DNA of 64,000 bases from Cupriavidus necator N-1. Its GTDB lineage: Bacteria; Pseudomonadota; Gammaproteobacteria; Burkholderiales; Burkholderiaceae. How positions within the stretch are numbered: position 1 is the first letter of the stretch; each line of letters opens with the position of its first letter. The translations under genes and the position numbers were made by a program. The notes beneath the pieces were generated by a model, which had not been told where the DNA came from, searched no databases, and saw nothing but the letters and a program-made list of their open reading frames with translations. The DNA lies in the NCBI RefSeq assembly GCF_000219215.1, contig NC_015726.1, positions 682,001-746,000 on the forward strand, given 5' to 3'. This document shows positions 1-64,000 of the stretch, in pieces.

Positions 1-1266
1 AATCGGCGCGTCCAGGTCGACCTTGGCCGGCGGCGCCTTCGGGAAGAAGTCGAGCGCCACGTAGAGCTGGCCGGTGAGCAGGTTGCCGGTGCGCAGCTGC
101 GCGCGCATGCCACGCTGCAGCAGCCCCTGGATGATCTTGCGCGCGCGCTCGCGGTCTTCGACATCGCGTTCGCGGAAGCCCATGCGCGACGGGTACAGCT
201 CCACCACCACGGGCATGCGGAACGCCTTCTTGTCGCGCTGGTATTCGATGCCGATCGAACGCACCTGGCCCACGATCACGCCGCGGAAGTCCACCGGCGC
301 ACCCGGCGACAGCCCGCGCACGGACTGGTCGAAATTGAGCACCGCCAGCGTGGGCGCCAGTTCCTCCGGCTCCTTCATCGCCTCGGCCTGGTCGTTGGCC
401 AGTAGGAACTGCGTGTTCTCGGCCGCGGCGTCGGTGGCGGTGGTGTGGTCCGGCGCCTGGAAGGCGACGCCGCCCAGCAGCACCGTCACCAGCGACTGCG
501 TCGACAGCTTGAGCCCGCCGGCATCGAGCTTCAGGTCGACGCCGCTGGCATGCCAGAAGCGCGTGTCGGCGGTGACCAGCTTGTCATAGGGTTTGTTGAC
601 GAACACGCGCAGCGTGAGGTCGCGCCCGTTGGGATCAAGCTGGTAAGCCACCACCTGGCCCACCAGCACGCGCCGGTAGTAGACCGGCGAACCGATATCG
701 AGCGAGCCCAGCTCGGAGGCGCGCAGCACGAACTGCTTGCCGGAGGCATCGGTGGTGACCGCCGGCGGCACTTCCAGCCCCTTGAAGTCGCGCGCGGATT
801 CCTGCGACTTGCCCGCGTCCACGCCGATATAGGCGCCCGACAGCAGCGTCTCCAGCCCGGACACGCCACTGGCCGCAAAGCGCGGACGCACCACCCAGAA
901 GCGGGTGTCGGCCACGGCGAAGTTCTCGGCGTCCTTGGTCAGGTCAATCGACGCCACCACGTGCGAGCGGTCGCGCGCCAGCCGCACTGACTTGACCAGC
1001 CCGATGTCGACGTCCTTGTAGCGCACCGCCGTCTTGCCGGGCGTCAGGCCTTCGGCGGTGCGGAAGGTGACGGTGATCTCCGGCCCGCGCGAGGTCAGCG
1101 TATGCACCAGCAGCGAGATGCCGACCACCGCGGCCACGATCGGGATTAGCCACACCAGCGAGGGCAGCCAGCGCGCGCGGCGCCGGCGTTCGGGCCGCGG
1201 CAGGCCCGGCGGTGCCGGCGGGGGCGAACCCGCCGGCGTGGTGGCTTGGTTGTCAGTGTCGGGCAT
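1..1266 (-). CDS. pqiB: PqiB, MCE-domain intermembrane transport protein (3' end outside window)
   Basis: Only the N-terminal 422 codons lie in the window; the frame is still open at base 1, so the protein continues beyond it (E. coli PqiB is about 546 residues). The visible protein has a short Pro-rich cytosolic tail, an Arg cluster near residues 28-32 and one membrane anchor at about 34-57. An MCE domain follows (VTFRTAEGLTPGKTAVRYKD, then further MCE-like repeats). PqiB of E. coli forms stacked MCE rings in the periplasm that bridge inner and outer membranes for lipid traffic. The ATG overlaps the end of the upstream pqiA-like gene by 14 bases, so the two are co-translated. The family call is firm; the lipid substrate is unknown. 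Confidence 0.9.
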   Translation of the reverse strand, partial: MPDTDNQATTPAGSPPPAPPGLPRPERRRRARWLPSLVWLIPIVAAVVGISLLVHTLTSRGPEITVTFRTAEGLTPGKTAVRYKDVDIGLVKSVRLARDRSHVVASIDLTKDAENFAVADTRFWVVRPRFAASGVSGLETLLSGAYIGVDAGKSQESARDFKGLEVPPAVTTDASGKQFVLRASELGSLDIGSPVYYRRVLVGQVVAYQLDPNGRDLTLRVFVNKPYDKLVTADTRFWHASGVDLKLDAGGLKLSTQSLVTVLLGGVAFQAPDHTTATDAAAENTQFLLANDQAEAMKEPEELAPTLAVLNFDQSVRGLSPGAPVDFRGVIVGQVRSIGIEYQRDKKAFRMPVVVELYPSRMGFRERDVEDRERARKIIQGLLQRGMRAQLRTGNLLTGQLYVALDFFPKAPPAKVDLDAPI

Positions 1267-2005
1267 TGTCGTCTTCCAGCGAATCCCACAGCAGGCGCGG
1301 ATCGAAGCTGAGCGAGGCCAGCATGGTCATGACCACGACCGCGCCGAAGGCCATGGCGCCGCCGCCGGGGATGATGGTGGCCAGCGCCCCGGCCCGCACC
1401 AGCGAGGCCAGCAGCGCCACCACGAAAATATCGAGCATCGACCAGCGGCCGATCACCTCTACCAGCCCGTACAGCCGGGTCTGCTGCCGGATCCGCCAGG
1501 TCGAGCGGAAATGCACGGACAGCAGCAGGAAGGTGAGGATCACCATCTTCAGCAGCGGCACGATGATGCTGGCGATCAGCACCAGCCCGGCGAGCATGTG
1601 CGAGCCGGACAGCCACAGGTAGATCACGCCGGACAGGATGGTGTCCTGCTGCGTGCCGAGGATGGACTGAGTCACCATCACCGGCAGCACATTGGCCGGA
1701 ATATAGAGGATAAAGGCGGCGAGCAGGAAGGCCCAGGTACGCGCCAGGCTGTCGGGCTTGCGATGGTGCAGGGTGGCGCCGCAGCGCGGGCAGGGCTCGC
1801 CCTCCAGTGTGCGCGGGCTGACCAGGTCACAGGCGTGGCACGACAGCAGGCCCAGCCGGCTGGCGGTCGGGACCTGCGGCAGCGGGTTGCGCTCGTCGTC
1901 GTCGGTGAGTTCGGCCACCACCTCGCGCGCCAGCTGGCGCGGGCGGGCCAGGCGGCCGCCCGGCTGGCGGGGACGCTGCGTCGGCCGTTGCGTCTGGTCT
2001 GTCAT
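1253..2005 (-). CDS. pqiA: PqiA-domain inner membrane protein, C-terminal half equivalent
   Basis: This 250-residue protein has a zinc-ribbon-like motif (C56-x2-C59 and C72-x2-C75) followed by four predicted membrane segments, the layout of one PqiA domain. E. coli PqiA carries two such domains in one chain of about 417 residues. Here each is a separate gene, and this is the second one. It overlaps the first pqiA gene by 4 bases (ATGA) and pqiB by 14 bases, so the three form a tight operon. PqiA is the membrane partner of the PqiB MCE complex. A Pro/Arg/Gln-rich tail of about 50 residues precedes the ribbon. Confidence 0.88.
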   Translation of the reverse strand: MTDQTQRPTQRPRQPGGRLARPRQLAREVVAELTDDDERNPLPQVPTASRLGLLSCHACDLVSPRTLEGEPCPRCGATLHHRKPDSLARTWAFLLAAFILYIPANVLPVMVTQSILGTQQDTILSGVIYLWLSGSHMLAGLVLIASIIVPLLKMVILTFLLLSVHFRSTWRIRQQTRLYGLVEVIGRWSMLDIFVVALLASLVRAGALATIIPGGGAMAFGAVVVMTMLASLSFDPRLLWDSLEDDNARH

Positions 2006-2691
2006 CGGCCTTCCTCGCTCGCGGCCGTGGCATTGTCATCGGGTGTTTCCAGCTGGCGCCACAGGTCGCGCGGATCGAACGACAGCATTGCCGCCAGCAC
2101 GATCACCAGCGCCGCGAACGACCACAGCGCGATGCCGGGCAGCACGCGCGCCATGCTGGACAGCTTCACCAGCGTCACCAGCACGCCGATCATGAAGACT
2201 TCGATCATGCCCCAGGGCCGGGTCTGGCGGATGCCGCGCACGATGCGGTCGAAGCCTGCGGGCATGCGGTGCTGCGCCATCGGCACCAGCAGGTAGGCCA
2301 TCATCAGCATTTCAGCCAGCGGGAACAGGATGGTGGTGGCGAACACCAGTGCCGCCACCAGCCCCATCTTGTCGGTGTACAGGGCCTGCACGGCGCCCAG
2401 CAGCGTGGTCTGGGTGCGGACCCCCTGCAGGTCCATCTCGACGATCGGGTAGGCGTTGGAGACCAGGAACAGGATCAGCGCGGTGATCACCAGCGGCAGC
2501 AGCCGTTGATACTGGCGGCGGCTTTCGCGGTAGAGCTCGCCGCCGCAGCGCAGGCACAGCGCGCGCTCGCCGGGCGAGATCGGCGTGCGTTCGTAGACCG
2601 CGTCACAGTATTCGCACGCCACCAGCCGGTGCAGCATGGCCGGCGATAGGTCGGGGGTGGCGGGCGCGCCTGGCGCGTCGTGTCCTGCCAT
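2002..2691 (-). CDS. pqiA: PqiA-domain inner membrane protein, N-terminal half equivalent
   Basis: This 229-residue protein has the PqiA pattern: zinc-ribbon cysteines C26-x2-C29 and C46-x2-C49, then hydrophobic segments with VITALILFLVSNAYPIVEM near the start and a closing LSFDPRDLWRQLE motif shared with the next gene's LSFDPRLLWDSLE. The shared end suggests the two genes arose from duplicate PqiA domains. The start codon overlaps the stop of the upstream transporter by one base (TGATG), which indicates translational coupling. Its role is presumably as membrane subunit of the Pqi lipid-transport complex; this is inferred from family and context. Confidence 0.87.
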   Translation of the reverse strand: MAGHDAPGAPATPDLSPAMLHRLVACEYCDAVYERTPISPGERALCLRCGGELYRESRRQYQRLLPLVITALILFLVSNAYPIVEMDLQGVRTQTTLLGAVQALYTDKMGLVAALVFATTILFPLAEMLMMAYLLVPMAQHRMPAGFDRIVRGIRQTRPWGMIEVFMIGVLVTLVKLSSMARVLPGIALWSFAALVIVLAAMLSFDPRDLWRQLETPDDNATAASEEGR

Positions 2692-3848
2692 CAGCCGGGG
2701 TGCTTGCCGGTCGAGGCCGGCGGGACGTCGGGGTTGTCGACCACGGCCGGCGCCGGCGGCGGGGCCGCCACTGCCTCGCCCTGCTTCAGGTCCTGCTTTA
2801 GCTCTGCCTGCGAGCCGATGGTCCAGTCGCGCAGCAGCGCATAGGCCACGGCCAGCAGCGTCGGGCCGATGAACACGCCCAGGAAGCCGAACGCCAGCGC
2901 GCCGCCGAGTACCCCCAGCATGATCCAGATCAGCGGCATGCCGGTGCCCTTGCTGATCAGCAGCGGCTTGACGATGTTGTCAGCCATGCTGACCACGCCC
3001 ACGCCCCATATCACCAGGAAGACGGCCCAGCCGGTGGCGCCGGTGTGGTACAGCCACAGCGCGGCCGGCAGCCACACCAGCGGCGGGCCGACCGGGATCA
3101 CCGACAGGAAGAAGGTCACGAAGCCCAGGATGGCCGCGCCCGGCACGCCCGCAATCCACAGGCCGACGCCGGCCAGCACCGCCTGGATGAAGGCGGTGCC
3201 CAGCACGCCGTAGACCACACCCTTGACGGTGCTGCCGGCCAGCTCCAGCAGGTGGTCGGCGCGCTCGCCGGCGATGCGGTGCATGCCCGCGCGCAGCCAG
3301 GCAATGGCGAACTCGCCGCCGGTGTAGAAGAAGAACGCCAGGATGATGGACAGCGCCAGCTGGCCCAGCCCGGCGCCGATCGACAGCCCGGCGCCCAGCA
3401 CCACGTGGCCAACCGGGGCGATCAGCTTGCGCAGGTTGGCGACCATCTCGGAATCGGCATTGATGACGCTGTTCCAGGAATTCTGCAGGTAGGAGCCGAC
3501 ATAGGGCAGGCTGCTCAGCCAGGCGGGTAACTGCGGGATGCCGTGTTCCATATAGCGGTCGACCAGCGCGGACAGCTCGTCCAGGTGCGCCGAGAAGCTG
3601 GCGCCGGCGTAGACGAACGGACCCAGCACCACCACGGTGGCGAGCAGCACGCAGATCAGCGCCGCCAGGCTGCGCCGGTTGCCCAGCCAGCGCGACAGTA
3701 CCGTGTAGGGGTACCACGAGCTGAAGGCCAGGATCGCGCCCCACAGCAGCGCGGTGGTGAACGGCGCCAGCACCAGCAGTGAGCCGCCGATCAGCACGAT
3801 CAGCGCGAAGACGGCTGCGATTTTCTCAATTAACTGGCCTGAACTCAT
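2691..3848 (-). CDS. AI-2E family transporter (PerM/YdiK-like)
   Basis: This 385-residue polytopic protein has about eight hydrophobic segments and the family pattern of an N-terminal helix pair, a large loop at about 65-150, and a C-terminal membrane block (GFLGVFIGPTLLAVAYALLRDW). The family includes E. coli TqsA, YdiK and PerM, which are proposed exporters, and Na+/H+ antiporters in some bacteria; the substrate here cannot be read from sequence. The C-terminus ends in a Pro/Ala-rich tail. It is the first gene of the operon leading into pqiA-pqiA-pqiB with a one-base overlap, so a link to envelope maintenance is plausible. Confidence 0.82.
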   Translation of the reverse strand: MSSGQLIEKIAAVFALIVLIGGSLLVLAPFTTALLWGAILAFSSWYPYTVLSRWLGNRRSLAALICVLLATVVVLGPFVYAGASFSAHLDELSALVDRYMEHGIPQLPAWLSSLPYVGSYLQNSWNSVINADSEMVANLRKLIAPVGHVVLGAGLSIGAGLGQLALSIILAFFFYTGGEFAIAWLRAGMHRIAGERADHLLELAGSTVKGVVYGVLGTAFIQAVLAGVGLWIAGVPGAAILGFVTFFLSVIPVGPPLVWLPAALWLYHTGATGWAVFLVIWGVGVVSMADNIVKPLLISKGTGMPLIWIMLGVLGGALAFGFLGVFIGPTLLAVAYALLRDWTIGSQAELKQDLKQGEAVAAPPPAPAVVDNPDVPPASTGKHPG

Positions 3849-3969
3849 GGATGGCTCTCCCTTGGACCCGCCGGTGTGACGGGAACGGCGTAAATATAGC
3901 TTACGTTGGGTGGGGCGATGCGGAAGGGGGAAGGTGGGTTAGTCGTCACTATGGCGGTGGGCCGCTGGG

Positions 3970-4290
3970 TGCGGCGTGTTCCCCCTGATGGGGGCACAGT
4001 GCCATAGGTTTGTGAAGGTGGATAGCGGGTGGGGTGTTTGGCTTTTCGACAGGGGGCGGTATGTGGCGCTTGGTGGGCGTGGGCTGTTTCGCCGGCGTAG
4101 CCGGGAGTCACTTCTTGTCCGAGCGACAAAAAGTAACCAAAAAACGCGTCGCCTATGCGGCTGGCAATCAATTCCACGGCGCTGGTGGTTCGAGCGGTGG
4201 TGCTTGCCGTTTGGGCGTGAGTGCCCGTTCGACCCTGCTACGCCATGTGAGTGTGGGGCAGTGCCTGCGTTAACCCACTATTGAACGATC
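3970..4290. repeat. Gene-free stretch resembling a dispersed intergenic repeat
   Basis: No convincing gene was found between 3849 and 4429. The middle contains sequence whose translations (FFGYFLSLGQEVT on minus, ERQKVTKKRV on plus) look like the spurious peptides that recur in many beta- and gamma-proteobacterial genomes as dispersed intergenic repeats. That resemblance is from memory and was not checked. The base composition is less GC-rich than the flanking genes and there is no ribosome-binding site before any open frame. Confidence 0.35.
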
Positions 4291-4429
4291 CCCATGCAGG
4301 GCATAGGCCGCCTGCTGCAAACGGCATCGCGGGGACGCCTACGACTGCTGCGCAGGCTCAAAGTGCGCTGGCGGTCATTGGGTGCTTGCGCGGCAGCGGA
4401 GGTGTTGATGCGATGTCCGTGGAATGCCA

Positions 4430-5569
4430 TCAATCTGGCACCGCCATCACCCCACTCTTGAGCAGTGCAGCAACAAGATCAGACTGCGTCACCATCCCCA
4501 CCACGCGCCGCTGATCATCAATCACCGGCGCGTGGTGCAACCCGCCGTCGGAAAAGGCCTGTGCCAGTTCCACCATCGGCTGGTCGGCACGGGCTGTCAC
4601 TACCGCCCGTGTCATCAGGTTGCGCACGGTACCAGCCAGCCGGCGCGCACCGGTATCACGCTGCGCCGCGAAAAAGTCGCTCTGGGTAACGATCCCCACC
4701 AGCCGCCGGGTGGCGTCCACCACCGGCAGGGCCTTGATGCGGTGCCGCGACAGCAGGTGTCCGGCCTCATGCGCAGGCTGGTCCGGGGTCACCATGATCA
4801 CGTCGCGCGACATGATCTCGCCGCACAGCACGTTGCCGAAGTGGCGCCGGTAGGCGCGCAACTGCGCGGCCACCAGGATCTGTTCGAGGTCGTCTTCTTC
4901 AATATCCAGGAATTCGCCGCGCACCTTCAGCGCAGCATCGAGGTCGGCGCGGGTGACGCCCACGCGCTGGGATGGCGGCACGTCCTTGGTCCCGTGCTGC
5001 ATGGCAGGCTCGGGCGGGCGGTGCGGGTAGCGCCGCCGCGACAGGTTGTTGAAGGCAAGCGCCATCATCAGCAGCAGCATCGAATTAAACAGCACCGGCA
5101 CCGCAACAAAGCCGAAGCCCAGCGCACTGACCGCCGGCCCGCCGAATACGGCGGTGATGGCCACGGCGCCGCTGGGCGGGTGCACGCAGTGGAACTGGAA
5201 CATCAGGGCGATGGCGACGGCCACGGCGACCGCTGCGGCCAGGCCAGGATCTGGGATCCAGCGCGCGCACGCCACGCCGATCACCGCGGCAATCAGGTTG
5301 CCGCCAATGATTGACCAGGGCTGTGCCAGCGGCGATGACGGCACGGCGAACAGCAGCACCGCGGAGGCACCCATCGGCGCGACAAACCAGGGATTGAAGC
5401 CGCCCAGGGTCTGGTGGCTGATCCATTCAGTGCAGATCAGGCCCAGCAGGGCGCCCAGGCAGCTTTTGAAGCGCTCCTTGCGGCTGGCGGGGACGGGCAG
5501 CGGAACGAATGTGCGCAGCCATGCACGGGCATTCTGCGCCAGGGCGGAGACGGCGGGGGCGGTTGGCAT
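4430..5569 (-). CDS. HPP family membrane protein with two CBS domains
   Basis: The protein is 379 residues from the ATG chosen here; an in-frame extension to 5695 would run through the palindrome at 5604-5626 and is judged untranslated. The N-terminal half has about five membrane segments including the family signature FHCVHPPSGAVAI. The C-terminal half carries two CBS domains (MSRDVIMVTPDQPAHEAGHL with IKALPVVD and GIVTQSDFF; LMTRAVVTARADQP with HHAPVIDD and GMVTQSDLV). CBS pairs usually bind adenine nucleotides and regulate the attached domain. One plant HPP protein transports nitrite; bacterial members are uncharacterised. It is divergent from a ClC-type channel that also carries CBS domains, suggesting coordinated anion control. 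Confidence 0.85.
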   Translation of the reverse strand: MPTAPAVSALAQNARAWLRTFVPLPVPASRKERFKSCLGALLGLICTEWISHQTLGGFNPWFVAPMGASAVLLFAVPSSPLAQPWSIIGGNLIAAVIGVACARWIPDPGLAAAVAVAVAIALMFQFHCVHPPSGAVAITAVFGGPAVSALGFGFVAVPVLFNSMLLLMMALAFNNLSRRRYPHRPPEPAMQHGTKDVPPSQRVGVTRADLDAALKVRGEFLDIEEDDLEQILVAAQLRAYRRHFGNVLCGEIMSRDVIMVTPDQPAHEAGHLLSRHRIKALPVVDATRRLVGIVTQSDFFAAQRDTGARRLAGTVRNLMTRAVVTARADQPMVELAQAFSDGGLHHAPVIDDQRRVVGMVTQSDLVAALLKSGVMAVPD

Positions 5570-5603
5570 TCTTGTGACGGGGGCGCTTTGGAATGGTGCG
5601 CGT

Positions 5604-5626
5604 AATATATCACGGGGTGATATATT
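5604..5626. promoter_or_regulatory. Perfect 10-bp-arm palindrome between divergent HPP and ClC genes, probable operator
   Basis: Arms AATATATCAC and GTGATATATT flank a GGG centre, a perfect 23-bp inverted repeat that is AT-rich within GC-rich surroundings. It lies 35 bp upstream of the HPP start and about 80 bp upstream of the ClC start, where a single regulator could control both. No regulator gene is adjacent, and I do not recognise the motif with confidence. Confidence 0.6.
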
Positions 5627-5705
5627 TGGCCGCCTTTGGTGCAGTGCATCCCAATCGTGGGGCATGGCGCACCGCACAAGAGCGCATAAGAGCAAGGAGC
5701 CCCCA

Positions 5706-7463
5706 ATGTCGTCTGTTTTGCCGGTCGAGAAACGCGACTATGCCGTCAATCGTCGCCTGCTGATGCTGTCCGTGATCGCGCTGGGCATCGGTGCGCTCAG
5801 CACCGTGGCGGCGGATGTGCTGGTGAACCTGATCCGTTTCTTCACCAACCTGTTTTTCTACCAGACACTGTCGCTGGCCGAGCGCTCGCCTGCCAATCAT
5901 GCATTGGGTGCGTGGGTGATCGCGATGCCGGTCATCGGGGGGCTGATCGTCGGATTGATGGCGCGCTACGGCAGCGACAAGATCCGTGGCCATGGCATTC
6001 CCGAGGCGATCGAGGCGGTGCTGTTCGGCAAGAGCACGATGTCGCCGCGAGTGGCGGTGCTCAAGCCGCTGTCGTCGGGCATCGTGATCGGCAGCGGCGG
6101 GCCGTTTGGCGCCGAGGGGCCGATCATCATGACCGGCGGCTCGCTGGCGTCGCTGCTGGCGCAGTACCTGCACCTGACCGCGGGCGAGCGCAAGGCGCTG
6201 CTGGTGGCGGGCGCGTGCGCGGGCATGACCGCGATCTTCGGCACGCCGGTGGCGGCGGTGCTGCTAGCGGTCGAGCTGCTGCTGTTCGAGCTGCGCCCGC
6301 GCAGCCTGCTGCCGGTAGCGCTGGCCTGCGCGGTGGCGGGGTTCCTGCGGCCGCTGTTCTTCGAGGCCGGTCCGCTGTTTCCGCTGCAGACGGCCGCGGC
6401 GGGCACGCCGGCGCTGCTGTCCTGCGTGCTGGCCGGCCTGCTCTGTGGCGTGCTGGGAGCAGGGCTGACGCTGGCGCTGTACCGCACCGAAGACGCGTTC
6501 TCGCGCCTGCCGCTGCACTGGATGTGGTGGCCGGCGCTGGGCGGGCTGGTGGTCGGCATCGGCGGCTACTTCGAGCCGCGCGCGCTGGGGGTGGGCTATG
6601 ACGTGATCGGCGACCTGCTGAACAACCGCATCGCCATCGAGATTGCGCTGGCGCTGCTGGCGGTCAAGGCCGTGATCTGGATTGCGGCGCTGGGTTCGGG
6701 CACCTCGGGCGGCGTGCTGGCGCCGCTGCTGATGCTGGGCGCGGGCCTGGGCGTGGTGCTGGCGCCGTGGCTGCCGGGCGGCTCGCCGCAGTTGTGGTCG
6801 CTGGTGTGCATGGCCGGCGTGCTGGGCAGCGTGCTGGGCGCGCCGCTGACGGCGATCGTATTTGCCTTCGGGCTCACGCACGACACGCAGGCGCTGCTGC
6901 CGTTGCTGCTGACCACGGCAGTGGCCTATGGCTTTTCGGTGCTGACCATGAAGCGTTCGATCATGACCGAGAAGATCGCCCGGCGCGGCCTGCATATCTA
7001 TCGCGAATACGGTGTGGATCCGCTCGAGCGCGCCCATGTGGACGAGCTGATGACACGCGAGGTGGTTGCCATCGACGCCGAGCTGCCGGTGGCCGAGGCA
7101 ATGGTGCGCTACTTTGGCGAGCATGCGGCCCATCGCGCCTACCCGGTGGTAGCCGAAGGGCGCGTGCTGGGCATGCTGGAGCGCGCTGCGATCCGGGGCC
7201 TGGCAGCTGGTGAGATCCCGCCCGGCATGCGTTGCCGCGACCTGTTGAATGCGCCGGCGCATGTGCTGTTGCCTGGCCAGACCGCACGCGCCGCCGCGGG
7301 CCGCATGGCCGCGCTGAGCGTGGCGCGCCTGCCGGTGGTGGAAAGCGCCGAGACCATGCGCCTGGCCGGCATCCTGTCGCTGCGCGACCTGCTGCGTCCC
7401 AGCGGCAGCGTGTTCCACGAGGAATCGCGGCGCGAGCGCCTGCGCGGCCGCGCCGCAGCCTGA
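5706..7463 (+). CDS. ClC-type chloride channel/antiporter with C-terminal CBS domains
   Basis: The protein is 585 residues; the ATG follows AAGGAG at proper spacing. The membrane domain covers about residues 20-430 and shows the ClC selectivity signature SGGPFGAEGPI, where E137 is the position of the gating glutamate, and a second signature ALGSGTSGGVLAP. Two CBS motifs occupy roughly 455-570 (DELMTREVVAIDAELPVAEA; CRDLLNAPAHVLLPGQTARA). Homologues move chloride, fluoride or other halides by channel or H+/anion exchange; the tyrosine that distinguishes mechanisms cannot be assigned here. It is divergent from the HPP-CBS gene and shares the palindrome-containing intergenic region. Confidence 0.88.
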   Translation: MSSVLPVEKRDYAVNRRLLMLSVIALGIGALSTVAADVLVNLIRFFTNLFFYQTLSLAERSPANHALGAWVIAMPVIGGLIVGLMARYGSDKIRGHGIPEAIEAVLFGKSTMSPRVAVLKPLSSGIVIGSGGPFGAEGPIIMTGGSLASLLAQYLHLTAGERKALLVAGACAGMTAIFGTPVAAVLLAVELLLFELRPRSLLPVALACAVAGFLRPLFFEAGPLFPLQTAAAGTPALLSCVLAGLLCGVLGAGLTLALYRTEDAFSRLPLHWMWWPALGGLVVGIGGYFEPRALGVGYDVIGDLLNNRIAIEIALALLAVKAVIWIAALGSGTSGGVLAPLLMLGAGLGVVLAPWLPGGSPQLWSLVCMAGVLGSVLGAPLTAIVFAFGLTHDTQALLPLLLTTAVAYGFSVLTMKRSIMTEKIARRGLHIYREYGVDPLERAHVDELMTREVVAIDAELPVAEAMVRYFGEHAAHRAYPVVAEGRVLGMLERAAIRGLAAGEIPPGMRCRDLLNAPAHVLLPGQTARAAAGRMAALSVARLPVVESAETMRLAGILSLRDLLRPSGSVFHEESRRERLRGRAAA

Positions 7464-7471
7464 ACGGATTC

Positions 7472-7891
7472 CTATTTGTAGGTCGACAGCAGGATGCTGG
7501 TCTCGGTGGCGCTGATGCCGTCGATCAGCCGGATCCGGTCCAGCGTGCGGTCGAACGCTTCCAGCGTATCGGCGCGCAGCTCGGCAATGATGTCCCAGCG
7601 GCCATTGGTGGTGTGCAGCGCCTGCACATTGGGTTCGCCGCGCAGCGCCTGCAGCACGGCGCGGGCCTTGTTGCCTTCCACGGCAATCGTCATCCAGGCG
7701 CGGATGCGGTGCGCTTCGGCCTCGGGCCGCAGGCGCACCGTGTAGCCAACGATCACGCCTTCCTGTTCCAGCTTGTCGATGCGGTTCTGCACGGTCGCGC
7801 GCGACACGCGCAGCGCCTGCGCCAGCGCCGTGACCGGCATGCGCGCGTTGTCGCGCAGGAGGGAAATCAGCTGGTGATCGGTGGCATCCAT
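7472..7891 (-). CDS. Lrp/AsnC family transcriptional regulator
   Basis: The protein is 139 residues from ATGGATGCC (MDATDHQLISLLRDNARMPV); an upstream in-frame extension of 25 residues lacks Lrp homology and was not used. An N-terminal helix-turn-helix (ALAQALRVSRATVQNRIDKL, about 20-40) and a C-terminal RAM/ligand-sensing domain are present. Members bind amino acids as octamers and often act on the divergent gene. It is divergent from an arginine/citrulline-type hydrolase followed by ornithine cyclodeaminase, so it is likely the local regulator responding to arginine, citrulline, ornithine or proline. It lies 8 bp from the convergent ClC gene. Confidence 0.87.
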   Translation of the reverse strand: MDATDHQLISLLRDNARMPVTALAQALRVSRATVQNRIDKLEQEGVIVGYTVRLRPEAEAHRIRAWMTIAVEGNKARAVLQALRGEPNVQALHTTNGRWDIIAELRADTLEAFDRTLDRIRLIDGISATETSILLSTYK

Positions 7892-8054
7892 GGGGTGGGC
7901 AAAAGGCCTTTGCAAAGCGCCAGCATAGGCTGGCATTTTGATAAATGGCTCGCGCAAATTGTGCAAGTTGCTGGCTATTAGTTAACACCAGCTTGCCCGA
8001 GAATTCAATCAACCGATTGCTTTCCCAACGCCTGCCATTAAAAAAGGAGCCCCC

Positions 8055-8933
8055 GTGACCCACACCCCCACGATCCTGCTGGTCGAGCCGACCTTCTACG
8101 ACGTGTCGTACAGCATCAATCCGTGGATGGATCCGGCTGCCTGGGCGCGCGACCCGCGCGGCATGCACCGCAGCGCCATGCAGTCTTTCGACGCGCTGCG
8201 CGAGGCGCTGGGCCGGGCCGGCTTTGCGGTGGAGGTGGCCCCCGGCGCGCCGGGGCTGCCCGACATGGTGTTCCCGGCCAACGCCGCGGTGGTGCTCGAT
8301 GGCCGCGCGCTGCTGGCGCGCTTCCGCTACCCGCAACGCCGTGGTGAAGAGGCGCCGTTCGCCGACATCTTCGGCACGCTGCGCGAGCGCGGCCTGCTCG
8401 ACGAAGTCGCGCTGCTGCCCGAGGGCTGCTTCCAGGAAGGCGCGGGCGACTGCATCTGGGATGCGGGCCGCGGCCACTTCTGGGCCGGGTTCGGTCCGCG
8501 CTCGTCGCATGAGGCGGCCGTGGCGGTGTCGGACTACTTCGGCAAGGACGTGGTGGCGCTGGAGCTGGCCACCGAGCAGAGCTACCACCTCGACGTCTGC
8601 TTCTGCCCGCTTTCCGGCGGCGAGGTGCTGTACTACCCGCCGGCCTTCAGCGAGGCGGCGCTGCGCGAGCTGCGCGCGCGTGTGCCGGCGCGGCTGCGTA
8701 TCGAGGCCAGCGCCGACGATCTGCGCCACTTCAGCGTCAATGCCGTCAATCTCGACGACCAGGTGGTAATGACCCGCACCACGCCGCACCTGCGCACCGA
8801 GCTGGGCCGGCGCGGCTACCAGCTGCATGAGGTCGACCTGTCGCCCTTCATGCTGTCCGGCGGCGGCGCCTATTGCATGACGCTGCGCCTGGATCGCCGC
8901 AGCGGGCCGGGCATCGCCGCGGTGGCGGCCTGA
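8055..8933 (+). CDS. Amidinotransferase-fold hydrolase (DDAH/citrulline-hydrolase-like)
   Basis: The protein is 292 residues, with AAAAAGGAG just before the ATG. It shows the guanidine-modifying-enzyme pattern: an acidic EGAGDCIWD motif, H178 in SYHLDVCF and the nucleophile-position C274 in GGGAYCMTL near the C-terminus. Family members hydrolyse dimethylarginine to citrulline, arginine to citrulline, or citrulline to ornithine. The next functional gene is ornithine cyclodeaminase, which makes proline from ornithine. A hydrolase that releases ornithine (citrulline hydrolase, CtlX-type) would therefore complete a short route; that substrate is an inference. An Lrp regulator is divergent. The stop lies 36 bp before the left edge of an inserted TnpB element. 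Confidence 0.75.
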   Translation: MTHTPTILLVEPTFYDVSYSINPWMDPAAWARDPRGMHRSAMQSFDALREALGRAGFAVEVAPGAPGLPDMVFPANAAVVLDGRALLARFRYPQRRGEEAPFADIFGTLRERGLLDEVALLPEGCFQEGAGDCIWDAGRGHFWAGFGPRSSHEAAVAVSDYFGKDVVALELATEQSYHLDVCFCPLSGGEVLYYPPAFSEAALRELRARVPARLRIEASADDLRHFSVNAVNLDDQVVMTRTTPHLRTELGRRGYQLHEVDLSPFMLSGGGAYCMTLRLDRRSGPGIAAVAA

Positions 8934-10044
8934 GCGCAGGCACCGCACCGACAACAAAGGAGACGGTCTTGACATCCGCCCCTCCCTGAAGGGAGGGGAT
9001 TCCCTCTGCAGGCGATCGATGTCCCGATCGGGCAAGGATATTTAGCGCAGCGTTCACATCGCGATCATGTACAGCACCGCATTCACTGCATACCCACTGC
9101 CTTATTCCAAGGTCTGCGATACCTTTCGGCCTCTCCGGCGGCATCGCGTCGCACGAAGAACAAACCTGGGTGGTGAAACGTTCGTCGATTTCCTCATACC
9201 ACGCGCCATGCGCAATCGCCTTGTACGCGAGCATTGTGCGGAAGGACGACCAGCCCGCATCGAGGACGGACTTCGCCATGCTGGTCCTGGCGAGGCCGGC
9301 GGCATTCACATTACCCACCGCGATGTAGTCGAAGTCCCGCACGATGCGATGCGAGAGCTTGTGCAGGAAGTCGCGCCGCGCATTGGCGATGCGCGCGTGG
9401 AGGTTCGTGGCCTGTCGTTTCTTGCGCGCCCGTTGCGCCTTGGCAAGGGCTTGCTCGAGTTGGCCAAGGTGACGCGGATTCTCGATCTTCTCGCCCGTGG
9501 AAAGCGTGGCAAGGTCCTTCAAGCCCAGATCGATGCCGACACCGCGGGCCGGGGACCGGGCGTGAGTATCGGCAACTTCGATCACGATGTTCAGGAACCA
9601 GTTGCCTCGCGCGTCGCGAGAGAAATTCGTGCCGTCCTTGATCTTGCCTTCGGGAAGAGACCTGCAGTTGAACACGCGAAACGTGTTGCCGGCAAAGCGG
9701 AATGCGTCGCCCGAGCGCTTGAGATCCCGCCCCTTGAGCGGCACCCAGCCGAGGGATCTGCGGCCGCGATAGCGCAGGTACGGCCGGCGATGCTGGCTAC
9801 GCGACTTGGCGTACTGCTCGCAAACCGCGTTGACGGTGCCGGAATGGATACGGAGTTCCTTGCTGCTGCCGGTGGTCAACACGTTCAGATCGAAACCCGT
9901 GGGCCATTTCTTGCCCCATTTCAGCGCGTGCTTCTGTGTGTCATTGCAGAAGTTCCAAACGTAGTTCACCGCGCGGCTCTGCTGATTGAGCAGGCCGTTC
10001 AGCGACTTTACCCGGTAGCGATAGACGAGAAGCATGCCGGTCAT
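8848..10044 (-). CDS. tnpB: RNA-guided nuclease TnpB (OrfB, zinc-ribbon)
   Basis: From ATG 10044 (MTGMLLVYRYRVKSLNGLL) the frame is 398 residues; ATG 10035 is an alternative start. The RuvC-like core shows D172 in GVGIDLGLKD and D329 in HDRDVNAALNIL, and the zinc ribbon is CSSC...CSEC. The usual RuvC-II glutamate (consensus VVEDLN) is replaced: the sequence reads IAVGNVNA with G244 there. A nearby EEIDERFTTQ could supply a substitute acid. There is no stop codon inside the element: the frame reads through the right-end hairpin into host DNA and stops antisense within the amidinotransferase-like gene, so about 40 C-terminal residues are host-derived. TnpB uses an RNA from the element right end as guide. 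The typical length is about 370-400 residues. Confidence 0.85.
   Translation of the reverse strand: MTGMLLVYRYRVKSLNGLLNQQSRAVNYVWNFCNDTQKHALKWGKKWPTGFDLNVLTTGSSKELRIHSGTVNAVCEQYAKSRSQHRRPYLRYRGRRSLGWVPLKGRDLKRSGDAFRFAGNTFRVFNCRSLPEGKIKDGTNFSRDARGNWFLNIVIEVADTHARSPARGVGIDLGLKDLATLSTGEKIENPRHLGQLEQALAKAQRARKKRQATNLHARIANARRDFLHKLSHRIVRDFDYIAVGNVNAAGLARTSMAKSVLDAGWSSFRTMLAYKAIAHGAWYEEIDERFTTQVCSSCDAMPPERPKGIADLGIRQWVCSECGAVHDRDVNAALNILARSGHRSPAEGIPSLQGGADVKTVSFVVGAVPALRPPPRRCPARCGDPGAASCNRRRRRTA
8979..8998. repeat. Right-end hairpin of the TnpB element
   Basis: CCCCTCCC, loop TGAA and GGGAGGGG form a perfect 8-bp stem next to the RE boundary. In related elements this region folds as the recognition hairpin and forms part of the omega/reRNA 3' scaffold, with the guide copied from adjacent host DNA. 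Confidence 0.8.
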
Positions 10045-10086
10045 TCTAAATTGGGATTGCTTGCTGCCGGCAGCACTCCTTTCACT

Positions 10087-10106
10087 CCCCGCCCTGAAGG
10101 TCGGGG
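10087..10106. repeat. Left-end hairpin of the TnpB element
   Basis: CCCCGCCC, loop TGAA and GGTCGGGG form a stem with one mismatch, the same design as the right-end hairpin. It sits 18 bases before the ocd start codon, and could also affect ocd translation if present on its mRNA. Confidence 0.75.
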
Positions 10107-10112
10107 TTTCTC

Positions 10113-10124
10113 GGAGCAAGTCTG
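10113..10124 (+). promoter_or_regulatory. Replacement ribosome-binding site for ocd supplied by the TnpB element end
   Basis: GGAG at 10113-10116 lies eight bases before the ocd ATG and belongs to the inserted element. The native AGGAG (8958-8962) is now about 1.16 kb upstream. The spacing of the new site is normal, so ocd may still be translated, although its transcript must now cross or start within the element. Confidence 0.55.
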
Positions 10125-11210
10125 ATGAAAAGCACCGCCCGATCCCTGTTCCTGGACGCCAGCGACGTGGCCCGCCTGGTGGCCGCCATCGGCCCGCAGG
10201 CCGCTATCGTGGATCTGGCCGGGCAGGTCCGGCAGGCCTTCCTGCGCTGGCACGATTTCGACAAGTCCGCGCGGCTGGCCAGCCATTCCGCGCGTGGCGT
10301 GATCGAGCTGATGCCGGTCAGCGACGGCGTCCAGTATGCATTCAAGTATGTGAACGGCCATCCGCGCAATGCGCTGCACGGCATGCCGACGGTGATGGCC
10401 TGCGGCTTGCTGGCCGAAGTGGAAACCGGCTTCCCGCTGATGCTGGCCGACCTGACGCTGGCCACCGCGCTGCGCACCGCGGCCACCTCGGCGCTGGCGG
10501 CACGCGCCATGGCGCGGCCCGGTGCGGCGACCATGGCGCTGATCGGCAACGGCGCGCAGGCCGAGTTCCAGGTGCTGGCCTTTCAGGCGATGCTGGGCGT
10601 GCGCGAGATCGCCGCCTATGACATCGATCCGGCCGCCACCACCCGGCTGATGCGCAACCTTGCTGGCGTACCCGGTCTTTCGATCCGCCGCGCCGGATCG
10701 ATCGAGGCCGCCCTGGCCGGGGCGGACATTGTCTCAACGGTCACCGCCGACAAGACTCGCGCCACCATCCTCACGCCGGAAATGGTGCGGCCTGGCATGC
10801 ACCTTAATGCGGTAGGCGGCGACTGCCCCGGTAAGACTGAACTGCATCCCGATATCCTGCGCCGCGCGCGCATCGTGGTGGAGTACGAAGCCCAGACGCG
10901 CATCGAAGGCGAGATCCAGCAGTTGCCCGCCGACGCGCCGGTGACCGAGCTGTGGCAGGTGCTGGCCGGCCACGCGCCCGGCCGCGCGGCGGCGGACGAG
11001 GTGACCGTATTCGATTCGGTTGGGTTTGCGCTGGAAGACTACGCCGCGCTGCGCTGGCTCTACGCCGCAGCGCAGGCGCACCGGGCGGGCAGGGCGGTTG
11101 AACTGGTGGCGATGCCGCCGGATCCGCGCAACCTGTACGGGTGGATGATGGCGCAGGCCGACGGCGACGAAGCCGGGCTGGCAACGCCCCGGCAGGCGGC
11201 AGTGGCCTGA
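10125..11210 (+). CDS. ocd: Ornithine cyclodeaminase
   Basis: The protein is 361 residues, close to the family norm of about 350. It has the OCD/mu-crystallin layout: an N-terminal substrate region with RGVIELMPV and KYVNGHP, a central Rossmann fold for NAD (MALIGNGAQAEFQ at about 137-149) and the catalytic-region motif HLNAVGGDCPGKTEL. The enzyme converts L-ornithine to L-proline and ammonia with NAD recycled in the active site. It originally followed the amidinotransferase-like gene directly; a TnpB element now separates them and has displaced the native ribosome-binding site. Distal relatives act as alanine dehydrogenases or lysine cyclodeaminases, but the length and DCPGKTEL motif favour ornithine. 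Confidence 0.9.
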   Translation: MKSTARSLFLDASDVARLVAAIGPQAAIVDLAGQVRQAFLRWHDFDKSARLASHSARGVIELMPVSDGVQYAFKYVNGHPRNALHGMPTVMACGLLAEVETGFPLMLADLTLATALRTAATSALAARAMARPGAATMALIGNGAQAEFQVLAFQAMLGVREIAAYDIDPAATTRLMRNLAGVPGLSIRRAGSIEAALAGADIVSTVTADKTRATILTPEMVRPGMHLNAVGGDCPGKTELHPDILRRARIVVEYEAQTRIEGEIQQLPADAPVTELWQVLAGHAPGRAAADEVTVFDSVGFALEDYAALRWLYAAAQAHRAGRAVELVAMPPDPRNLYGWMMAQADGDEAGLATPRQAAVA

Positions 11211-11221
11211 GGCCGCAGGCG

Positions 11222-11248
11222 ATACCGGGGCCGGCATGGCCCCGGTAT
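11222..11248. terminator. Hairpin between convergent ocd and the HTH gene
   Basis: A perfect 11-bp stem (ATACCGGGGCC / GGCCCCGGTAT) with loop GGCAT lies 11 bp after the ocd stop and 10 bp from the convergent gene's stop. There is no T-tract on either strand, so it is a terminator-like or transcript-stabilising hairpin. Confidence 0.5.
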
Positions 11249-11258
11249 GCAGCCGTGC

Positions 11259-11855
11259 TCAGGCGGTGCGGCCCATCATCAGCTGGGCGCGCAGGAAGCC
11301 CTTGACCTCTTCCAGCGACGGCGTCTTCAGGAACACCATGATGCCCCAGTGCTGCAGGGCATCGGCCACGCCTTCATAGGCCTGGCGGTTGGTGATCACG
11401 GCAAAGATCACGTGCTGGCTGGCAAAGAAATTCTGCAGCTTCTCGATGGTGGCCGACTCGGCGTCGTTCAGTTCGTCGACGTAGTACAGCACCACGCGCG
11501 GATGCTCGCTGACCGAGGTGATGACGGTATCCAGCACATCGTCGACCACCACGCTCTTGAGCGGCAGCCCCCACTTGGCAAGCTGGGCGTGGATGCGCTG
11601 CGCTTCCTGGTGGTTGGGGTGGAACACCACCAGGTCCAGGCCGTGCGGCGACGCCGATTCCGGCCCGATGCGCGTCGCCAGCAGGCGGTGCACGGTTTCC
11701 TTGTGGATGCGCCGATGGCCGCCGTTGGTCTTCCAGGCGCCAAGTTCGCCGCGTTCGACCATCTTCTGGACGGTGCCCAGAGAGACGTTAAGCAGTTTTG
11801 CCGCTGTACGCGTGCTGTAATAAGGCTTTTCAGCCAGTGCCGGATCCAGTTTCAT
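11259..11855 (-). CDS. Excisionase/MerR-type HTH protein with C-terminal receiver-like domain
   Basis: The protein is 198 residues. The N-terminus has a winged-helix of the excisionase/MerR type (YYSTRTAAKLLNVSLGTVQ ... GELGAWKTNGGHRRI, about 12-50), where GGHRRI is the usual wing. Residues about 72-190 form alternating alpha/beta segments (LDLVVFHPN, LPLKSVVVDDVLD, HPRVVLYYVDELND, HVIFAVITN, IMVFLKTPSLEEVKGFL) resembling a response-regulator fold, including a lysine-containing VFLKTPS stretch. It may therefore sense a signal or partner rather than excise DNA. No integrase is nearby. The function is unknown. Confidence 0.75.
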   Translation of the reverse strand: MKLDPALAEKPYYSTRTAAKLLNVSLGTVQKMVERGELGAWKTNGGHRRIHKETVHRLLATRIGPESASPHGLDLVVFHPNHQEAQRIHAQLAKWGLPLKSVVVDDVLDTVITSVSEHPRVVLYYVDELNDAESATIEKLQNFFASQHVIFAVITNRQAYEGVADALQHWGIMVFLKTPSLEEVKGFLRAQLMMGRTA

Positions 11856-12349
11856 CCCATCACCCGTGGTCCTGAAGGCAGCCGCGCCGGGACGGCGCCC
11901 GCGGCGCCAGGCACAAGCGCCGCGCGGTAGTCACTGCCAATGGTTGACTGACCCTGTGTCCTGGCCCGCTCCCCCGCCGGCCGGACGGCTTTCGTTATAA
12001 ATTTGTTATTTCTTTCATTTCCAGCCGATCAGCGACTTTCTGGACATATTGAATGTCTGGGACTCTGATCTGCTGGAAGCCAATAATATGCCGCAAACGC
12101 CAATCGATCTGTAAGAAAAAACATAATTCCATCGCGTATTGGTTGTTTAACGCACATTGGTGCTTGCAGGCAGACACGACAGTAACGCAGACATGGATTT
12201 GCAGGGGTGGTTCCCCATGGCTGGACACAGCGTCTGAAGCATCCGCTGAATACAGCGGCCGCTTCAGAGTCCTGTCGTGACGTGACAGATCGCGTGGCAT
12301 GGCCCGCGCTGCTGCCCTCGGTTCACGGTCCGCGCTTCACCGCGGCACT
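11856..12349. other. Gene-poor spacer with a low-GC patch
   Basis: This 494-bp spacer holds no gene I can support. Bases about 11985-12170 are distinctly AT-rich (for example TTATAAATTTGTTATTTC and AAGAAAAAACATAATTCC) against the GC-rich background. A minus-strand frame at 11995-12132 could encode a 45-residue peptide (MELCFFLQIDWRLRHIIGFQ...) with AT-rich codons unlike its neighbours. The patch could hold promoters for the flanking genes or be a remnant of transferred DNA. Confidence 0.4.
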
Positions 12350-13658
<1,309 letters not shown>

Positions 13659-13669
<11 letters not shown>

Positions 13670-15608
13670 GCTTTGCATCCTGTGGGTTGGCGTCGTGCCG
13701 TGCCAGCGGCAGCACCAGCGTGAAGCAGGCGCCGCCGTCCGGGTGGTTGGCGGCGGACAGGCTGCCGCCGTTTTCATTGAGGATGCCGGCCGACAGCGTG
13801 AGGCCGAGCCCCAGGCCTTGCCCGGCGGGCTTGGTGGTGAAGAAGGGCTCGAACAGCCGTGCGAAGGCTTCCTCGGACAAGCCGGCGCCGTTGTCGCGCA
13901 CGGTCAGGTGGACCATGGCGCCCGCCACGTGCGCGTGCAGCGCAATGCGCGGCGCGGACTGGCCGGCGACGGCATCGAGCGCGTTGCCGAGCAGGTTCAC
14001 CAGCACCTGTTCCAGGCGGTTGGGATCGCACACCACCGCCAGCGTCGGATCGATATCGCGCTGGAGCGCGGGCTGGACCGCGTCCACGCGTGTCTGCAGC
14101 AGGAACAGCGCGTTGTCCACCGCTTCGGCCAGCCTGGCCTGGCGGCGGCCGTTGCCGGACTTGCGTGCAAACGACTTGAGCGCGCCGGTGATGCGGCCCA
14201 TGCGCTCGACCAGCCCGATGATGGTGTCGAGGTTGGTGCGCACGGTGGCGTAGTCGCCGCGCTCGAGGAACTTGCCGGTGTTGCCGGAGATGGTGCGCAG
14301 CGCCGCCAGCGGCTGGTTCAGTTCATGCGCGATGCCGGTCGACATCTGGCCCACGGCGGCCAGCTTGCCTGCCTGCAGCAGCCCGTCCTGGGCCTGGCGC
14401 AGCACGGTCTCGGCACGGATGCGTTCGGCTACCTCGGCCTGCAGGCGCTGGTTGGAGGTGGACAGGTCGGCGGTGCGATCGGCCACCTTGCGCTCCAGCT
14501 CGCTGTTGGCCGCCTCCAGCGCGGCGCGCGCCGCCAGGCGCTCGTTGACGATGCGCCGGCGCACGTTCCACGCCGCCCCCAGCAGCAGCACGAAGGCGCT
14601 CAGCACGCCGGCCAGCGCCGCCGTGTTGAGCGCGGCCACGCGCGCCTGCGAGGTATTGGTCAGCAGCGTCAGCTGCCAGTCGGTGCCGGGCAGCGCGGCA
14701 TGCTGCGCCAGCATCGGCGGGCCGCTGCGCAGGCGCACCAGTTCGTCGCTGCTGCCGCCGTTGCCGTTGTTCAGCTTGCGCACCAGGGTCAGCGGCAACT
14801 GCGGCAGCGGGGCGCGATTGTACTGCAGGCTGCGCGTCAGCCGCTCGCGCGCCTCGGGTGACAGGGGGCGCAGCGCAGCCAGCTTCCACGACGGGTCCGA
14901 GGCCAGGATCACCACGCCGTTCTCGTCGGTCAGCAGCATCTGGCTGTCGGCGCCCTGCCAGCGGTTCTCCAGCGGCTCCAGACCGATCTTGACCACCGCC
15001 ACGCCGACCGGGTTGTCGCGCTCGCCCAGCGGCGCCGACAGGTAGTAGCCCGATTCGCTGCGGGTGGTGCCCACGCCGTAGAAGCGGCCCAGCTGGCCGT
15101 CCATGGCCGACTGGAAGTACGGGCGGAAACTCAGCGCTTCGCCCAGGTAGCTGTCCGGGCGCTGCCAGTTGCTGCTGGCCAGCACCTTGCCGTGCGCATC
15201 CAGCACATAGATCACGCGCGTGCCGGCGCGGGTATTGAGGGCGCTCAGGTAGTCATTGGCGCGTGCCGCGCGGGCGGCGTCGTCCGGGCGCAGCAGCAGC
15301 GCGGCGATGCGCTCGTCCAGCGACAGCAGGCCGGGCACGTAGTCGTAGTGGGCCAGCTCGCTTTCCAGTGCCTGCGTGTACAGCCGCAACTGCACCTGGC
15401 CGCGTTCGGCCTGGCGCGCCAGCGCGGTGTCGTAGCTGTAGCGGTAGCCGAGCGAGCCGGCCAGGCCCACCAGCACGGCCAGCGCCAGCAGTGCGAGCAG
15501 CGGCGCAAGGCCGCGCAGGCCGTGGGGCAGGCGCGAGCTGGCGGGTGCGGCGGACGCAGGTGCGGTGGCGCGGGTGGTATCGCCGGGAGGATGTAGCGGA
15601 CCGGTCAT
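13659..15608 (-). CDS. dctB: C4-dicarboxylate sensor histidine kinase DctB
   Basis: The protein is 649 residues from ATG 15608 (MTGPLHPPGD). Two membrane helices (about 33-55 and 325-345) bound a periplasmic double PDC/PAS sensor with typical DctB features (TRSESGYYLSAPLGERDNPVGVAVVK). A coiled-coil linker follows, then the H-box GIAHELNQPLAALRT with the phosphorylated His. The HATPase_c region includes VNLLGNALDA and GLGLGLTLSAGIL. In the family it senses external succinate, fumarate or malate, often together with DctA, and phosphorylates DctD. It is separated from dctA by 166 bp containing an intrinsic terminator, so it likely has its own promoter. Confidence 0.92.
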
Positions 15609-15718
15609 CAGGTGTTGGGTGAGGCAGGTGGCAAAGCCGCCGCGCGGGCAGGACGGGCGGGGGCCGGCGCGGGTGCCTACTTTTACCACACCAGGGGGGC
15701 AGTGCCGCGCCAGAATGC

Positions 15719-15752
15719 AAAAAGGCCCGGTTGCCGTATCGGCAACCGGGCC
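15719..15752 (-). terminator. Rho-independent terminator of dctA
   Basis: A perfect 12-bp GC-rich stem (15724-15735 with 15741-15752, loop 15736-15740) is followed on the minus strand by TTTTT (15723-15719). It lies 22 bp after the dctA stop. Confidence 0.9.
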
Positions 15753-15774
15753 CTGGCACGCCTGGCGGACGGTA

Positions 15775-17085
15775 TTACTTGCCCGCGAGGACCTGGGCAG
15801 GTGCCAGGCCGGTGGTGGTATCCGCGGCGGGTTCATCCTCCTCGGACGGTACCGGCGCGCCAATGGCGCCTTCGCTTTTGGCGACGACGGCGGTGGCAAT
15901 CGCATTGCCAAGCACATTGGTCACGGTGCGACCCATGTCGAGTACGTGGTCGATGCCCAGCACCAGCAGGATGCCGGCCTCCGGCAGGCCGAACATCGGC
16001 AGCACGGCGGCGACCACCACCAGCGAGGCGCGCGGCACGCCCGCGATGCCCTTGCTGGTGACAAGCAGGACCAGCAGCATGGTGATCTGCTGGGTCAGCG
16101 ACAGCTGGATGCCGTACACCTGCGCCACGAACAGCGCGGCAAACGAGGTGTACATGATCGAGCCATCCAGGTTGAACGAGTAGCCCAGCGGCAGCACGAA
16201 GTTGGTGATGCGCTCCTTGACGCCGAAGTGGGTCAGCTGGTCGATCACCTTCGGGTAGGCCGATTCGCTGCTGGCGGTGGCGAAGCCGATCATCAGCGGC
16301 GCGCGCATCATCTTGAGCAGGCGGAACACGTCGCGGCCCAGGAAGAAGTAGCCGCCGGCGATCAGCGCCACCCACAGCAGCGACAGCGCCAGGTACAGGC
16401 TGCCCAGCAGCTTGGCGTACACCACCAGCACGCCCAGGCCCTGCGCGGTGATCACCGCGGCGATCGCGCCGAACACGCCCACCGGGGCAAATGCCATCAC
16501 GTAGTTGGTGACCTTCAGCATCACCGTGGCGAGGCCTTCGATGCCTTGCAGCACGGGCTTGCCCACGCCGTCCTTGACCGTGCCCAGCGCAAAGCCGAAG
16601 AACAGCGAGAACACCACGATCTGCAGGATCTCGTTGTTCGCCATGGCCTCGACAAAGCTCTTGGGGAACATGTGGGCGATGAAGTCGCGCAGGTTCAGCG
16701 CGCCGGTCTTCAGGTTCGAGGCGGCGTCAGCCGGCGGCAGCGGCAGGTTCATGCCGTGGCCGGGCTCCAGCAGGTTGGCCATCACCAGGCCCAGCAGCAG
16801 CGAGGTGATCGAGGCGCCAACGAACCACATCATCGCCTTCAGGCCGATGCGGCCCACGGCGCGGCCATCGCCCATGCTGGCGATGCCGGCCACCAGCGTG
16901 GCGAACACCAGCGGGCCGATGATCATCTTGATCATCCGCAGGAATACATCGGTCAGGATGGACAGGTGGTCCGCAATCGATTTGGCGGTGGCGGCGTCCG
17001 GCGCCATGTTGTGCGCGGCGGTGCCGACCAGCACGCCTAGCAGCATCGCAATGAAGATCAGGGTGGGCAGTCGATTCAGTTTCAT
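15775..17085 (-). CDS. dctA: C4-dicarboxylate:cation symporter DctA
   Basis: The protein is 436 residues, normal for DctA. It has the DAACS/GltPh fold with family motifs: a serine-rich stretch in HP1 (FATASSESAYPKVID), NLDGSIMYTSFAALFVAQ in TM7, and VLGIDHVLDMGRTVTNVLGN near the C-terminus, where the aspartate and arginine contribute to dicarboxylate binding. It imports succinate, fumarate and malate across the inner membrane. A sigma-54 promoter (17348-17363) and tandem DctD-like sites (17435-17490) precede it, and dctB-dctD follow on the same strand. The 5' leader from that promoter would be about 250 nt. Confidence 0.94.
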   Translation of the reverse strand: MKLNRLPTLIFIAMLLGVLVGTAAHNMAPDAATAKSIADHLSILTDVFLRMIKMIIGPLVFATLVAGIASMGDGRAVGRIGLKAMMWFVGASITSLLLGLVMANLLEPGHGMNLPLPPADAASNLKTGALNLRDFIAHMFPKSFVEAMANNEILQIVVFSLFFGFALGTVKDGVGKPVLQGIEGLATVMLKVTNYVMAFAPVGVFGAIAAVITAQGLGVLVVYAKLLGSLYLALSLLWVALIAGGYFFLGRDVFRLLKMMRAPLMIGFATASSESAYPKVIDQLTHFGVKERITNFVLPLGYSFNLDGSIMYTSFAALFVAQVYGIQLSLTQQITMLLVLLVTSKGIAGVPRASLVVVAAVLPMFGLPEAGILLVLGIDHVLDMGRTVTNVLGNAIATAVVAKSEGAIGAPVPSEEDEPAADTTTGLAPAQVLAGK

Positions 17086-17347
17086 CGTGGATCAGGCCTC
17101 TGCGTCCGTCTCCTGTGGCAGGGACGGGCGTCTGTGTATTGCGGGAAGGCTGGGCGGCGATGTCGGGGCGCCGGGCCGGCCTTGTCGTGGTTCAGCGCGG
17201 CAACAGGTGCCGGGGGCTCGCCGGGGTGGCGTAGGGGGTGGGCAAGGCGGGGTCGGTCATGTGTGTCCTCCTTTGTTTTTGGCATCGGCCGGGACGCCGG
17301 GCGGCGTGCCGGCATACCCGTCTGGCGCTGTGGGCGGCGGCCTATAT

Positions 17348-17363
17348 TGCACGCGCCGTGCCA
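17348..17363 (-). promoter_or_regulatory. Sigma-54 promoter for dctA
   Basis: On the minus strand TGGCACGGCGCGTGCA has GG and GC separated by exactly ten bases, matching TGGCACG-N4-TTGCA with one mismatch. It lies about 260 bp upstream of the dctA ATG and reads toward it. The nearby activator is a sigma-54-dependent DctD. Confidence 0.8.
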
Positions 17364-17434
17364 GGCCGAAGGGGCTGCAGGCGTTGCACAACTTATTGAA
17401 TACAAAGGGGAAAAGGATGTGATTCCGGCGCACG

Positions 17435-17490
17435 GTTCGGGAATCCGGACCGGAATGCGACAACGCCGTTCGGGAATCCGAACGGCGTTG
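17435..17490. promoter_or_regulatory. Two phased upstream activator sites, probable DctD binding
   Basis: GTTCGGGAATCCG occurs at 17435-17447 and 17468-17480, 33 bp apart (about three helical turns). Each copy is the core of an inverted repeat. The second is perfect with 13-bp arms (CAACGCCGTTCGG / CCGAACGGCGTTG around GAAT) and the first has arms GGTTCGG / CCGGACC. They lie about 75-140 bp upstream of the sigma-54 promoter, the usual enhancer position. Confidence 0.7.
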
Positions 17491-17628
17491 TAGGTGTTAA
17501 CCCGCGGTTTTAAGGGGCTGGCGGCAGGCTCCCCGCTCCCGCACGCGGGACAGGGAGAGCAAGGCCCAGACAAGCTTGGGTGGCGTTGGCGCACCCTGCG
17601 CGAGCGGTCTGCGCCGGCGCCAGGGAAC

Positions 17629-18927
17629 TCATTTCAGCCGCCGTCCCAACGTTTCCGGCACCATCGCCAGGCCGATCAGCGACACCAGGCCGCAGCCGAT
17701 CACGTACAGCGCGGGCGCATTGACATTACCGGTGACCTGGATCAGCCGGGTCGAAAAATACTGCGCAAAGCCGCCGAAGATCGCGATCGCCACGCAATAG
17801 GCGATCGACAGCCCGGTGGCGCGCAGCCGCTGCGGCAGCACTTCGCTGACCAGCACCATCGAGGCCGGCGCGGTCATCGACATCGGCACCGACAGGCAGC
17901 CCACCACCACCAGCAGGCGCGTGAGCGACGGCTCGGCGTTGATCAGCACGAAGGCCGGGTAGACCATTGCCAGCAGCGCCACGCGCGACCACAGCACCAC
18001 GGTCTTGCGGCCGATGCGGTCAGCCAGCCAGCCCGCGAACGGCGACAGCGCCACCTGCACCAGCGCCGCCACGCACGCGGCCCAGATCCCCAGCGACAGC
18101 GGCATCTTCAGCACGCTGACCGCGTAGTTGCTGAGGTAGTACACGACGATATAGGTCGACGAAGCCAGGCCGATCATCAGCAGGATGCTGGCGATCACCT
18201 CGCGGCCATGGCGGCGCAGCAGCGGCCATTGCGCGGCGTGCTCGCCATGGCGCACGGGCGTGGCGGTTTCTTCCAGCCGGCGGCGGATCACCAGGCCGAC
18301 CGGGATCACCAGGATGCCGATCATGAAGGCGAGGCGCCAGCCCCAGGCTTCCAGGTCTGACGGCGCCAGCACGTTGCTTAGCACCAGGCCGGTGATCGCG
18401 CCTAGCAGCGCCGCCAGGCCCTGGCTGAACGGCTGCCATGCAGTATAGAAGCCGCGCGTGCGGTCATCGGCGTATTCCAGCAGCAGCGCGGTCGATGCGC
18501 CCATCTCGCCGCCGATGGCAAAGCCCTGCACCAGCCGCGCCACCACCACCAGCACCGGCGCCAGGATGCCGATCTGCGCGTACGGCGGCGTCACCACGAA
18601 GATCAGCGAGCTCAGCCCCATCAGCCACAGCGTCAGCGCCACCGCCGGCTTGCGCCCGGCGCGGTCGGCGTACATGCCGATCAGCAGGCCGCCCAGCGGG
18701 CGCATCAGGAAGCCGACGCCAAAGGTGGCGAACGACATCAGCAGTTGCCCGGTAGGGTTGTCGACCGGGAAATAGAGCCGGCCGATCAGCGTGGCAAAGA
18801 AGCTGTAGACGACGAAATCGTAGAACTCCAGGCCATTGCCGATGGTGATGGCGGCAATGGCGCGCGTGCGTGACAGCTGCGCCTGGGGCGCAGCGACCGC
18901 CACGCCGGCGGTGGTGTCGATGGACAT
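17629..18927 (-). CDS. MFS transporter, metabolite:H+ symporter type
   Basis: The protein is 432 residues with twelve predicted membrane helices. It has MHS-type features: an N-terminal AITIGNGLEFYDFVVYSFFA segment, the loop motif GMYADRAGRKPAV between helices 2 and 3 and its counterpart GWLADRIGRKTVVLW in the second half. MHS members import organic acids, amino acids or osmolytes with protons. It lies 83 bp downstream of hutU on the same strand, so histidine or urocanate import is a reasonable inference; a citrate or dicarboxylate substrate cannot be excluded. Confidence 0.82.
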   Translation of the reverse strand: MSIDTTAGVAVAAPQAQLSRTRAIAAITIGNGLEFYDFVVYSFFATLIGRLYFPVDNPTGQLLMSFATFGVGFLMRPLGGLLIGMYADRAGRKPAVALTLWLMGLSSLIFVVTPPYAQIGILAPVLVVVARLVQGFAIGGEMGASTALLLEYADDRTRGFYTAWQPFSQGLAALLGAITGLVLSNVLAPSDLEAWGWRLAFMIGILVIPVGLVIRRRLEETATPVRHGEHAAQWPLLRRHGREVIASILLMIGLASSTYIVVYYLSNYAVSVLKMPLSLGIWAACVAALVQVALSPFAGWLADRIGRKTVVLWSRVALLAMVYPAFVLINAEPSLTRLLVVVGCLSVPMSMTAPASMVLVSEVLPQRLRATGLSIAYCVAIAIFGGFAQYFSTRLIQVTGNVNAPALYVIGCGLVSLIGLAMVPETLGRRLK

Positions 18928-19010
18928 GGGTGTCTCCGTAAAACGATAAGGCGCCGACCGGGGCGCACGTGGCGGCCCCGGCGGCAGAACGGCTCTTGCT
19001 GGCCGCGGGG

Positions 19011-20705
19011 TTAGTCGCGCGATGCGTGGTTCAGCATCGGCAGGTCCAGGCCCTGCTCGCGCGCGCAGTCGACGGCGATCTGGTAGCCGGCGTCGGCATG
19101 GCGCATCACGCCGGTGGCGGGGTCGTTGTGCAGCACGCGGGCGATGCGGGCGGCGGCTTCATCGGTGCCGTCGCACACGATCACCACGCCGGAATGCTGC
19201 GAGAAGCCCATGCCCACGCCGCCGCCGTGGTGCAGCGAGACCCAGGTGGCGCCGCTGGCGGTGTTGAGCAGCGCGTTCAGCAGCGGCCAGTCCGACACCG
19301 CATCCGAGCCGTCCTGCATGGCTTCGGTCTCGCGGTTGGGGCTGGCGACCGAGCCCGAGTCCAGGTGGTCGCGGCCGATCACGACCGGCGCCGACAGCTC
19401 GCCGCTGCGCACCATCTCGTTGAAGGCCAGGCCAAGCTTGGCGCGCAGGCCCAGGCCCACCCAGCAGATCCGCGCCGGCAGGCCCTGGAAGCTGATGCGC
19501 TCGCGCGCCATGTCGAGCCAGCGGTGCAGGTGCTCGTCATCGGGGATCAGTTCCTTGACCTTGGCGTCGGTCTTGTAGATGTCCTGCGGGTCGCCCGACA
19601 GCGCGGCCCAGCGGAACGGCCCGATGCCGCGGCAGAACAGCGGACGGATATAGGCGGGCACGAAGCCGGGGAAGTCGAAGGCGTTGGCCACGCCTTCTTC
19701 CTTGGCCATCTGGCGGATATTGTTGCCGTAGTCGAAGGTCGGCACGCCCATCTGCTGGAACGCCAGCATGGCGCGCACATGCGCGGCCATCGAGGCCTTG
19801 GCGGCCTTGACCACCACCGCCGGCTCGCGCTGCGCGCGTTCGCGGTATTCGTCCCAGCTCCAGCCGGCCGGCAGGTAGCCGTTGAGCGGGTCATGCGCGC
19901 TGGTCTGGTCGGTGACCATGTCCGGGCGCACGCCGCGGCGCACCAGCTCGGGCAGCACCTCGGCGGCGTTGGCGCACAGCGCGATCGAGATGGCCTTGCC
20001 TTGCGAGGTATAGCGGTCGATGCGGGCCAGCGCGTCGTCCAGGTCGGTGGCCTGCTCGTCGACGTAGCGGGTCTTCAGGCGGAAGTCGATGCGGCTCTGC
20101 TGGCATTCGATATTGAGCGAACAGGCGCCGGCCAGCGTGGCGGCCAGCGGCTGCGCGCCGCCCATGCCGCCCAGGCCGGCGGTCAGCACCCAGCGGCCCT
20201 TCAGGTTGCCGCCGAAGTGCTGGCGGCCGGCCTCGACGAAGGTCTCATAGGTGCCCTGCACGATGCCCTGGCTGCCGATGTAGATCCAGCTGCCGGCGGT
20301 CATCTGGCCGTACATGGCCAGGCCCTTGGCGTCGAGTTCGTTGAAGTGTTCCCAGTTGGCCCAGTGCGGCACCAGGTTGGAGTTGGCGATCAGCACGCGC
20401 GGCGCGTCGCGATGGGTGCGGAACACGCCCACGGGCTTGCCCGACTGCACCAGCAGGGTCTGGTCGTCTTCCAGGCGGGTCAGGGCCTCGACGATGCGGT
20501 CATAGCATTCCCAGTTCCGGGCGGCGCGGCCGATGCCGCCATAGACCACCAGCTCCTTCGGGTTCTCCGCCACCTCGGGGTCGAGGTTGTTCATCAGCAT
20601 GCGCAGCGGGGCTTCCGTGAGCCAGCTCTTGGCCGTCAGCGTGGTGCCGCGGGGGGCGCGGATTTCGGTGTCGCGGAAACGCGTGGTGGTGGTGGTCTTG
20701 GTCAC
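19011..20705 (-). CDS. hutU: Urocanate hydratase HutU
   Basis: The protein is 564 residues when started at GTG 20705, which has AAGGAG six bases upstream; the upstream in-frame ATG at 20765 falls next to the operator and is less likely. The sequence matches urocanase throughout: [35 protein letters not shown], the NAD-binding [18 protein letters not shown]-like central regions and GVTVSLH-type ending seen as [20 protein letters not shown]. It converts urocanate to imidazolonepropionate, the second step of histidine breakdown. The other hut enzymes are not in the window. A HutC-type operator lies immediately upstream and hutC is the next gene. Confidence 0.93.
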
Positions 20706-20772
20706 GGGAACTCCTTCGGTCGTGCTGGTCTGGAACGCTCGCTTTTTCGGGCGACGCATAGGCATGTATATT

Positions 20773-20786
20773 CCTGTATATACAAG
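20773..20786. promoter_or_regulatory. HutC operator upstream of hutU
   Basis: On the minus strand CTTGTATATACAGG matches the known HutC box CTTGTATATACAAG with a single-base difference, centred on TGTATATACA. It lies 68 bp upstream of the hutU GTG start and between hutU and hutC. Confidence 0.8.
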
Positions 20787-20893
20787 TACGTATAAATCGG
20801 GGTAATCCCGTAGATTGGTCAGCGCCAGCGCGGCGCTTTAATCACAAATGATGTCGGAGTCCCTTGTGCCCTCGCGGGCGGCCAGCTCCGGGC

Positions 20894-21640
20894 CTAGGAC
20901 GTGAACCGGCCTTCCAGGCGATGCAGCGAGCCGGGATGCACCAGCCGCACCGACGTCACCACCCGGCCCGCGGACCAGGTGCGGCGCCGGATCAGCAGGC
21001 ACGGCTCGCCCCGCTGGATGGCCAGCAGCCCGCACTCTTCCGGCAGCGCCAGCACGGCCTCGACCACGTGCTCGCCTTCGGTCAGCGGCGCGATGCGGGA
21101 CAGGTATTGGTAGGGGGTTTCGCTGGTGAAGTCCTGCGCCAGGTAGTCCGGCGCCACCGCGGCATTGACATAGCGGTCCTCAAGCTGGATCGCCACATCG
21201 TCCTCGTAATGCACGATCACGGAATGGAAGACCCGTTCCTCCAGCGCCACCTCCAGTGCCGCGGCCTGTGCCGGGCCGGCGCGTTCCGCCTCCAGGCTGA
21301 TGACCTGCGCGTGATGCCGGTGTCCGCGTGAAGCGATGTCTTCGGCAATATTGTTGACCGCATACAGCGCGGTCCGCCGTTTGGGTTCGGCGACGAAGGT
21401 GCCGACGCCCTGCAGCCGCACCAGCATGCCTTCCGCGGTCAGCTCGCGCAGCGCGCGATGCACGGTCATGCGGCTCACGCCCAGAGACTCGACCAGTTCG
21501 GTCTCGGACGGCACGCGGTGATGCGGCGGCCAGCTGCCGTCAGCGATCCTGCTGCTGATGTGCTGCTTGACGCGCGCATAGAGCGGCGCCGGCATAGAGT
21601 CGGACACGAGCGACAACGGGTTCCCCTTGGGTTTGGCCAT
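20894..21640 (-). CDS. hutC: Histidine utilization repressor HutC (GntR family)
   Basis: The protein is 248 residues. The N-terminal GntR winged helix (PLYARVKQHISSRI ... RVPSETELVESLGVSRMTVHRALREL) is followed by a UTRA ligand-binding domain (about 95-240). HutC binds urocanate and releases hut promoters. The gene precedes hutU by 188 bp on the same strand, and the intervening DNA contains the matching operator, which would also be crossed by any hutC transcript that reads on into hutU. Confidence 0.9.
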   Translation of the reverse strand: MAKPKGNPLSLVSDSMPAPLYARVKQHISSRIADGSWPPHHRVPSETELVESLGVSRMTVHRALRELTAEGMLVRLQGVGTFVAEPKRRTALYAVNNIAEDIASRGHRHHAQVISLEAERAGPAQAAALEVALEERVFHSVIVHYEDDVAIQLEDRYVNAAVAPDYLAQDFTSETPYQYLSRIAPLTEGEHVVEAVLALPEECGLLAIQRGEPCLLIRRRTWSAGRVVTSVRLVHPGSLHRLEGRFTS

Positions 21641-21686
21641 TCGGCCATGCGACAGGCGCCGAATTTATCATGGCCCGGCACCCTGG

Positions 21687-24600
21687 CTACGATGCCTGCG
21701 CGTCGCGCTGCTGGCATCCGGCCAGGAACACGTCCAGCGCCACCGGCCGCCCGATCACATACCCCTGTGCATAGTCCACCCCGATCGCGCGCAGCGCGTC
21801 GAGGGTGCGTTCATCCTCCACCCACTCCGCCACCGTGCGCACCCCCAGCCGGTGCCCGATGTCGTTGATCGAACTGACGATCTCGCGGTCGACCGCGTTG
21901 TCGGCTAGTTGCCGGATAAAGCTGCCGTCAATCTTCAGGAAGTCCACCGGGAACTGCTTCAGGTAGGCGAACGACGACAGGCCCGAGCCAAAGTCGTCCA
22001 GCGACACGGTGCAGCCGGCGCGCCGCATCTCCGCCACCAGCCGGTTGGCCGCGGCCATGTTGTTGATCAGCGCGGTTTCCGTGATCTCCAGCCGGATGCG
22101 GCTGGCGGGCAGGGCGCTGGCCTCCAGCTCGGCATGCAGGAAGGGCAGCAGGAAGGGCTCGCCGAGCGAGTTGGCCGACAGGTTGATCGATACCGATAGC
22201 CCGGGCACGGCGCCCAGGCGTTCGCCGTAGCCGCGCAGCACGTTGCGGATGACCCAGCGGTCGACGTGGCCCATCAGGTCGTAGCGCTCGGCGGCGGGAA
22301 TGAAGGCGCCGGGCATGATCAGCTCGCCGTGCTCATCGACCATGCGCACCAGGATCTCGATATGGCGGTGTTCGGCGCCGTCTTCGTTCTGCTCGGGCTG
22401 CAGTGCGCGGATCTCCTGCGCGAACAAGCGGAAGCGGTTGGCTTCAAGCGCCGAATGGATGCCGGCGGCAACTTCCAGTTCGCGGTGGTGGCGGCGGGCA
22501 TCGCTCTCGTCGCGGCGGTAGACCGAGACGCGGCTGCGGCCGGCGGCCTTGGCGGCGTAGCAGGCCACGTCGGCACGGCTCATCAGTTCGCTGACCGGAG
22601 GCACGTCCAGGTCGATGGCGGCGATGCCGATGCTGGCGCCGACGTCGTACACGCGTCCTTCCCACGGGAAGCGGCGGCCGCGGATGGCATCGATCACGCC
22701 CTGGCAGACCTGCTCGGCCTGGTCGACGGTGCAGTCCTTGAGCAGTAGCGCGAACTCGTCGCCGCCCAGGCGCGCCAGCACGTCGTCGGGGCGCACGTGG
22801 TTGCGGATCATATAGCCCAGTTCGCGCAGCAGCACGTCGCCGGCGCCGTGGCCGGCGGTGTCGTTGACGATCTTGAAGCGGTCCAGGTCGATGAAGCAGA
22901 GCGCGGCGCGGTGGCCGTGCAGCCGCGCCGCGTCGCAGGCTTCGCGCAGGCGCTTCTCGAACCAGGTGCGGTTGGGCAGCCCGGTCAAGGCATCGTGCAT
23001 GGCTGAACGCGCCAGCTCGCGCTGCAGCGCGCGCGCGGTGGTGATGTCCTGGAACACCAGCACCGCGCCCAGCACCTCGCCGCGCGCGGTCAGCACGGGC
23101 GCGGCCGAGTCTTGCACGTCGTGGCGCTCGCCGGTCAGGCTCTGCAGTACCGCACCGTCCTGCAGGTAGGCGGGCGCGAGCGTGCGCAGGCAGGCTTCGA
23201 CCGGGCTGGGGATGGGGTCGCCGGTGGCTTCGTCGACGATGCGGAAGACCCGCTCCAGCGGCAGGCCGTTGGCGCTGGCCATGGTCCAGCCGGTCAGCTG
23301 TTCGGCAATCGGGTTCATGAAGGTCACGTGCATGGCCGCATCGGTGCAGATCACGGCATCGCCGATCGAACGCAGCGTGATGTGCAGGCGTTCCTTCTCT
23401 TCGAACAGTGCCTCGGTCAGGCGCCGCTGCTCGGTGATGTCCCAGTTGGTGCCGACCAGGGCCTTCGCGGTGCCATCGTCGGTGCGCGTGACCATGGCCA
23501 TCGCGCGCACGTGGCGCACATTGCCGTCGGGACGCGCGATGCGGTATTCGGTATCGAACCGCGCCTCGCCGCGGATGGCCTGGCGCATCTCGCCGCTGAC
23601 ACGGCTGACGTCGTCCGGATGCAGCATCGCGATCCATTGCTCCACCACTGGCGCACCGCCCGCGGGGTCGGTGCTGTGCAGCGCGTGCATGCGCGCGTCC
23701 CAGGTGATGCCGGCGCTGGTGAAGTCCCACTCCCAGATGCCCACGCCGCCGGCTTCAGCCGCCAGCTGGATGCGGCGCGACAGCCGTTCCAGCTCTTGCT
23801 GCGCCAGCTTGCGCGCGTGGACGTCTTCCACCTGGGTGATGAAGTGCTGCGGCTCGCCGGTCTGTTCGTCGCGCACCAGCGATACCGCCAGCAGGACCCA
23901 GCGGTAATGGCCGTCCTTGTGGCGGTAGCGCTTTTCCAGGCGGTAGGACTCGATCTTGCCGGACAGCAGGTTGTCGACCTGGAACAGGTCGCCGGTCAGG
24001 TCGTCGGGATGGGTCAGCTGCTGGTAGCTCAACTCGCGCAGCTCGGCCGCGCCGTAGCCCAGCAGCTCGGTCATGGCACGGTTCACCGTCTGCCAGCGGC
24101 CGTCCATGCTGACCAGCGCCATGCCGATGGCCGAATGCTCCATGGCCTGGCGAAAGCGCTTGTCGCTGCTGCGCAGGCTGGCGCGGCCGTGCCGGTTCTG
24201 CTCGGTCAGGTAGGCGATGCAGACCGGGAACACCATGATTACCGCCGCCGACAGCGGCACCGCTTCATGGCGGTGCGCGAGCAGCATCAGCGCCTGCAGG
24301 CAGAGCGTGGCAACCAGCGTCAGCAGCGCGGTGGCAAACGGATTGCCGGCCAGTGCCACCAGCACCAGCGGCAGCGACATCGCGGCAAACGGGTCATGGC
24401 CCTGCCACTGCGCGAAGGCGCCGATGGCCAAGCACAGCGCCAGCGCGCCCGCCTGCGGCGCCAGCAGCGGCCGCGCGATGGCAGCGCGCACGCGCACCGC
24501 CGTCATCGACAACATCATCGGCAGCAACAGCGCCACGCCGAGCGCGTCGGCCTGCCACCACGTCCACCAGACCGAGGCGAAGCTGGTGCCATGGGTCGTG

Positions 24601-25070
24601 GCGATGGCCATGGCGCCGGCAGTGGCCCCCAGTGCCGGCGCCAGGATGCCGCCCACCGCCAGCATCACCGCGAACGCGGCCAGCGGACCGTGCCGCCCCA
24701 GGACGGCATGCCGGTCCAGCAGGCGCAGGAGCCCGAGCGCGAACAGCATCTCGGCAAGGTTGGCGCCGGTCAGCATCAGCGCGGTGGCGACGCTGTCGCC
24801 GGCCGCGTAGTTGGCCAGCACGCTGGCGCCCATCATGCCCGCCAGCAACCATGGCCCCTCCGCGCGCGGTCGGTGCAGCAGCAGGCCCAGCCCGAAGGCG
24901 TTGGGCAGCCACACCGCCTCCACGGTACCGGGCAGCCGCGCCAGCCACAGCGCAGCCGCCGCCAGCACGAAATAGCCGGCGCCGGCCAGCAGCAAGGGCA
25001 GCCAGCGGCGCTGCGGGGCGGAAGGGCCTGGAGCGGCCTGGTGGCTCGGCGGGGCCGTGTCGGGCGTCAT
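21687..25070 (-). CDS. MASE1-PAS-GGDEF-EAL cyclic-di-GMP signalling protein
   Basis: The protein is 1127 residues from ATG 25070. Order: MASE1 membrane sensor (about 20-290, WLPNAFGLGLLLHRPR), three PAS/PAC units (about 300-670), GGDEF (about 690-850, with intact RLGGDEFALLL) and EAL (about 870-1120). The EAL signature reads EIL in HIEILVRMVDE. The rest of the EAL active site is present: SINLSANSLGE, LEITETALINN, LDDFGSGLSSFAYLKQFPVDFLKID and TVAEWVED. Both cyclase and phosphodiesterase activity are therefore possible. Start codons upstream give an extension without homology. No operon partner is evident. Confidence 0.88.
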   Translation of the reverse strand: MTPDTAPPSHQAAPGPSAPQRRWLPLLLAGAGYFVLAAAALWLARLPGTVEAVWLPNAFGLGLLLHRPRAEGPWLLAGMMGASVLANYAAGDSVATALMLTGANLAEMLFALGLLRLLDRHAVLGRHGPLAAFAVMLAVGGILAPALGATAGAMAIATTHGTSFASVWWTWWQADALGVALLLPMMLSMTAVRVRAAIARPLLAPQAGALALCLAIGAFAQWQGHDPFAAMSLPLVLVALAGNPFATALLTLVATLCLQALMLLAHRHEAVPLSAAVIMVFPVCIAYLTEQNRHGRASLRSSDKRFRQAMEHSAIGMALVSMDGRWQTVNRAMTELLGYGAAELRELSYQQLTHPDDLTGDLFQVDNLLSGKIESYRLEKRYRHKDGHYRWVLLAVSLVRDEQTGEPQHFITQVEDVHARKLAQQELERLSRRIQLAAEAGGVGIWEWDFTSAGITWDARMHALHSTDPAGGAPVVEQWIAMLHPDDVSRVSGEMRQAIRGEARFDTEYRIARPDGNVRHVRAMAMVTRTDDGTAKALVGTNWDITEQRRLTEALFEEKERLHITLRSIGDAVICTDAAMHVTFMNPIAEQLTGWTMASANGLPLERVFRIVDEATGDPIPSPVEACLRTLAPAYLQDGAVLQSLTGERHDVQDSAAPVLTARGEVLGAVLVFQDITTARALQRELARSAMHDALTGLPNRTWFEKRLREACDAARLHGHRAALCFIDLDRFKIVNDTAGHGAGDVLLRELGYMIRNHVRPDDVLARLGGDEFALLLKDCTVDQAEQVCQGVIDAIRGRRFPWEGRVYDVGASIGIAAIDLDVPPVSELMSRADVACYAAKAAGRSRVSVYRRDESDARRHHRELEVAAGIHSALEANRFRLFAQEIRALQPEQNEDGAEHRHIEILVRMVDEHGELIMPGAFIPAAERYDLMGHVDRWVIRNVLRGYGERLGAVPGLSVSINLSANSLGEPFLLPFLHAELEASALPASRIRLEITETALINNMAAANRLVAEMRRAGCTVSLDDFGSGLSSFAYLKQFPVDFLKIDGSFIRQLADNAVDREIVSSINDIGHRLGVRTVAEWVEDERTLDALRAIGVDYAQGYVIGRPVALDVFLAGCQQRDAQAS

Positions 25071-25475
25071 GGACGAGAACGATGCAAAAAAGGCGGTGCG
25101 TCTGGGTGGGAAGGAGGCGGCTTGCCCGGCGCGCCCGGGGCGGCACGGCCCCGGAAGCGCGGACGGACTGCCGCCCAGCGTAGAGGGCACTGTAGGGGGG
25201 ATGGCGGGCCGGCCATCGGCAGGACAGCGGGCAGGTTCGGGGCCTTGTTGCCACTGGTGTTTGGGGCGATTTTTTGGTAGGAGGTGGAAGCGGAGCCTGG
25301 CAGCTGTCCGACGCAAGAGGCAGTGCGGGCTACTCGATGAGGGAAGGACAAACGGCCATGCGTGCCAGCATTCAATCAACAGACAAGTCCGCAGAACCTC
25401 TTTGGGAACGCGCTTGCGCCAGGCTCGATCCTGGATCTTGCGATCTTCCGGTACGAGGTTTCTTGACATCCTTAT
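25071..25475. other. Spacer without a recognised gene
   Basis: This 405-bp stretch is the upstream region of the GGDEF-EAL gene and of the GNAT remnant. I see no protein homology and no clear promoter match. AGGAGGTGG at 25280-25288 is not followed by a plausible coding frame. Confidence 0.4.
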
Positions 25476-25724
25476 ATGAACACCGCTCAGCTGGCCGGGA
25501 CGGTTCTAGCCACGGATTTTCTTCTGTACAAGGCTCCCGTCATCGCGTTGATCGCGGTTGCCCCGGGCGCACAGCAAAGGGGTTTGGGCTTCTACTTGTT
25601 GTGCCGCTGCATCCGAGCGCCGGCGCTTGAGGGTTTTTCCATTTGCCGGGCCAGGATTTCCCCAGGCAACGATGTCTCGCAGCAGCTATTCCGAAAGCTC
25701 GGCTTCGAGCTTTGCTGCAACTGA
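25476..25724 (+). pseudogene. GNAT acetyltransferase remnant (C-terminal half)
   Basis: This 82-codon frame contains the acetyl-CoA loop of GNAT enzymes (VIALIAVAPGAQQRGLGFYLL) and the closing pattern SPGNDVSQQLFRKLGFEL. The N-terminal half of a normal 150-residue GNAT domain is missing, and the upstream DNA does not encode it in any frame that I can recognise. It is probably decayed; a short divergent acetyltransferase is possible. There is no good ribosome-binding site. Confidence 0.45.
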
Positions 25725-25919
25725 GCAAAACGCCTCCACCGCGTGCAAGCGGTTAGGAGGCACCCTTCGCCTGCTTAGGGGCGGCAGTTCCAGCACAGCC
25801 CCGATAACCCCGCCGATAACCTCCCCGGTAATCGCGCCGCGGCCCCGCCGCGCCCATCATGCAGACATGGCCTGACCCCAGGCCCTTCTCGGATTCCCAA
25901 CCAAGACCAGGAGTACGCC

Positions 25920-26318
25920 ATGTCTGCCGCCATCCAAGCCCAAGTCACTGCCGATCCCGCCGCCCTTGCCGACCGCTACCTTGCCGCCTGGAACGAGACC
26001 GACGCCGCGCGCCGGCGCGAGCTGATCGCGCTGGCGTGGACGGAATCGGCAAGCTATGCCGATCCGCTGATGCGCGGCGACGGCCATGCTGGCATTGACG
26101 CAATGATCGCCGCGGTACAGGGGAAATTCCCCGGGTTCCGCTTTACCCGCGTGAGCCCGGTCGATGCGCACGGCGAACACCTGCGCTTTACCTGGGAACT
26201 GGGCCCGGCGGGAGAGCCGGCGCTGGTGGTCGGCACCGACTTCGCCACGATTTCCGCCGATGGCCGGCTCGCGCGCATGACCGGCTTCATCGACCGGGCC
26301 CCGGCCGGGCTGGCCTGA
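25920..26318 (+). CDS. SnoaL-like / NTF2-fold protein
   Basis: The protein is 132 residues, with an AGGAGT ribosome-binding site. The sequence fits the cone-shaped alpha+beta fold of the SnoaL/NTF2 family: LADRYLAAWNETDAARRRELI helix, a WTESASYADPL strand, a GIDAMIAAVQGKFPGFRF segment and C-terminal strands ending in MTGFIDRAP. These proteins bind small molecules and are often isomerases, hydrolases or unknown. The function and substrate here are unknown. A cytochrome c gene follows on the same strand after 99 bp. Confidence 0.75.
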   Translation: MSAAIQAQVTADPAALADRYLAAWNETDAARRRELIALAWTESASYADPLMRGDGHAGIDAMIAAVQGKFPGFRFTRVSPVDAHGEHLRFTWELGPAGEPALVVGTDFATISADGRLARMTGFIDRAPAGLA

Positions 26319-26417
26319 CCGGGGCGCGCGCCGCCGCTATGTGGCCTGCCCCACCGACAGCCCCCCGCCCACTGGCCGCAAGCTGCTGCATCCAGTGCGG
26401 CGGACAGGGGAGAGCAA

Positions 26418-27305
26418 ATGGCGCGATTTCTGCGGGTGGCGGCATGGGGGCTGGCCGGCACGGTTGTTGTCGTGGCCGTGGCGGCCTATGCCGCGGTATG
26501 GGTTGGCGAGCGCAAGGCGGCGCGCATTGTCGCGGTCAAGGTTTCACCCATCGCCATCCGTGAAGACGCCGCCGGCATTGCCCACGGCAAGTACCTGTTC
26601 GAATCGCGCGGCTGCATGGAGTGCCACGGCGCCGGCGCCGGCGGCAAGCAGGTGATCGACGATCCCGGCGGCCTGCGCGTGCGCGCGCCGGACCTGACGC
26701 AAGCCAATCCGGCCATTGCCGCCTACCAGCCGGTTGACTGGGTGCGGAGCATCCGCCATGGCGTGGCGCCCTCGCACCGGCCGCTGCTGATCATGCCCAG
26801 CGAGGATTACAACCGCCTGAGCGACGAGGACCTGGGCGCGCTGGTGGGCTACCTGCGCAGCCTGCCGCCGGCGATGGGGGCGCCCGCGGAGATCCGCATG
26901 CCATGGCTGGTGCGGGCGTTGTACGGTGTGGGCATCGTGCAGGACGCGGCCGCCAAGATCGACCACAGCTTGCCGGTGCAGCCTGCAATGGTGCCGGCGC
27001 CCACGGCCAGCTATGGCGGCTACGTCGCCAATGCCTGCCTGGGGTGTCACGGGCCGGACTTCCGCGGCGGCAAGATCCCGGGCGGGCCGCCCGACTGGCC
27101 GCCCGCGGCGGACCTGCGCCCCGTGCCGGGCGGCGCCATGTCGCGCTACGGCCAGGCTTCGGCCTTTATCGCGATGATGCGCAGCGGCAAGCGGCCCGAT
27201 GGCAGCGCAGTGAGCCGCGTGATGCCGTTCGATTCGTTCGGACGCATGAACGATACCGACCTGACCGCGCTCTATCTGTTCCTGACCGGCATGCCGCAGC
27301 GCTGA
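26418..27305 (+). CDS. Membrane-anchored diheme cytochrome c
   Basis: The protein is 295 residues. An uncleaved or signal-like helix spans about 5-28, followed by two class I cytochrome c domains with heme motifs CMECH (about 72-76) and CLGCH (about 205-209). A methionine ligand candidate occurs in LLIMPSEDY for the first domain and RVMPFDSF for the second. Similar diheme cytochromes accept electrons from molybdenum hydroxylases of the isoquinoline-oxidoreductase type or alcohol dehydrogenases. The genes for such a hydroxylase lie 1.4 kb downstream, separated by an opposite-strand acyltransferase gene. Confidence 0.85.
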   Translation: MARFLRVAAWGLAGTVVVVAVAAYAAVWVGERKAARIVAVKVSPIAIREDAAGIAHGKYLFESRGCMECHGAGAGGKQVIDDPGGLRVRAPDLTQANPAIAAYQPVDWVRSIRHGVAPSHRPLLIMPSEDYNRLSDEDLGALVGYLRSLPPAMGAPAEIRMPWLVRALYGVGIVQDAAAKIDHSLPVQPAMVPAPTASYGGYVANACLGCHGPDFRGGKIPGGPPDWPPAADLRPVPGGAMSRYGQASAFIAMMRSGKRPDGSAVSRVMPFDSFGRMNDTDLTALYLFLTGMPQR

Positions 27306-27314
27306 GCGCGCGCG

Positions 27315-28583
27315 TCAGCGCCGCGCCAGCCGCCGGCCGGCGGCGATGCCGGGCAGCTCGACCCAGCGGTGCAGCAGCAGGGCCAGCGCCAGCGCCAGGC
27401 CGGCATCGATGGCAAAGCGCAGCAGCTGCAGCGCAGTCTGGTCGGGCGCCAGTTCAGGCATCAGGCGCTTGACGCCCTCGATCACGGTGGGGTGCGTCAG
27501 GTAGAGCGCATACGACAGCTCGCCCAGCCAGACCAGCGCGCGCGGCACGCGCAGCACGCCGGTGTGCTCGGCCGCCACGGCGCCGGCCAGCAGCAGCGCC
27601 GCGGGCAGCCCGCGCCCGGCCAGGCTGAAGTCGGGCCCGACCAGCGGCAGCGACAGCGCGAACGCGGCGCAACCGGTTGCCAGCATGCCCACTGCCATGG
27701 CCGGCGTCAGCAGGTGGCGCCAGCGCGCGTAGGCCCACGCCAGCCCGCAACCCAGCAGGAATTCCAGCACCAGTGGATTGCTGGCCATGGCCAGCCACGG
27801 CGTGGCGAACGGGTAGCTCTGCGCGGGATCGGCCGCCAGCGCGCCGAAGCGCCACCACGGCAGCACCAGCGTGGTCAACGCAAAGGCCGCCAGCACCACC
27901 AGCAGCGCGCGCCGCCCGGCCAGCAGCAGGCCCAGCGCGAAGGCGGCGTAGAACGCCAGCTCATAGTTGAGCGACCAGCCCACGTACAGCGCCGGATAGC
28001 CGTAGTACGGCGCGTGGCCGGTGGCAGTCGGCAGGAATGCCAGCGACGCCGCGAACACCGCTGGTGTGACCGGATTGAGCAGCAGTGCATGGATGGCCGA
28101 CATGGTCCAGTACGGCGGTGCCAGCCGGCAGCAGCGCCGGATCATGAAGCTGAGCGGGCGTTCGGGCTGGGGCCGGGCCAGCACCGCGACCCAGGCGATG
28201 ATGAAGCCGCTGATGACAAAGAACACGTCCACGCCGACATGGCCGCGCTTGATCACGTTGTCGGTCAGCCAACTGAGCGCCGGCGCATCGGCGCCGCCCA
28301 GCGCCAGGCCGGAGTGGTAGACCACCACGAACGCGGCGGCCAGCCCGCGCAGGGCCTGGATGCTGTCGAGCCGCGCGACTGACGGGGACTGGGCCGCCGG
28401 CACGCGCGTGGCAGCGGTGGCGTGCGGGACCGGTGCCGCGGAGGCGCCGGGATAAGTGTGATCTGGAATAGTCGATGGCACTGTTTCAGCGACAGGAATC
28501 TGAAAGCGAAGGGATTCATGAGGGACAGCCGCCGCATGCCCAAAGTTCGTGCAAAGTCGATCCGGGGGCAGGCTAGTGCGCAT
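27315..28583 (-). CDS. Acyltransferase 3 family membrane protein
   Basis: The protein is about 422 residues from ATG 28583, though the first 60 residues are low-complexity and the start is uncertain because no ribosome-binding site is clear. The domain begins with RLDSIQALRGLAAAFVVVYHSG, containing the family catalytic-region histidine, and continues through RGHVGVDVFFVISGFIIA and SLNYELAFYAAFALG to the end, with about ten membrane segments. The family acetylates or succinylates surface glycans, LPS or exopolysaccharide. It is convergent to the cytochrome c gene (9-bp gap) and divergent from the Mo hydroxylase genes. Confidence 0.82.
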   Translation of the reverse strand: MRTSLPPDRLCTNFGHAAAVPHESLRFQIPVAETVPSTIPDHTYPGASAAPVPHATAATRVPAAQSPSVARLDSIQALRGLAAAFVVVYHSGLALGGADAPALSWLTDNVIKRGHVGVDVFFVISGFIIAWVAVLARPQPERPLSFMIRRCCRLAPPYWTMSAIHALLLNPVTPAVFAASLAFLPTATGHAPYYGYPALYVGWSLNYELAFYAAFALGLLLAGRRALLVVLAAFALTTLVLPWWRFGALAADPAQSYPFATPWLAMASNPLVLEFLLGCGLAWAYARWRHLLTPAMAVGMLATGCAAFALSLPLVGPDFSLAGRGLPAALLLAGAVAAEHTGVLRVPRALVWLGELSYALYLTHPTVIEGVKRLMPELAPDQTALQLLRFAIDAGLALALALLLHRWVELPGIAAGRRLARR

Positions 28584-28736
28584 GGTGTTCGGCAAGGTGA
28601 CCGAAATTGCACTATCCTCACTTGTCCCTTGCGCCAGGCTGCGGCGCATGGGCAGTGCCCGCGCGCCGCACGATTGCGCCCGGCGGGGGGGCACTGGAAA
28701 GAACCAGCGGGCAACGTACCCAAGGAGTGTCCCCCC

Positions 28737-29201
28737 ATGACCACCCTCAATATCAACGTCAACGGCAAGACCCGTGAAGTCGACGTGGACCCGTCCACGC
28801 CGCTGCTGTGGGCGCTGCGTGACAACCTTGAAATGACCGGCACCAAGTTCGGCTGCGGCATGGCCGCATGCGGTGCCTGCACCGTGCACGTCAACGGCCA
28901 GGCCACGCGCAGCTGCGTGACGCCGGTATCCGCCGCTGCCGGCGCGCGCATCACCACCATCGAAGGCATCGGCACTGACAAGGTCGGGCGCGCGGTGATG
29001 GACGCCTGGCTCAAGCACGACGTGGCGCAATGCGGTTACTGCCAGAACGGCCAGGTGATGAGCGCCATCGGCCTGCTGCGCACCAAGCCGCGGCCTACCG
29101 ACGCCGACATCGACCAGGCCATGGCCGGCAACCTGTGCCGCTGCGGCACCTACCAGCGCATCCGCGCGGCGATCAAAGACGCCGCCCGCGCGCTGGCCTG
29201 A
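28737..29201 (+). CDS. (2Fe-2S) subunit of isoquinoline 1-oxidoreductase-type Mo hydroxylase
   Basis: The protein is 154 residues, with CAAGGAG upstream of ATG 28737. Two [2Fe-2S] clusters are encoded: the plant-ferredoxin type (CGMAACGAC with the fourth Cys in SCVTP) and the alpha-helical type (CGYCQNGQ ... CRCGTYQRI). This is the small electron-transfer subunit of the IorAB-like xanthine oxidase family. The large subunit follows after 16 bp in the same operon. The substrate (N-heterocycle or aldehyde) cannot be read from sequence. Confidence 0.9.
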
Positions 29202-29217
29202 GCGGGAGGAAACCAAT

Positions 29218-31476
29218 ATGCGTATCCGAGGCATCGAAGCCCTGGCGGGCGGCCAGGCCGGCAATAGCGGCGAAGCCCGCCCGAACACCGGCGTGGCCAC
29301 GCTGGACCGCCGCAGTTTCCTGAAGCTGACCGGCCTGGCCGGCGGCGGCCTGGCGCTGGGCGTGGCCCCGCTGGCGCAGGCACAGGAGGGCGCCAAGCCC
29401 AAGGCGCCGCCGCCGGCGCCGCAAGCATTCCTGATCATCGCGCCGGACAACACCGTAACCGTGGCCGTGAACCGGCTCGAGTTCGGCCAGGGCGTGCACA
29501 CCGCGCTGCCGATGGCGCTGGCCGAAGAGCTGGACGCCGACTGGCGCAACGTGCGCGCCACGCTGGCGCCGGCTGGCGACCCGTACAAGGACCCCGCCTT
29601 CGGCATGCAGATGACCGGCGGCTCCACGGCGCTGAACCACTCGTTCGAGCAATACCGTGAACTGGGCGCGCGCGCCCGCGCGATGCTGGTGGCGGCGGCC
29701 GCGCAGCAGTGGAAGGTCGATCCGGCCAGCTGCAAGGTGGAGCAGGGCGTGATCACGTCCGGCAGCCATCGTGCCACCTTCGGCGAACTGGCGCCCGCGG
29801 CGATGGAGCTGCCCGTGCCGCAGCGGGTCACTCTGAAAGACCCGTCGCAGTTCCGCATCGTCGGCAAGCCCACGCCGCGGCTGGATGCGCGCGGCAAGAT
29901 GGAAGCGACCACGCCGTTCGGCATCGACACGCACCTGAAGGGCATGGTGGTGGCCGTGGTGGCGCGCCCGCCGCGCTTTGGCGGCAAGGTCAAGAGCTTC
30001 AGCGCCGACAAGGCGCGCGCGGTGCAGGGCGTGCGCGGCGTGCTGCAGGTGCCGGTCGACCGCGGCGGCAGCGGCGTGGCGGTGATTGCCAGCGGCTACT
30101 GGCCGGCCAAGATGGGCCGCGATGCGCTCGACATCCAGTGGGAAGACGCGGGCTCGAAGGTGTCGTCGCAGGCGTTGTTCGATGAGTACGCAAAGCTGGC
30201 CGGCCAGCCCGGCACGGTGGCGCGCGCGGGGAGCGGGGATATCGGCTCGGCCATCAACGGTGCCGCGCGCAAGATCGATGCCGACTTCCGCTTCCCGTAC
30301 CTGGCGCACGCGCCGATGGAGCCGCTGAACTGCACGCTGCAGCCGGAAGTGGCCGGCGGCAAGGTGCAGTCGGTCAAGGTCTGGGTGGGCTCGCAGTTCC
30401 AGACCGTGGACCAGGCCGCGGTGGCGCGCACGCTGGGGCTGGCGCCGGACAAGGTGGTGCTCAACACCATGATGGCCGGCGGCGGCTTCGGCCGGCGCGC
30501 GGTGCCGACCTCGGACTACATCGTGGAGGCGGCCAATGTGCTCAAGGCCTGGGTGGCCGCCGGCCACACCGAGCCGCTCAAGGTGGTCTGGAGCCGCGAG
30601 GACGATATCCGCGGCGGCTACTACCGCCCGCTGCACCTGCACCGCGCCCGCATCGGGCTGGATGCGCAGGGCAAGGTGGTGGGCTGGCAGCACACCATCG
30701 TCGGCCAGTCGATCCTGAAGGGCACGCCATTCGAGCCCTTCATGGTCAAGAACGGCGTGGACGCTACCATGACCGAGGGCATCGTCGAGAACGACTATGA
30801 CCTGCCGCTGCAGATGTCTGTGCACCATCCGCAGGTGGACGTGCCGGTGCTGTGGTGGCGCTCGGTGGGCAATACGCATACCGCCTTCGTCAAGGAAACC
30901 CTGGCCGATGAAATGGCCGCGGCCTCGAAGCAGGACCCGGTGGCATTCCGCCTGGCCCGGCTCGACGAGAAGAAGCACGCGCGCCACCGCGCCGCGCTGC
31001 AGCTGGCGGTGGACAAGTCCGGCTACGGCAAGCGCAAGCTGCCCAAGGGCCATGCCTGGGGCGTGGCCGTGCACGAGTCGTTCAACACCGTGGTGGCGTA
31101 TGTGGTCGACGTCTCGGTGGTGAAGGGCGAGCCGCGCGTGCATCGCGTCACCGCCGGCGTGCATGCCAACCGCGTGGTCAATCCGATGTCGGCCGAGGCC
31201 CAGATCCAGGGCGCGTGCATCTTCGGGCTAGCGATGACGAAGCCGGGGTTTGCCATCGAGATCGAGAACGGCGCCGTGAAGAACAGCAACTTTACGGACT
31301 TCCCGCCGCCGCGCATCACCGATGCGCCGGTCGTGGACGTGTTCTTCGTGCCCTCGCAGGAGAACCCCACCGGCCTGGGTGAGCCGGGCGTGCCGCCGAT
31401 CGCGCCGGCGGTAGCCAATGCGCTGTTCACGCTGACCGGCAAGCGCCAGCGGCAGTTGCCGTTCGTGATGGCGTAG
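29218..31476 (+). CDS. Molybdopterin-binding large subunit (IorB-like) of Mo hydroxylase
   Basis: The protein is 752 residues with a Tat-like signal ([20 protein letters not shown]) near residues 30-50. Two Mo-binding halves follow: [60 protein letters not shown], and the C-terminal [18 protein letters not shown] with the GEPG region containing the active-site Glu position. It lacks its own [2Fe-2S] domain, as expected for the alpha-subunit-free IorB type. The complex hydroxylates aldehydes or N-heterocycles in the periplasm and passes electrons to cytochrome c. Family certainty is high and substrate certainty low. Confidence 0.9.
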
Positions 31477-31512
31477 ACGGGCCTGGCACGATGACCGGCG
31501 GCGGCGCGAGCG

Positions 31513-32316
31513 CTATGGCGTGCCGCCGCCGGCCATGCGCCATGCCTTGCTGAAGCGTTGCAGGTCGGCCGCCGAGGCATCGGTCACGGCCCAGTAGTCC
31601 ATGCCGCCTGCCTGCCAGTGCGTGATCTGGTAGCCCTGCCGGGTCAGGGTGCTGTCGAAGCCCGGCGCCGCCTTGCGCGCGCCCGCGCCGCGCAGCACGA
31701 ACACATCGATCGGATGTTGGTTGCGTCGATAGACCAGCACCGCCACCCGCTGCCCGTGCAGGTAGTCGAGCCGTCCGCCGACGAGAGGGAAGCCTTCAGC
31801 CGCCATATCATGGACCGGCGGCGCGTAGTCGAGCCGCCCGTTGAACCACGGCTTGACCGTGTGCCGATCCGTCGATGCCACGTCGATGGCGTGGTCGGCG
31901 ATCAGCGCACGCACGTGACTGCTGACCACCTCCCGCGCCATGGCGTCTTGCGGGGAATCCCGCAACATGAACAACGTCAACCCGAACGCCATCGAGGCCA
32001 CGGTCAGTGCCGCTAGCGCGGCGTTGACGGCCGGGCGCCAGGCAAACCACTCGATCCAGCGCGGGTGCGATGCCTCACCGCCTGCCGGCATGCGGGCCGC
32101 GGGCAGCGCGGCAGCGATCCGCGCGCGCAGGGCGGGACTTGCGCGATGATAAGTCGCGCCTTCCCGTACCGCCGTGCGCAGCGCGCGCAGGCGTCCCAGT
32201 TCGGCCGTGCACGCGGCACATTGCGCCAGGTGCTGCTCCAGGCGCAGGCTTTCCGCCGCGCCGAGTTCGTCGTCGGCGCAGGCGGGAAGCAGTTCGCAAA
32301 CCTCATTGCAGTCCAT
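31513..32316 (-). CDS. Anti-sigma factor with zinc-finger (zf-HC2) and membrane anchor
   Basis: The protein is 267 residues. The zinc-binding anti-sigma motif H-x3-C-x2-C is seen in LEQHLAQCAACTAELG at about 28-43. One membrane helix is near residues 95-115 (VNAALAALTVASMAFGLTLFML), and a periplasmic domain (about 120-260) includes NGRLDYAPPVHDMAAEGFPLVGGRLDYL. It overlaps the sigma factor gene by 14 bases, so both are co-translated. It should hold the ECF sigma factor at the membrane until a periplasmic signal is sensed. The signal is unknown. Confidence 0.88.
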   Translation of the reverse strand: MDCNEVCELLPACADDELGAAESLRLEQHLAQCAACTAELGRLRALRTAVREGATYHRASPALRARIAAALPAARMPAGGEASHPRWIEWFAWRPAVNAALAALTVASMAFGLTLFMLRDSPQDAMAREVVSSHVRALIADHAIDVASTDRHTVKPWFNGRLDYAPPVHDMAAEGFPLVGGRLDYLHGQRVAVLVYRRNQHPIDVFVLRGAGARKAAPGFDSTLTRQGYQITHWQAGGMDYWAVTDASAADLQRFSKAWRMAGGGTP

Positions 32317-32935
32317 GACCTGTCTCCCCGGCGGGGTGCGGTGCCGGCGCCAGCGCGCCGGATGGCGGGCGAGCGTGTGCCGGCTCTTGCGCCGTGCCCT
32401 GCTGCTGCAGCGCCGTCACCGCCGCCGCCAGCATGCGCCGCCCGCGCGCGAGCCGCGACATGACCGTGCCAATGGCGATATCCGCGACACGGGCAATGTC
32501 GCGGTAGGGCAGTTCCTCCAGTTCACGCAGCACCAGCACTTCCCGATAGGCCACCGGAAGCTGCTCCAGCGCACGGTGCACCAGACGCACGTCTTCCTGC
32601 CGCAGCAACCACTGCTCGGGGCTGTCCTGGCCATCGTGCCAGGCCGGCAGTGGCTGGTTCTCGTGCAAGTCGTCATAGCTGCACACCTCGCCGGCCGATT
32701 TGCGCTTCTGGCAGGTGGTGAACCACGTATTGCGCACGATGGCGAGCAGCCACGGCCGCGGCTGCTCGCCGTGGAAACTGCCAAAGTGCCGGTAAGCGCG
32801 CAGGAAGGCTTCCTGGACCACGTCGTCGGCCTCGCTGGCGCTGCCCGACAACCAGCGCGCGAGGTTGTAGGCGGCGTCCAGTTGCGGGAGCACCAGCTCA
32901 TCGAAGCGGCGGCGTTCGTCGGATGCGTGATCCAT
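32303..32935 (-). CDS. ECF RNA polymerase sigma factor
   Basis: The protein is 210 residues from ATG 32935; the longer open frame is a chance extension. Sigma-2 (PQLDAAYNLARWLSGSASEADDVVQEAFLRAYRHF) and sigma-4 (ALEQLPVAYREVLVLRELEELPYRDIARVADIAIGTVMSRLARGR) regions are complete. The C-terminus carries a Pro/Ala/His-rich tail of about 30 residues, overlapping the anti-sigma gene. A candidate autoregulatory promoter (32975-32998) precedes it. The divergent neighbours, an exported phosphoesterase and a cupredoxin, are likely targets. Confidence 0.9.
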   Translation of the reverse strand: MDHASDERRRFDELVLPQLDAAYNLARWLSGSASEADDVVQEAFLRAYRHFGSFHGEQPRPWLLAIVRNTWFTTCQKRKSAGEVCSYDDLHENQPLPAWHDGQDSPEQWLLRQEDVRLVHRALEQLPVAYREVLVLRELEELPYRDIARVADIAIGTVMSRLARGRRMLAAAVTALQQQGTAQEPAHARPPSGALAPAPHPAGETGHGLQ

Positions 32936-32974
32936 GCGTGCCTTGGTCGGTTTGTGCGCCGGCGCCGGTGGCGC

Positions 32975-32998
32975 ACGTCCTGTGTATACCGGCGTTCC
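32975..32998 (-). promoter_or_regulatory. Candidate ECF-type promoter for the sigma factor gene
   Basis: On the minus strand GGAAC (32998-32994) and CGT (32977-32975) are separated by 16 bases, the common ECF pattern. A start near 32967 would give a leader of about 30 nt before the sigma factor ATG. This would be positive autoregulation; no test is available. Confidence 0.4.
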
Positions 32999-33109
32999 AT
33001 GCAGTCTATTCCCGCTGCGCGCGGATTTTCTGCGGTTCCGCATTGCCGGGAATAAAGCTTCCCGCAAGCCGGTATGACAGGCACATCCCTGCAACCAGAC
33101 GGAGGCACC

Positions 33110-33988
33110 ATGGACACACTGAAGCGACGCGATTTCCTGAGGCTGGCGGGCGCCGCCGGCGGCGCGGTATTTGCCTCCGGGCTGCCGGGCTGGGCCTTCG
33201 GGCGCGATGAGGACTTCTATTTTGTGCAGTTGTCGGACGCACACTGGGGCTTCCAGGGGCCGGCCAATCCCGATGCGCGCGGCACGCTGCCCAAGGCCAT
33301 CGCCGCCGTCAATGCGCTGCGGCAGCCGCCCGACTTCATCATGTTCACCGGCGATCTCACCCACACCACCGACGATCCGCAGGAGCGGCGCCGGCGCCTG
33401 CGCGAGTTCCAGTCCGTGATTGCCGGCCTGGGCGTCAGGACGATCCACCTGATGCCGGGCGAGCACGACGCCAGCCTCGACGCGGGCGCGGCCTACCAGG
33501 AGCTGTTCGGGCCGACGCACTACACCTTCGATCACAAAGGCGTGCATTTTGTCGTGCTCGACAACGTGTCCGATCCGGCGGGGCGGGTCGGGGATGCGCA
33601 GCGCGCATGGCTGGGCGCGGACCTCGCGCGGCAACCAAAGGGCGCGCGCATCGTGGTGTTCACGCACCGCCCGCTGTTCGACCTGTATCCGCAATGGGAC
33701 TGGGCCACGCGCGACGGCGCGCAGGTGATCGACACCCTGATGCCCTATCCAAACGTGACCGTGTTCTACGGCCACATCCACCAGGAGCATCACCACACGA
33801 CCGGCCACATTGCGCATCACGCCGCACGCTCGCTGATGTTCCCGCTGCCGCCGCCGGGCTCGCAGCCGCAGCGCCTGCCGGTGCCGTGGGATGCCGCGCA
33901 GCCCTATCGCGGGCTGGGCTGGCGCGAGGTCGAAGCGAAAGCGGCGCCCGGCGCGTTCGCGCTGGCCGAGCAGCCGATCGCGACCTGA
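33110..33988 (+). CDS. Tat-exported calcineurin-like metallophosphoesterase with GEHD motif
   Basis: The protein is 292 residues; the ATG follows GGAGG with proper spacing. A Tat signal (KRRDFLRLAGAAGGAVFASG) starts it. Metallophosphoesterase motifs occur in order: SDAHWG (D-x-H), GDLTH, GEHD (normally GNHD/E; here Glu118 replaces Asn), TH in FTHRPL, and GHIH. The replacement is at a metal-bridge ligand, so activity may be altered. It is exported to the periplasm and followed after 12 bp by a Tat-like cupredoxin; both are divergent from an ECF sigma/anti-sigma pair. The substrate is unknown. Confidence 0.85.
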   Translation: MDTLKRRDFLRLAGAAGGAVFASGLPGWAFGRDEDFYFVQLSDAHWGFQGPANPDARGTLPKAIAAVNALRQPPDFIMFTGDLTHTTDDPQERRRRLREFQSVIAGLGVRTIHLMPGEHDASLDAGAAYQELFGPTHYTFDHKGVHFVVLDNVSDPAGRVGDAQRAWLGADLARQPKGARIVVFTHRPLFDLYPQWDWATRDGAQVIDTLMPYPNVTVFYGHIHQEHHHTTGHIAHHAARSLMFPLPPPGSQPQRLPVPWDAAQPYRGLGWREVEAKAAPGAFALAEQPIAT

Positions 33989-34000
33989 CCGGAGCCAGCC

Positions 34001-34375
34001 ATGAGAATGTCATCGATGGTCGGGCGGCGCACGGCGCTGGCCTGGATGCTTGGCCTCGGGGCGGCGGTGCTGGCCGGCACCGGCCGGGGCGATGCGGCGG
34101 CGCCGCGCGTCATTCGCGTCCACGCGCGCAAGTTCGTCTTTACCCCGAATCACATCCCGCTGCGTGCCGGCGAGTCGGTCGTATTCGAACTGACGGCACA
34201 GGACGTGATCATGGGCTTCAGCGTGCCGGATTTCGGTGTGCGTGCCGACGTGCCGCCAGGCGCGACCGTGCGTTTGCCTGCAACGGCGCGCGGCAGCGGC
34301 AACTACGGCTTCCTGTGCGACATCTTCTGCGGATCGGGGCACGAGACCATGAACGGCGTGATCGAGGTCATGTAG
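34001..34375 (+). CDS. Exported cupredoxin with CuA-like C-x3-C-x3-H-x2-M motif
   Basis: The protein is 124 residues with a signal of twin-arginine style (VGRRTALAWMLGLGAAVL). The mature part is a single cupredoxin fold similar to the CuA domain of cytochrome oxidase subunit II. C106, C110, H114 and M117 form the C-x3-C-x3-H-x2-M motif (CDIFCGSGHETM). The other CuA ligand histidine, in the usual DVIH motif, is replaced by Met71 in DVIMGF. It may carry one or two coppers or act as a redox carrier. It is co-transcribed with the phosphoesterase (12-bp gap). Confidence 0.83.
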   Translation: MRMSSMVGRRTALAWMLGLGAAVLAGTGRGDAAAPRVIRVHARKFVFTPNHIPLRAGESVVFELTAQDVIMGFSVPDFGVRADVPPGATVRLPATARGSGNYGFLCDIFCGSGHETMNGVIEVM

Positions 34376-34564
34376 GCGCCGCCCGCCGGATCCCTGGCGA
34401 GCCCGCGGGCGTGACGGCTGGTGTTGTAATCGCGCAGCCCGTGGGCGGCCCTATTGCCTTTGCCCTGCGAGCCGCGTAGAACGTTGGGAAACGGCACCCG
34501 GAGAGGGCCGGCAGCCGCTCGTGGTGGGCGGCGGAGCACAACGCCAGAGGATCGAGGTGTGGCC

Positions 34565-34852
34565 ATGGAGACCCAAGAGAGCGCGCTGACGCTTGCCCTG
34601 ATGACCGAACCCGCGCGGGCCAGGATCTGCCGCGCGCTGCTGGAAGCCGGCGAGGACGGGCTGCCCGCCCCCGCTCTGGCGCAACTGGCCGGGCTGAGCC
34701 TGCCGCGTGCCGCACACATGTTCCAGGAACTGCTGCAGGCGGAAGTGGTGGCACTGTCCATCCGCGAGCGCCAGGTCTGCTATGTGCTCAAGGCCCGGCG
34801 CGCGGTGCGTGATGCGCTGGGCTATATCGACAGCAGCGGCCTGGCCGACTGA
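34565..34852 (+). CDS. ArsR-family helix-turn-helix regulator
   Basis: The protein is 95 residues from ATG 34565; the longer frame upstream lacks homology. The winged helix shows TLALMTEPARARICRALLEAGEDGLPAPALAQLAGLSLPRAAHMFQELLQAEVVALSIRERQVCYVLK, the ArsR/SmtB pattern. Typical alpha3 metal cysteines (CVC) and other obvious metal sites are absent, so it may sense something else or act through cysteine C94-like single residues not visible in pairs. It lies 189 bp after the cupredoxin gene on the same strand, possibly part of the same stress module. Confidence 0.75.
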   Translation: METQESALTLALMTEPARARICRALLEAGEDGLPAPALAQLAGLSLPRAAHMFQELLQAEVVALSIRERQVCYVLKARRAVRDALGYIDSSGLAD

Positions 34853-34930
34853 TCCTTGCTGTGTGGCCGGGCGCAGGTCGGCGCGGCCCGGTTCCACCGC
34901 CGTCCCGCCAGCGCGGGCGCCGGCGGCAGG

Positions 34931-36472
34931 CTACTTCCGGACTTCCTTCAGTGCCCGCTCACGCGCGGCTTCCCTGTCCTCCATGAGCCGGTAGGCCGCG
35001 TAGTACTTGAAGATGTTGCGCACATAAGTGGTGGTTTCGATGCCGATCTTCTCCGCCACCACGATCTCGACATTGTTGAACCACTTGTCGGGGTCCAGCC
35101 CGCGCGCCGCAGCCTCCTTGCGCATCTTGGCGATATTGCCGGGCCCGGCGTTGTAGCTGGCGAAGGCGAACAGCGGCCGGTTCGATTCCGAGAAGTGCGC
35201 GTCGGGGAAGTACTTGGTCATCAGCCGGTCCATGTACTTGGCGCCGGCGTGGATGTTGGACTCGACCATCTTGATATTGCCCACATTCAGTTCCTTGCCG
35301 GTGGCGGGCATGATCTGCATGATGCCGACGGCGCCCACGCGGCTGCGCGCCTGCTGGTTGAGCTGCGACTCCTGGAAGCCCTGTGCCGCCAGCATCAGCG
35401 GGTCGAAGCCATAGTCCTTGCCGTACTTCTCGAAGAAGGCAACGGTCTGCTGGAAGCGCTTGTATTCGGCGTCCTCGGTGTTGTTCTTGATCTGCTTGAC
35501 CCGGCGCATGGATTGCTTGATCAGGTATTCCGCCACGCCCTGCTTCTTGACGTGGTTGATATAGAAATCGTCGATTGCCTGCCGCAACTGCGGGCTGTTC
35601 TTGCGGAAGGCCCAGCCGATATAGCCGCCTTCGCGCACCGCCAGGTCCTGCCGCACCTTGATGTCAGGCAGGATCTGCGCCCACATCGCCGCCTTCCAGT
35701 CATCGACCACCACGATCGCCAGCAGGCCCGCATTGACCATCTCGAGCACGTCTTCGTCTTCGAGGGCATCGGGCAGCAGCACCAGGTGCATCGGCGCCTT
35801 GCCGGACTGGCGCAGGCGCTCGTTCAGCGCGGTCAGGCTTTCGTAGTAGCTGCTTGCGCGGCGCACGTGGACGGTCTTGCCTGCCAGGTCGTCCAGGCTC
35901 TTCAGCGCCGGCGACTTGGGGCCGGTCACGATCAGCTCGCGCACTGGCTTGCGGTCGCGCGGCGCGGCAAAGTCGACCATCTTCAGCCGTGCCTCGGTCT
36001 CGGTCAGGTTGCCGGCGGCGATATCGCCCAGGCCCGCCGCCAGGTCGGGCAGCAGGCGGTCGCGCGTGGTGGGGATGATGATGATGGTGAGCGGGCGCTT
36101 GCCAAGTCGACTGGTGTAGGTCTTGTTCAGGTAGCGCTCGAATTCCCGCACCAGTTCCGCGGTAATTCCGCGCTCGTGGCCCTTGTCGCTGAAGTAGAGG
36201 GTGCGGCTGTAAGGCACCAGCACGCGGATGACGCGACTGTTGACCATCACGTCGAAGTCGCCGGTGCGCGGCTTGTTGGCCAGGTTCAGCCCGCGCGGCT
36301 TCGCGGGCGCTGCCGTGCCGGCCGCGGCTTTCGCAGCCGGCGCCGCCGCGGGTGCCGACGCCGGCGCCGGCTTCTGCTGTGCTACGGCAAACGTGCTGCC
36401 CAGGCTGAACGCGGCCATCAGGCCTGACAGGAGCAGGCCTGTAAACCAGTGGTGCGGACGGAGAGCGGGCAT
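34931..36472 (-). CDS. MltF-like lytic transglycosylase with periplasmic binding domain
   Basis: The protein is 513 residues. A signal peptide (about 1-31) is followed by an Ala/Pro-rich linker, then a bacterial solute-binding type 3 domain (about 60-300: LVPYSRTLYFSDKGHERGITAEL, VHVRRASSYYESLTALNERLR), then an SLT goose-lysozyme-like domain (about 320-510) with the catalytic Glu in GFQESQLNQQARSRVGAVGIMQIMPATG. The combination defines MltF, a murein-cleaving enzyme whose sensor domain modulates activity. No lipobox is obvious. It ends 78 bp from the convergent ArsR gene. Confidence 0.88.
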   Translation of the reverse strand: MPALRPHHWFTGLLLSGLMAAFSLGSTFAVAQQKPAPASAPAAAPAAKAAAGTAAPAKPRGLNLANKPRTGDFDVMVNSRVIRVLVPYSRTLYFSDKGHERGITAELVREFERYLNKTYTSRLGKRPLTIIIIPTTRDRLLPDLAAGLGDIAAGNLTETEARLKMVDFAAPRDRKPVRELIVTGPKSPALKSLDDLAGKTVHVRRASSYYESLTALNERLRQSGKAPMHLVLLPDALEDEDVLEMVNAGLLAIVVVDDWKAAMWAQILPDIKVRQDLAVREGGYIGWAFRKNSPQLRQAIDDFYINHVKKQGVAEYLIKQSMRRVKQIKNNTEDAEYKRFQQTVAFFEKYGKDYGFDPLMLAAQGFQESQLNQQARSRVGAVGIMQIMPATGKELNVGNIKMVESNIHAGAKYMDRLMTKYFPDAHFSESNRPLFAFASYNAGPGNIAKMRKEAAARGLDPDKWFNNVEIVVAEKIGIETTTYVRNIFKYYAAYRLMEDREAARERALKEVRK

Positions 36473-36598
36473 GGCGCAGATGGCAAGCCGGGCGAAAAAG
36501 CGCGCGACTTGCTCTTATCGAGTCTAGGCGCGATCCGGCTTGTTACAAGCCGCCAACCCCCGATGTTCCCGCGGGCAAAAGGAGGGAAGACGACAGGC

Positions 36599-36634
36599 AA
36601 AAAAAATGAAGGTGGCCGGCTGATCCCGGCCACC
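36599..36634 (-). terminator. Rho-independent terminator of the small exported protein gene
   Basis: A perfect 9-bp stem (GGTGGCCGG / CCGGCCACC, loop 36620-36625) at 36611-36634 is followed on the minus strand by TTCATTTTTTTT (to 36599). It lies 21 bp after the stop codon of the gene at 36655. Confidence 0.85.
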
Positions 36635-36654
36635 TCGTTCTGCGCCGGCTGGCG

Positions 36655-37065
36655 CTATTGCTTAGGCGCGGCCATCTGGTCCTTGGCCACTGCGTCCGCA
36701 GCCTTGTTCTCGACCTTGCGCTCCTGCTTGGCAGCGCCGACGTCCTGCTTGTACTCGCCCTTGGCCGCCTTCTTCTTGGCCTTGTACTCGGCCGAGGCCT
36801 TCTGGCGTGCCTCTCGGCGCTCGACCAGTGGATCCTTGGGTGGTTGAACCTGGGTCATGCCAGGCGATGCGCTTTGGGAGCCTGCCGCGGCGGCAGGGAC
36901 GGCTGGGGTTGCCGGGGTGGCCGGCATGCCCTCGGCGGCCGGAGTTGCCGGCGTGGCCGGGCTGGCCGGTGTCTGGGCAATCGCCGTGGCGCAAGTGAGG
37001 CCTGCCAGTCCTGCGGCAATCGCGCCGACGATCTTGGGAAGGCGAGCGGGCTGTTTCAGATCCAT
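36655..37065 (-). CDS. Small exported Lys/Ala-rich protein with PATP repeats
   Basis: The protein is 136 residues, with GGAGG before ATG 37065. A signal peptide (about 1-29, GAIAAGLAGLTCATAIAQT) precedes an Ala/Pro/Thr linker with repeated PATPA units (SPATPATPAAEGMPATPATPAVPA). The C-terminal half is highly charged and helical (RREARQKASAEYKAKKKAAKGEY). No known domain was recognised. Such proteins are common in Burkholderiaceae envelopes. A strong terminator follows it, so it is monocistronic. The function is unknown. Confidence 0.75.
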   Translation of the reverse strand: MDLKQPARLPKIVGAIAAGLAGLTCATAIAQTPASPATPATPAAEGMPATPATPAVPAAAAGSQSASPGMTQVQPPKDPLVERREARQKASAEYKAKKKAAKGEYKQDVGAAKQERKVENKAADAVAKDQMAAPKQ

Positions 37066-37362
37066 GGAGAACCTCCGGAGTCGTTGTCCGAGACGCCGGC
37101 GACGGATGCGCCGGCGCGGCGTAGGCCGCACATCCCTGCCGAAACGGGAATGCAACGGTGCCCTCAGTCTAGGCAGCGAGGCGGTGTTGCGCTGTCGGGC
37201 AAGCGCCGAAGCGGGGGCGGAATACTCCTACAAGCGCGCAGTGACGAAGATGTTGCGCACTTGCGACAGCGGAGCCAACGCCGCACGCCATCCGTCGCCA
37301 CGGTTCGCGCTCGGCGATGTCGCCTTGCGCCAGTACGATGGCTGGCCCAGCGCCATCGCGCT

Positions 37363-39114
37363 TCAGGTGGGCGTAGCGGTCTGGTTTGCAAGGTAGTGGT
37401 CGACCGCAAGATCCATGCTTTGGAACAAGCGCTCGCGCCCGAGTGTGTCCCCAAGGGACGACCGCCGAACCATCTCCAGCACATTGGGATTCAGTTCCAC
37501 CAGCCAGAGCATCACGCCGCCTTCGCGCATCTTCTTTTCGGCTTCCGTTAGCATCCGCAGCGCCGTGTACTCGAGGTCAAAGACGCCGACAAGGTCGAGC
37601 ACCACCACCCGGGGATTCGCTGCAGCAATGATGGGCCGCATCTTGTGCCCGATGTGTCTCGCATTGGCGAAGTAAACGCGGCCCTCCGGCCTCAGCATCA
37701 CCATGCCGGGATAGGTCACGTCGGCGGGATGCTCGGCGGACTGCGGCCGGAATACATTGGTGCCGGGCTTGCGTGCCAGGACATAGACTGGCGGATCGGA
37801 AGTCTGGTAGGCCAGCGCCAGCAGCGAAACAATGATGGCGGCGGCAATGCCGTTCAACGTCCCTAGCAGCACGACGCCGGCACAGGCTACCACTGCCCAG
37901 AGGAACTCCGTGCGCCGGATGCCAAGGATGGCGCGAAACTCCGCCGGCTGGATCAGTCCCACCGAATAGGCGATGACCACTGCCGCCAGCGCGGCCTCCG
38001 GCATCAGGCCGATCAGCGGTGCCAGCACCAGCATCGCGCCCAGCGCGACGGCCGCGGTGATCAGTCCCGCCAGCTGCGATCTGGCGCCGCAGCGGCGGTT
38101 CACCGCGGTCTGCGTGGTTCCGCCGCCGGCAGCCATCGCGCCGAGGAATGCGCCACCCAGGCAGGCGAACCCCGTGGCCAGCAGCTCGCGGTTCGGGTCC
38201 GGCGCGGGTTCGCCGCTCTGCACGAAGGCGCGTCCGGCTGCGATGGTTTCCGTAAAGCTCATCAGGGCAATGCCCATGGCCGGCACCAGGAGCTGCATAA
38301 TCAGATCGGGATCCGGCAGCGTGAGGGGCGGCAGGCCAGTCGGGACATGGCCAACGGTTTCAACGCCATGGGACTGCAACCCGAGCAGGCCGACTGCCGC
38401 AATCCCGATCCCCACCGCGATCAGCGGTGCCGGCGCGCGCGGCACCAGGCGTTCCATGCCGATCAGCAGCGCCAGGACCGTGACCCCAACGGCCATGGTT
38501 GCCAGCGAAGCGTGGGGAACGCCCTGGACCATGGCTGCGAGGTTGTGGAAAAACGCGCCCTTCTGGAAATGGATGCCGAGCAGCTTCGGAAGCTGGTCCA
38601 CCACGATCACCAGCCCGATCCCGGCCTTGAAGCCGACCAGGACGGGCTCGGAGATGAAATCGGCAACAAAGCCCAGGCGCAGCAAGCGCGCGGCGACCAG
38701 GATGATGCCCACGAGGCAGGTGAGCGTGGCCGAAGCCGTCAGCAAGCTCGCGGTACCGCCTGCCGTCGTCGTATCGCTAAGCGCGGCTGCTGCCAGGATC
38801 GCCAGCGTGGTCGTGGTGCTGACGCTGAGCGGGCGCGAGGTTCCCAGCATGGCGTAGATCAGCATCGGCGCGAATACCGTATAGAGTCCGACCTCGACCG
38901 GCAGGCCCGCGATGGTGGCGTAGGCGAGAGCCTTTGGGATGACGACTGCCGCAACGGTCAGCCCGGCCATGACATCGGGCTTCAGCCAGTCGCGGTGGTA
39001 GTGACGCAGCCACTCGGGCCACGGCAATGCAAGCACGCCGGCCGAGTTGCGCAAGGTGCGGCAGGGATCGCCACCGGCGCGGTTGCGGCGACGGGAGTGG
39101 GATTCCACGTTCAT
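37363..39114 (-). CDS. SulP family anion transporter with STAS domain
   Basis: The protein is 583 residues. The membrane domain (about 30-420) carries SulP signatures: VIPKALAYATIAGLPVEVGLYT (SulP motif), FKAGIGLVIVVDQLPKLLG and TETIAAGRAF, with about 12 to 14 helices. The C-terminal STAS domain (about 450-560) contains VVVLDLVGVFDLEYTALRML. SulP proteins transport sulfate, bicarbonate, dicarboxylates or other anions; the substrate is not resolved. It is divergent from groES; the shared 347-bp region carries the heat-shock control elements of groESL. Confidence 0.86.
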   Translation of the reverse strand: MNVESHSRRRNRAGGDPCRTLRNSAGVLALPWPEWLRHYHRDWLKPDVMAGLTVAAVVIPKALAYATIAGLPVEVGLYTVFAPMLIYAMLGTSRPLSVSTTTTLAILAAAALSDTTTAGGTASLLTASATLTCLVGIILVAARLLRLGFVADFISEPVLVGFKAGIGLVIVVDQLPKLLGIHFQKGAFFHNLAAMVQGVPHASLATMAVGVTVLALLIGMERLVPRAPAPLIAVGIGIAAVGLLGLQSHGVETVGHVPTGLPPLTLPDPDLIMQLLVPAMGIALMSFTETIAAGRAFVQSGEPAPDPNRELLATGFACLGGAFLGAMAAGGGTTQTAVNRRCGARSQLAGLITAAVALGAMLVLAPLIGLMPEAALAAVVIAYSVGLIQPAEFRAILGIRRTEFLWAVVACAGVVLLGTLNGIAAAIIVSLLALAYQTSDPPVYVLARKPGTNVFRPQSAEHPADVTYPGMVMLRPEGRVYFANARHIGHKMRPIIAAANPRVVVLDLVGVFDLEYTALRMLTEAEKKMREGGVMLWLVELNPNVLEMVRRSSLGDTLGRERLFQSMDLAVDHYLANQTATPT

Positions 39115-39302
39115 GGAGGGTGATCCGGGCGGCGGGCTTGATGTTTGTCGTTGTCGTGCGGCGACCCATGTACAGTTTGGTCGAAATTACACGGAGCGGC
39201 AAATGCACATTAAGTGGCTAAAGCTCCTCTTTCAGGAGTTCTCCAAGGCCATATCCCACGAGAATTTCACGTCCGAGGGAAAACCCGTATTAAGTCCCTG
39301 TC

Positions 39303-39331
39303 TTGAAATGACCATACCCCGTCCCTATAAT
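39303..39331 (+). promoter_or_regulatory. groESL promoter (sigma-70 type, overlapping sigma-32-like elements)
   Basis: TTGAAA (39303-39308) and TATAAT (39326-39331) are separated by 17 bp, a near-consensus housekeeping promoter. The same -35 reads CTTGAAA, and CCCTATAA starts 14 bp later, resembling a sigma-32 promoter. The CIRCE element begins at the last base of the -10 hexamer. Confidence 0.8.
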
Positions 39332-39357
39332 TAGCACTCGCCGGGGGTGAGTGCTAA
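39331..39357. promoter_or_regulatory. CIRCE element, HrcA operator of groESL
   Basis: TTAGCACTC, nine bases, then GAGTGCTAA is a perfect CIRCE. It overlaps the end of the -10 box and the transcription start, where HrcA would block initiation when chaperonin is in excess. Confidence 0.96.
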
Positions 39358-39461
39358 CAGCATGAAAGCGCCCCTTGCGGCACCTGAACATTTCAGACGG
39401 CCGTCGCCTCGGTAGCCGGCCGATTTGTGATTAAAAACTCACTTTGCATCTAGGAGTCCGT

Positions 39462-39752
39462 ATGAATCTGCGTCCTTTGCACGACCGCGTGATCGTGAAG
39501 CGTCTGGACAACGAAACCAAGACCGCGTCCGGTATCGTGATTCCCGACAACGCTGCCGAGAAGCCCGATCAAGGCGAAGTACTGGCAATCGGTCCTGGCA
39601 AGAAGGATGACAAGGGCAACAACATCGCCCTCGACGTCAAGGTCGGCGACCGCGTGCTGTTCGGCAAGTACGCCGGCCAGGCAGTGAAGGTGGAAGGCCA
39701 GGAACTGCTGGTCATGCGCGAAGAAGACATCATGGCCGTGGTGAACAAGTAA
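39462..39752 (+). CDS. groES: Co-chaperonin GroES
   Basis: The protein is 96 residues from ATG 39462 ([20 protein letters not shown]); six upstream in-frame codons are not used because the ribosome-binding site TAGGAGT serves this ATG. GroES caps the GroEL ring for protein folding. The mobile loop region ([20 protein letters not shown]) and the [11 protein letters not shown] core are typical. It is the first gene of the groESL operon, 45 bp before groEL, behind CIRCE. Confidence 0.98.
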
Positions 39753-39764
39753 TTCACCGACTGA

Positions 39765-41441
<1,677 letters not shown>

Positions 41442-41481
41442 ATCATTGCCGACCGACTGCCCTCACGGGCAGGCTGTCTTG

Positions 41482-41517
41482 AAAAACCCCCGCGGGCGCG
41501 AGCCCGCGGGGGTTTTT
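41482..41517 (+). terminator. Rho-independent terminator of groESL, likely bidirectional
   Basis: A perfect 16-bp stem (AAAAACCCCCGCGGGC / GCCCGCGGGGGTTTTT, loop GCGA) ends in TTTTT on the plus strand and reads as AAAAA-stem-TTTTT on the minus strand. It also serves the convergent phosphoesterase gene, whose stop lies 41 bp away. Confidence 0.95.
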
Positions 41518-41557
41518 CTTTGGGGCGCCGCAGCGGTCTCGCGCTCGAGCCGCCAGG

Positions 41558-42343
41558 TCAGACCTCGACCACGCAGCACCAGTCGAAGCGCTTGTTTTCC
41601 AGCTCGCCGGTGCGGCGGCTGACGTAGCCGCGGGGGTTGCAGACCACGCGCGAATCGTCGATGCAGTAGTCGAAGCTGGTGTGGGTATGTCCGTGGATCC
41701 ACAGGTCCGCCTTTGCTACCAGGTCGGGCCGGCGCGACAGGAAGCCGCCGGAGACCAGGTCGTGCGAGTAGCGCGGGTCCAGGCTGCCCAGGTCAGGGCC
41801 GTGGTGCGTAACCACCACGGTCTTGCCATCGTAGGGCAGCGCCAGCTGCGCCGCCAGCCAGGCCGACGCGGCCTGGTGGCGCGCCAGCGCGTCCTGGGGT
41901 GTGAAATGGCGCGCACGGCCGTCGTCGCCGTGGAGTTCGATCAGCCGGTGGTCCAGCATCACCGCCGCGCAAGCCTGCATCGCGTCATCGCGCCGGTCAG
42001 TCCCGAACAGGGTGTAGTCAGTCCACCAGGTGGTGCCGATGATGCGTACCCGTCCGTGGGCGCCGTTGAATTCGGCCACTGTGCCATTGAGCACCTGTAT
42101 GCCTGGGTGCGCCTCGGTGGCTTCGGCCATCAGGCGATCCACGGTATCGAAGTTGCTTTCGTAGTATTCGTGATTGCCGGGCACGTAGACCACCGGCTGG
42201 CTGAAGGTGCGCGCGGCCCAGTCGATGCCGTCGCGCCCGTTGGCGATGTCGCCGGCCAGCACCACGACGTCGGCATCGCAGGCGGGCACGGCCTGCGGCA
42301 TGTTGTGCTCGATGTGGAGGTCGCTCAGGATGCGTAGCTTCAT
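41558..42343 (-). CDS. Calcineurin-like metallophosphoesterase
   Basis: The protein is 261 residues from ATG 42343 (MKLRILSDLHIEHNM), which has a GGAG upstream. All metal motifs are present: SDLHIE, VVLAGDIANG, VPGNHEYYE, THHGPDLG and HGHTHTSFDY. The standard GNHE distinguishes it from the GEHD enzyme at 33110. There is no signal peptide, so it is cytosolic. It may act on phosphodiesters or nucleotides; the substrate is unknown. It stands alone between the groESL terminator and the terminator of the Tad operon. Confidence 0.87.
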   Translation of the reverse strand: MKLRILSDLHIEHNMPQAVPACDADVVVLAGDIANGRDGIDWAARTFSQPVVYVPGNHEYYESNFDTVDRLMAEATEAHPGIQVLNGTVAEFNGAHGRVRIIGTTWWTDYTLFGTDRRDDAMQACAAVMLDHRLIELHGDDGRARHFTPQDALARHQAASAWLAAQLALPYDGKTVVVTHHGPDLGSLDPRYSHDLVSGGFLSRRPDLVAKADLWIHGHTHTSFDYCIDDSRVVCNPRGYVSRRTGELENKRFDWCCVVEV

Positions 42344-42459
42344 GGAGACTCCGGAGGCGCATGGGGCTCGCTGCATGGGCCGCTACGGCGGCGGGCGGTT
42401 GCCTGCATTCTTAAGAAGCCAGCCCGTCTGGTCAAGTCCCGCGGATCCCGCCGAAAAGC

Positions 42460-42485
42460 AAAAAAGCCCGGAACCAGGTCCGGGC
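42460..42485 (-). terminator. Rho-independent terminator of the Tad operon
   Basis: A 7-bp stem (GCCCGGA / TCCGGGC) at 42466-42485 is followed on the minus strand by TTTTTT (42465-42460). It lies 69 bp after the tadC stop. Confidence 0.75.
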
Positions 42486-42553
42486 AAGTGACTGTCTAGC
42501 CGGCATTGCACCGGGAGACAGCCGGGGGAAACGATCGCGGTTTCCCGGAAGTA

Positions 42554-43528
42554 TTACCCTCCTTGTCCGGCCATGGTCGGCAGGAGAACGCGATAGATCT
42601 GGATAAAGGCTGGCCCGAGCAGCACCAGCAGCAGCGACGGGAAGATGGTGAAGATCAGCGGGAACAGCAGCTTGAGCGCGATCTTGGCGGCTTGCTCCTC
42701 GGCCCGCATGCGGCGCTTGGTGCGCAGCATGTCGGACAACACGCGCAGGGACTCGCCCAGGCTGGTGCCGAAGCGGTCGGCCTGGATCAGCATGGAGGCG
42801 AACTTGTCCACGTCGTCCACGCCGGTGCGCAGCGACAGGTTCGACAGCGCCTTTTCCTTTGAGAAGCCCGAGCGCAGCTCCAGCAGCATCAGCTGGAGCT
42901 CATCGGCCAGCACGGGGCAGCGCAGCGCCAGCTCGTCGGCCACACGCATCAATGCCGCATCGAGCCCGAGGCCGGCTTCCACGCAGACGGTCAGCAGGTC
43001 GATCACGTCCGGGAACTCTTCAAACACCGTACGCTGGCGTTGCGCGACCTTGCGTGCGAGAACGACGTTGGGCAGGTAGTAGCCGATTGCACCAAGTACT
43101 GCCAACAACGCGAACATGATGTTCCGGTCTTGCAGCCCCGACTGGCCGGCGGCTGCCAGCAGCCCGATCATCGGCAGGGCGACGGCCAGAGCGGTCTTGG
43201 CCGCAAAGTACAGCGGTGCGGCACTGGCATTGCGCCAGCCGGCGTTCATGAAGCGCACGCGCAGCTGCGAGCCCTCCCAGCCTTCCTTGGGCAGTGACAG
43301 TCGCGATACCGGTTGCGCCCATTGCACCAGCTTTTCGAGTAGCGCATTCCGCTTGCCAGGATCAGCCCCGAGCTGGCCCGCCTGGCCTGCGATCTGCTCC
43401 GCCCGCCCGCGCAGGCGGTTGGGCGAGAACACGTAGAGCACCCCGAACACCGTGCCGAACGCCGCCACGAAGATCAGCGCGAGCACGACAAACTGGTCTG
43501 CCTGAAACCCCTGGATAATGCCTTGCAT
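42554..43528 (-). CDS. tadC: Tad pilus inner-membrane platform protein TadC
   Basis: The protein is 324 residues with a type II secretion F domain (about 165-290: FPDVIDLLTVCVEAGLGLDAALMRVADELALRCPVL) and three to four membrane helices. TadC pairs with TadB to form the platform on which the TadA ATPase works. It is the last gene of the Tad operon; tadB is 77 bp upstream. Confidence 0.93.
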   Translation of the reverse strand: MQGIIQGFQADQFVVLALIFVAAFGTVFGVLYVFSPNRLRGRAEQIAGQAGQLGADPGKRNALLEKLVQWAQPVSRLSLPKEGWEGSQLRVRFMNAGWRNASAAPLYFAAKTALAVALPMIGLLAAAGQSGLQDRNIMFALLAVLGAIGYYLPNVVLARKVAQRQRTVFEEFPDVIDLLTVCVEAGLGLDAALMRVADELALRCPVLADELQLMLLELRSGFSKEKALSNLSLRTGVDDVDKFASMLIQADRFGTSLGESLRVLSDMLRTKRRMRAEEQAAKIALKLLFPLIFTIFPSLLLVLLGPAFIQIYRVLLPTMAGQGG

Positions 43529-43605
43529 GATGGACTCCCGTCAGGATGGCTGTCCAAGCCCTGCTTCTTCGAGCACTGCATGTACCGGTACCGTGCGTTG
43601 CGCCT

Positions 43606-44583
43606 TCAGACCCGGATTCGGATGATCTTGCGCATCCACAGCACGCCGAAGGTCATCGATACCACTGCGCCGCCGATCATGCGCAAGCCGAGCGGGTCCT
43701 CCCACAGCACGTTCATGAAGCCCGGATTGACCACCAGGATCAGTCCGGCAGTGCAAAAGGGCAGCAGGCCCAGCACCCACGCGGACAGCTTGCCTTCCGC
43801 CGAAAGCACGCGGATCTTGTCGAACAGCTTCAGCCGTTCGCGCACCATCGTGCCGATGGTGTCGAGGATCTCCGCCAGGTTGCCGCCGCTTTCACGCTGG
43901 ATCAGCACCGCGATGACGAAATAGCGCAGGTCGCCCACCGGTACCCGGATGGCAAGGTTGGTCATGGCCTCGTCCAGCGCCACGCCGTAATTGATTTCCT
44001 CGAAGGTGGTGCGGAACTCCGGCCCGATCGGGGCCTTCATTTCCTGCCCGACCATGCCGAGCGCGCCACTGAACGAGTGCCCGGCGCGCAGGGCACGGCT
44101 GATCATGTCGACGGCATCAGCCAGCTGTGCCTCCATCTGCTTGATCCGCTTGCCGCGCAGGCGCATCACATGCAGCACCGGCAGCATGGCGGCCAGCGCC
44201 GCGCCGGCGAGCACCAGCGGTACCGGTATCGGCAGCAGCGGAATCAGTGCCACCGTGCACAGCGCCACCATCGCGCAGTAGCCCAGCAGCTGCGCCACCG
44301 ACCAGGTGCTGCCGGATTGCTCCAGCCACCGGTCCAGCCTGCCCACGCGGGGCACGCTCATCAGCCACTTCTGCAAGCGCGGCGAGCCCGCCAGCATGCG
44401 CTTCTTCAGGATCGACAGCTGTTCCGCGCTGACATGTCCGCCTGCCGACAGCGCCCGCAGCCGCGCCTCGATGCGCCTGGCCGCGGGGCCATGGGCGTTG
44501 CTCCACCACAGGTAGATGCCCTCGACGCAGAGCACCACGGCCACGAACAGCAGGATGCCGAAGGCGTAGAAGATCGTGCTCAT
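43606..44583 (-). CDS. tadB: Tad pilus inner-membrane platform protein TadB
   Basis: The protein is 325 residues with a T2SF domain (about 160-285: LADAVDMISRALRAGHSFSGALGMVGQEMKAP, AIRVPVGDLRYFVIAVLIQRESGGNLAEIL) and membrane helices at both ends. It forms the platform with TadC. It lies between tadA (45-bp gap) and tadC. Confidence 0.94.
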   Translation of the reverse strand: MSTIFYAFGILLFVAVVLCVEGIYLWWSNAHGPAARRIEARLRALSAGGHVSAEQLSILKKRMLAGSPRLQKWLMSVPRVGRLDRWLEQSGSTWSVAQLLGYCAMVALCTVALIPLLPIPVPLVLAGAALAAMLPVLHVMRLRGKRIKQMEAQLADAVDMISRALRAGHSFSGALGMVGQEMKAPIGPEFRTTFEEINYGVALDEAMTNLAIRVPVGDLRYFVIAVLIQRESGGNLAEILDTIGTMVRERLKLFDKIRVLSAEGKLSAWVLGLLPFCTAGLILVVNPGFMNVLWEDPLGLRMIGGAVVSMTFGVLWMRKIIRIRV

Positions 44584-44628
44584 GTGTAGCTCCCCGGGAT
44601 TGCTTGTTGTTGTATCGCGCCAGGCGGA

Positions 44629-45999
44629 TCAGACTTCGAAGCGTTTGGCCGGGTCATAGGTCTCGTCCGGCAGCCCCACGCCGAACACGCGCAGCCGCTC
44701 GGCGAACTTGGGATACACCCCGGTGGCCCGGAAATTGCCGCGGACCGTGCCATCCTTGTCCACGCCCGTGCGCTGGAAGGTGAAGATCTCCTGCATGTTG
44801 ATGATGTCGCCCTCCATGCCGGTGATCTCCTGGATGCTGATGATCTTGCGCCGGCCGTCGGTCATGCGCGCCGCCTGCACGATCACCGTGATGGCCGAGG
44901 AGATCTGCTGGCGCATGGCCTTGGCCGGCATGGTCAGGCCGGCCATGCTGACCATGTTCTCCAGGCGCGTCAGCGCGTCGCGCGGGGTGTTGGCGTGAAT
45001 GGTGGTGAGCGAGCCCTCGTGGCCGGTGTTCATCGCGTTGAGCATGTCCAGCGCCTCGCCGCCGCGCACTTCGCCCAGGATGATGCGGTCGGGGCGCATG
45101 CGCAGCGCGTTGCGCACCAGGGCGCGCTGGGTGATCTCGCCCTTGCCTTCGATATTGGGCGGGCGCGTTTCCAGCCGCAGCACATGGGGCTGGCGCAGCT
45201 GCAGTTCGGCCGCATCCTCGATGGTAACCACGCGCTCGTCTTCCGGGATAAAGCCCGACAGGATGTTCAGCAGCGTGGTCTTGCCGCTGCCGGTGCCGCC
45301 CGACACCAGCACGTTGACCTTGGCCTGCGAGAGCGCCTGCAACAGCTGCGCCATCGGCGGCGTCAGGCTGCGCAGGTTCACCAGGTCGGACACCTGCAGC
45401 GGATTCACGGAAAAGCGGCGGATCGACAGCAGCGGCCCGTCGATGGCAGAGGGCGGGATGATGGCGTTGACGCGCGAGCCGTCGGGCAGGCGTGCGTCGA
45501 CCATCGGGCTGGTCTCGTCGATGCGGCGCCCCACGCGCGACACGATCTTCTCGATCACCTTCATCAGGTGTGCGTCGTCGTAGAACACCACGTCGGTCAG
45601 TTCCAGCTTGCCGCGCCGCTCCACATAAGTCTGGCGTGCGGTGTTGACCAGGATGTCCGACACGGTGGGGTCCTGCAGCAGGGGCTCGAGCGGGCCGAAA
45701 CCGAACATCTCGTCGTAGATTTCCACCGTCAGCTGGCGCCGCTCGTTGTCGTTGAGCAACACTTTCTGTTCGTCGATGATCAGGTTGACCAGCGCGGCGA
45801 TCTCCTGCCGCACCTGCTCCTGCGGATAGCGCGCCAGCCGCTCCAGCTCCACGCGGTCCAGCACGGTCTCGTGCACGTCGCGCTTGAGCTGGTGGTAGCC
45901 ACCCGACACGGAGGCTGCCGAGGTCGCAAACTGGATTGCGGCGTGGCCGTTGGCAGTGAAGGCGGGCCCGGCATTGGCCAGCTGTTCGCGAATGGACAT
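44629..45999 (-). CDS. tadA: Tad pilus assembly ATPase TadA/CpaF
   Basis: The protein is 456 residues from ATG 45999, which has GAGGAG six bases upstream; a TTG two codons earlier is less likely. It is a secretion ATPase of the VirB11/PilB family with Walker [11 protein letters not shown], an Asp box, Walker B-like [14 protein letters not shown] and a His box [18 protein letters not shown]. It powers Flp pilus extension (and retraction in some species). It lies between cpaE and tadB. Confidence 0.96.
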
Positions 46000-46060
46000 G
46001 ATCAACTCCTCGTTATCGGCTTCGGTTGGCCGCCGCCCTGGCTGGCCGTCGTCAGGGTAT

Positions 46061-47254
46061 TCAGGTGCTCCGCGCGCGCAGCATCAGCCTGCGCAGCGGT
46101 GATACCGCTTCGGCGCGGTTGCGCCGCTCGGCTTCCGGTGTGGTGCACAGCTGCGTGGCCATGGCCTGCAGCGCGCGCGCCATGGCGCTGCGCCGGCTCA
46201 GCTTGGCGACTGGCTCGCCGTGGCTGACGGCCTCATCCACGGCGGCGGGGTCGTCGGGCAGGGTAAAGGCGACCTTCATGCCGAAGATCTCCTCCATCGT
46301 TGCGCGCGGCATCTCGTTCTTGCGGCCGGTGCGGTTCAGCACCAGGCGGACCTTGTCGGTGGGGTAGTGCAGCGCACGCAGGATATCGAGCAGACGACGG
46401 CCCGGCCGCCCGAAAGAGATGGTTGGTTCGGCCACCACGCAGATGCGGTCGCTGTGGTCCAGCATGCCGATCGACAAGGGGTCGATGCTCTGGCCCAGGT
46501 CGAAGATCACGAAGTCATAGGCCGGCTGCACCACCGACAGGATCCACTCCAGCTTGTCCTTCTGGATCTGGCTGGCCTTGATGGGATCGGCCGCACCCGC
46601 CAGCACGTCGAAGCCGTTGTCCACATGCACCAGGCAGGCTTCCAGGAAGGCGGCATCCATGCGGTCGATCTGGCTGCAGATATCGGGCAGCGTGGAGGGC
46701 GGGGTCTTGTCGCTGACGATATAGGTCAGGTCGCCGAAGTGCCGGTTCAGGTCCACCACCAGCACGCGCTTGTCAAGGTGCCGGGCCAGTGCGTCGCCCA
46801 GGTTGGCCGCCACGAAGCTGGTGCCCGCGCCGCCCTTGCACGAGATCACCGAAATTACCTGTGCGGTCTCTTGCGCACGCGGCACGTGGCCGGATTCCAC
46901 GCGCTTGAGCGCCTCGGCCAGTTGCCCCTTGTCCAGCGGCCACGACAGCACATCGCGGATGCCGGCACGCATGGCCTTGATCAGCACCTCGGAACTGGGC
47001 GCCTGCGTGATCAGGATGCAGGGCAGTTCAGGGTGCTGCTGGCGTAGGCTCTCGATGGCCTGCATCTGCGGGGCATTGATGGTAGGCAGTTCCAGGATGA
47101 GCAGGTCGGCCATGCGCAGCCGGCTGGCATGGAACGGGAAACGCGCCAGGCCCTCCTGCAGCGTCATGGCCTGGAAGTTGCCGACCACGGTGCTGAGCCG
47201 GTTGATCTCGGCCAGCCGCTCGGCGTCTTCGGAAACGATCAGAATTCTGAGCAT
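46061..47254 (-). CDS. tadZ: Tad pilus localisation ATPase CpaE/TadZ
   Basis: The protein is 397 residues from ATG 47254 ([19 protein letters not shown]), which has AGGAG six bases upstream. An N-terminal receiver-like domain without a complete phosphorylation site (about 1-125) precedes a ParA/MinD-type ATPase (about 138-370: [21 protein letters not shown], the deviant Walker A with signature lysine, and [13 protein letters not shown]). CpaE/TadZ places the pilus machine in the cell. It lies between the pseudopilin gene and tadA. Confidence 0.92.
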
Positions 47255-47277
47255 GGTGTGCTCCTGGTTCATGCGCG

Positions 47278-47736
47278 CTAGTTGCAGATCGGGCCGCTGG
47301 TGGAAGAGTCCAGGCTCTCCCGCGGCAGCGTGGTGGAGAACGAAGGCATCGACACCGTTATCGGAACGACCGGAATAAAGGTCTTGACCGAGACGTTGGC
47401 CACGCTGACGGTGACCGAGCGGCAGGAATTGCGCGCGCTGTCGGGGTCGGCGTCGCAGCCGCTTGGTTCGTAGGCGACCTGAATATTGGTGTCCTGCAGA
47501 AGGGGCATCAGTTTGGTCATCTTGGTCTTGATGGCGGTGTCCGTGGTGTCGCACACCACCGCGATGCGTGCACCCAGCCGGGTGGCCTCACCGGCGGTGT
47601 TCCAGTAAAACAGCACGCGGGAGAACTCGGCAATGCCGATCAGCAGCATGAAGAAGATGCTGGCAACCAGGGCGAATTCGACGGCGGTTGCGCCGACCTG
47701 GCGTGAACGCGGGCGCATGGCACGGATCGGAGTCAT
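47278..47736 (-). CDS. TadE/TadF-like pseudopilin
   Basis: The protein is 152 residues. A short basic leader (MTPIRAMRPRSRQVG) is followed by ATAVEFALVASIFFMLLIGIAEFSRVLFYW, the TadE-type prepilin cleavage region and membrane helix. Three cysteines in the periplasmic part (CDTTD, GCDADPDSARNSC) could pair. The start overlaps the upstream pseudopilin stop by ATGA. Pseudopilins are minor components made with Flp pili. Confidence 0.88.
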   Translation of the reverse strand: MTPIRAMRPRSRQVGATAVEFALVASIFFMLLIGIAEFSRVLFYWNTAGEATRLGARIAVVCDTTDTAIKTKMTKLMPLLQDTNIQVAYEPSGCDADPDSARNSCRSVTVSVANVSVKTFIPVVPITVSMPSFSTTLPRESLDSSTSGPICN

Positions 47737-48242
47737 AGCACCTGCCTCATTACCGTTGCGATATCGGAGAACGCCAGGGCTCCCACATTGAGGTAGGACT
47801 GCATGGGCGAGTAGGTAAAGCCCGAGATCTTCACCTCAACCAGATTGATGGTGCCTGCCGGCGGGTTTGAACTGTTGCCGCCCTCGTAGATGGCGACGTT
47901 GCCAAACTGCTTGCTGCCGCAGCCGCTCGAGTCAACGCGGTCACAGACGACTACCATTGACGGGCTGAGGCCGTTCACGATTGCCGCGCCGCCGCAGGTG
48001 GTCTTGCCATAGACGGCGATGCATTTGGCCTTATCCACTGGGTAATTCGGCTCGCTGGGCGCATATTGCGACAGGAAGCGTGCCGCATCGCGCGTGGCCT
48101 TGGTCAGGGCGTTGTACTGGTAGATGGCGCGCCCGTACTCAGCCACCCCGGTCACCAGCATCAGCAAGGGCACCAGGACCAGTGCGAACTCCACCGCGAC
48201 CGCCCCGCGCGCCCTGCTCCTGCGCTGCCTGCATTGCGCCAT
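47733..48242 (-). CDS. tadE: TadE-like pseudopilin
   Basis: The protein is 169 residues. The leader RQRRSRARG and AVAVEFALVLVPLLMLVTGVAEYGRAIY give the TadE cleavage/helix pattern with conserved Glu. The C-terminal part contains cysteine pairs (KCIAVYGKTTCGG, CDRVDSSGCG). It lies between the TadG-like gene (9-bp gap) and the second pseudopilin gene, which it overlaps by four bases. Confidence 0.88.
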   Translation of the reverse strand: MAQCRQRRSRARGAVAVEFALVLVPLLMLVTGVAEYGRAIYQYNALTKATRDAARFLSQYAPSEPNYPVDKAKCIAVYGKTTCGGAAIVNGLSPSMVVVCDRVDSSGCGSKQFGNVAIYEGGNSSNPPAGTINLVEVKISGFTYSPMQSYLNVGALAFSDIATVMRQVL

Positions 48243-48251
48243 GATTCGCTC

Positions 48252-49514
48252 CTATTGCACCAGCACCGGCACACGAGGGCCCACACCCGTACTGGACCCG
48301 GGCACACCCTGGGTCGCGCACGGACTGGTGGGGTCCTTCGAGTCCCCCAGATATTCGAGACTGGTTGCAGCCTTTGCGCTCTGTTCCTGCATTGGCTCGA
48401 CCATCAGCATGCAGGCCCAGGAGACCACCGCAGCTTGTTTGGCCGTGGCGAGCTCAGTGCAGTCCACTATCGGCACCTGTACCAGCCTGCGGTCGGCGCC
48501 GGCCTGATGCACTGCCTTGGTTGATGGCGTGCCCTTGGTTTGCAAGCCACTGTTCGCATCAGTCTGGTAGGGATTGTTGGTGCCCCGCTTCTGAATGAAG
48601 TCAGCGTAGGCGTTGCCACCGTTCGGCGCATTCCATGTGGTCAGGGTGTAGGCATAGCCAGTAAAGTCGGGTGCCCCATCGTTCGGTCCCTTGTAAGAGC
48701 CGGTATAGATCCCGAAGCGGGTATTCCACGCTGCGATCAGCGATGCGATGCTGCCTGGCTCGCCCACCTTGGAGCCCACTACCGGCAGGTCGCACTGTCC
48801 GCTGCCGGCAAGCAGGTCGGCCAGCTCGGAAGCGCCGCCTCCCGGAGGCGAAAGGTCGGCCCAGCCAAAGCTGCCGGGACCGTATGGGTCGCTGCTCGGA
48901 TCGACCCTGGACTTGATCCAGTCGCCCCGGTTGTACGCGGTTTTCGCCGGATTCGCCGTTGACGGCGTGCAGACATAGACCGGGATGGCACAGGCGGTCT
49001 GCGCGCTGGTGGTGGTGGCGACGGCCATGGCATTGACGGTACTGGCCTTGATATCGATCCCTGGCAGCATGTTGAGCATCTGGATGAACCAGTGGGCAAT
49101 ATCCTTGCGCTCGGCGGTGCATTTCACGTACTTCACTTTGTCGAGCGAGAACGGAACGTTGTTCTTGGTGTAGAAGGTGCTGCCAGATGTATCGCTATAT
49201 GAGACGTTGAGGTTCTCGAACATTTCCACTGGCTTGCCCTGGAACAGGGCAGCGTTGCTCGTGCCGGTGGCCAGGCCGGCCGCCTCGGACACGAGCAGCG
49301 GCGTGGCCCCGGTGACATCGCGCGCGGCAGCCAGCGCGCAGGCATCGACGCTGTTCTGCAGCTCGCTCTTGGTGACATAGAGCTTGCCCAGATCGAGCGC
49401 CAGCCCGACAAAGCCGATCAGCACAGCCAGCGACAGTCCCACGATGATGGCAACCGCGCCACGCTGATGCGCGCGCCGCGTCAGCCTGGATCGTGTGAAG
49501 CCCGATGTAGACAT
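48252..49514 (-). CDS. TadG-like pilus-associated protein
   Basis: The protein is 420 residues. The N-terminus (RRAHQRGAVAIIVGLSLAVLIGFVGLALDLGKLYVTKSELQNSVDACALAAARD) is the TadG/putative Flp-pilus-assembly (Tad-like) signature: one membrane helix then a conserved helical region. The remaining 330 residues are a large exported domain with several cysteines (GQCDLPV, CTELATAK, SWACML, SPCATQG). It is probably surface-associated and tied to the pilus. It lies between the lipoprotein and tadE. Confidence 0.85.
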   Translation of the reverse strand: MSTSGFTRSRLTRRAHQRGAVAIIVGLSLAVLIGFVGLALDLGKLYVTKSELQNSVDACALAAARDVTGATPLLVSEAAGLATGTSNAALFQGKPVEMFENLNVSYSDTSGSTFYTKNNVPFSLDKVKYVKCTAERKDIAHWFIQMLNMLPGIDIKASTVNAMAVATTTSAQTACAIPVYVCTPSTANPAKTAYNRGDWIKSRVDPSSDPYGPGSFGWADLSPPGGGASELADLLAGSGQCDLPVVGSKVGEPGSIASLIAAWNTRFGIYTGSYKGPNDGAPDFTGYAYTLTTWNAPNGGNAYADFIQKRGTNNPYQTDANSGLQTKGTPSTKAVHQAGADRRLVQVPIVDCTELATAKQAAVVSWACMLMVEPMQEQSAKAATSLEYLGDSKDPTSPCATQGVPGSSTGVGPRVPVLVQ

Positions 49515-49538
49515 GATGGTCTCCCGCGGTTCTGGTGC

Positions 49539-49874
49539 TCAGCGGCCGTTGCCACCCATGCCCACGCCGCCATAGCCGCCGGCGCCGAAGTCGATCGTCA
49601 TGGAGGGTGCGCCGCCTTGCTGGCTCCCTGACAGCGAACGGTCGAAGTTCTTCATCGCTGCCACAGCCGTCTTGCCATCGGTACCGGTGACAGTGGGCAG
49701 CCCGGCAGGCGCGTCGGGATTGATGATCTGCAGCTGCATGACGGTGGCCAGCGCTACGCCGCGCTGGCCGTCCCACACCGGCGTCGAGGTCATGCAGGCC
49801 GATAGTCCCAGGCAGGTCAGGCTGCCGAGCACCAGGACGGCGGCGCCGCGCGAAAGCTTCAGTGTCTTGTTCAT
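49539..49874 (-). CDS. Small Tad-locus lipoprotein
   Basis: The protein is 111 residues from ATG 49874 (MNKTLKLSRGAAVLVLG), inside a much longer non-coding frame. A lipobox is present as LGLSAC at about residues 22-27. The mature part contains WDGQRGVALATVMQLQIINPDAPAG and a Gly-rich end (GAGGYGGVGMGGNGR). The position between secretin and TadG matches the lipoproteins (CpaD/RcpB type) of other Tad loci, but the similarity is weak. Probable pilotin or outer-membrane partner. Confidence 0.7.
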   Translation of the reverse strand: MNKTLKLSRGAAVLVLGSLTCLGLSACMTSTPVWDGQRGVALATVMQLQIINPDAPAGLPTVTGTDGKTAVAAMKNFDRSLSGSQQGGAPSMTIDFGAGGYGGVGMGGNGR

Positions 49875-49908
49875 GGTCGTTCTCCAGTTCTGCTGGTGGC
49901 GCGGCGGA

Positions 49909-51762
49909 TCAGTTGCCGCCCGATGCGGTGCGGCCGGCCGTAGCCGCGGCCCTGGCCTGGGCCAGGCGGGCGGCGGTGGCCTCGATGCGGGCGATGCGCG
50001 CGGTGGTGTCCTCGGCCGGCGGCGCGGCCGCCGTGTTGCGGGCGGGTGCCGGGGCTGGCAGGGCAGGGCGCTTGCTGGCGCCGGCAACTGGTTCCCGCGT
50101 ACCCGGCGCAGGCTCATCCAGCGGTTTGCCATTCGGCACGGCCGAGACCGAGGTGTTGGGCGTGCCCTCGCTGCGCGGTGCCGAGGGCGGCGTGGCGGGC
50201 GCCGCGGCCGGTGCGGCGGGCTGCGACGGTGCCGGCGCGGGTTGCGGCACACGCTTGCCGTCGCCTTCCATATTGCCCATGAAGTACACCGACAGCGGGT
50301 TGGGCGTGGAGAAGCTGTCGGTCGGCAGCGGATAGTTGTTGTTCTGCATCGGCTTGACCAGGCGCGGCGTGATGATGAATACCAGTTCGGTCAGGTCCTG
50401 CTGGTACTGCGTGCTGCGGAACAGCGTGCCCAGCACCGGCACCTCGCCGGCACCCGGCACCGCCTTGAGCGAGCCGCGCGCGCTGTCCGTCAGCAGGCCG
50501 CCAATGGCAAAGCTCTCGCCGTCGCGCATCTGCACGGTGGTGGAGGCGCGGCGAGTGGTGATCACCGGCAGCACGGTCTGTCCCGCCAGGGAGCCGCCGC
50601 GCACGGTGGCGCCGGTGGGCGACAGTTCGGACACTTCCGGCGCTACCTTCAGGTGGATGCGGCCGTTGGCCAACACTGTGGGCGTGAACTTCAGCCCGAC
50701 ACCGAACTCTTCCTCCTGCAGGGTGACCGTGCCAGCCCCGTTCAGCACATTGGCTTGCGCCACCGGGATATAGATCTTGCCGCCGGCGAGGAAGCTGGCT
50801 TCCTGGCCGCTGATGGTGACCAGGTTCGGCTCGGCCAGGATCTTGACCAGGCTGTCGTTCTTCTGGGCATCGATGGCGATGTCGAACGGCCGGTTGTTGG
50901 CCTTGCTGCCGAAGAACGCCGCCGAGGCGCCGGTCAGCAGTGATGTCACCAGCCCGCCGGTCCAGGAGCCGAAGCCGCCCTGCAGGTTCACCGCTGAGCC
51001 GAGCTGGTTCAGCAGCGTCTTGGAAACTTCTGCCACCTTCACTTCCAGCATGACCTGCTGCGGCGTATCCACCGACAGCATGTTCAGCACGCCGCCCTTC
51101 TTGGCGGCGTCGCCCTGTGCGGCGTTGGCGTATGCCTGGGCGATATCCATGGCCTGCTGCGCCGCCTGGGCGTTGGTGACGCTGCCGGTTAGCACCAGGT
51201 TGTCCGCCGCCGTCATCACGCGGATGCCGGGCTCGCCGGGCAACAGCTGCCCTAGCGAAGTCTGCAGCCCGCCAGCGTCGGCATTCACCACCACGTTGAT
51301 GATGCTGCAAGAGCCGCTGCGGCCCTGCACGATCATGTTGGTGGTGCCCACCGCGCGGCCCAGTACGTAGAGCGTCTGCGGCGACACCATGGTGGCCTGC
51401 ACGACGTTGGGATTGCCCAGCGTGCGGTTGCGCACCGGCTCCTGCAGCGTGATCAGCTGTGACTTGCCGACTGCCACCATCACGCTGGATTCGCTGCGGA
51501 TCGCGCCGGTGCAGTTGGGCCCGCGTGCGTCCCCGGACGTCACGGGCGGCGCCGACGGGGCCGGCGCGGCGGCTCCGGGCGTCATGCTGATGGTCATCTG
51601 CATCGGACCCTGCGGGGCCTTGGCGGCAGCCGGTGCGGTCGCCTTGGTCAGGTTGCCCGCCTCGATGGCGGCCTGTGCTGCGGCGGCCAGCGGTGTGCAG
51701 AGGATGGCGGCAAGCACCAGGATGCGGGTGCCGCCAGCAGCGTCGGATCGTTTCTGGTTCAT
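49909..51762 (-). CDS. rcpA: Tad pilus secretin CpaC/RcpA
   Basis: The protein is 617 residues with a signal peptide (about 1-30). N-terminal secretin N/BON-like domains (about 80-230: KSQLITLQEPVRNRTLGNPNVVQATMVSPQTLYVLGRAVGTTNMIV) lead to the secretin domain (about 240-470: VMLEVKVAEVSKTLLNQLG, ILAEPNLVTISGQEASFLAGG, GVGLKFTPTVLANGRIHLKVAPEVSEL). A Pro/Ala-rich tail of about 130 residues follows. It forms the outer-membrane channel for Flp pili. It lies between cpaB (66-bp gap) and the lipoprotein. Confidence 0.94.
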   Translation of the reverse strand: MNQKRSDAAGGTRILVLAAILCTPLAAAAQAAIEAGNLTKATAPAAAKAPQGPMQMTISMTPGAAAPAPSAPPVTSGDARGPNCTGAIRSESSVMVAVGKSQLITLQEPVRNRTLGNPNVVQATMVSPQTLYVLGRAVGTTNMIVQGRSGSCSIINVVVNADAGGLQTSLGQLLPGEPGIRVMTAADNLVLTGSVTNAQAAQQAMDIAQAYANAAQGDAAKKGGVLNMLSVDTPQQVMLEVKVAEVSKTLLNQLGSAVNLQGGFGSWTGGLVTSLLTGASAAFFGSKANNRPFDIAIDAQKNDSLVKILAEPNLVTISGQEASFLAGGKIYIPVAQANVLNGAGTVTLQEEEFGVGLKFTPTVLANGRIHLKVAPEVSELSPTGATVRGGSLAGQTVLPVITTRRASTTVQMRDGESFAIGGLLTDSARGSLKAVPGAGEVPVLGTLFRSTQYQQDLTELVFIITPRLVKPMQNNNYPLPTDSFSTPNPLSVYFMGNMEGDGKRVPQPAPAPSQPAAPAAAPATPPSAPRSEGTPNTSVSAVPNGKPLDEPAPGTREPVAGASKRPALPAPAPARNTAAAPPAEDTTARIARIEATAARLAQARAAATAGRTASGGN

Positions 51763-51828
51763 TTTGAATCTCCCCCCGGAGAGGCTGTGTTGCAGCTCAG
51801 AATTCGTTGGATGCCTGGCGTAGGTTTC

Positions 51829-52671
51829 TCAGAAGCACTCGACGCCGCCCTGCATGCCTGCCAGCACGCCGATGCAGTTGCCCGAGCGTGCGGGCGCCGC
51901 CGCCACCGTGCGAGTCTTGACTACGGTGCGCGTCTCGGTCTTGGTCACCACCTTGGCCGGTGCCTCCGGTGTCTTGCCAAGCAGTGTTCCCTTGGTGGCG
52001 CCGCCGGTGTTGATGTCGGCCACATCCAGCTGGTTGCGCAGCACCAGCGACAGGGTGCCCACGCTGCGTGCCACGTCGAGCTTCTCGGCCTGTTCGGGCG
52101 TGACTTCCAGCGTCACCGCATTGACCACCTTGGGCTGGGTGTCGTCGCGGCTGACCTGTTGCGCTACCGCCAGCACCAGGATCTTCTCGAGCACGATCTT
52201 CGAGATGCTGCCGCTCTGCGCGGTCTTGGCTTCTTCGTTGGTATTGACGATCACGTCGACATAGTTGCCCGGCAGCGCGAAGCCGGCCACGCCTACCACG
52301 TCGTTGACGCGGACCGTGATGGCACGCTTGCCGTCATTGATCACGGCGGACAAGCCACCCTTGGTGCCCACCGGCGCCAGCTTGGCGTCGATGACGGGCT
52401 CGCCGCGCTGGAGGCTGGTGCGGACCACGCGGCCCTCCAGCGCCTTCATGTCTTCAAACGCGCCGGGCGGCACGCTGCCGGTCGGCCAGCTGACCATGCG
52501 CAGCTGGCTGCCGTTGAGCGGCTGGCCGAGGTTGAGGTCGTTGGCGGCGACGACCACCTGCCTGACCGAGCTGGACGACTGCTGGACCAGCCATCGCGAC
52601 GCTGATACCACTGCCGCCACGCCGGCGACGAGGGCAATCAGCAGCATCAGGATTGCGCGTGTGTTTTTCAT
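51829..52671 (-). CDS. rcpC: Tad pilus protein CpaB/RcpC
   Basis: The protein is 280 residues. An N-terminal membrane anchor (MKNTRAILMLLIALVAGVAAVVSA) is followed by a SAF/beta-clip domain (about 40-120: VVAANDLNLGQPLNGSQLRM, RTSLQRGEPVIDAKL) and a periplasmic part (LPGNYVDVIVNTNEEAK). RcpC/CpaB supports the secretin and pilus biogenesis. It lies between the AAA ATPase gene and the secretin gene. Confidence 0.92.
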   Translation of the reverse strand: MKNTRAILMLLIALVAGVAAVVSASRWLVQQSSSSVRQVVVAANDLNLGQPLNGSQLRMVSWPTGSVPPGAFEDMKALEGRVVRTSLQRGEPVIDAKLAPVGTKGGLSAVINDGKRAITVRVNDVVGVAGFALPGNYVDVIVNTNEEAKTAQSGSISKIVLEKILVLAVAQQVSRDDTQPKVVNAVTLEVTPEQAEKLDVARSVGTLSLVLRNQLDVADINTGGATKGTLLGKTPEAPAKVVTKTETRTVVKTRTVAAAPARSGNCIGVLAGMQGGVECF

Positions 52672-52715
52672 GATGATTCTCCCCCTACAGTGGTCCGATG
52701 ATTCGGTGGTGCAGC

Positions 52716-54134
52716 TCAGCTTGCGGCGCGATGGTCATCCGCCCATCGATGGCCAGCGCCCAGTGTTGGCATGGCTTCGGCCGAAGCGCGCAGCCCGTAG
52801 TAGCCTTGCCATGCAGACAGCAGGCCTGCCTCGGTAACCTGTGCGGCATGGCCGTGGTAGCGCACGCCCGAGTCCACCAGGCGCAGCAGGTCGCGCGGGA
52901 TGCAGGCCAGCAGCGGCGTATCGCTGGCGTAGTGCAGGCTGTCGACCAGGAAATCGAACATCGCATCCGTGCTGGCCAGCCCGAAGTCAGCGGCGGTGCG
53001 CTGGTAGACCTCGCGGTAGTCGTCCACCGACAGCGGGCCCACATAGAGCTTGCTGCCGAGCCGGCGCAGGAAGGCGTCGTCGCCCAGCTCCGACGGCTCC
53101 AGGTTGGTCGAGAACACTGGCCAGACATCGAACGGAACCGAGAAGCGCACGCCGGTCTGCAGCGTGAACATGTCAATGCTGCGATCCAGCGGCACGATCC
53201 AGCGGTTCAGCAGGTCGCTGACGCCGACCAGCTGGCGGCCCAGGTCATCGATGATGTAGATGCCGTTGTTGGCCTTCATGTGAGGGGGCGCCTGGTAGAA
53301 GCCCGAGATGCGGTCATAGCGCAGGTCCAGCATGGACAGCGTCAGCTCGCCGCCAGACAGCACTACCGGGCGATGGCACAGGACCCAGCGGCGGTCCAGC
53401 GAGCGGCGCGCCAGCGATGCTTCGCTGTCGTCGAACGGCACATGGACCAGCGGATCGAACACCTGGATGATTTCGCCGGCCACGGTGATGGCATGCGGCA
53501 CCGGTACCGCGCCAGGCAGCAGCGTGCCCAGGCGCTGAGCCAGGAAAGTCTTGCCACTGCCGGGCGGGCCGTAGATCATCAGCGCGCGGCAGGTGTTCAG
53601 CGCCATGCCGATGGCGTCGAGCAGATGGACCGGGATCACCAGGTCATGGAAGGCGGCGGTAACGTCCGCCTTGGTCACGGAAGCGTGGTTGACCGAGTGG
53701 CGCTTGACGGCATCGAGGTACGCATCCAGCGTGACCGGCGCCGTGCCGACATAGCTGCAGCGTGCCGAGGCTTCCGCCGCGCGGGTATAGCCGGCGTCAG
53801 TGAGCCGGAAGCGCACATCCAGGTCGCTGGCGCCGCGGTGCGCGATCTCCAGCAGGCGCTCGCGCACGGCGACGGCCGCAATGTCATTGACCACCAGTGC
53901 CGGCAGCTTGAGCGTTTCGGTCAGTACTGCCAGCGTGACGGTGCGGTGCTGGTAGGCGGCCTTCATCAGAAGCCCGAGCAACTGTGCGATCTCCAGGCCG
54001 GTATCGGCAATCGTGCGCGGCAGCACGTGCCAGGGCGGCATCGGCAGCGTGCCATGCTCGGCATGGCCATTCCTGCCGGTCGCGACGGGCTCGAGGAGCC
54101 GTGGTGCGTGGCCTGAGTCGTGATGCTCGTTCAT
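52716..54134 (-). CDS. MoxR-like AAA ATPase of the Tad locus
   Basis: The protein is 472 residues from ATG 54134. An alternative ATG at 54224 overlaps the upstream stop by ATGA and would add 30 residues; neither has a strong ribosome-binding site. The N-terminal about 150 residues resemble a winged-helix region (LTETLKLPALVVNDIAAVAVRERLLEI). The AAA domain has Walker A GPPGSGKT at 189-196, Walker B NGIYIIDDLGRQ and sensor-like FSTNLEPSELGDDAFLRRLG. It lacks the secretion-ATPase His/Asp boxes and differs from TadA and TadZ. Its place between prepilin peptidase and cpaB suggests a pilus-specific remodelling or regulatory role. The exact function is unknown. Confidence 0.85.
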   Translation of the reverse strand: MNEHHDSGHAPRLLEPVATGRNGHAEHGTLPMPPWHVLPRTIADTGLEIAQLLGLLMKAAYQHRTVTLAVLTETLKLPALVVNDIAAVAVRERLLEIAHRGASDLDVRFRLTDAGYTRAAEASARCSYVGTAPVTLDAYLDAVKRHSVNHASVTKADVTAAFHDLVIPVHLLDAIGMALNTCRALMIYGPPGSGKTFLAQRLGTLLPGAVPVPHAITVAGEIIQVFDPLVHVPFDDSEASLARRSLDRRWVLCHRPVVLSGGELTLSMLDLRYDRISGFYQAPPHMKANNGIYIIDDLGRQLVGVSDLLNRWIVPLDRSIDMFTLQTGVRFSVPFDVWPVFSTNLEPSELGDDAFLRRLGSKLYVGPLSVDDYREVYQRTAADFGLASTDAMFDFLVDSLHYASDTPLLACIPRDLLRLVDSGVRYHGHAAQVTEAGLLSAWQGYYGLRASAEAMPTLGAGHRWADDHRAAS

Positions 54135-54220
54135 TGCCGTCCCCTGTTCGCTGTTCAGTGTGTTCTCGTTCCTGCAGGCGCCCGTGACTGGTCGGCGCGT
54201 TGTGTCGCTTGTGGCTTGCG

Positions 54221-54754
54221 TCATGTGCTGGCAAAGAGCATGGTCAGCGTCCCGGCGGCAATCGCCACGCCGTAAGGCATGGAGCCGGCGGAGGCCCCGG
54301 CTTCAGGTTGCACCGGCCGTGAACCAGGCACCAGGGCGGCGATCAGCATGTGGCCCACTCGGGCGAGGGTCGAGCGCCCCTGCCCTGTGACAAGCACCTG
54401 TATCAGTGCCCAGATCCCGCCAATCACGCAGGTTGCCAACGCGATCTTCAGCACCATGCTGACGCCGAGCCAGGCGCCCACGGCTGCCATCAGCTTGACG
54501 TCGCCGGCCGCCATGCCGCGCATCAGGTAGAAGGGCAAAAACAGCGTCAGGCCCACCGTCCAGCCATAGAGCCACGCCAGCGAGCCGGCGGCCAGGCCAT
54601 GAATGGCAGCCATTGCGGGCAGCGCAGCAATCCACGCGCCGAAGGTCAGCCAGTTGGGAATGCGGCGCCGATCCAGGTCGATGGCCGCGGCTGTCAGCAC
54701 GATGCCGATCGTGGCGGGGCCGACGAGGGGGGCGAGGGCGGAGGCGGCTTGCAT
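54221..54754 (-). CDS. tadV: Prepilin peptidase TadV/CpaA
   Basis: The protein is 177 residues from ATG 54754; a 43-residue upstream extension lacks homology. It is a polytopic type IV prepilin peptidase without the N-terminal methylase domain, with the catalytic aspartates in IDLDRRRIPNW and GMAAGDVKLMAAVG. It cleaves the leaders of the Flp pilins and pseudopilins encoded next to it. It overlaps the possible long start of the AAA ATPase gene. Confidence 0.9.
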   Translation of the reverse strand: MQAASALAPLVGPATIGIVLTAAAIDLDRRRIPNWLTFGAWIAALPAMAAIHGLAAGSLAWLYGWTVGLTLFLPFYLMRGMAAGDVKLMAAVGAWLGVSMVLKIALATCVIGGIWALIQVLVTGQGRSTLARVGHMLIAALVPGSRPVQPEAGASAGSMPYGVAIAAGTLTMLFAST

Positions 54755-54809
54755 GGCGTTAGTGGCTGGTGGCTTGGGTGGTGTCCGGGGCGTGCGCTGG
54801 CCGGATGGA

Positions 54810-54983
54810 TCAAGGCAACTTGGAGGCAACCAACTCGTACAAGGCCTCCACGGCATCGCCGAGCGTGGCCACGGAAAAGACAATTGCCATGGCGATCAGA
54901 CTGCCGAGCAAGGCGTATTCGATAGCGGAAACACCCTGGTCGTCGCGCAGAAAATCTCTTGACCTGGCGAAGAGCTTTGGCAT
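54810..54983 (-). CDS. flp: Second Flp-type pilin (57 residues)
   Basis: A short frame of 57 codons (MPKLFARSRDFLRDDQGVSA...) ends 55 bp before tadV. The prepilin signature RDDQG/VSAIEYALLGSLIAMAIV matches the Flp cleavage site with the conserved Glu-Tyr pair. The hydrophobic helix is followed by a short amphipathic tail (SVATLGDAVEALYELVASKLP). It is similar to but not the same as the pilin at 55077 (QNLTTMLKQFIRDEDGVTAI), so it could be a minor or alternative pilin. It is shorter than most automatic gene-call thresholds. Confidence 0.85.
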   Translation of the reverse strand: MPKLFARSRDFLRDDQGVSAIEYALLGSLIAMAIVFSVATLGDAVEALYELVASKLP

Positions 54984-55076
54984 TTGGCGTCTCCGGTGTC
55001 TGTGTTTGTTTGTCGGGCGGGAGTGCGTGCCGCATGGCCGACCCGGAACAGGGCGGCCATGCGTGCGGGGCGACTA

Positions 55077-55265
55077 TCAGGCCGGTGCGGCGTTGGTGAG
55101 GGTGTCGCCGATGTACTTGAAGATGATGTTCAGCTTCGTGCCGATCGTCTGAACCGACACGATGATGACAACCGCGATGAGCGCGGCAATGAGGCCGTAT
55201 TCAATGGCGGTCACACCGTCTTCATCACGGATGAATTGCTTCAGCATGGTGGTCAGGTTTTGCAT
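55077..55265 (-). CDS. flp: Flp pilin, major subunit
   Basis: The protein is 62 residues. The leader MQNLTTMLKQFIRDEDG is followed by VTAIEYGLIAALIAVVIIVSVQTIG, the Flp signature with the EY pair after the cleavage Gly, then a short tail. It is the first gene of the Tad operon and presumably the main pilus subunit. GGAG-like sequence (AAGGAG) lies a few bases upstream of the ATG on the minus strand. Confidence 0.95.
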   Translation of the reverse strand: MQNLTTMLKQFIRDEDGVTAIEYGLIAALIAVVIIVSVQTIGTKLNIIFKYIGDTLTNAAPA

Positions 55266-56635
55266 GACTAACTCCTTGGGTTGGGAACAGGCACTGCAGG
55301 ACTACGAACTGCGGATAAGGCAACACTGGCACCGGATATCAATGCCTGGAAGTCCGGAAGCAGGGCGGTGCGCAGATAGCGCATGCATGGAACGGCCACT
55401 GGCCGGGCCCGCCGTGCACACCGCGCGGGTTGCGTGACTGCAGCCGGCGTTGTGCCGACGCATGCATGCACCGCGCGGCGTGCTGCACATGGCCTGCGCG
55501 AGCCATGCAACGGAACGGCGCGCTGCTGGTGCCCCTGGCAGCAGCAGCGTGGCCGATATTCCGGTGTGGCATCGCAGGTTGGCGTGCGACTGGCATGGTG
55601 AGGCTCCCCGTATTTTTGAATCTGATGCCGGCGAACGTTGCGCCAGCATCGCGGCAGTCAGGACTGCGGTGCCGCGTGCCTGACATAGGCAAACGCCAGG
55701 CCAGGCCAGCGAAAATCGTTGTGCCACAAGGGTTTGCGGGTAGCGATGCGCGCTGGCCGCAGACTCGGCGGGCCTGCAGGCGGCTTTTCGGCCACGCTTC
55801 GTTGCTGGGTGGAAACGCGGGTCTTGCAAGCCATTCCGGACCCCGCTACGGATGTTCTAGATCGCGGGACGTGCTCACGTGGGCCGCGCTGGCGAAACAG
55901 GGCAAAAACTTCATCCAAAAGCATGAGGCAGCGTTCGCGCCGAGGTTCGGCATTCGTCGCAGTCGGTAGTCCTCCTGGCTGCTTCGCTCCCTTTTTCCGG
56001 TGACGGCCAGACTGACGGATGAGAGCGTCTTCTGCCGAGGCGACGTTTCCGGATCGAAACATTGCGAAGTACGCCAGGGCCGCGGGAGTGCCGGCAGGTT
56101 CCACAGGGAGTCCCTGCAAACCCTTGTGTGCAGGGGGCTGCAGGCTCGCGCGGCCGCGTGATTCACCTTCGAAACATGGCATGTGAGATGGCCGTTCTTC
56201 GCTGCAATCGCAGACGTGTGCGCGCAACTGACTTGCGAAGGGGAGCTGCGCGACGAGGCTTGCGGTTCACGCAGGCTTCGCGTCTTGTCGACGGCCTGCG
56301 GGGGGGGGCGACGCTGCGGGGATTGGGTGTGCATCGCGATTGGAGTTCGCGAGGATGAGAGCCGTGGCAGGTGTGGGGGGATCAGGGCAGCTCTCGCTGC
56401 CGATGGCCGCTGGGGCTGCGCTATAGGTTGTGTAGCGACGCGCCCTGCGGACCGGGGCATTGCATGAGCACGGAAGTTCAGGCCAACGCTGCCTGCGGCC
56501 ATGCAGCGCGCCATGGCGTGGCCCGCCACGGCCAGGCAGGGCACCGGGACGCCTGCCATGCCGCAAGGTGCGGCGCGCGCTGCCTGCTAGCCGGGCACGG
56601 GCACGGGAACGGGCACGGGCGTGCGGGTGACGGCC
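55266..56635. other. 1.37-kb gene-free region upstream of the Tad operon
   Basis: No protein-coding frame here shows recognisable homology, a convincing start or a signal. The stretch must include the promoter and control region of the Tad operon. CGCATGCATG occurs twice (55380-55389 and 55459-55468, 79 bp apart). A GGGCAC-type short tandem repeat lies at about 56593-56620. An untranslated RNA or lost gene is possible. Confidence 0.6.
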
Positions 56636-58105
56636 CTATTGTTCGCGGACGTAGGCGACGGCATTGGCATCCTCATGCACTTTTCGCCAGCTCGGTAAGC
56701 CATTGATCAGCTTTGATGCAGGGCTTGTGGGCTCAAGAACGGCCCATCGGACCTTGTACTCCTGCATCAGGGCCTGCAGGATCTTGGCATCGCCGGAATA
56801 GGCTGCCATATACCTTCGCACGAAATCGTCCCCATAGAGGTCGGCGCGGCCGTCGATGAGCGGCGCAATGCCGGAGAATATGAGGTAGCCCCCGAAGTTG
56901 TAGCTATTGAAGACCGGCCCGGCGGCACCTGCCGCCATGGCCGCGTCGACGGCCTCACGGGGCTGTATCCGGCCCTGGTCGTGCTGGATGCCTTTGGCAA
57001 GGAAGGCGATGCTGGCCATGAACAGTGCCATGCACAACGCGGTAATGATTCGAATACTTCGTGATGACAGGCGCGGCTTGATTTCCGGACGGATGGCTGC
57101 GCGTAGCTGGGGGCCGACGCTGGGCATCAGCAACAGCGGGGCCAGCAGCCCCGGCAGTTCGGCATAGCGCGCGAAGGCCAGGGCAAGGTGAACCAGCCCG
57201 AAGCACATCAGGATCCGGGTCGCAGGCAGGCGGAACCCGAAGTAGAGCGCGCCGAACAGCACAAAGCCAAGCCACAGCTCGATTGGCTGGATCAGGCGGA
57301 AGTCCGGTGCCTTCCATTCGCTGATGATGCTGAGCGAAAAGCCCATGCCGGAAACGTGGAAGGGGAAGAGCAGGCCGTCCACGCCGTTCGGTGTCAGCAG
57401 GCCCGCGAGCACGGTCAGTGCCAGGAACGGTGCCCATGCCTGCGCGCTCCGGCGTGGATGCCCTTCAGCCAGGATGGCCTCGACGGCCAGTGCGCCGGCC
57501 AGCCCGATACCGAGCAGGAAGCTGCCATGCAGGTTGGCCCAGGCCAGCATGACGACCGGCAGCCACAGGCTGGGTCGCTTGCCTTGCTCACGCGCCAGCA
57601 CAAGCTGGGCGGCCCAGATCACCATCAGCGGCCAGGCCAGCGCATGCGGGCGGGCGAGCAGATGCTGGGCCAGCGTCAGGAAGGCCAGGGCGGTCCCGGC
57701 GAACGCATGCAGCGGCTCGATATAGCGCAGCAGGAACCGCAACAGCATGGTCAGCGCGACGGCGGTCGCCAGCGCGGTGACCAGCACCGGCCCGGTCCAG
57801 CCGAGCCAGGCATGGGATGCGCCAAGGATGACTTCGGCCAGCCACTCATGCGGAACCCATTTCGCGCCATGAAAAGAGAACGAGAAGGGATCGGTCGCTG
57901 GCACTGCATGGTTGGCAAGGATCCATTTGCCGGCGGCGATGTGCCAGAAGGTGTCGGCATCCACCAGCAACCGGCCACCGATAAATGAGAGGATCGAGAA
58001 CAGGCTGAGTCCGAAGAGGGCGAGCCAGAACCACTGCTTCGCGGCGAGCCGCTGGAGCAGGCTTTCCCTGCTGGTCGTCTCCACCCAGGTCGTGATGGTT
58101 TTCAT
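56636..58105 (-). CDS. Polytopic GT-C-like membrane protein
   Basis: The protein is 489 residues with about ten to eleven membrane helices. An acidic LLVDADTFWHIAAGKWIL motif follows the first helix, as in the first loop of GT-C glycosyltransferases. The soluble C-terminus contains VFNSYNFGGYLIFSGIAPLIDGRADLYG, a pattern shared by uncharacterised GT-C-like proteins. It likely uses a polyprenyl-phosphate sugar donor. It is divergent from the GT87-like gene; a 679-bp spacer separates them. The acceptor is unknown. Confidence 0.75.
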   Translation of the reverse strand: MKTITTWVETTSRESLLQRLAAKQWFWLALFGLSLFSILSFIGGRLLVDADTFWHIAAGKWILANHAVPATDPFSFSFHGAKWVPHEWLAEVILGASHAWLGWTGPVLVTALATAVALTMLLRFLLRYIEPLHAFAGTALAFLTLAQHLLARPHALAWPLMVIWAAQLVLAREQGKRPSLWLPVVMLAWANLHGSFLLGIGLAGALAVEAILAEGHPRRSAQAWAPFLALTVLAGLLTPNGVDGLLFPFHVSGMGFSLSIISEWKAPDFRLIQPIELWLGFVLFGALYFGFRLPATRILMCFGLVHLALAFARYAELPGLLAPLLLMPSVGPQLRAAIRPEIKPRLSSRSIRIITALCMALFMASIAFLAKGIQHDQGRIQPREAVDAAMAAGAAGPVFNSYNFGGYLIFSGIAPLIDGRADLYGDDFVRRYMAAYSGDAKILQALMQEYKVRWAVLEPTSPASKLINGLPSWRKVHEDANAVAYVREQ

Positions 58106-58784
58106 GGCGTCTCGCGGTGGCTGTAGTGGTTACCCATCCGGATCAGGCAGGAAAGGCGCGCGGCTGGCCTGGCGCCGCCGGGGGCGCAGTTGACGGGCAG
58201 TCGCAATAACCGCGCCATTGCCGAAAATGCCCTTGTTCCCCGGGGAGATGGCGCCGGCTGGGTGCGCGCCTTGCCGGGCTGGCGACAACGTGCCGGTGCT
58301 CCCGTTTCCACGACGAATCGTGCTTAATTCTCTGAAGCTCGCGCTTGCATGCGAGGCAGCGCGCACGTGCGGCCATCCTTGCGCCAAAAGTATGAGTCGG
58401 AGCGCGCGGCACACAGTGCATTTGGCTGAGACCGACACGCAATGCCGCCGCCGGGCCTCCGCGCGCGAGGCGTCGCAGGGAGTAAGCCATCCGATGGCCA
58501 ACGTTTCAGCGGGGAAACGCGCGCCGTCGCCGCGGACCAGCTGCGCCGGTGTCAATGCAGGGAGAACCGGAATGGCACGCGGGATTGCGGTCGAAGCGGG
58601 TCGTGATTCAGTTTGGAAACGCTTGCACAAGCCAGATTCCAGCGCCTCGCCCTGGGCCGTGGTTCTGCTTGTACATCGGTGGGCGCCTGACCAGAATGGA
58701 GCCAGTACATCGATGCATCGCCGCTGCATTGCCAAGAAGAACACAGGCCGGCGCTGCCACAGAATATCAGGGGGTTGGGGAGCG
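58106..58784. other. 679-bp divergent promoter region, no gene seen
   Basis: This spacer separates the divergent GT-C-like and GT87-like genes. No frame has recognisable protein features. The length suggests complex regulation. A sequence resembling a sigma-54 promoter at 58573-58588 has 11 rather than 10 bases between GG and GC and is not counted. Confidence 0.5.
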
Positions 58785-60032
58785 ATGAGCCTGGACCATA
58801 GCCCGGCAGCAACGCCGGGGTCAGTGATGTCGCGGCATTGGCTGGACCTGGAGCGTCTCAGGGCCTACAGCGTTGCCATGCTGATCGTATACGGCGCGCT
58901 GATCGTGATATGGGCCTTCAGGACGCACGGCTTCACCACGGATGCGATGGGCCGCCCCGGCGTGGATTTCTCGGCGTTCTGGAGTGCGTCGTACCTGGCC
59001 ATCAAGGGGCAGGCCGCCGCGGTCTATGACTACCACAAGCTGGCACCTGTCATTGCGGCTTTCGGCGCAGTTGAGAGAGAGGGGCAGTTCTTCCTGCCAT
59101 GGGTCTATCCCCCGACTTTCCTGTTGTTTGTGATGCCACTGTCCTTGCTGCCGTTTGCAGCGAGCTATCTGCTCTTCATCGGCGGCACGGCCGTCATGTA
59201 TATCGCCGCGGTGCTCAGGATCCTGTCCTTGCCAGGCGTGCCGCGCCATGTGGTGTGGCTGCCCGTGCTGGCTTTTCCGGGAATCCACGAGGCTGCCATG
59301 ATCGGGCAGAACTCATTGCTGACCGCGGGCGTGGCGGCGTGGGCGCTGATCCAGTTGAAAACCCGGCCAGTCCTGTCTGGCCTGCTGATCGGCTTGCTGT
59401 GCATCAAGCCGCAGCTGGCGCTGATGCTGCCGCTGGCATTGGTGGCAGACCGTGCATGGAAGACCTTCTTTACCGCTGCCGCGACCGCTGCGGCAATGGC
59501 TGCCTGCAGCATCGCCCTATGGGGATGGCAGATCGTACCCACGTTCCTGGATATCGGCACGCACTTCAGGCAGACGGTGCTGGAGCAGGGGGAGTTTGGA
59601 TGGCGCTATTGCCCGACGCTCTTTGCCATGATGCGCCGCGCCGGGGCGCCGGTGGCGATTGCGTACCTGGCCCACGGCCTGGGCGCGGGCTTCGCGATCT
59701 GGGCTCTGATCAAGGTCTGGCGCGGCCGGAATTCGACTGCGCTGCGTATTGCCGCAGTGGCGGCGGCCACCCTGCTTGTGAGCCCATACGTCTGGTACTA
59801 CGAGCTTACCTGGATGGGGCTCGCGATTGCGGGTCTGGCGGTCGAGGGGGTGACGCGTGGCTGGAGGGAATGGGAGCGGGAGATCCTGGTGGTGGCATGG
59901 CTGCTGCCGATTGTCCTGAGCGCGAATCACGCGGGCCATTTCCCGCAGGTCGGGCCGCTGGTGACGCTGTTGCTGCTGATGGCAATCCTGCGCCGGGTGC
60001 GGACCGGGGAGCGGTTCGCACCCGGTAAATAA
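58785..60032 (+). CDS. GT87-like (DUF2029) glycosyltransferase
   Basis: The protein is 415 residues from ATG 58785, with GGGGAG just upstream; upstream in-frame codons lack homology. The DUF2029/GT87 pattern is present: about ten helices, GVDFSAFWSASYLAIKGQAAAVYDY in the first loop with the conserved Asp, YPPTFLLFVMPLSLLPF and a LCIKPQLALMLPLALVADRAW stretch. Family members include mycobacterial polyprenyl-phosphomannose alpha-mannosyltransferases. The next gene (64-bp gap) is a GT2 that could make the lipid-linked sugar donor. Confidence 0.83.
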   Translation: MSLDHSPAATPGSVMSRHWLDLERLRAYSVAMLIVYGALIVIWAFRTHGFTTDAMGRPGVDFSAFWSASYLAIKGQAAAVYDYHKLAPVIAAFGAVEREGQFFLPWVYPPTFLLFVMPLSLLPFAASYLLFIGGTAVMYIAAVLRILSLPGVPRHVVWLPVLAFPGIHEAAMIGQNSLLTAGVAAWALIQLKTRPVLSGLLIGLLCIKPQLALMLPLALVADRAWKTFFTAAATAAAMAACSIALWGWQIVPTFLDIGTHFRQTVLEQGEFGWRYCPTLFAMMRRAGAPVAIAYLAHGLGAGFAIWALIKVWRGRNSTALRIAAVAAATLLVSPYVWYYELTWMGLAIAGLAVEGVTRGWREWEREILVVAWLLPIVLSANHAGHFPQVGPLVTLLLLMAILRRVRTGERFAPGK

Positions 60033-60096
60033 CAAGGCGCATGACAGCGCAATCATGGCGGTGTGCGCACAAGCCACCCCGTCTCGGGAGGGGATC

Positions 60097-61119
60097 ATGT
60101 CAGGCCCATACGACGTCAGGCTGCTTTCTCTGGTTGTGCCCTGCTACAACGAGTCAGAAGGCATTGGCCACTTCTTCGATAGCGTCATTCCCGTGCTCGA
60201 GTCCATCGATGCGATCCGCTTCGAGATCGTGCTGGTGAACGACGGCAGCTCGGACGACACGCTGGACAAGCTCATTGCGTATTCACGCCGGGACGCACGC
60301 GTGCGAGTCGTGGACCTGACGCGGAATTTTGGCAAGGAAGCTGCCTTGACCGCGGGACTCGACGAGGCCCTTGGCGACGCGGTGATTCCCATGGACGCCG
60401 ATTTGCAGGACCCGCCCTCACTGATCCCCGAGCTGGTCATGCGCTGGCGGGAAGGGGCAGAGGTGGTGCTTGCCCAGCGCAGCAGCCGCGTGTGCGACTC
60501 GTGGCTCAAGCGCGTGACCGCGGGCGCGTACTACCGCATCCACAACAAGCTGTCCGACCAGAAGCTGCCCGTGAACGTCGGGGATTTCCGGCTGATGGAC
60601 CGAGTGGTGATCAATGCGCTCAAGCAGATGCCGGAGCGACGCCGCTTCATGAAGGGGTTGTTCGCGTGGGTGGGCTACAAGACCGCGATCGTCCGCTATG
60701 AGCGCGAGATGCGCAGTGCCGGTCGTTCCAAGTTTTCCGGCTGGCGTCTGTGGAACCTCGCGCTTGAGGGTATTACCAGCTTCAGCACCATCCCGCTGCG
60801 CAGCTGGACATATATCGGCGTCCTGATCGCGCTTGGCGCGTTCTGCTACGGCACCTTCATCGTGGCGCGAACCCTGGTCCTGGGGATCGATGTCCCCGGC
60901 TATGCGTCGCTGCTGTCGGTGCTGCTGTTCCTGGGGGGCATCCAGCTGATCGGGCTGGGGGTGGTCGGCGAGTATGTCGGCCGCATCTATGATGAAGCCA
61001 AGGGGCGGCCGATCTATCTGGTGCGGCGCCGTTACCAGGAGACCGGCCAGGACAAGCTCATCGCCTCGGGAAGGCGCGTGATCCGGATCGACCGCGGGCA
61101 TGTGAGCGGTGGCCGCTGA
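60097..61119 (+). CDS. GT2 polyprenyl-phosphate glycosyltransferase (GtrB/ArnC-like)
   Basis: The protein is 340 residues from ATG 60097, behind GGGAGGGG. The N-terminal GT2 domain has LVVPCYNESEGI, the nucleotide-binding VNDGSSDDTL and metal-binding PMDADLQDPP; two C-terminal helices (about 245-310) anchor it. Family enzymes transfer glucose, mannose or 4-deoxy-4-formamido-arabinose to undecaprenyl phosphate. It follows the GT87-like gene in the same operon, and convergent GtrA would flip the lipid-linked sugar. The precise sugar cannot be read. Confidence 0.88.
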   Translation: MSGPYDVRLLSLVVPCYNESEGIGHFFDSVIPVLESIDAIRFEIVLVNDGSSDDTLDKLIAYSRRDARVRVVDLTRNFGKEAALTAGLDEALGDAVIPMDADLQDPPSLIPELVMRWREGAEVVLAQRSSRVCDSWLKRVTAGAYYRIHNKLSDQKLPVNVGDFRLMDRVVINALKQMPERRRFMKGLFAWVGYKTAIVRYEREMRSAGRSKFSGWRLWNLALEGITSFSTIPLRSWTYIGVLIALGAFCYGTFIVARTLVLGIDVPGYASLLSVLLFLGGIQLIGLGVVGEYVGRIYDEAKGRPIYLVRRRYQETGQDKLIASGRRVIRIDRGHVSGGR

Positions 61120-61137
61120 TGCGTGCCCGGCCTGGCC

Positions 61138-61527
61138 CTAGTCCCGATAGGTCCAGGCCCGGTGCGCAAGGTAGGTGAAGACCGGCACCGTCAGGACCAC
61201 GCCGGCCAGGCCCGCCCAATAGCTGGCCCCCAGAAATTGGGCCGTCCAGGAAATGCCCATGGTCAGGCCCAGTCCCAGCAGGGATACGCCGGCAAAGCGG
61301 CCCAGGGTCCGGTGGCGCAGCCGCGACGAGAAGCTCCACAAGGTGTTGAGCAGATAGGAGCAGGCGGTCGCGCACACGAAGGCCGCGCAGTTCGCCGCGA
61401 CCGGTGAGGCCGCCAGCGTGGTGATCAGCGTCGCGGTGATGGCGACATGCACGCCCGTCGAGGTGGCGCCCGATACCAGAAAGCGCGTGACCCGGCGAAG
61501 TTCGGGCGTGGTGATGCCGGCGTTCAC
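61138..61527 (-). CDS. GtrA-like polyprenyl-sugar flippase
   Basis: The protein is 129 residues from GTG 61527, which overlaps the upstream methyltransferase stop (GTGA). Four membrane helices and the GtrA pattern (RRVTRFLVSGATSTGVHVAITATLI ... NTLWSFSS) are present. GtrA proteins flip undecaprenyl-phosphate sugars across the inner membrane for O-antigen or wall glycosylation. It is convergent with the GT2 gene (18-bp gap). Confidence 0.87.
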   Translation of the reverse strand: MNAGITTPELRRVTRFLVSGATSTGVHVAITATLITTLAASPVAANCAAFVCATACSYLLNTLWSFSSRLRHRTLGRFAGVSLLGLGLTMGISWTAQFLGASYWAGLAGVVLTVPVFTYLAHRAWTYRD

Positions 61528-62258
61528 GATGCGCGCACGATCGCCATCAGGGAAATGCCGAACGGCAGCGATCCGTGTGCCAGCCAATGGCGTTCCGTGC
61601 TGAACAGGCGGTGCAATGCCTGGTTGAGGGGTTGGGGCGGGAGCCCCGCTCCCGTTGCCTTCTGGCTGCCGCTCAGCCGGTCGCTGATGCGGGCCGCCAC
61701 CGCAAGCGGAAACAGCAGCGTGTTGAAATAGGACATCCGTTCCACGCGCATGTGACACCGGGTGACGAGCGCATGCAGCGACCGCTTGCTATAGCGGCGC
61801 TGGTGATGCAGGAAGACGTCGTGGGAACTCCATAGCCATTGGTAGGCGGGCACGGTAATGAGTGCGGCGCCGCCGGCTTTCAGCATCCTTGCCGTACAGG
61901 CCAGTGCCCCGGCATCGTCGGCGATGTGTTCCAGGCAATCGAGCAGGCAGACCAGGTCGAAGCTGTGGTCCGGGAACGGCATGTCGTCGGGGCACCTGCC
62001 ACTGCGGATATCGTAGGCCCCCAGGGTCTTCTCCCGCGCCAGCCGCAGGGCGGTGCCATCCATTTCCACGGCGCTGACGTTGCCGAACCGCGAGAGCATC
62101 TCAAGGTTTCCGCCGGTGCCCGCGCCGATCTCCAGGATGGATGCGTCGCGCGGCAACGCCAGGCCGGACAGGATCGTGCCGACGATTTCGCGCCGCCCCC
62201 GGAACCACCAGTGGCAGGCTTCCATTTCTGCCATTTCAAGGTAGGCATCAGGTGACAT
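61524..62258 (-). CDS. SAM-dependent methyltransferase (class I)
   Basis: The protein is 244 residues. The Rossmann motif I ILEIGAGTGGN at about 40-50 is followed by acidic VEMD (motif II) and DLVCLLDCLEHIADD (motif III/IV). The short N-terminus (EACHWWFRGRREIVG) is typical of Methyltransf_11/class I enzymes near polysaccharide genes. It may methylate a sugar or lipid intermediate. It is translationally coupled to GtrA. Confidence 0.85.
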   Translation of the reverse strand: MSPDAYLEMAEMEACHWWFRGRREIVGTILSGLALPRDASILEIGAGTGGNLEMLSRFGNVSAVEMDGTALRLAREKTLGAYDIRSGRCPDDMPFPDHSFDLVCLLDCLEHIADDAGALACTARMLKAGGAALITVPAYQWLWSSHDVFLHHQRRYSKRSLHALVTRCHMRVERMSYFNTLLFPLAVAARISDRLSGSQKATGAGLPPQPLNQALHRLFSTERHWLAHGSLPFGISLMAIVRAS

Positions 62259-62284
62259 CGGTCGGTTCCTCCGCGATGGATCGG

Positions 62285-63661
62285 CTAGCCCTGCACGCAG
62301 ATCAACCCCAGATCCCCCTTCTTCACCTGCAGCTTGTAATCCCGCATCAACCTGAACAACGTCACCCGCGAAATCCCCAGCTCTGCGGCCACGTCAATCA
62401 GCCGTTCATGATGCCGCTGCAGCGCCTCGACGATCGCGGTCTGCTCGGCCGCTTCGCGGATGGCCGCGAGCGTGAGCGGGCGGTCGTCGGCGGGGGTGGC
62501 CAGCTCCAGGTCGTCGGGCTGGATCACGCCGTCTTCGCACATGGCGGCGGCGTGGCGGATGCGGTTGATCAGCTCGCGCACGTTGCCGGGCCAGTTGTGC
62601 TGCTGGATCGCGCGCAGCGCCATCGGCGAGAAGCCGCGGATGCGTGCCGGCGACTGCTTGCGCACGTTGTCCAGCACGTGTTCGGCGATCAGCAGGATGT
62701 CGCTGCCGCGTTCGCGCAGCGGTGGCTGGCGCACGCGCAGCACGCACAGCCGGTGGTAGAGGTCGCCGCGGAAGCGTTCGGCGGCGATCGCGGCTTCCAG
62801 GTCGACGTGGGTGGCGGAGATGATGCGCACATCCACCTCCACCGATTCGGTGCCGCCCAGCCGCTCGATGCGGCCGGTTTCCAGGAAGCGCAGCAGGCTG
62901 GTCTGGCTTTCGATCGGCATGTCGCCGATTTCATCGAGGAACAGGGTGCCGCCCTGTGCCATCTCGATGCGGCCGGGCTTGCGCTTGGTTGCGCCGGTGA
63001 AGGCGCCGCGCTCATAGCCGAACAGCTCTGACATCAGCAGCGTGGGCGGGATGGCGGCGCAGTTGACCGCGACGAAGGGGCGCGGGGCCCGCTCCGAGGA
63101 GCGGTGGATGGCATGAGCGGCCAGTTCCTTGCCGGTGCCGGACTCGCCGGAGATCAGCACGGGCGTGTCCCAGCGCGACACCTTCTCGATGCCGCGGAAG
63201 AGTGATTGCATGGCCGGGCAGCTGCCGATCATGCCGTCCGGGCGTGCGGTGCCGGGGCGGGCATGCTGCGCGCCCGGGCGCAGTTGCGCCATGCCGAGCG
63301 CGTGGCCGAGCGATTCCGCCAGGCGAGAGTGCTCGATCGGTGCGGTGTAATAGTCGACGAAGTACAGGCCCAGCAGCCGGCGCGCGGATTCGGTCAGGGA
63401 CTCCTGGCCGGCGATGATGCCGATCCAGCCGATATGCGGCAGCGAGAGCCAGGACTCGAACGATTCCAGGTCGGCGTCGCTGAAGCCGCCTTGCAGGTCG
63501 AGCATCGCCGCAAGCGGCTGGTTGCCCGGGGGCAGCGCGTGGAGGTCTTGCAGGTTGGAGGCGAAGCTGATCTTCCAGCCACGCTGTGCGAGCATCCTGC
63601 AGAGCATGGCGTCGTGGTGCTGCGACAGGTACAGCAGCGGGCGGTTGGTGTACGCGCTCAT
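62285..63661 (-). CDS. Sigma-54-interacting activator, VpsR-like
   Basis: The protein is 458 residues. The N-terminal about 130 residues form a receiver-like domain without the usual acidic pair at the first strand; LDLQGG is the only candidate phosphoacceptor. The AAA+ domain has Walker A GESGTGKE, GAFTGA and GGTLFLDEIGDM. A Fis-type HTH ends it (RLIDVAAELGISRVTLFRLMRDY). VpsR-type activators of exopolysaccharide genes share this architecture and can bind cyclic-di-GMP. It is transcribed with the methyltransferase gene (26-bp gap), tying it to the glycan cluster. Sigma-54 use is expected but not proven. Confidence 0.87.
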   Translation of the reverse strand: MSAYTNRPLLYLSQHHDAMLCRMLAQRGWKISFASNLQDLHALPPGNQPLAAMLDLQGGFSDADLESFESWLSLPHIGWIGIIAGQESLTESARRLLGLYFVDYYTAPIEHSRLAESLGHALGMAQLRPGAQHARPGTARPDGMIGSCPAMQSLFRGIEKVSRWDTPVLISGESGTGKELAAHAIHRSSERAPRPFVAVNCAAIPPTLLMSELFGYERGAFTGATKRKPGRIEMAQGGTLFLDEIGDMPIESQTSLLRFLETGRIERLGGTESVEVDVRIISATHVDLEAAIAAERFRGDLYHRLCVLRVRQPPLRERGSDILLIAEHVLDNVRKQSPARIRGFSPMALRAIQQHNWPGNVRELINRIRHAAAMCEDGVIQPDDLELATPADDRPLTLAAIREAAEQTAIVEALQRHHERLIDVAAELGISRVTLFRLMRDYKLQVKKGDLGLICVQG

Positions 63662-64000
63662 AAAATTTCCCCGGATCTTTTGTTTTTACAAAGCCGGCGG
63701 CCTGCTGTCGCGGGTCACTGGTTTCGTTGGCGCTAAGGCTTGCGCCTGCCGCAGCATGTCAATGCCGCGGCCTGGCGCTCTCCCAAAATTGCTGCCTGCG
63801 GCGCTGCGTTGCGCTGGCCGGTGGACCCGTTTTCGCCGCCGCCGTGACCTTACCCCCCTGGTATCGGTCACGGCGGCTGCCGCTTCGCTTCGCCTGCAAG
63901 GCAGACTGTTGCTTCACCCCGTTTCTTGTCTGGATGCGCCGGTTCGGCCGATGCGTCCGTTGTTGTCTGCGTGCCGCCCCGTTTAGCCGTGGCGTGCCGC
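63662..64000. other. Window end, no gene seen
   Basis: These 339 bases are the upstream region of the VpsR-like gene. I see no coding frame with homology or an obvious ribosome-binding site. A gene beginning just outside the window may use this region. Confidence 0.4.

Follow-up and report, generated by a model that had tools for sequence, protein, structure and literature searches.

The window analysed here is a 64,000-nt stretch of the Cupriavidus necator N-1 genome (contig NC_015726.1 of assembly GCF_000219215.1, positions 682,001-746,000 of the forward strand). Directly before the start codon of ocd it contains a member of a TnpB-only family of IS200/IS605-type elements. The locus comprises the following features:

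8055..8933, + strand: ctlX-like gene (DDAH family), an open reading frame matching PF19420, upstream of ocd
8848..10044, - strand: tnpB, 398 aa, with PF01385 and PF07282
8949..8968, - strand: expected guide stretch, adjoining the right end and complementary to the native ocd leader and SD; predicted by analogy with ISDra2 as described in the available part of PMC8612924
8956..8962, + strand: native SD of ocd, AAAGGAG, 6 bases before the insertion; from the sequence and the empty site L022
8969..10124, - strand: entire TnpB element, between base -1 and the ATG of ocd; from the empty-site comparison and two other family sites
8969..9010, - strand: right end, with an approximate inner limit and a hairpin found by eye; the element strand ends in TCAA
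9067..10125, + strand: open frame of 352 aa, antisense to tnpB and in register with its codons; the terminal TGA overlaps the ocd ATG (TGATG)
10045..10124, - strand: left end (LE), 80 bp, upstream of tnpB
10113..10116, + strand: left-end GGAG, separated from the ocd ATG (10125) by 8 bases
10125..10129, - strand: target and expected TAM, TTCAT, the reverse complement of ATGAA at the ocd start
10125..11210, + strand: intact ocd (ornithine cyclodeaminase family), PF02423

Precise insertion at the ocd start codon

The nearest relative with an empty site (genome G029, locus L022; Ocd 97% identical) carries the junction ..CCAAGGAGACGGTC|ATGAAAAGC, compared with ..AAAGGAGACGGTC|TTGACATCC...GGAGCAAGTCTG|ATGAAAAGC in the window. 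The insert is thus 8969-10124 (1156 bp), a placement to which the joint bases permit no alternative, and the limits of the initial annotation, 8957..10127, are corrected accordingly. Insertion caused neither target duplication nor loss. The element was absent from all 29 other ocd loci fetched (blastn), and exact empty sites exist for three insertions of the family, at ocd, an SDR gene and a methylmalonyl-CoA mutase gene, each of them precise. With a target of 4-5 bases (see below) and no duplication at these three sites, the family inserts in the manner of IS200/IS605.

The initial annotation held that the element parts ocd from its native SD and supplies a replacement GGAG while keeping the gene intact. 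The element, the gene order and the GGAG are confirmed in the sequence, the ATG and coding sequence of ocd are unchanged, and the upstream sequence in the nearest relative lacking the element did not contradict this reading. Joining the flanks, in contrast, does not recreate AAAGGAG eight bases before ATG: the empty site reads AAGGAG-6-ATG, so that the replacement GGAG does lie eight bases from the ATG, but not at the native distance, which is 6.

The tnpB gene of the window copy lacks the usual right-end stop; the TAG of its relatives falls inside the loop of the right-end hairpin, where the window copy has CAG, and the frame continues into host DNA. Its product, a TnpB with RuvC and zinc-ribbon domains, scores 68.7 bits against PF01385 and 77.4 bits against PF07282, and was aligned with ISDra2 TnpB. 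The canonical catalytic glutamate is replaced by glycine in 79/79 TnpBs of the family (74 by pattern, 5 by eye), and all 79 have the alternative glutamate (Ealt), which completes the D-E-D triad of RuvC. The C. necator N-1 genome yielded 14 Y1 matches, 13 of which adjoin copies of another TnpB family, and none is tied to the element ends described here. That TnpA family was rejected as the mover, as its targets are TTGAC or CTGAC (5 copies by eye) and its left end, also read by eye, has no terminal SD. Relatives with 41-50% identity were likewise not counted as part of the family, since inspection by eye showed no comparable LE in the sequences viewed.

Target and left end across the family

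The family was assembled from 109 loci (L051-L159). Eight were set aside because they were truncated or came from a distant family, no LE could be recognised in 9, CAT was missing from the border in 3 (L069, broken; L099, anchor misplaced; L145, TTCAC, that is, GTGAA), and 7 duplicates or same-site pairs were removed, leaving 82 unique copies. TCAT, the reverse complement of ATGA, borders the LE in 81/82 copies and TTCAT in 57/82; CAT was demanded by the search, so only the preceding bases count as evidence. Beyond TCAT and a preferred further T, no target column stands out. In the genome of the window the LE motif is matched exactly 7 times, always directly adjoining TCAT, although GGAG, being part of the searched motif, is no evidence in these matches. 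The family thus targets (T)TCAT, which on the opposite strand reads as a start, ATGA(A). In a replication set of 72 loci (L237, L238, L245-L314), 7 had no LE or CAT border and 30 had already been seen; all 35 new copies adjoin TCAT, none has an antisense stop and 29 are open to TGATG, but these are not 35 independent events, as several share one target gene (for example, L259, L273 and L281).

A Pfam-supported gene start lies at the insertion in 53/82 copies, compared with 26/584 ATGA sites in a background of 100 kb. The latter was a C. basilensis plasmid, the PLSDB Burkholderia replicons and C. metallidurans having almost no annotation. For these calls, Pfam was run on the 70 open reading frames that reached 40 aa, the 12 shorter ones being left out; the 53 starts were judged by reading the Pfam coordinates, with no blind rule (among these 53, L142 fell below the Pfam cut-off and L144 has CCAT). 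The excess of starts over intergenic sites has p = 4e-5 against the ATGA background and p = 0.07 against ATGAA; given the latter value, the purging of harmful insertions accounts for much of it.

In 70/82 copies a GGAG lies no more than 18 bases from the ATG. CTCC occupies the anchor position in 69/82, a count to be read with the search anchor in mind, which favours GGAG. The spacer between GGAG and ATG varies, being mostly 6, 8 or 9, and remains within the SD window. Predicted binding of the LE leaders to the anti-SD averages -5.68 kcal/mol (94% at or below -4.5), compared with -3.11 kcal/mol for 2000 random 20-mers (25%) and -4.79 kcal/mol for 76 annotated genes (58%). The initial annotation had weighed selection against a lucky end sequence. 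Because supplying a GGAG is a family-wide trait, luck is unlikely, and a single lucky junction is ruled out by the recurrence of the pattern; as for selection, the roles of GGAG in translation and in transposition are not separable. The LE block CTCCGAGAAAC is conserved as a whole, and GGAG may therefore serve transposition too. In the MFE fold the GGAG is paired, and the fold is no better than those of shuffled sequences (z = 0.06); when folded as DNA, the LE forms a hairpin at minimum free energy, with z = -0.80 and 39 of 200 shuffles folding equally well. Pattern searches revealed no outward-facing sigma-70 promoter and no terminator.

The LE is 2 mod 3 in length in 71/82 copies, spread over 15 different lengths (77-239); the remaining 11 have 10 lengths. 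It ends in TG in 70/82 copies, which together with the host ATG yields TGATG. In-register antisense stops occur in only 11/82 LEs, whereas the two remaining frames have them in 65 and 35. Sense read-through from the LE into tnpB was rejected as the cause of the LE frame, since the tnpB frame has sense stops in 28/82 LEs, with counts of 20 and 80 for the alternative frames. Of the 79 copies that are among the 90 aligned ones (the 82 without L061, L074 and L075), 57, the window copy included, have an antisense frame open to TGATG. Their stop and start codons thus overlap, and the SD lies within the upstream frame, as in gene pairs for which TGATG is a known coupling overlap, as stated in the available part of PMC6728339. 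The other 22 lack the full frame to TGATG, although 7 of these are in frame and stop-free, without the TGA.

The antisense frame and its controls

The 90 aligned copies comprise 79 of the 82 and 11 further ones; L100, L158 and any broken or duplicate copies were omitted. In the body of the frame they contain 6 antisense stops in 29,318 codons, compared with 35 in 1,642 codons beyond the antisense ATG; the frame is stop-free in 84/90 family copies and in 0/13 control TnpBs. There were 16 controls, of which L008, L018 and L171 gave no call in this comparison (TCA 3/15, 3/14 and 0/12, respectively). The family has a mean GC3 of 0.76, and the controls with GC3 of at least 0.6 (n = 10), each of which has at least 2 antisense stops, provide a clean test against a by-product of GC-rich codon use. 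The distant TnpB L171 has just 1 antisense stop in 330 codons; the Polynucleobacter relative L100, which has no LE of the family type, has 17.

In the tnpB codons, steps to A make up 2/95 in Ser TCN and 7/225 in Leu CTN, compared with 430/1665 in the other four-fold families, and TCA represents 2 of 1258 TCN codons in the family, against 31 of 195 in control TnpBs. Two other causes of this deficit were rejected. TCA occurs 7 times in register and 711 and 158 times in the other two frames, and such abundance argues against the avoidance of a cleavage or TAM word inside the element. Host codon bias fails because the downstream host genes have 27 TCA among 526 TCN codons and 4.9% A-ending codons in the other four-fold families, compared with 3/793 and 11.5% for tnpB at the same 53 loci. 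Together with the stop counts, this indicates that the antisense frame, whose end falls on the host start codon, is kept open by selection; of the ideas in the initial annotation, the mention of tnpB antisense thus turned out to be the most productive. Its ATG is not preceded by an SD (mean -1.33 kcal/mol), and an outward TTG in the right end, tried as an alternative start, was out of frame in the copies inspected.

Proposed mechanism, alternatives and known systems

The observed features, namely a precise insertion at the target, its position at start codons, the GGAG, the frame and its avoidance of stops, would fit together as follows. With a target that is the reverse complement of a start ATGA(A), the element often lands between the SD of a gene and its ATG. 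The host ATG and coding sequence would stay untouched, and the left end would become the new leader, bringing GGAG to the spacings given above and ending in the TG that forms TGATG with the A of ATG. The host-direction strand, antisense to tnpB and stop-free, would be transcribed and translated: ribosomes entering the frame would follow RNA polymerase across the element, preventing polarity, end at TGATG and restart immediately on the host ATG with the assistance of GGAG. We consider it reasonably probable that the insertion is translation-transparent in this sense. That the family evolved this property, combining a start-codon target, its own ribosome-binding site and an antisense nuclease strand serving as a ribosome conduit, under selection through host-gene expression that leaves operon genes expressed, appears fairly likely as well.

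Survivorship alone, with ATGAA common at starts, genic insertions purged and GGAG an SD-like recognition sequence of the transposase, is consistent with the unremarkable target columns, with the wholly conserved LE block and with the non-coding ATGAA background, which already has 12 starts versus 15 intergenic sites. Nevertheless, it leaves unexplained the avoidance of in-register antisense stops, the LE length of 2 mod 3 and TGATG, and the spacer changes but stays in the SD window, all of which makes this explanation unlikely. A long open frame with an invariant ATG (CAT in 90/90 copies at that histidine, CAC in 10/13 controls) would also be expected of a real protein overlapping tnpB, whose end on the host ATG would be a by-product. 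We give this little credence, considering that amino acid identity is 57.5% antisense versus 81.2% sense (600 random pairs) and that Pfam, searched up to E = 1, gave no match for the antisense frame of the window copy.

It is similarly improbable that the open frame acts only against polarity, as a shield from Rho, with host translation starting de novo on GGAG and no coupling at TGATG: the SD strength of the LE leaders and the 7 in-frame, stop-free copies devoid of TGA would agree with it, but the LE frame is conserved to its final codon and TGATG is formed in most copies. TldRs are RNA-guided repressors with an inactivated RuvC that are stably domesticated in single copy. Regulation of the tagged gene by TnpB and its guide in the TldR manner could be suggested by the expected complementarity of the guide to the native leader, itself an analogy drawn from the available part of PMC8612924; with Ealt retained in every protein and many copies per genome, it is highly improbable.

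If insertion is translation-transparent, a mobile element would inhabit transcription units cheaply because it relays translation, and would need neither to splice out nor to avoid genes. The open antisense frame, which one might readily put down to GC-rich codon use, would have a function. Some gene starts in Burkholderiales would owe their leaders to transposons, a point of relevance to annotation and expression prediction.

No precedent for such an element was found in the literature searched on this question. The family resembles TnpB-only IS200/IS605 elements (IS1341-type) in the OrfB_IS605 and zinc-ribbon TnpB, in a right end in TCAA and in inserting on the 3' side of a short target that is not duplicated, but differs in the start-codon target, the outward GGAG in the LE and the open antisense frame; no matching TnpA was found in its own genome. 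ISDra2 and IS608 also insert precisely beside a short target that doubles as the TnpB TAM, but their targets are TTGAT and TTAC, and the available part of PMC8612924 does not mention start codons or SDs for them. In Amoebophilus asiaticus, some insertion sequences lie too near a start codon for the native SD, and 9 of the 10 loci tested there gave transcripts joining element and gene (PMC3196728, available part); a start-codon target, an SD in the element end and an antisense frame are not described in that part. IStrons similarly render an insertion harmless to the host gene, but splice out as RNA (PMC4227781, available part), whereas here the message would be translated through, and positions 8700-10400 have no Rfam match, group I introns included, at E up to 0.1. 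Compared with the coupled gene pairs of PMC6728339 (available part), the overlap and the SD inside the upstream frame are alike, but here a transposon gene provides that frame on its antisense strand. Finally, the family shares ExxxxxxCxxC and the loss of the canonical glutamate with TnpBs having a repositioned glutamate, whereas its RuvC-I motif is DLG, unlike the DPG of pro-Fanzors (PMC10711439, available part).

Occupied and empty insertion sites

The genome containing the window measures 8.48 Mb and shares its genus with G002, whose copies L052 and L066 match Cupriavidus lacunae records (L081, L080). It carries the TnpB element between a ctlX-like gene and ocd, on the strand opposite to ocd:

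8055-8933, ctlX-like gene
8969-10124, insert of 1156 bp with the TnpB element (PF01385, PF07282), strand opposite to ocd
10125-11210, ocd (PF02423, E 1.9e-106)

A search for Ocd across 60 genomes of the genus yielded 30 loci with DNA, and the element was absent from the other 29 by blastn. In the nearest relative (G029, 97%), the empty site has CCGACAGCCAAGGAGACGGTC immediately 5' of ATGAAAAGC; the window has this stretch too, differing at two bases and broken at the insertion point. The initial annotation placed both the native Shine-Dalgarno sequence (SD) and the GGAG brought by the element eight bases before the ATG. Comparison with the empty site corrects the native spacing to six bases, and the spacing of eight for the element GGAG is confirmed. 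Exact empty partners were also found for a second occupied site, at an SDR gene (locus L199 in genome G041), and for a third, at a methylmalonyl-CoA mutase gene (L223 in G041 and L224 in the genome holding the window). At all three sites, the element is inserted after base -1, directly before the ATG, and no base is lost or duplicated.

Target sequence and start codons

The left-end motif has seven exact matches in the genome holding the window, each preceded by TCAT. Five open into a frame of at least 177 aa from that ATG, one into a 46-aa frame in what appears to be the end of a gene, and one into 18 codons only. In the same genome, locus L179 (C4:1436173) is a solo left end, directly 5' of the start of a 177-aa ORF, with the rest of the element replaced by other DNA.

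For the family as a whole, genomes of the genus and named genomes (80 of 142 relatives kept) provided 109 loci, from which 82 unique, clearly bordered copies were obtained. The border is TCAT in 81 of these and TTCAT in 57. An ORF of at least 40 aa starts at the reverse-complement ATG in 70 copies, and in 53 a Pfam-recognised gene is matched compatibly with a start at that ATG, including genes for urease alpha, RtcB, HypD, LacI, HscB, porin and thiolase. As background, annotated starts were counted in a 100-kb stretch of a C. basilensis plasmid (for plasmids, the median coverage of such gene tables is about three quarters): 26 of 584 ATGA sites and 12 of 168 ATGAA sites are starts. With sites inside genes excluded, the ratio of starts to intergenic sites is 26:56 for ATGA and 12:15 for ATGAA. 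The 53:29 of the family exceeds the ATGA background (p 4e-5), whereas the excess over ATGAA is not clear (p 0.07). The location of the insertions is therefore mostly as would be expected from a TTCAT target together with loss of harmful insertions, and any further preference for start codons would be moderate at most. Two loci, L145 and L268, have the border TTCAC (GTGAA when read outward, toward the host gene), possibly representing insertion at a GTG start; borders of the L145 type, in which CAT is missing, were left out of the counts.

Putative replacement ribosome-binding site in the left end

The left-end anchor CTCC, GGAG outward, is separated from the border by 6 bases (30 copies), 8 (18), 9 (33) or 7 (1). 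It is exactly CTCC in 69 of the 82 copies, TCCC in seven and otherwise in six. Within the left end, its two C's vary least (82/82 and 81/82), although the entire CTCCGAGAAAC block is conserved too and the search anchor tolerated only 3 mismatches. Mean anti-SD pairing is stronger for left-end leaders (-5.68 kcal/mol) than for host genes (-4.79) or random sequence (-3.11). At the 50 start sites where the right end could be read, ancestral leaders average -4.70 (52% at or below -4.5), compared with -3.75 (28%) at 25 other sites. Thus, at roughly half of the start sites the element displaced a recognisable SD, much as expected of ordinary genes, 58% of which reach -4.5.

Searches of openly licensed literature, judged by titles and abstract openings, brought up no elements that target start codons or end in an SD, which is weak evidence because many subscription TnpB papers lie outside it. 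The nearest remark, in PMC3196728, is that some ISs lie too close to a start codon for a native SD to fit.

Ends resembling TTCCC, with GGGA or similar outward instead of GGAG, occur in seven copies (L083, L093-L095, L105, L106 and L142) from Polaromonas, Hydrogenophaga, Giesbergeria and an uncultured Burkholderiales; five of the seven are nevertheless at Pfam-supported starts.

The antisense frame and the TnpB protein

Opposite tnpB and in register with its codons, a frame runs toward the host gene whose stop would overlap the host ATG as TGATG; in most copies it is open across most or all of its length. Judged from the sequences, three features show this openness to be selected rather than a by-product of GC-rich codons: the length of the left end, the rarity of codons that create antisense stops, and a boundary to the stop deficit. 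Measured between the border and the tnpB match, left-end length equals 2 modulo 3 in 71 of 82 copies. These span 15 lengths (77 to 239), one clade among them having an additional small ORF there, and the remaining 11 copies show 10 lengths. By parsimony over 90 aligned copies, changes to A make up 2 of 95 third-position changes at Ser TCN sites and 7 of 225 at Leu CTN sites, compared with 430 of 1665 in six other four-fold families (p 9e-10 and 1e-18, respectively, for copies that are related to one another). CTA is rare in host genes as well; TCA occurs 7, 711 and 158 times by frame, the deficit being confined to the tnpB-register frame. The antisense ATG, which corresponds to the CAT codon for the His of HDRD, is present in 90/90 copies, with 6 stops in 29,318 codons on its ORF side and 35 in 1,642 beyond. 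A 334-codon body is stop-free in 84/90 copies, compared with 0/13 control TnpBs, and 57 of 79 copies are open from the antisense ATG through to TGATG, at 11 lengths. A natural contrast is L100, from the low-GC host Polynucleobacter, whose TnpB is 71% identical and has 17 antisense stops; it has no recognisable left end of this type and was excluded from the 90.

The predicted antisense peptide is poorly conserved (57.5% identity, versus 81.2% for TnpB) and that of the window has no Pfam match, which argues that openness, not the peptide, is kept. Constraint from the reRNA scaffold may account in part for the invariant CAT, as nearby GAT codons also vary little. In nine copies of Malikia and other clades (L082, L084-L089, L092 and L105), a small ORF, ribbon-helix-helix-like by eye, separates the left end from tnpB; in five of the nine, the antisense frame remains open through this ORF as far as TGATG.

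An additional 72 loci yielded 35 new copies, with TCAT in 35, TTCAT in 28, CTCC in 32 and CAT at the His in 35; 32 are in frame, 29 open to TGATG and 35 free of antisense stops, and the host ORF is at least 100 aa in 30. Of the 35, 34 belong to a single genus (that of Burkholderia sp. MS389), and several have a gene in common, so this replication tests one part of the family.

An untranslated kilobase upstream of an operon gene invites Rho-dependent polarity. A stop-free strand ending GGAG...TGATG would answer both polarity and restart at the host gene; TGATG overlaps are described in PMC6728339 as coupling translation through termination and reinitiation. The antisense ATG has no SD, and no promoter was seen. 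The outward right end starts with TTG where the native SD would put a start, and in the copies inspected this frame reaches a stop within 6-7 codons; that reinitiation from its end could be the entry route is a guess.

In the family TnpB, the canonical RuvC glutamate is a glycine. A glutamate lies six residues before the first CxxC in 79/79 TnpBs, an alternative placement noted for some TnpBs and Fanzors in PMC10711439, and the protein is therefore predicted to be active rather than a dead regulator. The guide is expected in the flank adjoining the right end (PMC8612924), which in the window covers the native ocd leader. In the window copy, the right-end loop has CAG in place of the usual TAG stop, so that TnpB extends about 40 residues into host DNA:

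8848-9010, minus strand, TnpB extension region reading into antisense ctlX (protein of 398 aa)

Another IS605-like family, encoding both TnpA and TnpB, is present in the same genome (L008-L020, about a dozen near-identical copies), the target of which reads as TTGAC or CTGAC and the right end of which finishes GATGTCAA, as in the window element.
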